Source: Thermoanaerobaculum aquaticum
Lineage (GTDB): Bacteria > Acidobacteriota > Thermoanaerobaculia > Thermoanaerobaculales > Thermoanaerobaculaceae
Direction of reading: 5' to 3'
DNA length: 41,274 nt
Assembly: GCF_000687145.1 (NCBI RefSeq)
Contig: NZ_JMFG01000017.1
Coordinates: 1-41,274 of the forward strand
Shown here: positions 1 through 41,274 of the stretch, in pieces
How the letters are laid out: the number at the start of each line of letters is the position of its first letter
Numbering within the stretch: the stretch's first letter is position 1
The notes under the pieces: generated by a model
Told to the model about the DNA's origin: nothing
What the model saw: only the letters and a program-made list of their open reading frames with translations
The model's database searches: none
Program-made: the position numbers and the translations under genes

Positions 1-23
1 CGCGAGCGGCCCCCCGCGTCGAA

Positions 24-48
24 TGTGGTGCCGCCGCTCCTGCGGCGG
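24..48. repeat. Interspersed palindromic repeat, copy 1
   Basis: A TGTGG motif is followed by a GC hairpin with 7-bp arms (31-37 and 42-48) and a TCCT loop. The same layout recurs at 471-494 and 27038-27063 with different but still complementary arm bases. This copy ends just before the -35 box of the tRNA promoter. It is probably a REP-like dispersed element; a mobile origin cannot be shown from the window. Confidence 0.6.
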
Positions 49-49
49 G

Positions 50-78
50 TTGACAGCTTTTGCGGAAGCAGGTACATT
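50..78 (+). promoter_or_regulatory. Sigma70-type promoter of the tRNA-Val/tRNA-Asp unit
   Basis: A perfect -35 box TTGACA (50-55) is separated by 17 nt from a -10 box TACATT (73-78, 4 of 6 consensus). Transcription would begin near position 85, about a dozen bases before tRNA-Val. Box quality and spacing are typical of strong stable-RNA promoters. Confidence 0.75.
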
Positions 79-97
79 CATGGTGGGCAGGCTGCGC

Positions 98-173
98 GGG
101 AGGTTAGCTCAGTGGTTAGAGCACCTGCCTTACACGCAGGGGGTCGCGGGTTCGAGTCCCTCACCTCCCACCA
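98..173 (+). tRNA. tRNA-Val (anticodon TAC)
   Basis: A complete 76-nt cloverleaf. The acceptor arms GGGAGGT and ACCTCCC pair fully, the anticodon stem CCTGC/GCAGG encloses the loop CTTACAC, and the T-loop reads TTCGAGT. The anticodon TAC is at 131-133 and reads valine GTA codons. CCA is encoded at the 3' end. It is co-transcribed with tRNA-Asp, which starts 29 nt downstream. Confidence 0.97.
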
Positions 174-202
174 CCCGCGGCAGTTCTGCGAACCCCACGG
201 GC

Positions 203-258
<56 letters not shown>

Positions 259-279
<21 letters not shown>

Positions 280-421
280 TGCCTTCTTCTTCGAATAAGG
301 CCAGAGCGCCGAGCCTCGTTCTTGGCCCCCCGACCGCCCTCCCGCCAAGTGGCGAGTCTCGTCGGCCCCGCCATGCCTTCTTCTTCGAATAAGGCCAAAA
401 CGCCGGGCCTCGTTTTTGGCC
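259..421 (+). repeat. Tandem duplication (94-bp period) of the tRNA-Asp 3' end and trailer
   Basis: Bases 259-327 (T-arm 3' half, acceptor arm, CCA, trailer) recur at 353-421. The tRNA part and the first stretch of trailer are identical; the trailer hairpin then diverges. Both copies end in a stem-loop (299-327 and 393-421). The stem of copy 2 pairs GGCCAAAACG with CGTTTTTGGCC almost perfectly. There is no clear T-tract, so the hairpins may be processing or termination structures. Copy 2 lacks the 5' two thirds of a tRNA and cannot be functional. Confidence 0.85.
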
Positions 422-465
422 CCCTGAGTCCGCTCCTTTACCGCCGGCAAAGCAGCATGCTGGCT

Positions 466-500
466 TTCTGTGGGGCCGGCGCTCCTGCGCCGGCTTAAAA
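466..500. repeat. Interspersed palindromic repeat, copy 2
   Basis: TGTGGGG leads into an 8-bp hairpin, GCCGGCGC (475-482), TCCT loop, GCGCCGGC (487-494), then an A-rich run. Compared with the copies at 24-48 and 27038-27063 the arm bases differ but stay complementary, which suggests selection for the fold. Downstream, 508-530 resembles half of the second hairpin seen at 27076-27097. The whole stretch 422-738 has no credible gene. Confidence 0.6.
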
Positions 501-553
501 AAACACCCGTGCCGGACGCAGGCCCTACGGTCCTCTTTCATTGTGTCTCTGTG

Positions 554-572
554 GCACGCGCGCCGCGCGTGC
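554..572. repeat. 19-bp GC palindrome
   Basis: Nine bases on each side of a single central base are perfectly complementary (GCACGCGCG, then CGCGCGTGC). It lies in the gene-free stretch between the tRNAs and the acyltransferase. It could be an operator-like site or another dispersed palindrome; its role is unknown. Confidence 0.45.
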
Positions 573-738
573 ATTAATGGCTTTGCCAGAAGCAGGTCCC
601 CCGGCCCTCTGGCCCTCGGAATAACAGCAAGCTGCTTCCGAGTGGGGGGTTCCAAGAGCCGTTGGGGAAAGCCAGTGGAAAGGCCCTGATTTTGGCTGTT
701 GATTTCTTGGCCCGGCGCCGGCCCATGCGCCAGGTCGT

Positions 739-1665
739 TTATTGGGAACCCCAAAACGGGTAAAAGCAGTACCACTGCTCGGGGTAGGTACGCACGTAGC
801 GCTCGAGGATTGCCACCCAGCGCTCCAGGTAGGGGCGAAGCGCTGTTTCTGAAACGTCCTCGGGCACCTCGAAAGGCTCCTCGTAAATCACCCGAAAGCG
901 GCGGTCGGGCTCCACCAAGAAAAACGTGGGGATCACCAAGGCCCTGCCGCGAGCTGCCAGGAAAAAAGGTCCCGGCGGGAACTTGGTTTCCTTACCAAAA
1001 AAGACCACCGGCCAGCCTTGGTCGTTAAAATCGCGGTCGCCGTGGCAGGCCAAAATGCCCCCGGAGCGCAAAACCCGAAGCGCTGGAACCACCGACAGCG
1101 GCGAAGCGTCCACCGGAATGCCGCGGACGTTCCCCAAAAGGCGCATGCGGGTGCGAAACTCCTCAGCTTTTTCAAAGCGGTCCCGCCAGTACAGCACGTG
1201 TACCGGTTCCACGTGCTTGCCCAGGGCAATGGCCCCCACTTCGGGGTTTCCCATATGAGCCGTGAGAAGGAGCGTGCCGCGCCCGCTTTGACGGGCCTGC
1301 TGAAAAAAGTCCCAACCTTCTAAGCAGGCAATGTGCTCTTCCACCTTTTCTGGGGGCAGCTGCGCGTAGCGGAAAAAGTCAATCCAGTGGTAGGCGTGCT
1401 CCCACATCATATGCCAGGCGGCACGGCGCACCTGGGGGTGCTCAGGGGGTAGGCCCAAAATCCGGCTGAGGTTGCCGCTCACCGCCCGCATGTACTTGGG
1501 CCGCACCAGCACAAACGGGGCAATCACCAGCCATCGGGCCATCCAGTACATGAGCGAAAGCGGCCACCAGGTGGCCGCCCAGGCCAAAGCGGGAATCCAG
1601 AAGGCAAAGTACGCCCGGTAAAAGGCCTGAAGCCAGCGCGGGGAACCAGCCATTTTGAACTGCAC
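739..1665 (-). CDS. LpxL/HtrB-type lipid A (lysophospholipid) acyltransferase
   Basis: 308 residues. It probably transfers a secondary acyl chain onto a lipid A precursor at the inner face of the inner membrane. A hydrophobic stretch spans residues 15-55. The catalytic HX4E signature of the family is present as HMGNPE (H137, E142), and the C-terminal YPEQWYCFYPFW motif is typical of the family. Length matches LpxL proteins (about 300). An internal ATG at codon 5 is an alternative start. It lies 9 nt downstream of the thiamine pyrophosphokinase gene, so the two are probably co-transcribed although functionally unrelated. Without a wider lipid A pathway in view, a role in acylating another glycolipid cannot be excluded. 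Confidence 0.85.
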   Translation of the reverse strand: MQFKMAGSPRWLQAFYRAYFAFWIPALAWAATWWPLSLMYWMARWLVIAPFVLVRPKYMRAVSGNLSRILGLPPEHPQVRRAAWHMMWEHAYHWIDFFRYAQLPPEKVEEHIACLEGWDFFQQARQSGRGTLLLTAHMGNPEVGAIALGKHVEPVHVLYWRDRFEKAEEFRTRMRLLGNVRGIPVDASPLSVVPALRVLRSGGILACHGDRDFNDQGWPVVFFGKETKFPPGPFFLAARGRALVIPTFFLVEPDRRFRVIYEEPFEVPEDVSETALRPYLERWVAILERYVRTYPEQWYCFYPFWGSQ

Positions 1666-1674
1666 GTCCCTATC

Positions 1675-2292
1675 CTAACAGGGCAGAAACGCCAGGAGCA
1701 CCCCTCCCTCGACCTTCACGTGCACTTCAGGCTCCACCGCCCGGTTAGAAAGCGAAGTGCGGGAGACTAAGCTCAAGGGCTCCCCCGCCAAAGGCCAGGC
1801 CAAGCCCGAAAGCCACACCCGGGCACAGTGGCCCAGCGGCATGACGGACACAGTGGCCCCCACGGGAACGGCAAAGCTCGCCTGGGAAAACACCGGCACG
1901 ATCCGCGTTTTTTCCTCCCGGATTTCGCAGGCCAGCCGCTCCCCGTAGCGGCCCAAAAGCCCCAGGTTTTCCAGGGCATGGTCGAGGCGTCCGCCGGTGG
2001 CCGCCAGGATGAGCACGCGGGAAGCCCCTTGTTCCAGGGCAAACAGCAGGGTTTTCTCCAAATCCGTGTGGTCTTGATCGGGACGCGGCACCACCCGTTC
2101 TTCCCCAATCCACGCCCGCACCTCGGGCGACACCGAATCCAAATCGCCCACCACAAAATGCGGGCGCAAGCCTACGTTGGCCAGGTGGTTTGCCCCGCCA
2201 TCGGCGGCCAAAAGCAACCCGGCCTGCCGGGCCCGCCTCACGGCTTCAGGCCAAAACCGAAATGGGGCGTTGGCGACAATCACCGCGTCCAT
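1675..2292 (-). CDS. thiN: Thiamine pyrophosphokinase
   Basis: 205 residues, the usual length. It transfers pyrophosphate from ATP to thiamine to give thiamine diphosphate in the cytoplasm. Family motifs appear in order: ADGGAN (30-35), GDLDS (49-53), the acidic DQDHTDLEK (72-80) and GGRLDH (100-105), with SLSN in the C-terminal beta domain that closes over thiamine. The ATG start is the first in frame and faces the divergent DUF971 gene with about 50 bp between them. The acyltransferase gene follows closely on the same strand. No other thiamine genes are present in the window, which fits a salvage role. Confidence 0.92.
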   Translation of the reverse strand: MDAVIVANAPFRFWPEAVRRARQAGLLLAADGGANHLANVGLRPHFVVGDLDSVSPEVRAWIGEERVVPRPDQDHTDLEKTLLFALEQGASRVLILAATGGRLDHALENLGLLGRYGERLACEIREEKTRIVPVFSQASFAVPVGATVSVMPLGHCARVWLSGLAWPLAGEPLSLVSRTSLSNRAVEPEVHVKVEGGVLLAFLPC

Positions 2293-2343
2293 GCTTCCCT
2301 CGCCTCGCCGGAAACATTACCATGGTGGCGTTTGGAGATGGGG

Positions 2344-2709
2344 ATGAAGGATCCCAAGTTTTCGGTGGAGCAAGCTCTGGTGGTGGGCCACGAGGTGGTG
2401 GTGCGGTGGCGGGACGGGCACGAGTCCTACTTCCCCGGGGACATGCTGCGCAAAGCTTGCCCCTGTGCTGGCTGCAAGGGGGAAAAGCACCTTTTCGGCA
2501 AAGCCACCTTGCCCACCCTCAAGCCCATGTCGGCCCAAGCATTTGTGCCGGTTGCGGTGCGGTTGGTGGGCAACTACGGCGTGCAGGTGGTGTGGGCCGA
2601 CGGCCACGACCACGGCATTTACCACGTGGAGAACCTGCGCCGCCTGTGCCCTTGTCCCCAGTGCGGGGGCAGCCAAAACGAGGAGGAGCCCGATGCACCC
2701 CTGGCATGA
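2344..2709 (+). CDS. DUF971 (gamma-butyrobetaine hydroxylase N-terminal-like) protein
   Basis: 121 residues. The family is a small beta fold found alone, fused to Mrp/ApbC-type Fe-S carriers, or at the N-terminus of gamma-butyrobetaine hydroxylases. Its exact role is not settled. Features seen: a WRDGHESYFP strand, LRKACPCAGC near residue 38, GNYGVQVVWADGHDHGIY, and LRRLCPCPQC near the C-terminus. The two CPC-x2-C clusters could bind metal or an Fe-S cluster (inference). The second of two close ATGs (2344) is chosen because GGAG lies 6 nt upstream; the ATG at 2338 has no spacing for it. Its last 17 nt overlap the pyrophosphatase start, so the two are translationally coupled. Confidence 0.82.
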   Translation: MKDPKFSVEQALVVGHEVVVRWRDGHESYFPGDMLRKACPCAGCKGEKHLFGKATLPTLKPMSAQAFVPVAVRLVGNYGVQVVWADGHDHGIYHVENLRRLCPCPQCGGSQNEEEPDAPLA

Positions 2710-3244
2710 TGTGTACGTGGACGACCATGTCATTGAAAAGGCGTTTCCCGTGGTCATTGAAGTGCCCATGGGCAGCAAAAACAAGTACGAACTGGACAAG
2801 GAATCGGGTTTTCTGCGGCTGGATCGGGTGCTTTACAGCGCGGTGTATTACCCGGCCAATTACGGCTTTATTCCCCGCACGTTTTGCGACGACGGTGATC
2901 CTTTAGATGCACTGGTGCTTATGCAGGAGCCGGTGCATCCCCTCACCGTGGTGCAAGCGCGGGCCATTGGCGCCATGCGCATGCGGGATGAAAAGGGCCT
3001 GGATGACAAAATCCTGGCGGTGGCGGTGGACGATCCGGCCTTTGCCGACTACACCCATCACGGCCAGCTTCCCGCCCACACGTTGCGGGAAATCAAGCGG
3101 TTTTTCCAGGATTACAAGGCCCTGGAAAACAAAGAAGTGGTGGTAGAAGAGTTCATGGGGCCGGAGGAAGCGCTGGGCATTCTCCGGGAAAGCCTGGACC
3201 TTTACCGCCGTTTGCGCCGGGGGGAGCTTCCCCGCAAAGCGTAA
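2693..3244 (+). CDS. ppa: Inorganic pyrophosphatase, family I
   Basis: 183 residues. It hydrolyses pyrophosphate to two phosphates in the cytoplasm, pulling biosynthetic reactions forward, and needs Mg2+. Family I active-site residues are in place: KYELDK (31-36), the R of LRLDR, YPANYGFIP (53-61), the metal-binding DDGDPLD (66-72), the DEKGLDDK acidic segment near 99-106, and FFQDYKALE towards the C-terminus. The start ATG follows AGGAGG at 2681-2686 with good spacing and sits inside the end of the DUF971 gene. The length fits the prokaryotic hexameric type. Confidence 0.96.
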   Translation: MHPWHDVYVDDHVIEKAFPVVIEVPMGSKNKYELDKESGFLRLDRVLYSAVYYPANYGFIPRTFCDDGDPLDALVLMQEPVHPLTVVQARAIGAMRMRDEKGLDDKILAVAVDDPAFADYTHHGQLPAHTLREIKRFFQDYKALENKEVVVEEFMGPEEALGILRESLDLYRRLRRGELPRKA

Positions 3245-3292
3245 ATCTCGAACTTTGCCATGATCCGTGGGCGGTTTTGGGCCCGGCGGTTT

Positions 3293-3661
3293 TCAAAAGC
3301 GAGCGCTTGACTTCGCATCTGGGGAATGCTTTTCCAGCTTGCATTTAAGGGTGGAATGAGAAAGGCCCAGCACCCTGGCTGCGGCACGCAAGCTTCCGGT
3401 TTTTTCCATGGCCACGAAAATGGCTTTACTTTCTAATTCCTCCAGGGTTTCCGGAAGAGAAGCCTTGCCGGCGAGGATTTCGGCAACGAGTCGGTCCACC
3501 AACTCCCCCGGGGAGTGGTCGCCCTTTGCATGGGTGTGCTTGTCTTCGCGGATGCCCAAACCCGGATCGGTGGCAGGAAGGCCCAGGTGTGGAGCTTCCA
3601 CGATTCCGCTTTTGCATTGACTTACGGCTGCCTCCAGGCCAAGGAATTCGTTCTGGGGGTA
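3293..3661 (-). pseudogene. C-terminal remnant of an NtrC-type activator (Fis-type HTH)
   Basis: The frame is open on the minus strand but has no start codon upstream of about 3601, so it looks like a gene tail. The part nearest 3650 reads like the last AAA+ helix of a sigma54 activator (NEFLGLEAAVSQ), followed by the usual linker (GIVEAPHLGLP) and a Fis-type helix-turn-helix, LESKAIFVAMEKTGSLRAAA then RVLGLSHSTLKCKLEK. No AAA+ catalytic part joins it. A GTG at 3601 could still give a 102-residue DNA-binding peptide, so expression as a small protein is possible. Comparison with the remnant at 4248-5010 suggests two separate paralogues or a rearranged single gene. Confidence 0.65.
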
Positions 3662-3922
3662 ATGAGCCTTAGCGAGGAAACGTTCCGGGAGCTCAGCATC
3701 GCGCGGCTTCGCGAGCTCCTCAAAGGGGGAACATCCGAGAGGTGGGTTTAATGCCTCGGCGCTTACGTTTTCGAACTGTATCGGCGCCGTATTGAATCAA
3801 ATTGATGCAGGGGAATCTTTGGTGACGGGGTGTGGGACCCCGCTATGCGGGCCGTACTATTATTATTGTTGCGGGGGTGCGGTTGCTTGGTACGCATCCG
3901 CGTTTATAGGGACTTGGAACGC

Positions 3923-4210
3923 ATGTTCATGACGGATCCTTTGATCGCTTCATGGTCGCATTTCCTAGCTTTAGCGATCCCACTCGGGCTCGCAATCGAA
4001 CGTATCGCCCACTTCAGGCAACGTGGAGCCAAGGCCTGGCTTATGGGTCTACCACCGGGACTGGGGAGCCTTGTCGGCGCATTCGACTTGGCTTTCTCAA
4101 TCTCAGTGGGGGTGCTAGAAAAGGCTGTTGCTGGCCTGCTCGCGGTGGTTTGCGGCGTGGCCGCGGGGCTCTACCTCAGCGATTGGCCTCGCCTCGGCGG
4201 TAAAGAATGA
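3923..4210 (+). CDS. Small hypothetical membrane protein
   Basis: 95 residues; I do not recognise the family. Two hydrophobic stretches are visible, around residues 13-30 and 48-85, joined by a basic loop (RQRGAKAWL). Start candidates are ATG 3923 and ATG 3929; neither has a strong ribosome-binding site, and the frame stays open back to 3830. It lies between two decayed sigma54-activator fragments, so it may belong to DNA that entered or was rearranged there. Codon use looks plausible but the call is weak; it could be a chance open frame. Confidence 0.35.
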   Translation: MFMTDPLIASWSHFLALAIPLGLAIERIAHFRQRGAKAWLMGLPPGLGSLVGAFDLAFSISVGVLEKAVAGLLAVVCGVAAGLYLSDWPRLGGKE

Positions 4211-4247
4211 ACGACCCAGGCCTGAGAGAATTAAGGACGTTTTTTGT

Positions 4248-5010
4248 TCAAACCGTGGTGGCTAGCCAGCCACCCCTTGCTTTCTGGCCTTGAGGGCAAG
4301 CCAAGGCGCTGCGGTTCCATGCTCCCCTTTGTGAATTGACTAAGGCTTGCCTGTAGGCGATGAAAAACTCCCGGAAGTTGCCGGGCCAGGGGTGTTGGAG
4401 CATCAACTTTTCGGTCTCAGAGGAAAGCGCGATTTGCTTGCCGGTCATCTTCTCCAGCCACTGCCGTGCCACGATGAGCACGTCTTCACGCCGCTCGCGC
4501 AGCGGCGGTAGGCGGAGCGTGTGTCACCGCAGCCGGAAAAAAGTTTTCGCGGAAACTTCTTTCTGCGCCTTTTTCCTTGAGGTCCGTTCTGGCCGTTGCA
4601 ATGAACCCGTGATCCACTGACTCAAACCGCTAGGTATCTCAGGGTCGCACGATTTCGGCTGCCAGAAGCTACAGAAGGCAGGCTTGCACGTCCAGTGGCA
4701 CGTCGCCGATTTCGTCCAAAAACAACGTGCCGCCGTTGGCTGCCCGCACCAAGCCCTCATGCTCCTGGGCGCCGGTAAAGGCCCCTTTCTTGCACCCAAA
4801 AAGCTCGGAGTGGACCAGAAAAGAACGGTCGGTTCCGAGATCCACCGCCACCAAAGGGCCTCCCGCCCGCGGGGTTTGTTGGTGGATGAGCCGAGCCAAA
4901 TGGCTTTAGCCGGTCCCGGTTTCCCCCAAAAGCAGCACGGGGAGGTGGGTTGTTGCCGCATCGGCCACAAAAGCTCTTTTTTTTTGCGTTGTTTCATGCA
5001 CGAATGTGGC
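4248..5010 (-). pseudogene. Broken sigma54-dependent (NtrC-family) AAA+ transcription activator
   Basis: The AAA+ core of an enhancer-binding protein reads clearly on the minus strand but is disabled several times. Walker A reads GETGTG then TAA (4906-4908) in place of the essential lysine. The same frame continues through SELFGCKKGAFTGA (the GAFTGA sigma54-contact loop) and NGGTLFLDEIGD (Walker B). Three more stops follow (4669-4671, 4639-4641, 4630-4632), then FIATARTDL. A frameshift at an A6 run (4537-4542) and a further TGA at 4524-4526 precede LRLPPLRERREDVL and HPWPGNFREF. The N-terminal sensory domain and the HTH are missing. The number of independent lesions points to long-standing decay. 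Confidence 0.9.
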
Positions 5011-5073
5011 GGGACCTTTCCGCGTCAAGCCAAGCTTTGGGTATAAGCATCTGGGACTCGGTCTCAGCGTAGC

Positions 5074-5143
5074 TTGACAAGCAAAAAAAGCTTTCATCCC
5101 CGCGACACCAAACCCCGCGCCCGGACGCGGGGGGAAGGGAGGG
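5074..5143 (+). promoter_or_regulatory. Leader of the Cys-rich protein gene: -35 box, A-tract, hairpin, ribosome-binding site
   Basis: TTGACA at 5074-5079 is followed by an A-tract and then a perfect 7-bp hairpin CCCCGCG (5113-5119)/CGCGGGG (5126-5132). A GGGAAGGGAGG purine tract comes directly after it. No good -10 box is visible at 17 nt. The same order (TTGACA, A-tract, CCCGCGCCCGG hairpin, GAAGGGAGG) occurs at 21140-21217 before another small secreted product. The hairpin could control access to the ribosome-binding site or stabilise the mRNA. Confidence 0.55.
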
Positions 5144-5158
5144 TTGACAATCAGAAGA

Positions 5159-5584
5159 ATGCGCCTGAGCAACTTGCGTTCCTTAGGACTTGGCTGGCTC
5201 CTAGCAGTGGCCTTGTTACTGCCACAGAAAGTGGCCGGGCAGGTCTGTTCGGCCTGCGGGCAGGACAAGTATTTGCCTGGTGGCCCGACGGTTGGAGCGC
5301 GAGGAATTTGTGAGCCGGCTTTTTCTGGTTTCGCGAGTTGCGATGCGGGAGAGCGATGCACCGTCAAAACGATCACGACCGAAAAGCCCGACCCAGCCAA
5401 CCCTGGTAACACCATTAAAGAGACAAGGCAAATCAGGGAGTGCATTCCTCGTTGCAATGTTGAAGGGCTTTGCGGCAGCGGCGGGGGTGATGGTGGTACG
5501 GCGGCGCGGTTTGTTAACATGTGGGACGGAGGTCTGAGTTCTTGGTTTTGTCCTGCCGAGTATGCGGCTTGGCAGTGCGCGTAA
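5159..5584 (+). CDS. Secreted cysteine-rich hypothetical protein
   Basis: 141 residues from ATG 5159. A basic start (MRLSNLR), a hydrophobic core (GLGWLLAVALLL) and a likely cleavage site after KVAG give a clear signal peptide. The mature part has 10 cysteines, including VCSAC, CDAGERC, ECIPRCNVEGLC and a C-terminal WQCA, so disulfide bonding outside the cytoplasm is likely. A TTG at 5144 is an alternative start but lies right on the ribosome-binding tract. No family is recognised. A terminator-like hairpin separates it from the CarboxypepD-like gene, which could make the small product more abundant than its neighbour. Confidence 0.65.
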   Translation: MRLSNLRSLGLGWLLAVALLLPQKVAGQVCSACGQDKYLPGGPTVGARGICEPAFSGFASCDAGERCTVKTITTEKPDPANPGNTIKETRQIRECIPRCNVEGLCGSGGGDGGTAARFVNMWDGGLSSWFCPAEYAAWQCA

Positions 5585-5608
5585 ATTTTTGGACGCTTGA
5601 GACCAATA

Positions 5609-5639
5609 GGCCCCTCCCGCACGAGGGGCCTTGCGTTTT
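5609..5639 (+). terminator. Intergenic rho-independent terminator or attenuator
   Basis: A perfect 8-bp stem GGCCCCTC (5609-5616)/GAGGGGCC (5623-5630) with a 6-nt loop is followed by TTGCGTTTT. It lies between the Cys-rich gene and the downstream start at 5650, whose ribosome-binding site follows immediately. Partial termination would set a higher ratio of the small protein to the large one. Confidence 0.65.
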
Positions 5640-5649
5640 GGAGGGTTTT

Positions 5650-7689
5650 ATGAGGGCGGTTGTGTGGTTGTCAGCGGCGGTGCTTACCCTTGGTTTTGCA
5701 GCGGCAGGTGCTGTGGAAGTGGAGATCACCTTCTCCAGTTCAGGTACGGACATCGCCGGAAAAACTCGTTACGCAGCGGTGCTTCAGGGTAGAGCCCTGG
5801 TGGCGGAAGTGGAGCTGCCACCGGGGGAGGTTTCCTGGAAGCTTCGCCTTGAGCCGGGCGAATACACGGTAGCCTGTGGCGCCGAGGGGTACGGCAACAA
5901 GAGCCTCAGGATGGTCGTACAAGAGGGGAAGCAGCAAGCGGTGCGGTGTGGATTGCTGCCTTTGGTGGCGGTGAAGGGGCGGCTTGTTTCCAAGATCAAC
6001 GGCAAACCCATAGCCGGTGGCACGGTAGGTCCCGCGTTTCTCGCTCTCCACGAGCTTCCCTTTGAAAGCAAGCTCCTCGAGAGGCACCTGCGCTTAAAAC
6101 ACGAAGGCGTAAGCGATGAGGAAGGGCGGTTTTCCTTTGGGCTTCTTCCCGGCGATAACGTTGTTCTCGTGGCCACAGCAGCGGAGCATGGGTTTCGCGT
6201 GATGGGCCCGCTGGTGGTGGGCTCCCAGGGGCTTGATTTGGGTGATGTGGCGCTGGAGGGTGGGGGGCGGGTGAGGGTGCGGGTGGAGCCCTGGGGACAG
6301 GACTTTGCCCAAGGGAAGTGGTGGGTGGATTTGGTTCCCTCCGGCCAGCTTCAGGAAAGCAGCTCGCGGCTATTGGATCCGCAAAGTGTAATTATGGCTT
6401 TGCTTTCCAAGCCCTTAGGCGAAAACGGCGAGGTCTCCTTTGAGGCGGTACCTGCGGGAACCTACGTGGCGCTTTTGAGCACGTTGCCGGAAAGGCTTTT
6501 GCGGCGCAGCGGCGGAAGCATTCCCGAAGGGATGACCTACCGGCCTTCCCATAGCACGTCGCCTTTTGTGGTGGCGGCTGGCAGTTTCCAAGAGGTCCTG
6601 TTGAGGCCCACGCGTTGGGAGGTGACGGTGAGCGTTTCGGGCCTTGAAAAGGGCCGCTGTGCGGACTTCGAACCCTGGGCGTTTTCTCCAGTGGTGAATT
6701 ACACCGTTTCCGGCCATTGGGAAAACCAGAATGCTTGTGAGTTTTCGGTCCTTCTTGAGGCTTCCGGGCCGTGGATTTTGGGGTTGAGGCGGCGGGGAGG
6801 GGCGGGGGAAAGCGCTGTTCCCCTGGGAACGGTGGATATCCCGGAGGGCTCAGGGAAAAAGGAAGTTCAACTGACGGTTGCTATCCGGTCGGTGGAAGGA
6901 AAGGTTGTGGATGCTGCCGGTAACCCCGTGCCTTTCGCCGAAGTTCGCCTGAGCAACTCGCTTTCTTGCAGCAATCGAGGATTCAGTTGGCGCGGCAAGA
7001 CAGACCGAAACGGGAGCTTCCTGTGCCCCGCAGCCCCGGCAGAGCCGCTGGTCGTCTGGGCGTATCGCTCGGATCTGGGCTGGGCCATGGAAGAAAAGGT
7101 CATGGACGAACCACTGGTCCTGCGCCTGGTGGCGGGCAAACAGGTGAGCCTTCGGGTGCTCAATGAGGAAGGAAACCCGGTGAGCGCCCAGCTTCAGTTT
7201 TCGCCCCAAGGCGCCGAGGGGCTTACGGTTGGTGTGCTGGACGAAAAAGGCGAAGCTGTCATCCGCCATATGCCCACTGTGGATGGCTCGCTTTTGGTGG
7301 CTCTGCTGAGCCCGGATGCCGAGGCAAAAAGCCTGGGTCATTTCAAGCTGTTTGTGCCGGCGGAAAAGCGCGGCTTTTTGGGGGTGTATCAAGCTCTACC
7401 CGGTGCCAAGGTGAGCTGGTGGCCCGGGAATTTGCCGAAAGGCGGTGCTTTTTGCGCGCTGGAAACGGAAGATGGCGCCATACTGGGCACGGATGCCTTT
7501 GAGGTTTTGACCTTTGGTAGCGATGCCTCCCGCCCCGGGTTGGTCTCCAAGCGGTGGGAGAGGTTGGCGCCAGGGCGTTTCCGGCCGGTGGTGACCGACG
7601 AAGCCTGCAAACCGATTTGGCGGGGCAAGTGGTTTGTGGTAGGCGCCGGTGAAACCGTTGAGCTCAGGGAAAAAGCACAGTTGCAGTAA
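5650..7689 (+). CDS. Large secreted protein with CarboxypepD-like beta-sandwich repeats
   Basis: 679 residues. The frame is open further upstream, but ATG 5650 follows GGAGGG and opens a signal peptide (MRAVVWLSAAVLTLGFAAAG, cleaved near AGA-VEVE). At least two stretches look like carboxypeptidase-regulatory/transthyretin-like domains. One is at about residues 110-210 (VKGRLVSKINGKPIAGGTV). The other is at about 415-475 (VEGKVVDAAGNPVPFAEVRL, then DRNGSF). No catalytic domain or membrane anchor is evident, so a structural or ligand-binding exported role is inferred. It is probably co-transcribed with the Cys-rich gene upstream, subject to the hairpin between them, and ends at a strong stem-loop. 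Confidence 0.75.
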   Translation: MRAVVWLSAAVLTLGFAAAGAVEVEITFSSSGTDIAGKTRYAAVLQGRALVAEVELPPGEVSWKLRLEPGEYTVACGAEGYGNKSLRMVVQEGKQQAVRCGLLPLVAVKGRLVSKINGKPIAGGTVGPAFLALHELPFESKLLERHLRLKHEGVSDEEGRFSFGLLPGDNVVLVATAAEHGFRVMGPLVVGSQGLDLGDVALEGGGRVRVRVEPWGQDFAQGKWWVDLVPSGQLQESSSRLLDPQSVIMALLSKPLGENGEVSFEAVPAGTYVALLSTLPERLLRRSGGSIPEGMTYRPSHSTSPFVVAAGSFQEVLLRPTRWEVTVSVSGLEKGRCADFEPWAFSPVVNYTVSGHWENQNACEFSVLLEASGPWILGLRRRGGAGESAVPLGTVDIPEGSGKKEVQLTVAIRSVEGKVVDAAGNPVPFAEVRLSNSLSCSNRGFSWRGKTDRNGSFLCPAAPAEPLVVWAYRSDLGWAMEEKVMDEPLVLRLVAGKQVSLRVLNEEGNPVSAQLQFSPQGAEGLTVGVLDEKGEAVIRHMPTVDGSLLVALLSPDAEAKSLGHFKLFVPAEKRGFLGVYQALPGAKVSWWPGNLPKGGAFCALETEDGAILGTDAFEVLTFGSDASRPGLVSKRWERLAPGRFRPVVTDEACKPIWRGKWFVVGAGETVELREKAQLQ

Positions 7690-7691
7690 GG

Positions 7692-7735
7692 CAAACGGTT
7701 CATTGTGCACTGGCACAATTGACCGTTGCGTTTTC
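7692..7735 (+). terminator. Terminator after the CarboxypepD-like gene
   Basis: An inverted repeat has outer arms AACGGT (7694-7699)/ACCGTT (7722-7727), inner arms TTGTGC/GCACAA, a small internal loop and an ACTG tip. A GTTTTCT tail follows. Confidence 0.65.
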
Positions 7736-8091
7736 TCGAAGTTTCGACTCCAAGCGGATGAAACCGAAAGGTTGTCCTTCCGTTTTTCACCCGGTGCCGG
7801 AGCTGGCTTGAGGTTTCCAGCTATGGGCGGTTGTCAAGTTCTTGCCGACAAGTTTTGGCGAACTTCAGAAGTGGTAATTGGTCTGGTGTTTTGCTGTGCG
7901 TGATTCGTTGATGGCGACCACTCCGTGGCTGTTGTTGGCAACGGCGGGAACGTAAGCGCACAACGCTCCGCCCCGTACGGAAGAAGGAGGATTGCTGGTA
8001 CGAAGCGTGGTCCTTGGCCGGCGCGTTTTCTTGGTATTCTTGCCACCGCGATGCGAAGTGCGGCAATGCTGAATTCCGGAGGGTTGCTCCC
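7736..8091. other. Intergenic stretch without a recognised gene
   Basis: About 350 bases between the terminator and the next small membrane gene. No open frame with a credible ribosome-binding site was found. A possible weak promoter (TTGGCC, 15 nt, TATTCT, near 8012-8038) precedes the start at 8092, but spacing is short. Nothing else stands out. Confidence 0.4.
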
Positions 8092-8451
8092 ATGTCAGTG
8101 CGCGGCTTGGGGTTGACCTCGGCGCTTCTGGCAGCGGTTGGTGTTTTGGGTGTTGCCGGGAAGGAAAGTGTTGGCTTTTGGGCATGGGCCTGTCTGGCTG
8201 TGGCCTTGGGGTTGGCGATGGCCATCCTGGTGGTGCAAGCAGCTCGGGATCCCTTGCTTCCTCGGAAACTTCTCGTGCTGGTGCTGGTAGCGCCGCTTTT
8301 TGCCGGCGGCTACGGGCTGGGTCGGATGCTGTGGGGTAAGGCTGTGAGCTTGGAGCAGTTGCTGGAGCTTACTGGGCTTTGGTTCCTGCTGTTTGGGGCG
8401 TTGGCCGTGGCTTTTCTGATGCTCAGAAAAACCTCGGCGAGGCCATCATGA
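8092..8451 (+). CDS. Small hypothetical membrane protein
   Basis: 119 residues from ATG 8092, which follows a GGAGGG ribosome-binding site near 8077. Four hydrophobic segments can be drawn: about residues 5-20, 25-45, 58-75 and 92-112. A short basic or polar patch (RDPLLPRKL) lies in the middle and a basic tail (LRKTSARPS) at the end. No family is recognised. Its stop overlaps the next ATG (ATGA), linking it to a 26-residue membrane peptide and, 63 nt further on, to another small membrane protein. The group follows the secreted-protein genes but has no evident functional tie to them. Confidence 0.6.
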   Translation: MSVRGLGLTSALLAAVGVLGVAGKESVGFWAWACLAVALGLAMAILVVQAARDPLLPRKLLVLVLVAPLFAGGYGLGRMLWGKAVSLEQLLELTGLWFLLFGALAVAFLMLRKTSARPS

Positions 8452-8528
8452 AACTTGCAATTTTTTTCAGCCTCGCGATGGCGTTTTTATACTGGGCGAG
8501 GTGGCTGCAACTGCCCGTGGAACCGTGA
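8448..8528 (+). CDS. 26-residue membrane peptide
   Basis: The ATG overlaps the stop of the preceding gene (ATGA), so it can be translated by coupling. The product (MKLAIFFSLAMAFLYWARWL, then QLPVEP) is a single hydrophobic helix with one positive charge at the start and two arginines flanking the end. It could be a small-subunit-type membrane peptide or a chance frame; the overlap and composition favour a real one. Confidence 0.4.
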   Translation: MKLAIFFSLAMAFLYWARWLQLPVEP

Positions 8529-8591
8529 ACATGGCGCGCGTGTACTTTTCCTCAGGCCCTTGGGTCTGGGATTTCAAGGGAGGAGGTGCCC

Positions 8592-8849
8592 ATGAGCATT
8601 GGAACCCCTGAATTGGCCCTGATGGTGCTCTTGGCCCTGGCGGGATTCATTTTCTTCCGTCGGCGTTCCCACCGGCGTTCATGGGTAGTCACTGTGCTGG
8701 TTGTGGCGTTTTGCCTTGTAAGTCTCGCCATTTCCCAGCTCTTTCCTGAGCGTCGTGTGCTCGCCGTGGGCTTTCTCCTGGCAGCCATAGCCACAGGGCT
8801 GGTGGGTGGGTTCTTGCGGTTTTCAGCTGGGCAAACCCAAAAGCAATAA
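8592..8849 (+). CDS. Small hypothetical membrane protein
   Basis: 85 residues from ATG 8592, preceded by a strong GGGAGGAGG ribosome-binding site; a GTG two codons earlier overlaps that site and is less likely. Three hydrophobic segments (about residues 8-22, 31-48 and 57-75) are separated by a strongly basic loop, FRRRSHRRSW. This implies that the loop lies on the cytoplasmic side. The family is not recognised. It is the last gene of a run of three small membrane genes and is convergent with the sugar transferase gene at 8991. Confidence 0.6.
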   Translation: MSIGTPELALMVLLALAGFIFFRRRSHRRSWVVTVLVVAFCLVSLAISQLFPERRVLAVGFLLAAIATGLVGGFLRFSAGQTQKQ

Positions 8850-8861
8850 GCGCGCTTTTTT
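8839..8861 (+). terminator. Weak terminator candidate
   Basis: Short arms AAAAGC and GCTTTT flank a 9-nt loop and run into a T-stretch, overlapping the last codons of the membrane-protein gene. The stem is AT-rich and short for a GC-rich genome. Confidence 0.3.
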
Positions 8862-8892
8862 GCCTCAAAAGGACGGCAGGCTAGGAACGTTT

Positions 8893-8917
8893 CATTCCGA
8901 GCGAAGCGAGGAGTCTG
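8893..8917 (+). repeat. Dispersed-repeat fragment (HSERSEES-type)
   Basis: CATTCCGAGCGAAGCGAGGA translates in one frame to HSERSEES. As I recall, this phrase appears as a spurious translation of dispersed repeats in many unrelated bacterial genomes. It lies in the 140-bp convergent intergenic region and codes for nothing credible here. Confidence 0.55.
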
Positions 8918-8990
8918 CTTTGCCTTTGCCGTGCAGCTCTGTTTCGATCAGGCTGCTTTTTTACCGGGTTAACTTGGATACACGAAAGCC

Positions 8991-10391
8991 TCAATAGGCA
9001 TGGCGGTGGCGCCAAAAGCGCAAAAGTGTGAGCATCAAGATTTTGAAATCAAGGGCCAGCGACCAGTTGTCAATGTAGTAAAGGTCGTAAGCGATGCGCT
9101 TGCGCAGGGAGGATTGGCCCCGCAGGTCGTGCACCTGCGCCCAGCCGGTAATGCCCGCCTTCACGCGATGGCGGGCCATGTACTCGGGGTAGCGGGCGCG
9201 GAAGCGGGCCACAAACTCCGGTCGCTCGGGCCGCGGCCCCACCAGCGACATTTCGCCTTTGAGCACGTTCCAAAGCTGAGGCAGCTCGTCCAGAGAGTAG
9301 CGGCGGAGGAAGGCCCCCAGCGGAGTGACCCGCGGGTCGTTGGGTTGGGCAAAGCGGGGCCCCGTGTGCTTTTCCGCATCCACCACCATGGTGCGGAACT
9401 TCAAGATCCAGAAGGGCCGGCCGTCCAGGCCCATGCGCAGCTGGCGGTAAAAGACAGGGCCGCGATCCTGCAGGTACACGGCAAGAGCAATCAAAGCTAA
9501 AAGCGGGGACAACAGCACCAGCCCTAGAAACGAAAAGGTGAGGTCCACGAACCGCTTGACGAAGGAGTTCCAACCGGCCAGGGGGATGGCGGTGAGGTTG
9601 ATCACGGGTATGCCGTCCAAATCCTCCACTCCAGCCCGTAAGGCGTAGTACTGCAAAAGGTCCGGCACCACCCGCACGTCCAAAAGCAAAGGCTCGGCAA
9701 TCCGCAGGATCTTCACCACCTTGTGCTGGCTGCGCATGGGCAGGGCAATGTACAAAAGCTCTATTCCGTGGGTTTTGACGATACCTTCCAGCTCGCCAAT
9801 GCCGCCAAGCACCGGCCACTGCCCCACCTTGCCGCTGGCGCCGCCGTTTTCGTCCACAAACCCCACCACGTCCAGGCCCAGCTCCCGGTGCTGGGCAAGC
9901 TTTTCCGCCACGGCTTTGGCCAGCTCCCCGGTGCCGATGACCACCGCCCGCTGGCGCCGGTGGGGCGCAGCCCAAACTTTGCCCATGGCGTACCAAAAGA
10001 AAAGCCGCCCCAGGGCCACGAAGACCACATCGAGCCCGGCAAAGATGGCCAGGGCCAAACGGGAGTAGGTGAACTCTCGATAGAAGGCCAGGCCGGCGTT
10101 GAGCACCACCATGGCCAGCACCACGGCGGTGAAAACGCCCAGGATCTCATCAATACGGGAGCGCCGCGGGCGGCCTGTTAAAAGCCCGCGGAAGTAAAAG
10201 ACCACTGGCCAAATGAGGGTGATGATGGGAATGAGCGCGAGGTACGGTTCAAAAGGCGGAACGCCTTTGGTCACCGGCATGATGGGCCAGGTAAAACGCA
10301 GGTGGTAGGCGAGGATCAGCGCGGCGTAGGTGAGGGCCAAATCCAGGGCCATGACCAGCGTGCGTTGGATGCGGAGTTTCTGGTAAATCAT
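8991..10391 (-). CDS. Polyprenyl-phosphate sugar-1-phosphate transferase (WcaJ/WbaP type)
   Basis: 466 residues. It starts glycan assembly by moving a sugar-1-phosphate from a nucleotide sugar to undecaprenyl phosphate at the inner membrane. Four or five N-terminal membrane helices (about 10-135) come first. Next is a cytoplasmic Rossmann-like domain (VVIGTGELAKAV near 150), then a reentrant membrane helix (KRFVDLTFSFLGL near 285) and the catalytic bacterial sugar transferase domain. Visible catalytic motifs are KFRTM, SLDELPQLWNV and MSLVGPRP, ending with GITGWAQV. Sugar specificity cannot be read from sequence. It is the last gene of a five-gene glycan cluster; its ATG overlaps the stop of the upstream glycosyltransferase. 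Confidence 0.93.
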   Translation of the reverse strand: MIYQKLRIQRTLVMALDLALTYAALILAYHLRFTWPIMPVTKGVPPFEPYLALIPIITLIWPVVFYFRGLLTGRPRRSRIDEILGVFTAVVLAMVVLNAGLAFYREFTYSRLALAIFAGLDVVFVALGRLFFWYAMGKVWAAPHRRQRAVVIGTGELAKAVAEKLAQHRELGLDVVGFVDENGGASGKVGQWPVLGGIGELEGIVKTHGIELLYIALPMRSQHKVVKILRIAEPLLLDVRVVPDLLQYYALRAGVEDLDGIPVINLTAIPLAGWNSFVKRFVDLTFSFLGLVLLSPLLALIALAVYLQDRGPVFYRQLRMGLDGRPFWILKFRTMVVDAEKHTGPRFAQPNDPRVTPLGAFLRRYSLDELPQLWNVLKGEMSLVGPRPERPEFVARFRARYPEYMARHRVKAGITGWAQVHDLRGQSSLRKRIAYDLYYIDNWSLALDFKILMLTLLRFWRHRHAY

Positions 10392-11473
10392 AAGCTGACG
10401 CCCACGCGCTCCAATAGGTAGCGGAACCGGCGGCGGAAGCGAGCGCGGGAAAAGCTTTCCGCTCGCTCACGGCAGGCAGCCGGAGAAAAGGAACGGGATA
10501 GGGCCTGGCTGCAGGCGGAAGCGAGGGCTTCCACGGTGGGTTCTTCCACCAGGAGCCCGTGTTCCCCGTGAATCACGATGTCGGCGGTGCCGGAGGCGGC
10601 TAGCCCCACCACCGGCGTGCCGCAGGCCAACGCCTCCACCGTGGCCATGCCGAAGTCCTCCACGTTGGGAACCAGAAGCAGCGCCGCTTGGCGGTACTCG
10701 TCCCGCAGCCGCTCGTCGCTCACCCGCCCCAAAAACCTCACGTTTGCAGGGGAAAAGCGCTCCAGCGTCCGCCGCAAGTGCCCCTCGCCCACGATCCTCA
10801 ACTCACGCCCCAGCGCTTTGGCCACGGCAATGCCCACCTCTACCCGTTTATACGGAACCAGAGCCGCCACCATCAGCAGGTGCTTGCCTTTGCTGTCACC
10901 GGGGGTGAAGAACTCGGTGTCCACCGGCGGCGGGATGACCTCCGCTTCCCGGCGGAAGTAGTGGCGGATGCGCCGGGCCACCAGCTGGGAGTTGGCCACA
11001 AAGTGGTCCACCCGGGCGGCGGAAACCACGTCCCACAGCCGCAGGTAAGCCAGGCGGCGCTTGAGCAAGCCGCGCAGGACCCAGGGGACCCGCGCCAGGT
11101 AGGCCTCCCGCTGGTCCCAGGCATAGCGCATGGGGGTGTGGCAGTAACACACGTGCACCGCACCCGGTGGCGGGATCACCCCCTTGGCCACGCAATGGCT
11201 GGAGGAAATCACCAAATCGAAGCCCGAAAGGTCCAGCTCTTCCACGGCCCGCGGCATGAGCGGCAAAAGCGGGCGGTAAAACCGTCCCCCCAGGGTCCAG
11301 GGTTGCAGCCAGCTCACACGGATGGGATGTCGGGAAAGCTCCCCGGAAACGCTTCCTTTGCGGTAAAGCAAGGTAAAAATTGGGGCGTCGGGGAAAAAGC
11401 TGGCCATTTCTGAAAGCACCTTTTCCCCGCCCCGCATGCCGGTGAGCCAATCGTGAACGAAGGCAACCTTCAT
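10388..11473 (-). CDS. GT4-family glycosyltransferase
   Basis: 361 residues. A retaining GT-B enzyme that adds one sugar to a lipid-linked glycan on the cytoplasmic face. The N-terminal domain begins MKVAFVHDWLTGMRGGEKVL, with the usual glycine-rich turn. The C-terminal domain has the nucleotide-sugar phosphate-binding E-x7-E region EDFGMATVEALACGTPVVG. Residues HVCYCHTPMRYAWD around 130 are typical of the subgroup with a histidine near the acceptor site. It overlaps the gene before it (11470) and the priming transferase after it by 4 nt each, so it is translationally coupled to both. Donor and acceptor are unknown. Confidence 0.92.
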   Translation of the reverse strand: MKVAFVHDWLTGMRGGEKVLSEMASFFPDAPIFTLLYRKGSVSGELSRHPIRVSWLQPWTLGGRFYRPLLPLMPRAVEELDLSGFDLVISSSHCVAKGVIPPPGAVHVCYCHTPMRYAWDQREAYLARVPWVLRGLLKRRLAYLRLWDVVSAARVDHFVANSQLVARRIRHYFRREAEVIPPPVDTEFFTPGDSKGKHLLMVAALVPYKRVEVGIAVAKALGRELRIVGEGHLRRTLERFSPANVRFLGRVSDERLRDEYRQAALLLVPNVEDFGMATVEALACGTPVVGLAASGTADIVIHGEHGLLVEEPTVEALASACSQALSRSFSPAACRERAESFSRARFRRRFRYLLERVGVSL

Positions 11474-12591
11474 GGCGTTTCCCCCAGCACCCGGCGGTAC
11501 ACGCCCAGGGTTTCCCGGGCGGTTTGCTCCCAGCGGAAGCGTTGGGCCCGGGAGTGAGCCGCCGAGGCCAGCTTCTTGCGGGTTTCGGGCTCCTGCCAGA
11601 GCCTGCGCATGGCTTGCGCTTGCTCCACCACGTCCCTGGGGTTCACCTTCAGCACCGCATCCGCCAGCACCTCCCGCACCGCCGGGATATCCGAAGCCAT
11701 GATGGGAAGCCCGCAGGCGGCCGCCTCCAGTACCGGCAGTCCGAAACCTTCATAAAGCGAAGGGCACAGGAAAGCCAAAGCGCCCCGGTACACGGCCCGC
11801 AGCTCATGGCGGGGTAAAAAGCCCAGGAAGCGGACCTTGGAGGCCAGGCCCATGGCCTCCACCCGGGGAGCCAACGGGCCGGTGGGGGTGAAGCCGCCGG
11901 CCAGCGCCAGATGCGGGACTTCGTCCCCGGCTTCGTTAACGAAGAGCTGATAGGCCTTGAGCACCGCTTCCACGTTTTTGTGTGGCTTGTGGTTGCCCAC
12001 AAACAGGAAGTACGGCCTTGAAAGCCCAAGCCGGCGGCGATGGGCCTCGTCCTCGTTTCCGTCATGGTCGGCAAAGAACTCCGCCTCCACGCCGTTAGGG
12101 ATGACCTCCACCTTGTGGGCGTTGGCCCCCAAAAGGGTAGCCAAGTCCTGAGCCGTGGTGTGGGAAACGGCAATGACCCGCCGGGCCCGCGCCACCGCCG
12201 CCCGAATCATAAACGTGGCGTAAGCGTACCCCGCCGGCTTGGGGAGGAACTCGGGAAACAGCACGTGGATGATGTCGTGAATGGTGACCACCATCCTTCC
12301 CACGTAGCTTAGCGGGATCACGTAGTGGGGGATGTGAAAAAGCCGCGGACGAAGGGTAGAAAGCCGCCAGGGCAACAGCAGCTGCTCCCGCACCGTGTAG
12401 CCTTTGGCTTCTACGTGCAGCACGCGCACGTTGGGCGGAAAGGCGGGCAGCATTTCCCGCCCTTCCGCCGTGACCAAAATCGCCCAGCTCCACTCCGGCG
12501 CCATGGCGGGCAGGTGGCGCAGAAGCGCAGCTACGTAGCTGCCGATGCCAAAGTCGGGCAGCTTGCGGGCGTCGAGGGCAACGGTCACCAT
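11470..12591 (-). CDS. GT4-family glycosyltransferase
   Basis: 373 residues from ATG 12591, which opens with MVTVALDARKLPDFGIGSYV, the standard start of mannosyltransferase-like GT4 proteins. The frame is open further upstream, but that part is antisense-like and overlaps the neighbouring gene. The C-terminal Rossmann domain holds GNHKPHKNVE and LYEGFGLPVLEAAACGLPI, the donor-binding E-x7-E region. The gene is 11 nt from the one upstream and overlaps the next by 4 nt. No strong ribosome-binding site is visible, so translation may depend on coupling. Confidence 0.9.
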   Translation of the reverse strand: MVTVALDARKLPDFGIGSYVAALLRHLPAMAPEWSWAILVTAEGREMLPAFPPNVRVLHVEAKGYTVREQLLLPWRLSTLRPRLFHIPHYVIPLSYVGRMVVTIHDIIHVLFPEFLPKPAGYAYATFMIRAAVARARRVIAVSHTTAQDLATLLGANAHKVEVIPNGVEAEFFADHDGNEDEAHRRRLGLSRPYFLFVGNHKPHKNVEAVLKAYQLFVNEAGDEVPHLALAGGFTPTGPLAPRVEAMGLASKVRFLGFLPRHELRAVYRGALAFLCPSLYEGFGLPVLEAAACGLPIMASDIPAVREVLADAVLKVNPRDVVEQAQAMRRLWQEPETRKKLASAAHSRAQRFRWEQTARETLGVYRRVLGETP

Positions 12592-12602
12592 CCGGCGGCA
12601 TT

Positions 12603-13709
12603 CTAGCCCGGGCTTCCCGCAAGTTCTGAGAGCAGCAAGACCCACTGGGGCCAAACCCTGTCCCAGCGCAGCTCGGGAGCCCGTACCGCTGCCCTTTGAC
12701 GCAAATCCGCCTGCACCTCCGGGCGCAGGGCTGTGCCGAGGGCTTGGGCCAAAGCCTGCGGGTCCCGGGGAGGGACGTGGAGGGCCGCACCAGCCGCCAC
12801 CTCCACCAGCGCCTCCTCGTTGGAGGCCACGCAGGCCGCCCCGCAGCACAGGGCCTCGGCCAGAGGCAAGCCGAACCCTTCCTCCTCGGAAGCCAGCACC
12901 ACCAGTTGCGCGGCACGCAAAAGCGCCCGTGCTTCCTCGCGGGTGACGTAGCCGGGGCAATGCACCCGCTGGGGCTGCCGGTGACGGGCCAGGGCTCGCT
13001 CCACGAAGTCCCCGCCCCAGCCCCTACCCCCCGCCAACACCAAATCGGGGGCCTGGGGGTTTTCGGCCAGCAGCAGGTCATGGGCCAGGATCAAGGTGTC
13101 TACGCCCTTGCGGGGCTCCAGGGTGCCCAGCTGTACGATGAAGGGCCTTCCCTGGGCGAATTTCGCCTCCACCGCTGCCCTGTCTTCCTCTCCGGGGGAG
13201 AAAAACTCATCCACCGCCAGAGGGATGACCCTCACGTCCCGGGCCCACCCCGGGAGCAGCGTGGCCAGGCGGTGGGCGGTGGCGTGGCTGGAGCACACCA
13301 CCACATCGGCCTGGGCCAGGGATTCCTCCACGTAAGCGTTAAAGCAAAAGCGGTTGGCCAGGCGGTGGTGGTGAGGGCGGCTGCGGGGGGTCAAATCGTG
13401 GAGCACCAAAACCGAGGGCGTTTGCAGACGCCGGGGCAAGATCCCCAGAGTTCCCACGAAAATATCGGCCCCCTGCACCTGGCGGGCGGCTGTGGTGACG
13501 AGCCAAAGGGTGCCCGGGAGCGGCAAGCGCGGGGCCAGCACCGGCAGCTCCCGGGGAAAGCCCCGCAGGCCCACTTCAGCGGGTCTTGGCAGGTGCAGCT
13601 CCAGCGCCCAGGGCGTGGCCTGGGCCAAATGGCGCAACAACCCCTCCAGCCAAACCCCCACCCCGGTGCGGGCTCCCAAAAGCGGGCGGGCATCAAACGC
13701 AATACGCAT
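12603..13709 (-). CDS. GT4-family glycosyltransferase
   Basis: 368 residues from ATG 13709 (MRIAFDARPLLGARTGVGVW). Longer upstream frames exist but overlap the preceding gene completely. GT-B fold motifs: HDLTPRSRPHHHRLAN near 110, GTLEPRKGVDTL at the start of the second domain, and EEEGFGLPLAEALCCGAAC, where a cysteine replaces the usual alanine. Its first 17 nt overlap the end of the upstream glycosyltransferase. It resembles its two neighbours, so the cluster may have grown by gene duplication (inference). Sugar donor unknown. Confidence 0.9.
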   Translation of the reverse strand: MRIAFDARPLLGARTGVGVWLEGLLRHLAQATPWALELHLPRPAEVGLRGFPRELPVLAPRLPLPGTLWLVTTAARQVQGADIFVGTLGILPRRLQTPSVLVLHDLTPRSRPHHHRLANRFCFNAYVEESLAQADVVVCSSHATAHRLATLLPGWARDVRVIPLAVDEFFSPGEEDRAAVEAKFAQGRPFIVQLGTLEPRKGVDTLILAHDLLLAENPQAPDLVLAGGRGWGGDFVERALARHRQPQRVHCPGYVTREEARALLRAAQLVVLASEEEGFGLPLAEALCCGAACVASNEEALVEVAAGAALHVPPRDPQALAQALGTALRPEVQADLRQRAAVRAPELRWDRVWPQWVLLLSELAGSPG

Positions 13710-14982
13710 CGGGAAAACCGGTTTCTTGTCCTGCCACCCGGTGAAAGACCCCGGCGGTGGCCCGGGCCGCCTCCTGCCACTGGAAGAGCTGGGCCCTTTG
13801 CTTGCCCTTTTCACCCAGTTGGATTTTAAGCCTGGGGTCCGAGGCCAGCTTGAGGATGGCCTGCGCCAGGGCTTCCGGCTTGGCCGGGTCCACCAACAGC
13901 CCCGCATCCCCCATCACTTCCGGCAAGGAGGACGTATTCGAGGCAATCACCGGCACCCCGCAGGCCATGGCCTCCACCACCGGCAATCCAAACCCCTCCA
14001 GCCACGAGGGCATGAGCAGGGCTTCCGCCTGCCGCAAAACCGCAGTGAGGGCGGCCCGGGGCAGGTAGTCGAGATGCAGGATGCGCTCCCGCACCGGTGA
14101 GCGGGCCAGCTCCTCTTGCGCCTCTTCCGTTCGCCACCCCCAGCGGCCCACCAGCACCAGATGGCCCGGATAGCCCCCTTCCACCGCTTGCTGAAAGCCC
14201 CGCAAAAGCCCCAGGAGGTTTTTGCGCGGCTCCAGCGTGGAAACGAAGAGAAGATAGCGCGGCGGGATGTGGGCGGGTACTTCGCCGGGTTCGCGCAAGA
14301 ACAAAGGATCCACCCCTTCGTGGATGACGTGAATGCGGTGCGGGCGTATGCCCAGAAGCTGCTGAAGGTCTTTCGCGGTGGCCTGGGAAACGGCAATGAT
14401 GGCCGCGGCTTTGGCCAGGGTCTCGGGCAAACGCGAGTGCAGGTTGTCGAGCGTTTCCTGCTGCACGGTGTGGGGCAAGCGCAGGAAGGCCAGATCGTGC
14501 ACGGTGACCACCAGCTGCCGGATGGCTGCCTGGTGGCGGCGGGGAGGGAAGAAGTTGGGCGCAAAAAACAGATCGTTGCCATCGAGAAAGAAGAACAACG
14601 GCTCCACCACCGTGCGCAGGAACGCGATGGTGGGCTTGACCGGCAGCAAAAAGCCGGCAGGAATATGGTGAAACCGAAAGCGGGTGCGGGGGGAAAGGGG
14701 CAAAGGCGGAGGGGCCGGCTCATCGGGTGCCGCGAAGGTGTGGGCGTAAAGGTTGAGGCGCAGCTGGGGATCCACCTTGGGCAGCTCCAGAAGCAGGTTC
14801 CAGGCGTACCAGCCCACGCCGGTCATGCGCTCGAAAAACGGGAAGATGTCCACTCCCACCACCAGCTCCGCTTCGCCCTTCACCACCCGGCGGTAAAACC
14901 GCCGCCAACGGGAGAAAAAGGTTCCCAGCAAATCCCGGAGCAGGTGGGCCCAAAAGGCCAGGGTCACGCGCCACCGCCACAT
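13693..14982 (-). CDS. GT4-family glycosyltransferase
   Basis: 429 residues, longer than its neighbours because of an N-terminal extension of about 40 residues (MWRWRVTLAFWAHLLRDLLG) that may bind the membrane. The GT domain begins ELVVGVDIFPFFERMTGVGW. Further motifs are TVHDLAF, VSTLEPRKNLLGLL and WLEGFGLPVVEAMACGVPV. It is the first gene of the glycan cluster and lies 44 bp from the divergent enoyl-CoA hydratase gene, so the cluster's promoter should be in that gap or within the hydratase gene. Donor and acceptor cannot be assigned. Confidence 0.9.
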   Translation of the reverse strand: MWRWRVTLAFWAHLLRDLLGTFFSRWRRFYRRVVKGEAELVVGVDIFPFFERMTGVGWYAWNLLLELPKVDPQLRLNLYAHTFAAPDEPAPPPLPLSPRTRFRFHHIPAGFLLPVKPTIAFLRTVVEPLFFFLDGNDLFFAPNFFPPRRHQAAIRQLVVTVHDLAFLRLPHTVQQETLDNLHSRLPETLAKAAAIIAVSQATAKDLQQLLGIRPHRIHVIHEGVDPLFLREPGEVPAHIPPRYLLFVSTLEPRKNLLGLLRGFQQAVEGGYPGHLVLVGRWGWRTEEAQEELARSPVRERILHLDYLPRAALTAVLRQAEALLMPSWLEGFGLPVVEAMACGVPVIASNTSSLPEVMGDAGLLVDPAKPEALAQAILKLASDPRLKIQLGEKGKQRAQLFQWQEAARATAGVFHRVAGQETGFPDAYCV

Positions 14983-15026
14983 GGTTGCAAAGCCTACACG
15001 AAACCGAGAGGTGTTAGCATGAGCGC

Positions 15027-15800
15027 ATGGAGCCGGTACGCCTCACCAGCCACGGACCCGTGGCCATCGTGGAGTTGGCCCGGCCGGAAGTGCGCAACGC
15101 CCTTTCCCGGGAAACCGTGGATCTGCTCACCTCCTACCTCTCGCGTTTACGGTCTGAGCCTCTTCGGGCGTTGATCCTCACCGGCGAGGGTGGACACTTT
15201 TGCGCCGGGGCGCACCTGGGTGAGCTTTCGGAAAGCCTCGACCAGCCGGGCGCGGGTCAAAAGGAAGCCAGCCGCTTGGCCGCCCTTTACTCCGCGCTGT
15301 TGCACTTCCCCTACCTCACGGTGGCGGCGGTGGAAGGCTCGGCCTTTGGCGGCGGAGCGGGGCTGGCCTGCGCCTGCGATTTTGTGGTGGCTTCCCCGGA
15401 GGCGGTGCTGCAGTTTTCGGAGCTGCGGCTGGGGTTTGTTCCGGCGTTGATTAGCGTGTTTTTGGACCGGCGGGTGGGAAGTGCCCGCCTGGCCCAGCTT
15501 TTCCTAAACCCCCGGCCGCTTTCGGCGGCGGAAGCCCAGAGCTTGGGGTTGGTGGACGAGGTAAACCCCAACCCCCTGGCCCGAGCTCAGGAGCTGGCCC
15601 TGGAAGTGGCGGCCAAAACCGCTCCTTCGGCGGTAACGGCCTGCAAGCGCTTGCTCCTGGAGCTTTCCCACCCCCAGCTCGACCAGCAGCTGGCGCGGGC
15701 CGCCCAGGTCAACGCCGTGCAGCGGGAGCAGCCGGATTTCCGCAGGGGGGTGGAGCACTTTTTGACCCACAAGCGCTTCCGCGACTGGTTGGGTTCATAA
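15027..15800 (+). CDS. Enoyl-CoA hydratase/isomerase (methylglutaconyl-CoA hydratase-like)
   Basis: 257 residues, crotonase fold. Oxyanion-hole segments GHFCAGAHLGEL (about 55-66) and AVEGSAFGGGAGLACACDFV (about 95-115) are clear. FSELRLGFVPALIS near 130 resembles the EVRLGLAPAVIS-type motif of LiuC/AUH enzymes, which hydrate 3-methylglutaconyl-CoA in leucine breakdown. The exact substrate is inferred. The gene stands alone on its strand between the glycan cluster and the mod operon. Its stop codon TAA is read on the other strand as the last leucine codon of modC, so the two genes end inside each other. Confidence 0.87.
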   Translation: MEPVRLTSHGPVAIVELARPEVRNALSRETVDLLTSYLSRLRSEPLRALILTGEGGHFCAGAHLGELSESLDQPGAGQKEASRLAALYSALLHFPYLTVAAVEGSAFGGGAGLACACDFVVASPEAVLQFSELRLGFVPALISVFLDRRVGSARLAQLFLNPRPLSAAEAQSLGLVDEVNPNPLARAQELALEVAAKTAPSAVTACKRLLLELSHPQLDQQLARAAQVNAVQREQPDFRRGVEHFLTHKRFRDWLGS

Positions 15801-16889
15801 CTCCGGGCTCGCCTCGTTTGGGGGGAGGAGAAACAAGGAGCGGGGCTTAAGGCAGAGCTGCACCTCCTGTCCCACCTTCAGCCCCCGATCCAGGGCGGTG
15901 CAGAGCGGCACCCGGGCGGTGACCGAAAGCCCCTGCTGGGTGGTCATGTTCACCTGCGCCTGCCCATCCAAAAACACCAGATCCCGCACCGTGGCCGGGA
16001 AAAGGTTGTGCTGCACCTGCGGTCCCAGGGGGCGGTGGGGGTCAATGATGGCCACCTCCTCGGGGCGGATGCCCACAAACGCCGCGGGTCCCCGGCGGGC
16101 CACCTCCAGGGTCACCGGCACCGCGAGGGTCACCCGCAGCCCCGACCCCTCCGGGGTGGCGGAGGCCACCGGCCAGAGGTTTTCCGGGCTCAAGAACTGG
16201 GCGACGGCCAAGGTGGCCGGTTGGTGGTAAAGCTCCTGGGGGGTGGCCAGCTGGTGCAGCTTTCCGGCCAGCACCACGGCAACCCTTTGCCCCAGGAAGA
16301 AAGCCTCGTTGCGGTCGTGGGTGACGTGCACCACGGTACAGGAAAACTCCCGGTGCAGGGTGCGCAAGAGCTGCCAGAGCTCCGGCTTGCGGTGGGGGTC
16401 CAGGGCGGTGGAGGGCTCATCCAAAAGCAAGATGCGGGGACGGGTGAGCAGCGCTTGCGCCAAAGCCACCCGCTGCTGCTCACCCCGGGATAGGGTCCGC
16501 ACATCGCCCCGCTCCAGGAGGCCTTCCAGCCCCAGCATGGCCACCAGGTGCTGTAGAAGCTCCCGATCAGGGCTTTCACCCCGACAGCGCACGCCAAAGG
16601 TGAGGTTTTCCAGCACCGAGCTGCGGGGAAGCAAGGGCAAATGCTGGGAAAGGTAAGCCATGCGCCGCTGCCGGGGGGGGACCGCCAACACCGGCTGCCC
16701 CTGGCACAAAACCGCGCCTTCTGCGGCTGGATGCCAGCCGGCCATGGTTTCCAAAAGCACGGTTTTGCCGGCACCGGAAGGACCCAGCACCACCAGGTAC
16801 TCGCCGGCAGCCACGGTGAGGTTTACGGGCCCTAGCTGGAACGACCCGCGCCGCACCACAAGCCCTTGAAGTTCCAGCGCCGGGTTCAC
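15795..16889 (-). CDS. modC: Molybdate/tungstate ABC transporter ATP-binding protein
   Basis: 364 residues from a GTG start whose last two bases belong to the TGA of modB (GTGA overlap). The nucleotide-binding domain shows GPSGAGKT (Walker A), LSRGEQQRVALAQAL (ABC signature) and ILLLDEPSTALDP (Walker B). A switch histidine follows in VHVTHD. Residues from about 235 onward form a C-terminal TOBE/MOP-like domain (GIRPEEVAI), which in ModC binds oxyanion and regulates uptake. It powers import through ModB. The genes upstream in the operon make molybdopterin, which supports the substrate call; molybdate and tungstate cannot be told apart here. Confidence 0.88.
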   Translation of the reverse strand: MNPALELQGLVVRRGSFQLGPVNLTVAAGEYLVVLGPSGAGKTVLLETMAGWHPAAEGAVLCQGQPVLAVPPRQRRMAYLSQHLPLLPRSSVLENLTFGVRCRGESPDRELLQHLVAMLGLEGLLERGDVRTLSRGEQQRVALAQALLTRPRILLLDEPSTALDPHRKPELWQLLRTLHREFSCTVVHVTHDRNEAFFLGQRVAVVLAGKLHQLATPQELYHQPATLAVAQFLSPENLWPVASATPEGSGLRVTLAVPVTLEVARRGPAAFVGIRPEEVAIIDPHRPLGPQVQHNLFPATVRDLVFLDGQAQVNMTTQQGLSVTARVPLCTALDRGLKVGQEVQLCLKPRSLFLLPPNEASPEL

Positions 16890-17680
16890 CGTTTCTCCCA
16901 GTACCGCACCGCAGCCAGGGCCAAAGCGGCCGCCAGCACCAAAACCAAAGCCAGTTGGGCAGCCAACCGCAGCTCCCCGGCGCTTAACGCCATGTAAACC
17001 CCGGTGGCCAGGGTTTCGGTGCGCCCGGGGATGGTTCCGGCCACGGTAACGGTGGCGCCAAACTCCCCCAAGGCCCGACCAAAGGCCAGCACCGCTGCAG
17101 CCAAAAGCCCGGGTTTGCTGGCCGGCAGCGTGACCTGGGTGAGGACGAACCAGCGGGCTGCCCCGTAGGTGATGGCGTGTCTTTCCAGCTCCCAGCTCGC
17201 TTGCGCAAAGGCAGCGGCGGCGGTGCGCACCACCAGGGCCAAGACCACCGTGAACTGGGCCAGCACCACGCCGGGGAAGCGGAAGGTCACACCGATGAGC
17301 CTTTCCAAAAGCGAGCCGGGGGGGAACTGCAGAAAAAGCAAAAGCGCTGTGCCCAAAGCCACCGGGGAAAGCACCAGCGGCAGGTCCAAAAGCAGACCCA
17401 CCCAGCCCCGTCCGCCCCAGCGGCTGCGGGCCAGCCACCAGGCGGCCGGCACCCCCAAAAGCAGGGCCAACAACGTGGCCAAGCTGGCCGAGGCCAAACT
17501 CAAACCCAGAGGGACCAGGATGGCGGTGGCCGGCTTTCGGCCAGGTCCCACCAGGGCCAAGCGCGCCAGGCCGGCCAAAAGCCAAAGCACGAAAAGGGCC
17601 AGCACCACCGCCGAGCTGGTGGCGGCAAGGCCGAAGGGGGACTGCCCTAGGGCTCGGTGCGGTAGCCGTACTTGCGCCAA
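16886..17680 (-). CDS. modB: Molybdate/tungstate ABC transporter permease
   Basis: 264 residues if the TTG at 17680 is used; it follows AAGGGAAGG and overlaps modA by 34 nt. GTG at 17608 is an alternative that would remove 24 residues but lacks a ribosome-binding site. Five to six hydrophobic helices are visible. The EAA-type coupling loop (HAITYGAARWFVLTQVTLPA) contacts ModC, and FGRALGEFGATVTVAGTIPG followed by RTETLATGVY is the hallmark of ModB. Located in the inner membrane. The start is the least certain part of the call. Confidence 0.87.
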   Translation of the reverse strand: MAQVRLPHRALGQSPFGLAATSSAVVLALFVLWLLAGLARLALVGPGRKPATAILVPLGLSLASASLATLLALLLGVPAAWWLARSRWGGRGWVGLLLDLPLVLSPVALGTALLLFLQFPPGSLLERLIGVTFRFPGVVLAQFTVVLALVVRTAAAAFAQASWELERHAITYGAARWFVLTQVTLPASKPGLLAAAVLAFGRALGEFGATVTVAGTIPGRTETLATGVYMALSAGELRLAAQLALVLVLAAALALAAVRYWEKR

Positions 17681-18375
17681 ATGGCCTTCCCTTTGGGTCC
17701 TGCCAGCCACCGGAGCACCTCCAGGGCTTTTCTGGGGTGTTTGGAGAACACCGAAACGGCGCCGGCCACCGAAGCTTGCTCCGGGGTGAGCTCCGGCGGA
17801 AGGGGCACTTCTTCCACTTCGCCGGGGAACCAGCGCACGAAGACGTCCCAGCCCAGCACCGCATCCACGGTTTTGGTGCCCAGGAGGTTGGCCACCGCCT
17901 CGCAGGAATGGGCCCGACCCAACCTGGGCATGATCCGCTCCCACTGCCCGGCGCGCTGCAGCACCTTTTCCCCGTACTCCCCCACGCACACGGTGCGGGG
18001 ATCGGCAACCGCGGCGCGGATGTCCTCCCGGGCCAGGTCCGCAAGCCCCCGCACGTTTTTGGGGTTGCCTTTCAGCACCAAAAGCGCCGGGCGCAGGAAG
18101 ACAAAATCCACCCGGGTTTTGGCATCCACCAGCTTTCGTTCGATGGCCCGCTCCAGCCAGTCGTGGCTGCCGGGGATGTAGATGTCGCCCTTTTGGGCCA
18201 GCTCCATTTGCGAAAGCACGGTTCCCGAGCCCCCGTAGGAAAAGGTCAGCCTGATCCCCAAATCCTGCTGGATAGCCACGGCGGCTTCGTCCAGAACCGG
18301 CTTGCTGGCGGCGCCGGCAAAGACCAAAAGCTCCGGGGGAGGGGCCGCGAGGCTCAAAACGAGCGCGAAAAGCAT
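17647..18375 (-). CDS. modA: Molybdate/tungstate-binding periplasmic protein
   Basis: 242 residues. It binds the oxyanion in the periplasm and delivers it to ModBC. ATG 18375 shares one base with the stop of the MOSC-Mog gene (TGATG) and opens a short signal peptide (MLFALVLSLAA). The mature start ELLVFAGAASKPVLDEAA and the SYGGSGTVLSQME segment are typical of the extracellular solute-binding family that includes ModA, WtpA and TupA. No lipobox cysteine is seen, so it is probably soluble. Molybdate is the default reading from context; tungstate is equally possible in an anaerobic thermophile. Confidence 0.83.
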   Translation of the reverse strand: MLFALVLSLAAPPPELLVFAGAASKPVLDEAAVAIQQDLGIRLTFSYGGSGTVLSQMELAQKGDIYIPGSHDWLERAIERKLVDAKTRVDFVFLRPALLVLKGNPKNVRGLADLAREDIRAAVADPRTVCVGEYGEKVLQRAGQWERIMPRLGRAHSCEAVANLLGTKTVDAVLGWDVFVRWFPGEVEEVPLPPELTPEQASVAGAVSVFSKHPRKALEVLRWLAGPKGKAIWRKYGYRTEP

Positions 18376-19337
18376 CAGGCCAGGGCCTCCTGCCTTTCCC
18401 GGTCGGTCTCCGGGTGGGCGGTGTGCCCCCGCAGTAAAGCAACGGCGTGGGGCAAGAGGGGCAGGATGACCTCCAGGTTTTCGCAGGCCGCCCGCCGGGA
18501 CCCGGGGAGGTTGACGATGAGCGTGCGCCCCACAACCCCGGCAACCCCCCGCTGCAGCCACGCCCTGGGCGTCCTTTGGGCGGAAGCGGCGCGCATGGCT
18601 TCCGCAAGACCCGGCACCTCCCGCTGGATGACCCCCCGGGTGGCTTCGGGGGTCACATCGCGAGGCCCCAGGCCGGTGCCGCCCACGGTGAGGATGAGGT
18701 CCAAACCCCGGCTGGCCAGGTCCCGGAGGGTTTTTTGGATCACCGCCAGCTCATCGGGGACCACCGCAGCTTCGGCCACGAAGGCCCCAAGCTTTTCGGC
18801 CAGCAGCGCCTGTACTGCTGGACCGGCGGTGTCCGCTGCTTCCCCGCGGCTGGCGGAATCGGAAACGGTGACGACCGCAGCCACCGTGGCCTCCCGCGGG
18901 ACCAGCCGTTCCACCTGGATGCTTTGCCCCGGGGCCACCGGGCCTCCCCGCACCACCCGGGCAAAAAGCCCGGCCCGGGGCATGATGCAGTCGCCGGTCT
19001 TGTAGTAAATGGCACAGCGGGTGTGGCACTCCTTCCCGACCTGGGTGATTTCCAGGCGGGCTTCGCCAACGGCCAGGCGGGTGCCAATGCCCAGCGAATC
19101 CAGGGACAAGCCCCGCACCACCAGGTTTTCCCCAAAAGCCCCGGGTTTGAGGTTTAAGCCCTTACTGCGCATGAAGTCAATGTCCGCCTCATCGAGCAAG
19201 CTCACCTGGCGGTGCCAGTCACCGCCGTGGGCATCGCCGGCCAAGCCAAAGCCGGCCACCAGCTCCCCGGAGGGGATGGCGTGCTTCGGGGTGCCCTTCT
19301 TTTCCGAAATGCAAACGAACGCCACTTCACCCTGCAT
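18375..19337 (-). CDS. MOSC domain fused to MogA/MoaB molybdopterin adenylyltransferase
   Basis: 320 residues. The N-terminal half (about 1-148) is a MOSC domain (GLAGDAHGGDWHRQ, GAFGENLVV, QVGKECHTRC with the conserved cysteine region), a sulfur-carrier or molybdopterin-associated fold. The second half (about 150-310) is a Mog/MoaB domain that adenylylates molybdopterin before metal insertion. Its motifs are VTVSDSASRGEAADTAGP, TVGGTGLGPRDVTPEAT and LPGSRRA. The fusion keeps two late steps of cofactor handling on one chain. The start overlaps the moaC stop by 11 nt. Confidence 0.9.
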   Translation of the reverse strand: MQGEVAFVCISEKKGTPKHAIPSGELVAGFGLAGDAHGGDWHRQVSLLDEADIDFMRSKGLNLKPGAFGENLVVRGLSLDSLGIGTRLAVGEARLEITQVGKECHTRCAIYYKTGDCIMPRAGLFARVVRGGPVAPGQSIQVERLVPREATVAAVVTVSDSASRGEAADTAGPAVQALLAEKLGAFVAEAAVVPDELAVIQKTLRDLASRGLDLILTVGGTGLGPRDVTPEATRGVIQREVPGLAEAMRAASAQRTPRAWLQRGVAGVVGRTLIVNLPGSRRAACENLEVILPLLPHAVALLRGHTAHPETDRERQEALA

Positions 19338-19812
19338 GGCTTTCCTCCCGTCGCCAAAGGCCGGACTTGCCGCCTTCCTTTTCCAAGAGCCCCAGGTTTT
19401 CCAAAACCATGCCTTTGCCCAGCGCCTTGAGCATGTCGTAAAGCGTCAAACCGGCCACGGTCGCCGCGGTGAGCGCCTCCATTTCCACACCGGTCTTGGC
19501 AAAAGCCTTGGCTTCCGCGCGAATGTGGATGCGGTCGGCTTCCAGCGCGAAGTCCACCTGCACCCAGTCCAGGGGGAGCTGGTGACAGAGGGGGATGAGC
19601 TCCCAGGTGCGCTTGGCGGCGGCAATGCCGGCCAGGCGAGCCGCTTCGAACACGTTGCCCTTGGGTGTTTTGCCTTCCCGAACGGCCCGGGCAATGGCCT
19701 CCCCCACCACCAGGGTGGCGGCGGCCACCGCCCGCCGGTGGGTTGGGGCCTTTTCCCCCACGTCCACCATCCGCGTGCGGCCCTGCTCATCCAAATGAGT
19801 AAGCTCGCTCAT
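19327..19812 (-). CDS. moaC: Cyclic pyranopterin monophosphate synthase
   Basis: 161 residues, normal length. It converts the MoaA product 3',8-cyclo-GTP to cyclic pyranopterin monophosphate in the cytoplasm. Conserved stretches are MVDVGEKAPTHRRAVA (15-30), LIPLCHQLPL with the active-site histidine, KTGVEMEALTAATVA and TLYDMLKALGKGM with the catalytic Asp and Lys. It follows moaA with almost no gap and overlaps the MOSC-Mog gene. Confidence 0.96.
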   Translation of the reverse strand: MSELTHLDEQGRTRMVDVGEKAPTHRRAVAAATLVVGEAIARAVREGKTPKGNVFEAARLAGIAAAKRTWELIPLCHQLPLDWVQVDFALEADRIHIRAEAKAFAKTGVEMEALTAATVAGLTLYDMLKALGKGMVLENLGLLEKEGGKSGLWRREESHAG

Positions 19813-19813
19813 G

Positions 19814-20782
19814 CTAGCCTCCCACGGCGCTCATGGGGAGCTGGGATTGCATGGCCGCCGGCGGCTTTTTGTCCGCCAGGTACGGCCAAAGCTCCGCCAG
19901 GGCCTTTTTCTCCCCCTGGCGCAGGAGCGCCACCAGGGGCACGGTGTAGGGGTCCATCAGGCAGCGCCGTAGCCTCCCCTGGGCATCCAAACGCAACCGG
20001 TTACAGGCATCGCAGAAGCTGTGGGAAACCGGGGTAATCCAGCCCAACAGCACCTCGCCACCGGAAAAGCGGAACAGCGTGCGGCGGGCCGGGCCGTTCG
20101 CTTGCCCCACCAGCGGGATAAGCTCCCCCTGTTGAGCAAGAAACGCCTGCACCTTTTGGGCGCTCACGTACTCCCGCTCTGCCCAGGCGGCCTCCGTGCC
20201 GGTGCGCATGAGCTCGATGAAGCGCAGCTCAAGCTTTTGGGCGCAGGCGTAAGCCAGAAGTTCCGGCACGTCCTCCCGAAAGGTTGAGGCCCGCAGCACG
20301 GCGTTGAGCTTCACCGGCGAAAGCCCTTCCCGCTGAGCAGCAGCAATGCCCGCCAGCACCTCGGTGACATCTCCACCGCGGGTGAGCTCCCGGAAGCGCT
20401 CGGGGTTTAAGGTGTCAAGGGAAACGTTCACGCGGGCAAGCCCTGCGGCTTTGAGCTCGGCTGCCAGGGCCGACAAGCGGGTGCCGTTGGTGGTCATGGA
20501 AACTTCCTCGATGCCGGAAAGGCCCGCTAGCATCGCCACCAGCCCCACCACGCCCTTGCGCACCAAAGGCTCACCGCCGGTGAGCTTCACCCGGTTCACC
20601 CGCAGGTGCTGCACCAGAAAGGCCACGGCCTGAGCGAGCTCTTCCAAGCTCGGGAGCTGGCTGTGGGGGATAAAAGCCACCCCTTTGGCCGGCATGCAGT
20701 AGCGGCACCGCAGGTTGCAACGGTCGGTGAGAGAAAGCCTTAACGTTTGGGGCTTTAAGGAAGGTGGGGGTTGAGCGGTCAC
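19814..20782 (-). CDS. moaA: GTP 3',8-cyclase (radical SAM)
   Basis: 322 residues from GTG 20782, which follows AGGAGG with a 4-nt gap. The frame continues upstream but runs through the structured leader, so the longer version is unlikely. MoaA rearranges GTP by radical chemistry in the first step of molybdopterin synthesis. The N-terminal radical SAM cluster is CNLRCRYC, with KLTGGEPLVRKG just after. The second [4Fe-4S] site is CDACNRLRLDAQGRLRRC. The chain ends in Gly-Gly, as MoaA requires for activity. It is the first gene of moaA-moaC-mog-modABC. Confidence 0.96.
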   Translation of the reverse strand: MTAQPPPSLKPQTLRLSLTDRCNLRCRYCMPAKGVAFIPHSQLPSLEELAQAVAFLVQHLRVNRVKLTGGEPLVRKGVVGLVAMLAGLSGIEEVSMTTNGTRLSALAAELKAAGLARVNVSLDTLNPERFRELTRGGDVTEVLAGIAAAQREGLSPVKLNAVLRASTFREDVPELLAYACAQKLELRFIELMRTGTEAAWAEREYVSAQKVQAFLAQQGELIPLVGQANGPARRTLFRFSGGEVLLGWITPVSHSFCDACNRLRLDAQGRLRRCLMDPYTVPLVALLRQGEKKALAELWPYLADKKPPAAMQSQLPMSAVGG

Positions 20783-20913
20783 GTTGCCTCCTTTCCAAAG
20801 CCGGGAGGTCGCCCCGTTTCCAGGACGGCCCTTGGGGTCCACCGGCCCCTTGGCCGGTGCCCACCGCCCGTCCGCCTTGGGCGCAAGCCTTTAGGCGGCC
20901 CGGGTCGGAGACA
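20783..20913 (-). promoter_or_regulatory. Candidate molybdenum/tungsten cofactor riboswitch in the moaA leader
   Basis: The roughly 130-nt leader between promoter and GTG is strongly foldable. Read on the minus strand, CCGCCT pairs with AGGCGG, GGACGG with CCGTCC, and CACCGGCC with GGCCGGTG across an AAGG tip. The last part holds CCTCC, which can pair with the GGAGG of the moaA ribosome-binding site (loop about 12 nt), giving an on/off switch for translation. Position before moaA and this architecture match the Moco/Tuco RNA class. The class assignment rests on pattern memory and was not scored with a covariance model. Confidence 0.65.
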
Positions 20914-20918
20914 ATCAC

Positions 20919-20947
20919 ACTATGGGGCTTTTATCAGCAAAAGGCAA
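20919..20947 (-). promoter_or_regulatory. Promoter of the moa-mod operon
   Basis: On the minus strand TTGCCT (20947-20942) lies 17 nt from CATAGT (20924-20919). Both boxes match 4 of 6 consensus bases. Transcription would begin about 7 nt downstream, right at the edge of the structured leader. Confidence 0.55.
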
Positions 20948-20959
20948 GCTGCTCGTGAA

Positions 20960-21139
20960 GTAAGACGCAATCTAAAAAAGACCCAGCGCCGGCACCGCTT
21001 CCCCGGCGCCATAAGCGCGCCCTGGCTCCAACCGCACCAACAGGTTGGCGGAAGCGGCAGCTTTAAGATCGTGGGAGCTTTAAGTGTACTTTCTTCGCAA
21101 CTGCTGACCACTGACGCGATAAGTCCGGGGTCCCGCGGG
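20960..21139. other. Divergent intergenic stretch, no gene seen
   Basis: About 180 bases between the moa promoter and the -35 box of the second secreted-peptide locus. There is a GC-rich inverted repeat near 20988-21012 (GCGCCGG...CCGGCGC) and no open frame with a ribosome-binding site. Confidence 0.4.
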
Positions 21140-21217
21140 TTGACAACAAAAAAAAAGGCGTGGTACTGTCCCGCCGAAAAAAAGCCCGCGCCCGGGAGCG
21201 GGGCAGGAAGAAGGGAG
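21140..21217 (+). promoter_or_regulatory. Promoter and hairpin leader of the second secreted-peptide locus
   Basis: TTGACA (21140-21145), 18 nt with an A9 run, then TACTGT (21164-21169) make a good sigma70-type promoter. A hairpin CCCGC (21185-21189)/GCGGG (21198-21202) follows, then the purine tract GGAAGAAGGGAGG about 10 nt before ATG 21226. The order and several exact words are shared with 5074-5143. Confidence 0.68.
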
Positions 21218-21225
21218 GAAAGGTT

Positions 21226-21450
21226 ATGACGAAAGCGTTGCGAGGTGTTTTCTTGAGCTTGGGAGTAGTGGCCGGGTTGGCTGCTCCTGCCGTAGCTTAA
21301 ATTGACGTATGCCATACGGAGCGCGTAGGTAATTGCACCAAGCAGGTCTGCCACAAGTTCCAGGGAGAACGGCTGGTGAGGCTCGATGACGGGACATATT
21401 CCGTGGTTTACTACGGATACCTGGGTACGGTGACAGTGACCTACTGTTGA
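21226..21450 (+). pseudogene. Secreted Cys-containing peptide gene with in-frame TAA at the signal-peptide junction
   Basis: ATG 21226 has a strong ribosome-binding site and opens a perfect signal peptide (MTKALRGVFLSLGVVAGLAA, then PAVA). The next codon is TAA (21298-21300). The same frame then stays open for 49 more codons to TGA at 21448-21450. These encode a small domain with four cysteines (IDVCHTERVGNCTKQVCHKF ... VTYC) and several aromatic residues. A single C-to-T change from CAA (Gln) would explain the stop; the related-locus protein at 5159 has Gln at the equivalent place. Either the gene died recently, the stop is read through, or a base call is wrong. The next gene starts 10 nt later. 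Confidence 0.65.
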
Positions 21451-21460
21451 GAAGACTGAA

Positions 21461-22555
21461 ATGAAGCTGGTGTTCTCTTTTCTGGTTTTCTTTTCGTCGT
21501 TGGCTTTTGGCTTGGAAGACGGCGGCTGTCTTGCTTTGGGGGAGGGGGTACCACGCCCCCTCCCCTACGCGGTTGATAAAGACTCCGATGATCTTCCCTT
21601 TTTGGCTGTTACTGGCTCTTGGGTGGCGGTGGTCTACGTCCCACAAAAGGAGCTTGCCGAGCCGAGCCATGTGCGCGTACAGCTCTTTCACCATGGCAGA
21701 AGGAACGAAGAGCGTATTCTCTGGCTTCGGGGGTTATTGCCGTCGCCCCGCACGGTGGAGGATCAAAGCGGCAAAAAGGTAACAATAGGCGTTCAGCAGG
21801 TCAGCGTGGGTCCGGGCGCTGAGCTTGTGGCCTTGGTCTCAGGTTCTCGCATCTTGGTATTTCGCGCGGAGGCTTTCTTGGGTAGCGTGGATGCTTCACC
21901 GCCGGCGGACCCAGTGTTAACTCGCGACCGGCTTTTTTGGGCACCGTGGGCTGCAGAAAAGGGAGACGTGGTGCTTTGGCAGTGGGGGTTGGACCCTTCT
22001 CTTCCGCCGGAGCCGGTTCTCCGTCATGAGCGGGAAGGGGAGCCCGGGAAGAAGTGGGTGGCAGTGAGGGAGGACGGGGGCTTGTGGGTGGTGGATGGAT
22101 TTACCGGTGAAACCACGCTTTTAACGGCGACCGGTGCGAAAAAGCGGCAATTTGCTGCTCCTATTCGGCTTCCAGTTGAGCCCGATGAGCGAAAAGCGAA
22201 CCGCGCTTTGGAGCTGGAGAAAAGCCTCGCTGCCGAGCTTAAAGACGCCACGCGCCGGCCACCCCAGGTGGAACTGAGGCCAGCGCCGCGGGAACCGTGG
22301 GTGGCCTGGGTTGGTACCATGGGGAAGGATTTGCTGGTAAAGCCTGCGGGTGAGGCAAAGCTCCTTTACTGGCTTGCCGACGGTGCGCAGGGCTGGCAGT
22401 GCTTGCAAATCGATTCCAGCCGTCCGGTGAGCGCGATCCGCTCGTTCCCCGATGGTTTTTGGTTGGTGCACGCCGAAGGGAGCCGGTTTTTTAGCGTGGA
22501 AGACCTGAGGGGTTTGCAACAAAAACGGCAGGCTTCAAGCTACCGTGGGCGGTAA
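21461..22555 (+). CDS. Secreted hypothetical protein
   Basis: 364 residues with a clear signal peptide (MKLVFSFLVFFSSLAFG). The mature part is rich in Trp, Gly and short beta-strand-like segments separated by charged turns (WVAVVYVP, AELVALVSGSRILVF, GGLWVVDGFTGET, GFWLVHAEGSRFFSV). The spacing suggests a beta-propeller-like fold, but no family is recognised. It follows the interrupted peptide gene by 10 nt in the same transcription unit. Its 3' end overlaps the convergent moeA by 16 nt, and no terminator is visible between them. Confidence 0.65.
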   Translation: MKLVFSFLVFFSSLAFGLEDGGCLALGEGVPRPLPYAVDKDSDDLPFLAVTGSWVAVVYVPQKELAEPSHVRVQLFHHGRRNEERILWLRGLLPSPRTVEDQSGKKVTIGVQQVSVGPGAELVALVSGSRILVFRAEAFLGSVDASPPADPVLTRDRLFWAPWAAEKGDVVLWQWGLDPSLPPEPVLRHEREGEPGKKWVAVREDGGLWVVDGFTGETTLLTATGAKKRQFAAPIRLPVEPDERKANRALELEKSLAAELKDATRRPPQVELRPAPREPWVAWVGTMGKDLLVKPAGEAKLLYWLADGAQGWQCLQIDSSRPVSAIRSFPDGFWLVHAEGSRFFSVEDLRGLQQKRQASSYRGR

Positions 22556-23730
22556 AGCTCCACTGCCAACACCCTGTCCCCCGCTTGGCCGGCAAAGCCG
22601 GCGTCCAGGCGGGCGAGATGGGTGGCTTGCGCGGCGGCTTTGAGGTCGTGGGAGCCTTTCCAGGGGAGCACCTCCACCGCTTTGCCGGTCTCGCTGGGAA
22701 GCTCTCGCGCGGGGCGAAACTGCACCCGCTGGCCGCGGTTGCTCACCGGTCCGGCCAGCGGCAGGGGTGTCCACGGCTCGTGGAAGGCCTGGGCAAATCC
22801 GGCCAAAGCCCGCAGCAGCGGCAAGGCAAAGAGGCGGAAGCCCACCAAGGCGGAAACGGGGTTGCCGGGAAGGCCGAGGATGAAGCGCTCCCCAACTTTA
22901 GCAGCCAGCACCGGTTTGCCCGGCTGCATGGCGACCTTGTGGAAAATCACCTCCCCGCCCAGCTCCTGCACCGCTTGCGGGAGCAAATCCAAATCCCCCA
23001 CGGAAACCCCGCCGGTGGTGATGACCACATCGGCGTGGGCCAAAAGACTGGTAAGGGTTTTTTGAAGCGCATCCAGTTGATCGGGCACCCGGGCTTTGGC
23101 CGCCACCGCAAAGCCTGACAGCAAAAGGAAGCTTTCCAGCATGGGGGTGTTGCTGTCGAAGATTTTGCCGCGGGTAAGCTTTTCATCCGCCAGCTCCGAG
23201 CCGGTGGCCACTACCGCCACCCGGGGCTTGGGATGCACCACAAGGCGCTTTTTGCCGGCCGCGGCCAGGAGGGCGAGGTGCGCCGGGGTGAGCACCACCC
23301 CGGCTTCGGCCAAAACCTCACCCTGGGCGAAAACCTCGCCCTTCTGGCGGATGTTGTCCCCCGGAGAAATTTGGGCGGGGAAGCGCACCTGCCCGCCCAC
23401 CAGCTCCACGTCCTCCTGGGCCACCACGGCCGTGGCTCCCTCGGGAACCACCGCCCCGGTGAAAATGCGGGCGCAGCCCCCCGCTGGCAAAGGGGGAGGA
23501 TCGTCCCCGGCGGCCACTGTGAAGAGCATGGGCAAAGCCTGACCGCAGGCTTCGGGGAGGCGTACCGCGTAGCCGTCCATGGCTGCCACCGGCGCCGGGG
23601 GAAAGGAAACCCGGGCCCGCACCTCCTGGGCCAGCACGTGACCTGCTGCCCGGCTGAGGCTCACCGCCCGGGCGGGCAGGGGTTTTGCCGTGGAGGCCAG
23701 AAGCTCCAGGGCGTGGTCAGGGTGGATCAT
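22540..23730 (-). CDS. moeA: Molybdopterin molybdenumtransferase
   Basis: 396 residues from ATG 23730, overlapping the stop of the M28 peptidase gene (ATGA). It inserts molybdate (or tungstate) into adenylylated molybdopterin, the step after Mog. Motifs: PPAPVAAMDGYAV near 45, FTGAVVPEGATAVV, SNTPMLESF, TTGGVSVGDLD, and AMQPGKPVLAAKVGERFILG followed by LPGNPVS. The C-terminal domain IV starts after about residue 310. It is not in the moa-mod operon but only 2 kb away on the same strand. MoaD, MoaE and MobA are not seen in the window. Confidence 0.95.
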   Translation of the reverse strand: MIHPDHALELLASTAKPLPARAVSLSRAAGHVLAQEVRARVSFPPAPVAAMDGYAVRLPEACGQALPMLFTVAAGDDPPPLPAGGCARIFTGAVVPEGATAVVAQEDVELVGGQVRFPAQISPGDNIRQKGEVFAQGEVLAEAGVVLTPAHLALLAAAGKKRLVVHPKPRVAVVATGSELADEKLTRGKIFDSNTPMLESFLLLSGFAVAAKARVPDQLDALQKTLTSLLAHADVVITTGGVSVGDLDLLPQAVQELGGEVIFHKVAMQPGKPVLAAKVGERFILGLPGNPVSALVGFRLFALPLLRALAGFAQAFHEPWTPLPLAGPVSNRGQRVQFRPARELPSETGKAVEVLPWKGSHDLKAAAQATHLARLDAGFAGQAGDRVLAVELYRPR

Positions 23731-25391
23731 GGGCGTTCCTGGCCGGTGGCCATCGCTTTGAGGGCCTGCTCCCGTGCGGGAGCAAACTCGTCCTGGGGAA
23801 CCCACTGGGGAAGGGCAGGGTCGTTGGCCACCCGCAAAGCGCACCAGAAGCCCAGCTCGGTATCCTCCACCATGCCGGAAAAGTCCCAATCGGGGGTGAG
23901 CTCATCCGAGGGGCGGTGGTAGTGCTGGGCTTCCCACTGTTCGGCCATCTGCCTGCCCCACCCAGCGGGCTTTCCCAGGTAGTCGGTGCCGGATTTGAAG
24001 TAAAGGCCGGGAACGCCAATGCGGGCAAAGCTGAAGTGGTCGGAGCGGTAAAAAGAACCGCGGTCGGGGAAGGGGTCCCCCACCACCGTGCGCCCCTGCT
24101 GCGCGGCGGCGAGCTCCAGCACCGCATCCAGGCTGCTCTTCCCCCGGCCAATGTGGGCCACATCGCGGGTGCGGCCAAAGATGTTGCCGCCGTCAAAGTT
24201 CACGATGGCCGCAATTCTCCCCGGGGGGACCGGTGGGTGCGCTGCCAGATAGGCCGAACCCAGAAGGCCGTACTCTTCCCCATCCACGAAGGCCACCAAA
24301 ATCGAGCGTTTAGGCCGGGTGGGGAGCTCCGCCAGAGCCTTGGCCATCACCAGCACCTGCGCGCAGCCGGCGGCGTTGTCCCGGGCCCCGTTGTAAATCC
24401 TGTCCCCGCGGGCGTCGGGAAGCCCCACGCCCAGGTGATCGTGGTGCGCCGAAAGCACCACCAGCTCCTCTTTGAGCTTTTCATCGGAGCCCGGGAGCAA
24501 ACCCAGGACGTTGGCCCCCTCCACCTGGCTCAGCTTGTTTTCCAACACGAGGCTGGTGGTGACCCCCAAGCTTTGCGGGCGAAACTCCCGGCTTTTGGCT
24601 TTGGCCAAAAGCTCCTCCAGTGACTTGCCACCCAGGGCAAAGAGCTTTCGCGCCGCCTCTTCGGTGACCCACGCCTTCACCGGCACCCGCGGCTCGTCCC
24701 GGGCGGGGAGCTCAAACTGCGGCCCGCTCCAGGAGCTCACCACCACCTCCCAGGGGTAGCCGGCGGAAGGGGTGGTGTGGATGATGATGGCCCCGGCGGC
24801 TCCTAGCTTTGCGGCCATCTCGTACTTGTACGACCAGCGGCCGTAGTAAAGCCGGGTTTGGCCGGCAAAAAGCTGAGGATCCCAATCGGGGTCGTTGTTG
24901 AGGAACACCAGCACCTTGCCGCGCACGTCCAAGCCTTTGAAATCGTCCCAGGCAAACTCAGGGGCCACGATACCGTAGCCCACGAACACCAGCTCGGAAA
25001 CGGGGAGCACCACCTTGTCCTGCTGCAACCCCGAAAACACCACGAAGTCCCTGCGGTTTTCCAAAGCCAGCTGGCCCTTGGCTCCGGCAAAGGACCAGCG
25101 AGCCGGGGCCTGGGTTTCCACCCCTACCATGGGCACCCTTTGCTCATAACTGCCGTTGTCCCCGGCGGGAAGATAGCCGAAAGCCTCCAACTGGCTGGCC
25201 AGGTAAGCCCGGGCCACCTGCCCTCCCCGGCTGCCCGGTGCCCGCCCTTCCAGCACATCTGCGGCCAAAAACCGCACGTGGGCCCGCAGCTCCCGCTCCG
25301 CTTGCGCCCCCAGGCGCGGGAAGTCTGAAGCGGTTGCTGCCAATCGCGGCAAGCTTAACAGCGCCAAAGCCAGAGCATGGATCGTTCTCAC
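23727..25391 (-). CDS. M28-family metallopeptidase, exported
   Basis: 554 residues from GTG 25391, which follows a GGCGGGGGG tract and starts a signal peptide (MRTIHALALALLSLPRLAAT). A GTG two codons earlier is an alternative. A protease-associated (PA) insert lies at about 135-290. The zinc aminopeptidase domain follows, with metal ligands in VLSAHHDHLG, ARDNAAGCA, DGEEYGLLGS, NFDGGN and HYHRPSDE. It probably releases N-terminal residues from peptides in the periplasm or outside. Although it is coupled to moeA by a 4-nt overlap, no functional link is apparent. Confidence 0.9.
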   Translation of the reverse strand: MRTIHALALALLSLPRLAATASDFPRLGAQAERELRAHVRFLAADVLEGRAPGSRGGQVARAYLASQLEAFGYLPAGDNGSYEQRVPMVGVETQAPARWSFAGAKGQLALENRRDFVVFSGLQQDKVVLPVSELVFVGYGIVAPEFAWDDFKGLDVRGKVLVFLNNDPDWDPQLFAGQTRLYYGRWSYKYEMAAKLGAAGAIIIHTTPSAGYPWEVVVSSWSGPQFELPARDEPRVPVKAWVTEEAARKLFALGGKSLEELLAKAKSREFRPQSLGVTTSLVLENKLSQVEGANVLGLLPGSDEKLKEELVVLSAHHDHLGVGLPDARGDRIYNGARDNAAGCAQVLVMAKALAELPTRPKRSILVAFVDGEEYGLLGSAYLAAHPPVPPGRIAAIVNFDGGNIFGRTRDVAHIGRGKSSLDAVLELAAAQQGRTVVGDPFPDRGSFYRSDHFSFARIGVPGLYFKSGTDYLGKPAGWGRQMAEQWEAQHYHRPSDELTPDWDFSGMVEDTELGFWCALRVANDPALPQWVPQDEFAPAREQALKAMATGQERP

Positions 25392-25404
25392 AAGCACCCC
25401 CCGC

Positions 25405-26901
25405 CTAGTGTACTGAACGACCCTGGGTTTGGTTTTCCTGCGGGCCTGGGGTCCATCCGGCCCTGGCGAGATGAGCCGCCATGTGCCGCAGGTGCGCCAG
25501 GTAACGGCGGTGGGCCCACTCCACCCGGAGTACGTGGCCGGGGTGGAGCGGCACCCGGGTTTGCCGCAGCGGGTGACGGGGGGCGGCCACATGGTGGAGG
25601 CGGGCAAAGCGCCGGGCGAACTGATCCAGGGGTAAGGTGGTGGGGGTGAGGGGGTGCATGCAGTCGTATACCACAAACGGGTCCTCGACCCAAAAGCGTG
25701 CTTTTTCCTGCTCCCAGTTGGGGGTCCCCGGGGAAGGGCAGCACACCGTGAAGCTGGTTTCCGCCGGTGGCATTTCCCGCAGGTACGCTTCGAGGGTATC
25801 GAAGTCCTCATGGGTAAACCCGGGCAGGGCCATAAAGGCCCCGTGCACGGCAATGCCCAGCTGCCGCAAGAGCTCGTGGGCCCGGAGGTTGTGGTTCACG
25901 GTGGCGCCCTTGTTCACCGCCCGTAGCTCCCGGTCGGTAGCAAACTCAAAGCCCACAAACACGCAGTCCAGGCCCACCTCGCGAAACGCGCGGAGCACCT
26001 CGGGGTTTTTCAGCACGGTGGTGGAGCGCACCCAGGCAAAGTAGCGTTTCCGCACGCCCTTTTTCGCCAAAGCCTCAGCTAACTGGAGGGAAAACTCCCG
26101 GTCGAGGAAATTCTCGTCGTCGGAAAAATAAACGCAGTCCACCGGAAGCTGGGCAATTTCCTCGGCTACATCTTCGGGGTCCCGGGGCCAGTGCTTGCCT
26201 CCAAACAGCACCGGCACCGGGCAAAAGCTGCAGCGCATGCGGCAACCAAAGGAGGAGCGCACCATGGCCACCGGGCGCCAGAGGGGGGCAAAGGCCCGGG
26301 GGTTTTCGTGGGTCCAGACGATGGCGTAGCGGGAAAGATCCCAAAGGTCATGGCGGGGGCGGGGAAGTTGGGTGGCCGGAGGAAACACCGGGGGAGGCAG
26401 CTTTGCCAGCTCCTGGAAAAGCTCGCCGGTGGGGAGCAGGGCAGCGGAAGGCTCCGGCAGCTCGTTAGCAGCCAGGGCCGCCACCAGCTGGGAAAAAGGC
26501 CCGCACCCTTCACCCCGCACCACCCAGTCCACCGCGTGCGGGTGGTTGAAGCTATCGGGATGGGCGGTGGCGTGGTGTCCGCCCACCACCACCGTCACCT
26601 TTGGCAGTGTCTTCTTGGCCAGCTGGGCCAGAGCCAGAGCCTGGCGGTACTCGTGGGAAAAAGCGGTGATGCCCACGAGATGAGGTTCAAAGTCCTTCAC
26701 TTCGCGCACAAACCTTCGCCAGGGGCGGTAGGACAGGCGCAAATCCAGCCCGCGTACCGCATGGTACGGCGGCAACGCCCCCGCCAGGTACGAAAGCTCC
26801 AAAGGCTCCAGCCGCTGAAAGCGCTCCAGGGCGCGAATGGTGGCAAGCTCCGCCGGAGGTTTCACCAACAGGATGCGCAGGGAGCGGTTGGTTTTGCCCA
26901 C
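25405..26901 (-). CDS. B12-binding-type radical SAM protein
   Basis: 498 residues from GTG 26901 (AGGGG upstream); a TTG at 26937 would add 12 residues. The N-terminal part (about 8-150) has the Rossmann-like cobalamin-binding layout, with VVVGGHHATAHPD near 105, but without a clear DxHxxG motif. The radical SAM core then begins with SFGCRMRCSFCPV (CxxxCxxC), followed by FSDDENFL and GLDCVFVGFE. Relatives include methyltransferases and oxidoreductases such as BchE/HpnJ-type enzymes. The substrate is unknown. The stop lies 13 nt before the peptidase start, so it leads the operon with the M28 gene and moeA. Confidence 0.85.
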   Translation of the reverse strand: MGKTNRSLRILLVKPPAELATIRALERFQRLEPLELSYLAGALPPYHAVRGLDLRLSYRPWRRFVREVKDFEPHLVGITAFSHEYRQALALAQLAKKTLPKVTVVVGGHHATAHPDSFNHPHAVDWVVRGEGCGPFSQLVAALAANELPEPSAALLPTGELFQELAKLPPPVFPPATQLPRPRHDLWDLSRYAIVWTHENPRAFAPLWRPVAMVRSSFGCRMRCSFCPVPVLFGGKHWPRDPEDVAEEIAQLPVDCVYFSDDENFLDREFSLQLAEALAKKGVRKRYFAWVRSTTVLKNPEVLRAFREVGLDCVFVGFEFATDRELRAVNKGATVNHNLRAHELLRQLGIAVHGAFMALPGFTHEDFDTLEAYLREMPPAETSFTVCCPSPGTPNWEQEKARFWVEDPFVVYDCMHPLTPTTLPLDQFARRFARLHHVAAPRHPLRQTRVPLHPGHVLRVEWAHRRYLAHLRHMAAHLARAGWTPGPQENQTQGRSVH

Positions 26902-27010
26902 GGCGTTGGCCCCTGAAAGGATTGTACAAGCGTTCAAAAACAGCGGTACCAGTTCGGGTTTTTTTCGCCCTTTTGGCGAACACGCGCGGGTTCGCCGGTC
27001 CGGGCCTGCC

Positions 27011-27104
27011 GCGAGGAATGTGGGGCCGCCGCGAGGAATGTGGGGCCGCCGCTCCGCGGCGGCAAACAGAAAAAAGACCTGCGACGGAGCGCAGGTCCCA
27101 CATT
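27011..27104. repeat. Compound palindromic repeat (copy 3) with a 20-bp tandem duplication
   Basis: GCGAGGAATG plus TGGGG occurs twice with a 20-bp period (27011 and 27031). The second copy enters an 8-bp hairpin GCCGCCGC/GCGGCGGC (27045-27063, TCC loop). An A-rich spacer follows, then a second 8-bp hairpin GACCTGCG/CGCAGGTC (27076-27097). CCCACATT closes the unit and is the inverse of AATGTGGG at its start. The unit is therefore a palindrome containing two hairpins. Related copies are at 24-48 and 466-500. The surrounding 26902-27187 interval has no gene. Confidence 0.7.
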
Positions 27105-27187
27105 TGGGGTGCGGGTGCCACGTTCACCAGGCGTTGCGAGTGCTGCTAAGGATCTCCTTCGCTTTGAAAACAGCCAGGTTTTGTCAT

Positions 27188-27281
<94 letters not shown>

Positions 27282-27293
27282 GCTGCCAGACAA

Positions 27294-27322
27294 AGCCTAG
27301 CAAAACTCCTGGGGTGGCTCAA
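27294..27322 (-). promoter_or_regulatory. Promoter of tRNA-Ser
   Basis: On the minus strand TTGAGC (27322-27317) and TAGGCT (27299-27294) are 17 nt apart. The predicted start is only a few bases before the tRNA 5' end. The -10 box is weak (3 of 6). Confidence 0.5.
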
Positions 27323-27332
27323 GGTTAACCGC

Positions 27333-27818
27333 CTAGACTCGTGCTGTAAGTTTCTTGAGAAGCTGGATTTGTCCGGCGTGGTAAAGATCGTGGGCAGCTA
27401 CCCCGGAGAGGGTTTGCCACACGCTCCATTCTCCCGCCCGCGCTTGGAGGTCGTGCGGTTCCAAGGCAAGTGCACGGCGGCGAAGGCTTTCGTGGTAAAC
27501 GTGAAGGCAAGCCTTGGCCGCCTCCCAATCCTCAGGTGTTGGTGCGGCGGGAAGGTGAGGCCAGTTAGCAGGCTTGAGCAGGAAAGAGCCTCGTTTCATA
27601 CCGGGGGGGAGCTTCCTCAAGGCTACGTACTTCCAATAGGCGCAGTGGAGCACGATTTCCCAAATGCAATGGCGCTGGGGACCCGGTCGCTCCAGGGCCC
27701 GCTTCCAGCTGACCCCCCGCAGGGACCCCAGCAAGTTGGGTCCGTGCCAGGAGCGGTGGTCGTAAGCCTGGTCCAAAAGCGCCAGGAGCAAGGCGAGCGA
27801 CGGGTCTTCTTGGCTCAT
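27333..27818 (-). CDS. DinB-like four-helix-bundle protein
   Basis: 161 residues from ATG 27818. The DinB/YfiT superfamily forms four-helix bundles with a metal site of three histidines; many members are thiol-dependent transferases and others are uncharacterised. Candidate ligands are the histidine in EIVLHCAYWKYVALRKL near 55 and the HDLYHAGQIQLLKK pair near the C-terminus, the family's most constant motif. It follows the desaturase gene by 26 nt and is probably co-transcribed with it. Substrate unknown. Confidence 0.75.
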   Translation of the reverse strand: MSQEDPSLALLLALLDQAYDHRSWHGPNLLGSLRGVSWKRALERPGPQRHCIWEIVLHCAYWKYVALRKLPPGMKRGSFLLKPANWPHLPAAPTPEDWEAAKACLHVYHESLRRRALALEPHDLQARAGEWSVWQTLSGVAAHDLYHAGQIQLLKKLTARV

Positions 27819-27844
27819 CGTTTTTTCCAGGGGGGATTTTACGC

Positions 27845-28822
27845 CTAGCCCACCAGCATTTCCTCTTCCCAGTTGGCGTGGGGCGGGCAGTTGCGGACGA
27901 ACCAATCGTAAAGCAAGGAGCGGTAAGTGCGGGGGCGGATGCCCCGCCGGGCAAAGAACGGCTCCAGAGCCTGCCGGAGCTTAGGCAGGTTGTACGCCGG
28001 CACTGCCGGTAAGTAGTGGTGCTCCAGGTGGTAGTTGGAGAAGAGGAAGAGCAGGTCCCAAAGGTACGGTGAGCGAACCATGAGCGTGCCCCACTGCGCC
28101 GGGTCTTTGGGGTCAATGGCGTAGTGCTGGCCCAGGCGGTTTAAGGCAAACCACACGGGGAAAGCCACAAACAGGGGCAGGGCGTGGACCCGCAGCCACA
28201 ACCCCCAGCCGGAGAGACTCACCAAGGCAAAGGCCAAGGCCAAATGCCCGGCGGTGAAGCCCAACCGCTCCCAGAGGATCCGCCGGCGCAAACCCCGGTC
28301 GTACCTTTGGGCCTCCCGGCGCGCCGCCCGAAAGTAAATGAAGAACAGCGCCGGCGTCCAGTAGGCAAGCTTGACCAGGCGGGAGTTGCGTTTGGGGGAA
28401 AGGTGATGGCGCTTGGGATCGCTTTCCGGGTCCCCCAGCTCGGCGTGGTGGTCCAAATGCCAGCGGGTGAACTGGGAGGGGGAGATTCCGCAAGGGGCCG
28501 AGTAAAGGAGGGCCAGCAGCCGTTCGACCCTGGGGCGCCGGCGGGGGAACACCAGGCCGTGCAACACCTCATGGAGCAGGACCGTGCCGTTGAAGGCGAA
28601 AAGGCCGAGCAGAGCAATCCCGAAAGGCCAAAGAGCGGGCTGGACCCCTTGCACCGCCAGCACCAGACCCAGGACGCCGCTCCCCAACCACCCCAGGGCC
28701 AGCCCCCCGTGCTTGAGGGGTTTTTTGGTTTGCAGCTTCCGTAGCCTCTCCCTTCCTAGCTCTTCGGTGAGCTGGCGGATGAGCCCGGAGGCCGCCTTTT
28801 GCCAGAAACCCTTCTGCTCCAT
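27845..28822 (-). CDS. Membrane fatty-acid desaturase
   Basis: 325 residues. An integral-membrane di-iron enzyme that introduces a double bond (or hydroxyl) into an acyl chain. All histidine boxes are present: HEVLHG near 84, WHLDHH near 120, the extra GQHY near 229 and YHLEHH near 265. Two pairs of hydrophobic helices separate them (about 45-80 and 155-220). These enzymes need oxygen, so the organism, or an ancestor, meets oxygen, or the enzyme does another di-iron reaction. The lipid substrate and regioselectivity cannot be told. The downstream partner is the DinB-like gene. Confidence 0.88.
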   Translation of the reverse strand: MEQKGFWQKAASGLIRQLTEELGRERLRKLQTKKPLKHGGLALGWLGSGVLGLVLAVQGVQPALWPFGIALLGLFAFNGTVLLHEVLHGLVFPRRRPRVERLLALLYSAPCGISPSQFTRWHLDHHAELGDPESDPKRHHLSPKRNSRLVKLAYWTPALFFIYFRAARREAQRYDRGLRRRILWERLGFTAGHLALAFALVSLSGWGLWLRVHALPLFVAFPVWFALNRLGQHYAIDPKDPAQWGTLMVRSPYLWDLLFLFSNYHLEHHYLPAVPAYNLPKLRQALEPFFARRGIRPRTYRSLLYDWFVRNCPPHANWEEEMLVG

Positions 28823-28861
28823 GCCATTGGTGCTAACGCTTGGCGGGTTTCCCGTTGTTCC

Positions 28862-30955
28862 CTAGGGCTTCTTTTCGAAAACCTGGTTGCGCAAGAACTG
28901 CTGGATGTCCCAGGGAGGGGGATCGCCCCCCAGGTAGCGGTGGAACCAGTCGGCATGGAGGAGGTAGTAAAAGGCCATGTCGTACCAGGAGGGCCAGTGA
29001 CTGGCGTTGGGGAAAACCACCAGGCGCGCGGGCACACCCTGCCGACGCAGGGCGGTGAAGAACTCCAGGGACTGGGTGTAGGGAACGCGGAAGTCCTTTT
29101 CCCCGGTGATGACCAAGGTGGGGGTGCGGAAGTTTTTGGCAAAGCTCGAAGGGGAAAACTTCCGGTAGTCCTCGCTGGCCCAAGGGAGGCCACCCAAATC
29201 GTGCTCGGGGAACCAGAGCTCCTCGGTGGAGCCCCAGAACGCTTCCAGGTTGTACACGCCCATCATGGCTGCCAAGGCGGCAAAACGCTGGGTATGCCCG
29301 GCAAACCACATCATCATGTAGCCGCCGTAGGACCAGCCCATGGCGCCCATGCGGTTTTTGTCCACAAAGGGCAGCTTTTCCAGGTAATCAGTGACCGCCA
29401 TGAGGTCTTCAAAGACCCTCCCCCCCCAATCCCGGGCAATGGCGTCCACAAAGGCCTGGCCGTACCCGGTGGAGCCGGTGGGGTTGGCAAAGGCCACCAG
29501 GTAGCCCAGGCCGGGGTACACCTGCCAGTCCCCCCGGTAGGCATCGGCCCACTGGGACTGGGGGCCTCCGTGCACGTTGAGGATGAGCGGGTACTTTTTG
29601 TTGGGGTCAAAGTTGTGCGGTTTCACCAGGAACACGTGGATTTTGTAGCCGCGACCTGAGTCCACCCACAGCTCTTCGGCCGGGCGGATGTCCACCTCGT
29701 CCTTGAGGGCCTGGTTGTGCTGGGTGAGTTGCCGGCGGGAGCGGGTCTGCAGGTCGAAGGCGTAAAGCTCCGGGGGCTCGCCCACCGAGCGCCGGGAGTA
29801 AAGAAGCTGGTTTTGCGGGCTCACCACCAGGGCGTCAATGGTGGCGTCGGTGAGGATTTTGGCGAAAGAGCCGCTGGCCAAATCCAGGCGGTACACCGGC
29901 GTGCGTCCGGCCTCTTCGGCTTTGAAGAAGATGGCCTTGCCATCAGAGGAAAAGGCATGGTCCACGATCCAGTTGTCGAAGCTGCCGGAAACCACCCGCG
30001 AGCTGCCGGTTTTAAGGTCGTACACCGCCAGGCGGAAGAGGTCCGATTCGTAGCCTGGCGTTTTTTGGGTGCGGTAGGCCAGAAACTTGCCGTCCGGTGA
30101 AAACACCGGATGTCCGTCCCAGCCTTTGTTGGCGGCGGTGAGGTTTCTGGCTTCGCCCTTGGGGTTTCCTTCCCCGTCCAGGGGTAGCCACCAGAGGTCG
30201 GCGTTGGTGGAAAGGGCGGGGTCAGGGTCGTGGTTGGAAACGTACACCAGTGCTTGACCGTCGGGGGAAAAGGCGTAGCCCGGATCGCCACCCAGAGAAA
30301 AGGTGGGGGCGTCAAAGCTTCCCGGGGTGAGGTCCACCAGGGTGCCGTCGGCAACCCGCACCAAAAGGACGTGGGTGTAAAGCCCGTCCCGCCAGCTGTC
30401 CCAGTGCCGGAACAGCAGGTCATCGGCCAGGTGGGCGAAAAGCGGGCCTTTTTCCACGCCTTCGGAAATTTTCTTGTGGCACTCCACGTTGGCACCGCAT
30501 TCCGGGTAAACCTGGGCTGTCACCGCTAAGAACTTGCCCGAGGGGTGCCAGATGGGATCGCTCACGCCCCCAGGGAAGCTGGTGAGCTTGCGGGGCTCGC
30601 CGCCGGCCATGGGGAGGAGGTACACCTGCGGGGTTTTGTCCTCGCGGTTGGAAACGAACGCCAAGAACTTGCCGTCTGGCGAGAAGGCGGGGCTGGAGTT
30701 GGCAAATTCCCCCTGGGTGAGCTGGCGGGGGGTGCCGCCGGCGGTGGGCATAAGCCAGATGTGGCTCCAGCGTTTACCCCGCTCCAGGTCGGTGTGGTTG
30801 GTGACGTAAGCCACCCAGGCTCCGTCGGGGGAAACCTGGGGGTCGGCCACCCCCACCACCCGGAAGTGGTCAGCAATGGTAAAGGCGCGTTTTTCCCCAG
30901 CGTAGGCTGCGGTGGCAAGCGTCAGCACGATGGTAAGGAAGGTCTTTGCTTTCAT
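28862..30955 (-). CDS. S9-family prolyl oligopeptidase-like peptidase, exported
   Basis: 697 residues from ATG 30955, which follows AGGAGG and starts a signal peptide (MKAKTFLTIVLTLATAAYAG). The N-terminal two thirds form a WD40/PD40-like beta-propeller with repeated FSPDGKFLAF-type strands. The C-terminal alpha/beta-hydrolase domain has the nucleophile in GWSYGGYM, the acid in GEKDFRVPY and the histidine in NASHWPSW. It is of the acylaminoacyl-peptidase/dipeptidyl-peptidase type and probably cleaves peptides in the periplasm. It follows the RNase G gene by 10 nt and is the last gene of the rod-shape operon. Confidence 0.94.
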   Translation of the reverse strand: MKAKTFLTIVLTLATAAYAGEKRAFTIADHFRVVGVADPQVSPDGAWVAYVTNHTDLERGKRWSHIWLMPTAGGTPRQLTQGEFANSSPAFSPDGKFLAFVSNREDKTPQVYLLPMAGGEPRKLTSFPGGVSDPIWHPSGKFLAVTAQVYPECGANVECHKKISEGVEKGPLFAHLADDLLFRHWDSWRDGLYTHVLLVRVADGTLVDLTPGSFDAPTFSLGGDPGYAFSPDGQALVYVSNHDPDPALSTNADLWWLPLDGEGNPKGEARNLTAANKGWDGHPVFSPDGKFLAYRTQKTPGYESDLFRLAVYDLKTGSSRVVSGSFDNWIVDHAFSSDGKAIFFKAEEAGRTPVYRLDLASGSFAKILTDATIDALVVSPQNQLLYSRRSVGEPPELYAFDLQTRSRRQLTQHNQALKDEVDIRPAEELWVDSGRGYKIHVFLVKPHNFDPNKKYPLILNVHGGPQSQWADAYRGDWQVYPGLGYLVAFANPTGSTGYGQAFVDAIARDWGGRVFEDLMAVTDYLEKLPFVDKNRMGAMGWSYGGYMMMWFAGHTQRFAALAAMMGVYNLEAFWGSTEELWFPEHDLGGLPWASEDYRKFSPSSFAKNFRTPTLVITGEKDFRVPYTQSLEFFTALRRQGVPARLVVFPNASHWPSWYDMAFYYLLHADWFHRYLGGDPPPWDIQQFLRNQVFEKKP

Positions 30956-30965
30956 GGTTGCCTCC

Positions 30966-32435
30966 TTAAGCTTTGGGGATGAGCTCGAAGTGCGCCGGGT
31001 GCGGGTCTGAACCGGGCGCCAGCTCCACCCGCAAGCCATACCCCTGCTCCAGGGTTTGCAGCAACGGCGCCAAATCGCCCTTGAGGAGCTTCACCACCTC
31101 GGGGTGCGCCCGCACCGCAAAAACGCGTGCCCCCAGCTCCTGGGCTCGATCCAAAACCAGGCGGTAAATGTCCAAGGCCACGGTTTCCGGGGACTTGATG
31201 CGACCAAGGCCCTGACAGAAGGGGCAGGGGGTGGTGAGGGTTTTCCAGAGGGAAGCGGAGGTGCGCTTGCGGGTCAACTGCACCAAACCAAAGGGACCCA
31301 CGGGACCCAGCAGGGTCCGGGCGCGGTCCCTGGCCAGCTCTTTGCGGAAGGCTTCCAAAAGCGCGTTGCGGTGCTCGGGGTCTTCCATGTCTATGAAGTC
31401 CACCACCACGATCCCGCCCAGGTTACGCAACCTGAGCTGCCGCGGGATCTCCCTGGCGGCTTCCAGGTTGATGTGGAACACCGTTTCTTCCAGGTCTTGG
31501 CCCTTGGCGTAGCGCCCGGTGTTCACATCGATGACCACCAGCGCTTCGGTTTGCTCAATCACCAGCGACCCCCCGGAGGGCAGGTCAACCCAGGGGGAAA
31601 GGGCCTTGCTGATTTCCTCCTCCAGGCCAAAGGCAAAAAACATGGGGGTGGTGCGGGTGTACAGCTTCACGGTGGAAACCAGCTCCGGTTGCACCCGCTG
31701 GAAGAACTCCACTACCCGTCGAAAGGCCCCGGGGTCATCCACCCAGAACTCCCGCACGTTGTCCCGGGCCACATCCCGGGCCACCCGCAGCAGCAGGTCA
31801 AGCTCGGAGTACAGCAGGGCGGGCGCCGCGGTGGTGTCCCAGCGTTGGCGGATGTGCTCCCAGGTGGCTTGCAGGAAGGCCAGGTCCTGCTCAAAGTCGG
31901 CCAGGCTGCGTCCCTCGCCGGCGGTGCGCACGATCACGCCCCCCGGTTTGGGTAGCTCCCCCAGCAAGGCCCGCAGTCGTTCCCGCTCCTTTTGGTCGGT
32001 GATGCGGCGGGAAACCCCCACGTGGCTTGATCCCGGGATGAACACCAAAAAGCGGCCGGGGAGCGTGATGTGCGAGGACGCGCGGGGGCCTTTGCTGGGT
32101 CCCAGCTCGCGGGTAATTTGCACGAGGATCTCCTGGCCGGGTCGCAGCAGGTCCTGAATGGGGGTTTGCGCCCGCACCTCCTGGAGATCCACGTCCTCCT
32201 CTTCCAGCGCTTCCCCCACGTCGTCCACGTAAAGGAATGCGTCCCTCTCCAGGCCCACGTCCACAAACGCCGCCTGCATGCCCGGCAGCACCCGGGAAAC
32301 CCTGCCTTTGTACAGGTTGCCCACGATGGAGCGCTCCTTTTCCCGCTCCACGTGTAGCTCCACGAGACGATCGTCTTCCCGCACCGCCACGCGGGTTTCA
32401 AAAGGCAGGACCGAAGCGTAAATGGCGGTGGTCAC
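30966..32435 (-). CDS. rng: Ribonuclease G/E family endoribonuclease
   Basis: 489 residues, the size of RNase G rather than RNase E (no long C-terminal scaffold). It processes rRNA and decays mRNA from 5'-monophosphate ends. An S1 RNA-binding domain is near 37-125 (VGNLYKGRVSRVLPGMQAAF). The DNase I-like catalytic domain holds the metal-binding aspartates in VVIDVNTGRYAKG and VVVDFIDMEDPEHR. The zinc-link cysteines are in TPCPFCQGLG near 405. Linkage of rng to the mre/mrd genes is common in bacteria. Confidence 0.95.
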   Translation of the reverse strand: MTTAIYASVLPFETRVAVREDDRLVELHVEREKERSIVGNLYKGRVSRVLPGMQAAFVDVGLERDAFLYVDDVGEALEEEDVDLQEVRAQTPIQDLLRPGQEILVQITRELGPSKGPRASSHITLPGRFLVFIPGSSHVGVSRRITDQKERERLRALLGELPKPGGVIVRTAGEGRSLADFEQDLAFLQATWEHIRQRWDTTAAPALLYSELDLLLRVARDVARDNVREFWVDDPGAFRRVVEFFQRVQPELVSTVKLYTRTTPMFFAFGLEEEISKALSPWVDLPSGGSLVIEQTEALVVIDVNTGRYAKGQDLEETVFHINLEAAREIPRQLRLRNLGGIVVVDFIDMEDPEHRNALLEAFRKELARDRARTLLGPVGPFGLVQLTRKRTSASLWKTLTTPCPFCQGLGRIKSPETVALDIYRLVLDRAQELGARVFAVRAHPEVVKLLKGDLAPLLQTLEQGYGLRVELAPGSDPHPAHFELIPKA

Positions 32436-32468
32436 CGTTGCACCCCAGGGCAGTGTAGCAAGCCTCCC

Positions 32469-33545
32469 TCACACGTTGGCAAAGCGCAGCCGCCACACGC
32501 TTTGCACCAGTCCCAGGGCTAAACCCGTGGCCAAAGCCGAGGAGCCCCCGTAGGACAAGAGCGGCAAGGTAATGCCGGTGGTGGGCATGATCCCCAGGTT
32601 CATGCCGATGTTCACCAGGACTTGCGCGGCCATCACTGCGCCCACGCCCCCCGAAAGCAGCAACCCCAGCCGGTCGCGGGCTTGCAGACCGGTGTAAAAA
32701 ACGCGAAACAACAGGAGCCCATACGCAAAAACCAACAGCGCGCTACCAGCAAAGCCGGTTTCCTCGGCCCACACCGCAAAGATGAAGTCGGTCCTTTGGG
32801 CGGGGAGAAAGCGCAGCTGCGACTGGGTGCCGGATTTCAAGCCCTTGCCGGTGAACCCCCCCGAACCCACGGCGATTTTTGCCTGCCGCTGCTGGTAACC
32901 GGCGGTAAGGGGGGCACGGTCGGGTTGGAGAAAGGTAAGGATGCGTTCCTTTTGGTAGGGCTTGAGCAGGGAAAAAAAGGCCACCACCGCAAGAACGGCA
33001 GCGGCGGTCCCCAAAAGGGCCCATACCCTGGTGCGCAACCCCCCCAGCCAAAACACCGCAAACAAAGCCGGGAGGAAGGTGAGGGCCACCCCCAGGTCCG
33101 GTTGCAGCAGCACCAGGCCCATGGGCAAAGCAGTGAGGCCAAAAAGCTCCAGCGCCTTGCGGGGCGCAAGCAAAGCCTCCTGGTGGACCGAGGCCACCGC
33201 CGCTAACGTTAAGATCACCACCACCCGGGCAAACTCCGAAGGCTGGACGGTAAAGGCCCCAATCACCAGCCAGGACCTGGTGCCCGCCCGCACCGGAGCA
33301 AGCACCAGAGTAGCGATCAGCACCAGCACGCTGGCGGTGTAAAACAGCGGCCAAAAGCGGGCCAGCACCCGGTAATCCAGGGTCCCCACCAGCACCATGA
33401 GGGCAAACCCCACCACCAGCCAGGCCAGCTGCCGGAAGGCAAACCCTGGCCGGTCCAGGGCTTGGGCGGTGGAGGACTGGGCTAAGTAGCTGGCCGCGGA
33501 AATGGCCATCACCGAAAGCAGCAACCAGGGGTCCCAGCGCTTCAC
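32469..33545 (-). CDS. rodA: SEDS peptidoglycan glycosyltransferase RodA
   Basis: 358 residues with about ten membrane helices. It polymerises lipid II into glycan strands during sidewall growth, paired with PBP2. SEDS motifs: VQPSEFARV after the third or fourth helix, the large periplasmic loop with GSGGFTGKGLKSGTQSQL and LPAQRTDFIFAVWAEETGF, and NIGMNLGIMPTTGITLPLLS followed by YGGSS. The ATG overlaps the stop of mrdA (ATGA), so the two partner enzymes are made in step. Confidence 0.96.
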   Translation of the reverse strand: MKRWDPWLLLSVMAISAASYLAQSSTAQALDRPGFAFRQLAWLVVGFALMVLVGTLDYRVLARFWPLFYTASVLVLIATLVLAPVRAGTRSWLVIGAFTVQPSEFARVVVILTLAAVASVHQEALLAPRKALELFGLTALPMGLVLLQPDLGVALTFLPALFAVFWLGGLRTRVWALLGTAAAVLAVVAFFSLLKPYQKERILTFLQPDRAPLTAGYQQRQAKIAVGSGGFTGKGLKSGTQSQLRFLPAQRTDFIFAVWAEETGFAGSALLVFAYGLLLFRVFYTGLQARDRLGLLLSGGVGAVMAAQVLVNIGMNLGIMPTTGITLPLLSYGGSSALATGLALGLVQSVWRLRFANV

Positions 33546-35383
33546 GGCTGTCCTCCGGGGAGTTCCGCAGGCCCTTCGGGAAGTGACACTTCGGCCACGA
33601 TGATTTTGTCCACCAGCTCCTCCGGGACCCCTAAGGCTTTGGCGAGGATGCGGCCGGCCACCGGCGCCGCCACGCTGGCGGCGTCACCGCCGTGCTCCAC
33701 CACCACCGCCACCACCAGGCGCGGGTCCTCAGCCGGGGCGTAGCCCACAAAAAGCGCGTGGTGGCGCTGCTCCCAGGGCAGCTCCCGCCAGGTGACCCCT
33801 TCTTTCTTGCGCATCACCTGTGCGGTTCCGGTCTTGCCGGCCAGGCTCGCGGGGAGCGCCCCCAACCGGCGGGCGGTGCCGCGGTTCCCCTGCACCACCC
33901 TCTCCATCCCCCGGCGAGCGACGGCCAGCGCTTCCGCCGGAAGCCCCAGCGGTTTCGGAGGCTTGCCCTGGCCTTCCACCAGGTGAGGGGTCACCAGGTA
34001 GCCGCCGTTCACCAGGGCCGCATACGCCACCGCCAGCTGCAACGGCGTCACCAAAATGGGCCCTTGGCCGATGCCCACGGAAATGGTTTCGCCGGCGTAC
34101 CAGGGCTGGCCACGGACCCTGCGGCTCCAAGCATCGTCGGGCACCAGCCCGGAAGCTTCACCGGAAAGCTCAATGCCGGTGGGGGAGCCCAGGCCGAAAA
34201 GCCGAGCCCAGCTGGCCAAGCGGTCTATGCCGGCGTCCCGGGCCAGGTAGTAAAAGTACGTGTCGCAGGAAGCTTCGATGGCTTCTTCCAGCGCCACGTG
34301 CCCGTGCCCGCCCTTAAGCCAGCAGCGGTAAGGGTGGCCGTAAATGTTTACAGCACCGGTGCAAAAGACCCCTTGGGAGGGCGTGCGCACACCGGAAGCC
34401 AACGCGGCGGCAGCGTAAAGCGGTTTGATGGTGGAGCCCGGGGGGTAAAGGGCCTGGAGGGCGCGGTTGTTCAAAGGGTGCAGGGGGTCGGCCACCAGCT
34501 CCTGCCATTTTTGGGGTTCCAGATGTCCGGCAAAAAGATCGGGATCGAAGGCCGGCTGCGACAAAAGCACCCGCACCGCGCCGGTTTTTGGATCCAGGGC
34601 CACCACCGCCCCCACCTGGGGGCCTAAAGCTTTGGCGGCTTCCCGCTGCAAGCTTGAGTCCAAGGTGACGGTGAGGGGCCTTCCGGGAACGGGTTTTTCC
34701 TCCTCCAAGGTGGAAACCTGGCGCCCCAGAGCGTCCACCACCACCACCACGTTGCCCTGCTCACCGCCCAGCACGTGCTGGTAAGCCCGCTCCAGCCCCG
34801 AGCGTCCCACCAGCTGCCCGGGTCGCAGCTCGGGGTTTTGGGCCAGCTGCTCGGGGGTTACCTCCCCCAGTTGCCCCACCACATGGGCCACCACCGGGCC
34901 TAAGGGGACACGGCGGCGGGTTGTGGGGTGGACCTCCAGCTCCTTGTGCTCGGCGCGGTGGGCGGCAATGGCAGCCACCTGGGAAAACGTGAGGTTGTCG
35001 GCAATGACCGAGGGCAAAAAAGAGGTTTTGATGGCCTTTTTAAGCCGGCTACCTACCTCCTGCTCGCTGGCAATGCCGATGCTGGCCAAAAAGCGCGTGG
35101 TTTCCTCCAGGTCCTTCATTTCCTCGGGAAACACCAGGAGCTGAAAGGCAGGGCGGTTGTCCAGGAGGATTTCCCCGTTGACGTCCTTCACCGTGCCCCG
35201 GGGGGCTTCCAGCGGCACCTTGCGCAGCCGGTTGGATTCCGCCAGGCGGCGCCAGCGTTCCTGCTGCAGCACCTGCAGCACCCAGAGCCTGGAAAGCAAA
35301 ATCAAAATGCCGAAAAGCGTAAGCAAGAGCAGCGCCGCCAAGCGCCTTTGCAGCGGCCGCAGGTCGTCGCGGACGTAGCTCAT
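33542..35383 (-). CDS. mrdA: Penicillin-binding protein 2, elongation transpeptidase
   Basis: 613 residues from ATG 35383, which overlaps the mreD stop; longer upstream frames lie inside mreD. One N-terminal membrane helix (about 15-37) is followed by the dimerisation/pedestal domain with RLRKVPLEAPRGTVKD. The transpeptidase domain carries the active-site STIKPLYAA (Ser and Lys), ASCDTYFYYLA at the second motif and LAGKTGTAQV at the third. It cross-links peptidoglycan made by RodA. Confidence 0.96.
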   Translation of the reverse strand: MSYVRDDLRPLQRRLAALLLLTLFGILILLSRLWVLQVLQQERWRRLAESNRLRKVPLEAPRGTVKDVNGEILLDNRPAFQLLVFPEEMKDLEETTRFLASIGIASEQEVGSRLKKAIKTSFLPSVIADNLTFSQVAAIAAHRAEHKELEVHPTTRRRVPLGPVVAHVVGQLGEVTPEQLAQNPELRPGQLVGRSGLERAYQHVLGGEQGNVVVVVDALGRQVSTLEEEKPVPGRPLTVTLDSSLQREAAKALGPQVGAVVALDPKTGAVRVLLSQPAFDPDLFAGHLEPQKWQELVADPLHPLNNRALQALYPPGSTIKPLYAAAALASGVRTPSQGVFCTGAVNIYGHPYRCWLKGGHGHVALEEAIEASCDTYFYYLARDAGIDRLASWARLFGLGSPTGIELSGEASGLVPDDAWSRRVRGQPWYAGETISVGIGQGPILVTPLQLAVAYAALVNGGYLVTPHLVEGQGKPPKPLGLPAEALAVARRGMERVVQGNRGTARRLGALPASLAGKTGTAQVMRKKEGVTWRELPWEQRHHALFVGYAPAEDPRLVVAVVVEHGGDAASVAAPVAGRILAKALGVPEELVDKIIVAEVSLPEGPAELPGGQP

Positions 35384-35883
35384 CGCCGGCGCAAGGCCCG
35401 GCGCCGGCGAGCCTGCGGGGAAAACACCCGCCCCCACCACCACTCGCTGGCTGCCGTGACGAAGCCCAAAAACGCGGTGCCGGCCACGGCTGCGGCGGCA
35501 CCCACCCAACCGTGGGGGGGCCGGGCTCCCAGGGTGAGGTAAACCAGAGCCAGAGTGCCCTCAGCCAACCCGGAAGCCAGGAGTGTCCCCACCACCCAAA
35601 AGAGCGGTCCGGAAAGCTCAAAAACCACGCTGGCCCGCGCCACGGTGGCGCCGGCCACCGCTCCGGCAATGCCGGAAGGCCCTAACGGCCAGCCCCGCAC
35701 CCCATCGGCGGCGAGACCGGCCAGTAACCCGAACCACCCCGCTTGGCTTCCGGGGAGCCTCTGGGCCCGACCCACCACCACCACCAGCCAAACGTGCACG
35801 CTGGACAGAAACCACGGCACCTGCTGGGCGGTGAGGGCCGCTTGCGCCGCCAGGGCCAGGACCAAGAGCAGGAAAAACCTCAC
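35380..35883 (-). CDS. mreD: Rod-shape determining protein MreD
   Basis: 167 residues, nearly all hydrophobic, with five to six membrane segments and a very basic end (RRRRALRRR). It scaffolds the elongation complex in the inner membrane, contacting MreC. MreD sequences are poorly conserved, so the call rests on size, topology and its place between mreC and mrdA. Both ends overlap neighbours by 4 nt. Confidence 0.9.
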   Translation of the reverse strand: MRFFLLLVLALAAQAALTAQQVPWFLSSVHVWLVVVVGRAQRLPGSQAGWFGLLAGLAADGVRGWPLGPSGIAGAVAGATVARASVVFELSGPLFWVVGTLLASGLAEGTLALVYLTLGARPPHGWVGAAAAVAGTAFLGFVTAASEWWWGRVFSPQARRRRALRRR

Positions 35884-36683
35884 GGCGCCCTCCGGGAGCG
35901 GGGGATCACCAGCACCGAAACGGCCTTTTCCGGGCGGGCCACCAGGGTCACCGGCACCACCGTAAAAAGCGCCTCGTTCCTGGCTTCCCCGCTGATGCCC
36001 AGGGGCAGCCCCGGTGGGTAAATGCCCTCCGAGCCGGTGGTGAGCACCGGAGCTTGAGGGGGGACCGTGGTGTAAGGTGGGAAGCCCTCCAGGCGCGGGC
36101 GTTCACCGCCCACCAGCAGCGCTTCCCCTTCCACCCCCACCACCTGCGCTGCGGCGGCGGCCGCCGGGTGGGAGAGGAGCTGCACGCGGGAGGCGTCCTC
36201 CCACACCAGATCCACCCGCCCCAGAACTCCGTCGGCCGCCAGCACCGCCGCATCCCGCTCCACCCCGTGCCGCCTTCCCCGGTCCAGCACCAGGGTGTGG
36301 CTCCCCAGCACGTCCCGGGAAACCACCGAAGCGAGGATGGCTTGCGCTTGCAGGGAAGGGTAGGCGGCCAGCACGGCGTTGGCCTGGCGCAGGGCCAAAA
36401 GCTCGCTGGTGAGCAGTTGGTTTTCCCGGGACAAGCGCTCCACCTGGCGCTCCAGCGCTTGCAGATGGGCCAGGGTTTCGCGCCAGTTTTGACGGCCGAG
36501 CTTGAGGTCCCCGGCCACCAGCAAGGCGCGGTTGGCCATGGCAACGATGGGTTGGGTGAAGGCGCGGTGGGCGATGGCCAAAGCCGTCTCCGCACCGCTT
36601 CGCACCTGCGCCGCTGCCGCCACGTACAAGCCCAGGCAGGCAACGGCAAGGCTCAAATCGGGGCGGAGGGCGAGGCGAGCCAC
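35880..36683 (-). CDS. mreC: Rod-shape determining protein MreC
   Basis: 267 residues from GTG 36683, one base after the mreB stop. One N-terminal membrane helix (about 10-28) is followed by a coiled coil (HLQALERQVERLSRENQLLT, about 70-105). The periplasmic double beta-barrel has VVSRDVLGSHTLVLDRG, GVLGRVDLVWEDASRVQLL and a TGSEGIYPPGLPLG stretch. It links cytoplasmic MreB to the periplasmic synthesis enzymes. The length is normal. Confidence 0.94.
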   Translation of the reverse strand: MARLALRPDLSLAVACLGLYVAAAAQVRSGAETALAIAHRAFTQPIVAMANRALLVAGDLKLGRQNWRETLAHLQALERQVERLSRENQLLTSELLALRQANAVLAAYPSLQAQAILASVVSRDVLGSHTLVLDRGRRHGVERDAAVLAADGVLGRVDLVWEDASRVQLLSHPAAAAAAQVVGVEGEALLVGGERPRLEGFPPYTTVPPQAPVLTTGSEGIYPPGLPLGISGEARNEALFTVVPVTLVARPEKAVSVLVIPRSRRAP

Positions 36684-36684
36684 G

Positions 36685-37710
<1,026 letters not shown>

Positions 37711-37714
37711 GGCC

Positions 37715-39166
37715 TTAGTCCACCTCCACGAAAACCGTCTCCTTATGCTCGGCGGTGTTGCCCGCGGCGTCGGTGGCGCGAATCACAATGACGCTCTTGC
37801 CCTCGCGGTTGATGGCCACGGCTTTCTTGAAGCTGCCGTCGCCAGCCACCGCTACCGCTTCGCCGTTGATGGTCACCGTGGCCCCCGGCTCGGTGACCCC
37901 CTGGATCAAGAAGAAGTTACCCATTTGCTGGGGCTTTTGCACGGAAAGCACAGGCGGTGTGGTGTCCGCCAGCTCCTCCACGCGGGTGCCGGTGTAAGCC
38001 CGGAACGAGCGGGGGGAGCTCCACTCCGAGGCGGTGCGCTCCGGTCCCACCGCTGCCACCCGCCAGTAATAGGTCCCCGGGAGCCGCAAGCGCAAAGTTA
38101 CCGAGGGTTCCAAGCGTGTGGCTTCCACCTCGATGTTGGCGGGAGCAAAAAGGCGGGAGCGGCTCACCTGAACCTTGTAGCTTTCCGCCCCTGGAACCGG
38201 GCGCCAGGAAAGCGTGACGCGGTTTGTTTGGTCCATGTTGATGAGGGTGTTGGCCTGGGGTGCTTCCAGCTGCGGCGGCTCGGGCACCGCCCGGCGGGCG
38301 GAAAGGGAACCCTCGCGGCTGGCGGTAACCGCTTGCCGGTCGGCCAGGTCCACCGCTTGCCCGCTGCTCCCCGTGACCCGGGCGCGGCCGGCGTAAGCGG
38401 CCACGGTGGTGGTGGCATCCTCCGCCACCTCCACACCCACCCGCGACTCCTGGTGGATGCGTACGCCGGCGGCGTCGGTGACCACCGAGGAGGGGTTGAG
38501 GGCGGTGGAAACGTTCACCTGACCCACCCGCACCTTCACCTCTCCCGGCTCGGACTTGGGCCCGGTCCTGGCTTCCCGGTGGATCTCCAAGAGCGAATCA
38601 GGGCCCACGCGGTACACGGTGCCGTCGGCAAACAAGAGCTCAGCCACGGCGTCGGCGGCGGTTTTCAAAAAATCGCCGTTGTACAGAGCCTGGCGTTCTT
38701 TGGCCTTTTCCCAGGTGGTTTGGTTGGCCCGCTGCACTTCCACCCGGCCGGAAACCGCGATGATTTGCGCGGCCCCCACAAACTCCCGGTTCACCAGGCG
38801 CAGGAGCAGCTCAAAGCGGTGCAGGGCATCTTCGGCGCGGGCAGCGGCGGCTGGGAAATCGCGGTTTTCAAAATCGCGCTTGGCCTGAGCGAGCAGCTTG
38901 GTGCCCTGCTCAAACTCGCTGGCCAGCCCTTCCGAAACCCCAGCTCGGTGCAAATCCTCCTCGTAAGCCGTGGCCTGTTGGATAAGGCGGCGGGCCTTTT
39001 TTTCCACCGGCTCGTGGAAAAGCGTCCAGCACACAAACCCCAGCCCTCCGGCCAAAAGCACCAGGAGCAGGGAAAGCCCCCATTTGCGGATGCCGGTGAC
39101 CGGAACCACAACCCAGTCCACTTCCAGGCGGGGACGAGACGATGGCCGCATACGCCGAGCGTTCAC
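37715..39166 (-). CDS. FecR-domain membrane protein with Fn3-like and Ig-like domains
   Basis: 483 residues from GTG 39166, chosen because AAGGAG sits about 8 nt upstream; a TTG nine codons earlier has no such site. A single membrane helix (about 28-50, WGLSLLLVLLAGGLGFVCW) leads to a helical, acidic region rich in Ala, Glu and Arg (55-130). The FecR domain follows (about 135-265; ISGRVEVQ-type strand, then NGDFLKTAADAVAELLFADG). Next come a fibronectin-like domain (SWRPVPGAESYKVQVSR) and a C-terminal bacterial Ig-like domain (GATVTINGEAVAVAGDGSF). The domains should be periplasmic. As first gene of the mreB operon it may tie cell-wall growth to an envelope partner (inference). Confidence 0.82.
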   Translation of the reverse strand: MNARRMRPSSRPRLEVDWVVVPVTGIRKWGLSLLLVLLAGGLGFVCWTLFHEPVEKKARRLIQQATAYEEDLHRAGVSEGLASEFEQGTKLLAQAKRDFENRDFPAAAARAEDALHRFELLLRLVNREFVGAAQIIAVSGRVEVQRANQTTWEKAKERQALYNGDFLKTAADAVAELLFADGTVYRVGPDSLLEIHREARTGPKSEPGEVKVRVGQVNVSTALNPSSVVTDAAGVRIHQESRVGVEVAEDATTTVAAYAGRARVTGSSGQAVDLADRQAVTASREGSLSARRAVPEPPQLEAPQANTLINMDQTNRVTLSWRPVPGAESYKVQVSRSRLFAPANIEVEATRLEPSVTLRLRLPGTYYWRVAAVGPERTASEWSSPRSFRAYTGTRVEELADTTPPVLSVQKPQQMGNFFLIQGVTEPGATVTINGEAVAVAGDGSFKKAVAINREGKSVIVIRATDAAGNTAEHKETVFVEVD

Positions 39167-39200
39167 GTTAGCACTCCTTCCCTTCAGGTGCAACGCTTCC

Positions 39201-39230
39201 TTGCCAGGGGTGACCGCTTAAGGGTAGAAT
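39201..39230 (+). promoter_or_regulatory. Promoter of the PpiD-type gene
   Basis: TTGCCA (39201-39206), an 18-nt spacer, and TAGAAT (39225-39230); each box matches at least 5 of 6 consensus bases. A GGGAGG ribosome-binding site follows about 15 nt before ATG 39267. The 100-bp gap also separates this gene from the divergent FecR-mre operon. Confidence 0.7.
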
Positions 39231-39266
39231 CCTCCGCCTTCGGGCAGGTAGGGAGGCTTTCGAACG

Positions 39267-41198
39267 ATGCTCAAGATCATGCGCGAGAACCTCAAGAACC
39301 TCAAGTGGATCTTGTGGTTCGTGGTGTTCATCTTCGTGCTTTTGATTTTCGTGGACTGGGGGACCGGACGTCTGCGCGGCGGCAGCATGGAGCACGTAGC
39401 CGCGCGGGTGGCCGGCATCGAGATTTCCGAGCGGGACTTTTTGCGCGAGGTGCGACAAACCGACGAGCGCTTGCGCAGCCTGTACGGTCAGCAGTACGAG
39501 CTGATCCGCTCGCAGCTGGACCTGGGGCAGCTGGCGCTTTCCAACCTCATCAACAACGCGCTGTTGGTGGAGCAGGCCAAAAAGCTCAAGCTGCAGGTGA
39601 GCGATCAGGAGCTGGCCGAGCGCATTCTCTCTTTCCCGGTTTTCCGCAAGGAGGACGGCAGCTTCGTGGGCGAAGAAATTTACGCCCGCATCTTGGCGGC
39701 CAACCAAACCACCCCGGAGGAGTTTGAAGCGGAGCTGCGGGAGGGTTTGCTCATTGAAAAGCTGCAGAAGGTCCTGCGGCAGGGGATCGTGATCCCCGAC
39801 GCGGAAGTGGACCGGGAGTACCGCAAGCGCAACGAAAACGCCAGCTTCCAGTTGCTCTTCGTCACCGCCGAGCGCTACTTCCCCAGCACCCAGGCCACCG
39901 AAGCCGAAGCCAAGGCCTACTACGACAGCCACCAAAGCCAGTTCATCCATGGGGAGCAGATCCAGCTGCGCTACCTGCTGGTGGACCCGGTGCGGTTGCG
40001 GCAAAACATGCCGGTGGATGAAGCGCGCGTGGCTGAGTACTACCAGAGCCACCTTTCGGAGTTTCAAGAGCCGGAAACCGTGCACGCCCGCCATATCTTG
40101 GTGCGCCCCGAGGGTGATGGTGAGGATGCTTGGCGTAAGGCCCAGGAGCGGGCCATGGCCGTGCTCCGCAAGGCGCAAGCCCCCGGCGCCGATTTTGCTG
40201 CGCTGGCTAAGGAGTTTTCCGAGGACCCGGGGAGCAAGGAAAGCGGCGGCGATTTGGGGTGGTTTGAGCGGGGGCGCATGGTGAAGGAGTTTGAAGACGC
40301 GGTCTTTGCCATGCAGCCCGGCGAGGTGAAAGGCCCGGTGCGCTCGCAGTTTGGCTACCACATCATCCTCCTGGAAGGCAAAAGGCCAGCGCGGCAAAAG
40401 CCGCTTTCCGAGGTGCGGGACGTGATCCGCTTCAAGCTCACCGAGGGGCTGGCCGATGCGGAAGCCTCCAAGCGCGCCACCGCCCTGAAGGAAAAGATCA
40501 CCGCCGGCAAGCTGACCACCGAAGAGCAGTGGCGGGGCCTTGCCGACGAGGTGGTGTCTTCCAACGTCACACCGTTTTTCTCGCTGGATGAAGGGGTGGT
40601 TCCCGGCTTGGGGCGGGAGCCCGGGTTTTTGGAAGAGCTCAAGAAGGCCAAGGAAGGGTTTGTGGGCGGTCCCCGGCGGACCCCCCGGGGCTGGGTGGTG
40701 TACCGCGTGGAGAAGACCCGCAAGGCCGGCCAAACCCCCTTTGCCGAAGCTAAGGACGAAGCCATGGAAGGGGCGCGGCGGCTGAAGGCGCTGGAGAGGC
40801 TCAAGGCCGAGCTGGCCGCGCGCCGTGGGGAAGGGCTTGCCAAGCTTGCGGCCACCTACGGTGTGCAGGTCACCCCGGTAAAGGACCACTACCGCGGCAC
40901 CTCGATCCCCGGCGTGGGCGTGGCGCAGGTGCTGGAAGAAGCGGTGTTCGCCACCCCGGTCGGGGCCTTAACCGATGTGGTCGTGGTGGGGGAAAGGGGT
41001 GTGGCCCTGGCGCAGGTGGAAGCCAAGAAAGTGGTCACCCCTGCAGAAGTGGCGGCCGGGCGCGAGGCGCTGCGCAAGAGCATGGTGGAAGACGAGCTGC
41101 AAAAGCTTATTGACGCCATGCTGGCGGAAGCCAAGCGCAACCAGCCCATGACCCTCAACCGCGACCTGGTGGAGCGCTTCAAGCCGGCCCAAGGATGA
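39267..41198 (+). CDS. PpiD/SurA-type periplasmic peptidyl-prolyl isomerase
   Basis: 643 residues. One N-terminal membrane anchor (about 14-30, [17 protein letters not shown]) holds a periplasmic chaperone, as in PpiD. A SurA-N-like helical domain follows (about 48-180). The parvulin domain is near 270-370, with [40 protein letters not shown] and [13 protein letters not shown]. The remaining C-terminal part (about 380-643) resembles the second half of PpiD. It assists folding of exported and outer-membrane proteins. Its stop overlaps the ruvA start (ATGA). Confidence 0.93.
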
Positions 41199-41274
41199 TC
41201 GCTTACGTAAGCGGGCGGGTTTTGGCCCTGGCCCCCGGCAGTGTGGTGGTGGAGGCGGGAGGGGTCGGGTACAG
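41195..41274 (+). CDS. ruvA: Holliday junction branch migration protein RuvA (N-terminal fragment, cut by window end)
   Basis: ATG 41195 overlaps the stop of the PpiD-type gene. The 26 visible codons read [20 protein letters not shown] then AGGVGY, the standard OB-fold start of RuvA, which binds Holliday junctions and loads RuvB. The rest lies beyond the window; ruvB would be expected to follow. Confidence 0.88.

Follow-up and report, generated by a model that had tools for sequence, protein, structure and literature searches.

The window analysed here is a stretch of 41,274 nucleotides from the genome of the hot-spring bacterium Thermoanaerobaculum aquaticum (2,660,928 bases in 68 contigs). 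It carries a short gene for a secreted peptide that is interrupted by a single in-frame stop codon. The gene begins with an ATG at 21226, preceded at a distance of 7 nt by the Shine-Dalgarno sequence GGAGG (21214-21218, forward strand). The ATG opens a predicted signal peptide of 24 codons (21226-21297, forward strand) ending in AVA, which conforms to the AxA motif of signal peptidase I. The predicted cleavage site is immediately followed by TAA (21298-21300) as codon 25. Beyond this stop the frame is open for 49 codons with four cysteines (21301-21450, forward strand), the last two residues being YC, and closes with TGA at 21448-21450. The translation of 21226-21450 is MTKALRGVFLSLGVVAGLAAPAVA*IDVCHTERVGNCTKQVCHKFQGERLVRLDDGTYSVVYYGYLGTVTVTYC*, where asterisks are stops. 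The sequence confirms what the initial annotation had described, namely an intact ribosome-binding site, start codon and signal peptide, a TAA after AVA and an open frame of 49 codons with four cysteines.

A second gene starts eleven bases past the end of the peptide frame (21461-22555, forward strand). This partner gene has an intact ORF and encodes a secreted protein of 364 aa, which carries a signal peptide as well. The structure model of the partner is of low confidence (pLDDT 61); NHL and other beta-propellers are the closest PDB structures to it, and the fold is probably a propeller.

The peptide gene is preceded by a promoter-like sequence (21140-21169, forward strand), in which TTGACA (21140-21145) and TACTGT (21164-21169) are separated by 18 nt with an A-tract. 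This is followed by a GC-rich leader hairpin, GCCCGC-GCCCGGGA-GCGGGGC (21184-21204, forward strand). The leader, the promoter and the partner ORF all look intact. The same arrangement of TTGACAA, A-tract and CCCGG GC hairpin with the loop GCCCGGGA was found upstream of a second gene in the window, at 5074, and of six others in the genus. The reversed pattern, used as a control, gave no matches. The exact pattern was absent from 14 other genomes of the family and is confined to the genus. Within the window the second leader (5074-5124, forward strand) precedes an intact gene (5159-5584) whose product of 141 aa is secreted and Cys-rich, with 10 cysteines, and directly behind this member lies a gene for a secreted protein of 679 aa (5650-7689, forward strand).

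All of the leader-bearing genes encode short secreted proteins that contain cysteine, and in most cases another secreted gene comes next. The promoter elements and the loop sequence are common to these genes, which on this basis form a small regulon whose products are secreted and Cys-rich. The further members outside the window are G000:C8:220121 (L070), G002:C19 (L071), G002:C36:21302 (L072), G002:C46 (L073) and G001:C153 (L074). L071 and L074 are related to each other (CYGWDTT..C); the remaining leader-bearing proteins are unrelated in sequence. In the alignment of the leader hairpins pairing is found in 95% of cells, yet there is one two-sided change only, and the covariation is too slight to claim a conserved RNA structure. 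The fold of the hairpin alone does not exceed that of shuffled sequences, and a search of the leader against Rfam found no family.

Several statistics bear on whether the part after the TAA was ever coding. Given the base composition, an open run of 49 codons is expected with P of about 0.10-0.24, and four or more cysteines in such a run with P of about 0.07. The open run by itself is weak evidence for coding, and these figures leave room for a frame that is open by chance. The part after the stop has the highest codon-use score of the six frames. A protein search with the read-through peptide against 60 relatives, genome_contigs and viral_contigs returned only chance matches to other signal peptides. 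One candidate from these searches, L013, was rejected as a match since it is ComEA.

The evidence that goes beyond chance is in-frame homology to an intact peptide at the same locus of a congener (G002). At the moaA locus of G002 the same leader lies divergent from moaA and is followed by an intact peptide gene, behind which lies a gene related to that of the partner. The G002 peptide has 66 residues and ends GSVTITYC, closely resembling the GTVTVTYC at the end of the window frame. When the 49 residues after the stop were aligned to this peptide, the score beat shuffled sequences at p of about 0.002, this being the one syntenic relative known and a highly diverged one. The other two frames gave 0.28 and 0.40 in the same test and hence no homology. 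Because only the frame of the signal peptide aligns, the sequence beyond the TAA is former coding sequence. The shared YC and stop at the end and the shared operon neighbour point the same way. A chance frame, in which this part never encoded anything, is largely refuted by the syntenic relative, and we regard it as the least credible of the readings considered here.

The partner at the syntenic locus is 33% identical to the window partner in a global alignment; the local match is weak (E 1e-4). A profile built from four partners detects the G002 syntenic partner at 1.9e-22. The moaA genes of the two congeners are 87% identical and the partners about a third. On the minus strand just upstream of moaA in the window, 20850-20922 has a sub-threshold match to the Moco/tungsten riboswitch (21.2 bits, cut-off 36).

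Weak relatives of the partner were found in three genomes of the family. The A1/A4 partner profile matches 21461-22555 at E 2.9e-125, a value that includes the window protein as a member of the profile. An alignment of seven partners was too diverse for a scan of contigs. In the T. aquaticum genome the partner family is represented by the window copy only. Taking the sequences upstream of each profile match, we obtained a set of peptides to compare with the window gene. Small secreted Cys-rich peptide frames lie directly upstream of the partner relatives in G002:C15, G002:C39, G003 and G005, and each of them combines a signal peptide with four or more cysteines. The window gene shares the trait of a signal peptide and a short mature part with at least four cysteines, but there the mature part is behind the stop. 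A cysteine at the very end before the stop is present in the window peptide and in those of G002:C36, C39, C15 and G005, but not in that of G003. Conservation in the family lies in the mature part with its many cysteines and in the end of that part, not in the signal peptide. Neither the peptides nor the partners match any Pfam or NCBIfam model above cut-off, and the peptide/partner family is undescribed and absent from both collections.

The other copies show how this family decays. The peptide gene of G002:C39 (L055 1530-1729) has a frameshift between the ATG and the signal peptide. The leader-bearing peptide of G002:C46 (L073 3463..3236, minus strand) has an in-frame TAG ten residues past the start of the mature part, and this broken gene sits before a propeller-like partner. 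The partner frames are broken in G002:C50 and G005:C31, and in G001:C66 only remnants are found. Most relatives are metagenome bins, and a single frameshift in these may be an error of assembly, although the G002 loci concerned also contain long frames that are intact. To judge by the sequences, breaks at different places in different copies are the pattern of birth-and-death decay. The initial annotation had held that scattered frameshifts in relatives would mean plain decay, and the relatives' copies are indeed broken in different ways.

A stop at the signal-peptide junction was found in none of the 11 other members. The initial annotation had called the place of the stop striking. The odds are 1/73 for the exact codon, 3/73 for a stop within one codon and about 1/25 when only codons one step from a stop are counted, and they are post hoc because the placement was noticed after the fact. 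The position of the TAA exactly at the junction is only mildly unusual and gives the claim weak backing.

Reassignment of the stop codon was rejected as an explanation, as TAA is an ordinary stop in this genome: it ends 7 of the 24 ORFs in the window and also the intact syntenic peptide. TAA is generally the tightest stop in bacteria. Programmed or leaky readthrough, also proposed in the initial annotation, would make the TAA a regulated gate that a fraction of the ribosomes pass to make the full pre-peptide. The clean frame with its four cysteines and the codon use beyond the TAA, which is still coding-like, are what such a gate would leave. However, the stop is TAA with A as the next base, no stable structure follows it (fold z +0.4), and the junction stop is not conserved among the 11 other members. 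We found no positive evidence for readthrough and consider it very improbable.

A functional short product is still less probable. Here the 24-residue peptide, or a remnant of the signal peptide released from the membrane, would act by itself, and the intact expression signals and signal peptide together with a stop exactly at the junction would fit such a role. No relative, though, has such a short form ending at the junction, and family conservation lies in the part of the protein that this product lacks. Enterococcal pheromones derive from signal peptides. The likeness to them is that translation would yield nothing stable but a signal peptide; they differ in that theirs belong to a full lipoprotein, and any activity of the window's signal peptide would be conjectural.

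An error in base calling or assembly at the TAA of a normal gene was also put forward in the initial annotation. One wrong base could explain everything and the assembly is a draft. T. aquaticum MP-01 (2.66 Mb, 68 scaffolds) was assembled from Q30-trimmed MiSeq reads (PMC4056298). If the genome is that of strain MP-01, such reads rarely leave a substitution error at any one position of the consensus, and an error is improbable here, if less so than readthrough. The cultured clone could also have fixed a mutation, which the reads would not show as an error.

We favour the view, which we consider likely, that one recent nonsense mutation inactivated what had been a gene for a small secreted Cys-rich peptide. 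It follows from the intact relative at the same locus, the lack of a junction stop elsewhere and the different breaks in other copies. A family that is often gained, diverged and lost, combined with a recent nonsense mutation, is the best explanation and accounts for all observations. The initial annotation had suggested a recent loss by a change from CAA to TAA; the nonsense loss stands, while the CAA step finds no support. At the equivalent position the relatives carry Gly, Ile or Tyr and none has Gln, so that they do not reveal the ancestral codon at 21298.

According to this model of nonsense loss, the peptide gene opens an operon of two genes, the second being that of the secreted propeller-like partner, and the operon would be driven by the promoter and hairpin leader that the genus employs for several of its secreted Cys-rich peptide genes. 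We infer that transcription and translation would start normally and that the product would be the 24-residue signal peptide alone, which would then be discarded. The disulfide-rich mature peptide would be lost. Since the ORF of the partner remains open, this protein would presumably continue to be made. The intact peptide perhaps binds the partner, or a target on other cells. Binding of this kind, outside the cytoplasm, is proposed because peptide and partner both evolve very fast.

The mature part after the TAA has no further stop, indel or loss of cysteine. The gene must have been lost very recently if the frame is not being maintained in some way, and this counts against plain loss, as do the intact appearance of leader, promoter and partner ORF and the reliance on a single syntenic relative. 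One suggestion, which we consider unlikely, is that the TAA switches the gene on or off from strain to strain, a phase-like loss, and is not a dead end. It would act within an undescribed regulon of several operons, all pairing a small Cys-rich secreted protein with a partner that is also secreted, under one promoter/leader-hairpin element, with fast divergence and repeated loss as in a self/non-self or antagonism system.

The locus resembles bacterial nonsense pseudogenes of fast-evolving secreted small proteins in its intact expression signals and single in-frame stop, in the intact relative at the same locus and in the decay of other copies by other routes. It differs from this class in that the stop happens to be at the signal-peptide junction and the mature part is as yet without further damage. 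NVEALA-type small secreted peptides adjoin 6-bladed propeller genes in Bacteroidales. The window locus is like them in that a gene for a small secreted peptide with cysteines immediately precedes one for a secreted propeller-like protein. In contrast, the window family is from a different phylum and has no NVEALA motif, and no peptide or partner matched the NVEALA Pfam model; a literature search on NVEALA found no paper.

The TAA itself would be an ordinary loss, and the undescribed peptide/partner family is of more interest. Annotation would miss the family because its short peptides can hardly be aligned and many of their genes are broken. The leader that they have in common provides a handle for finding its members, and the very fast divergence makes a function outside the cell, in competition or recognition, directly testable in the cultured strain.
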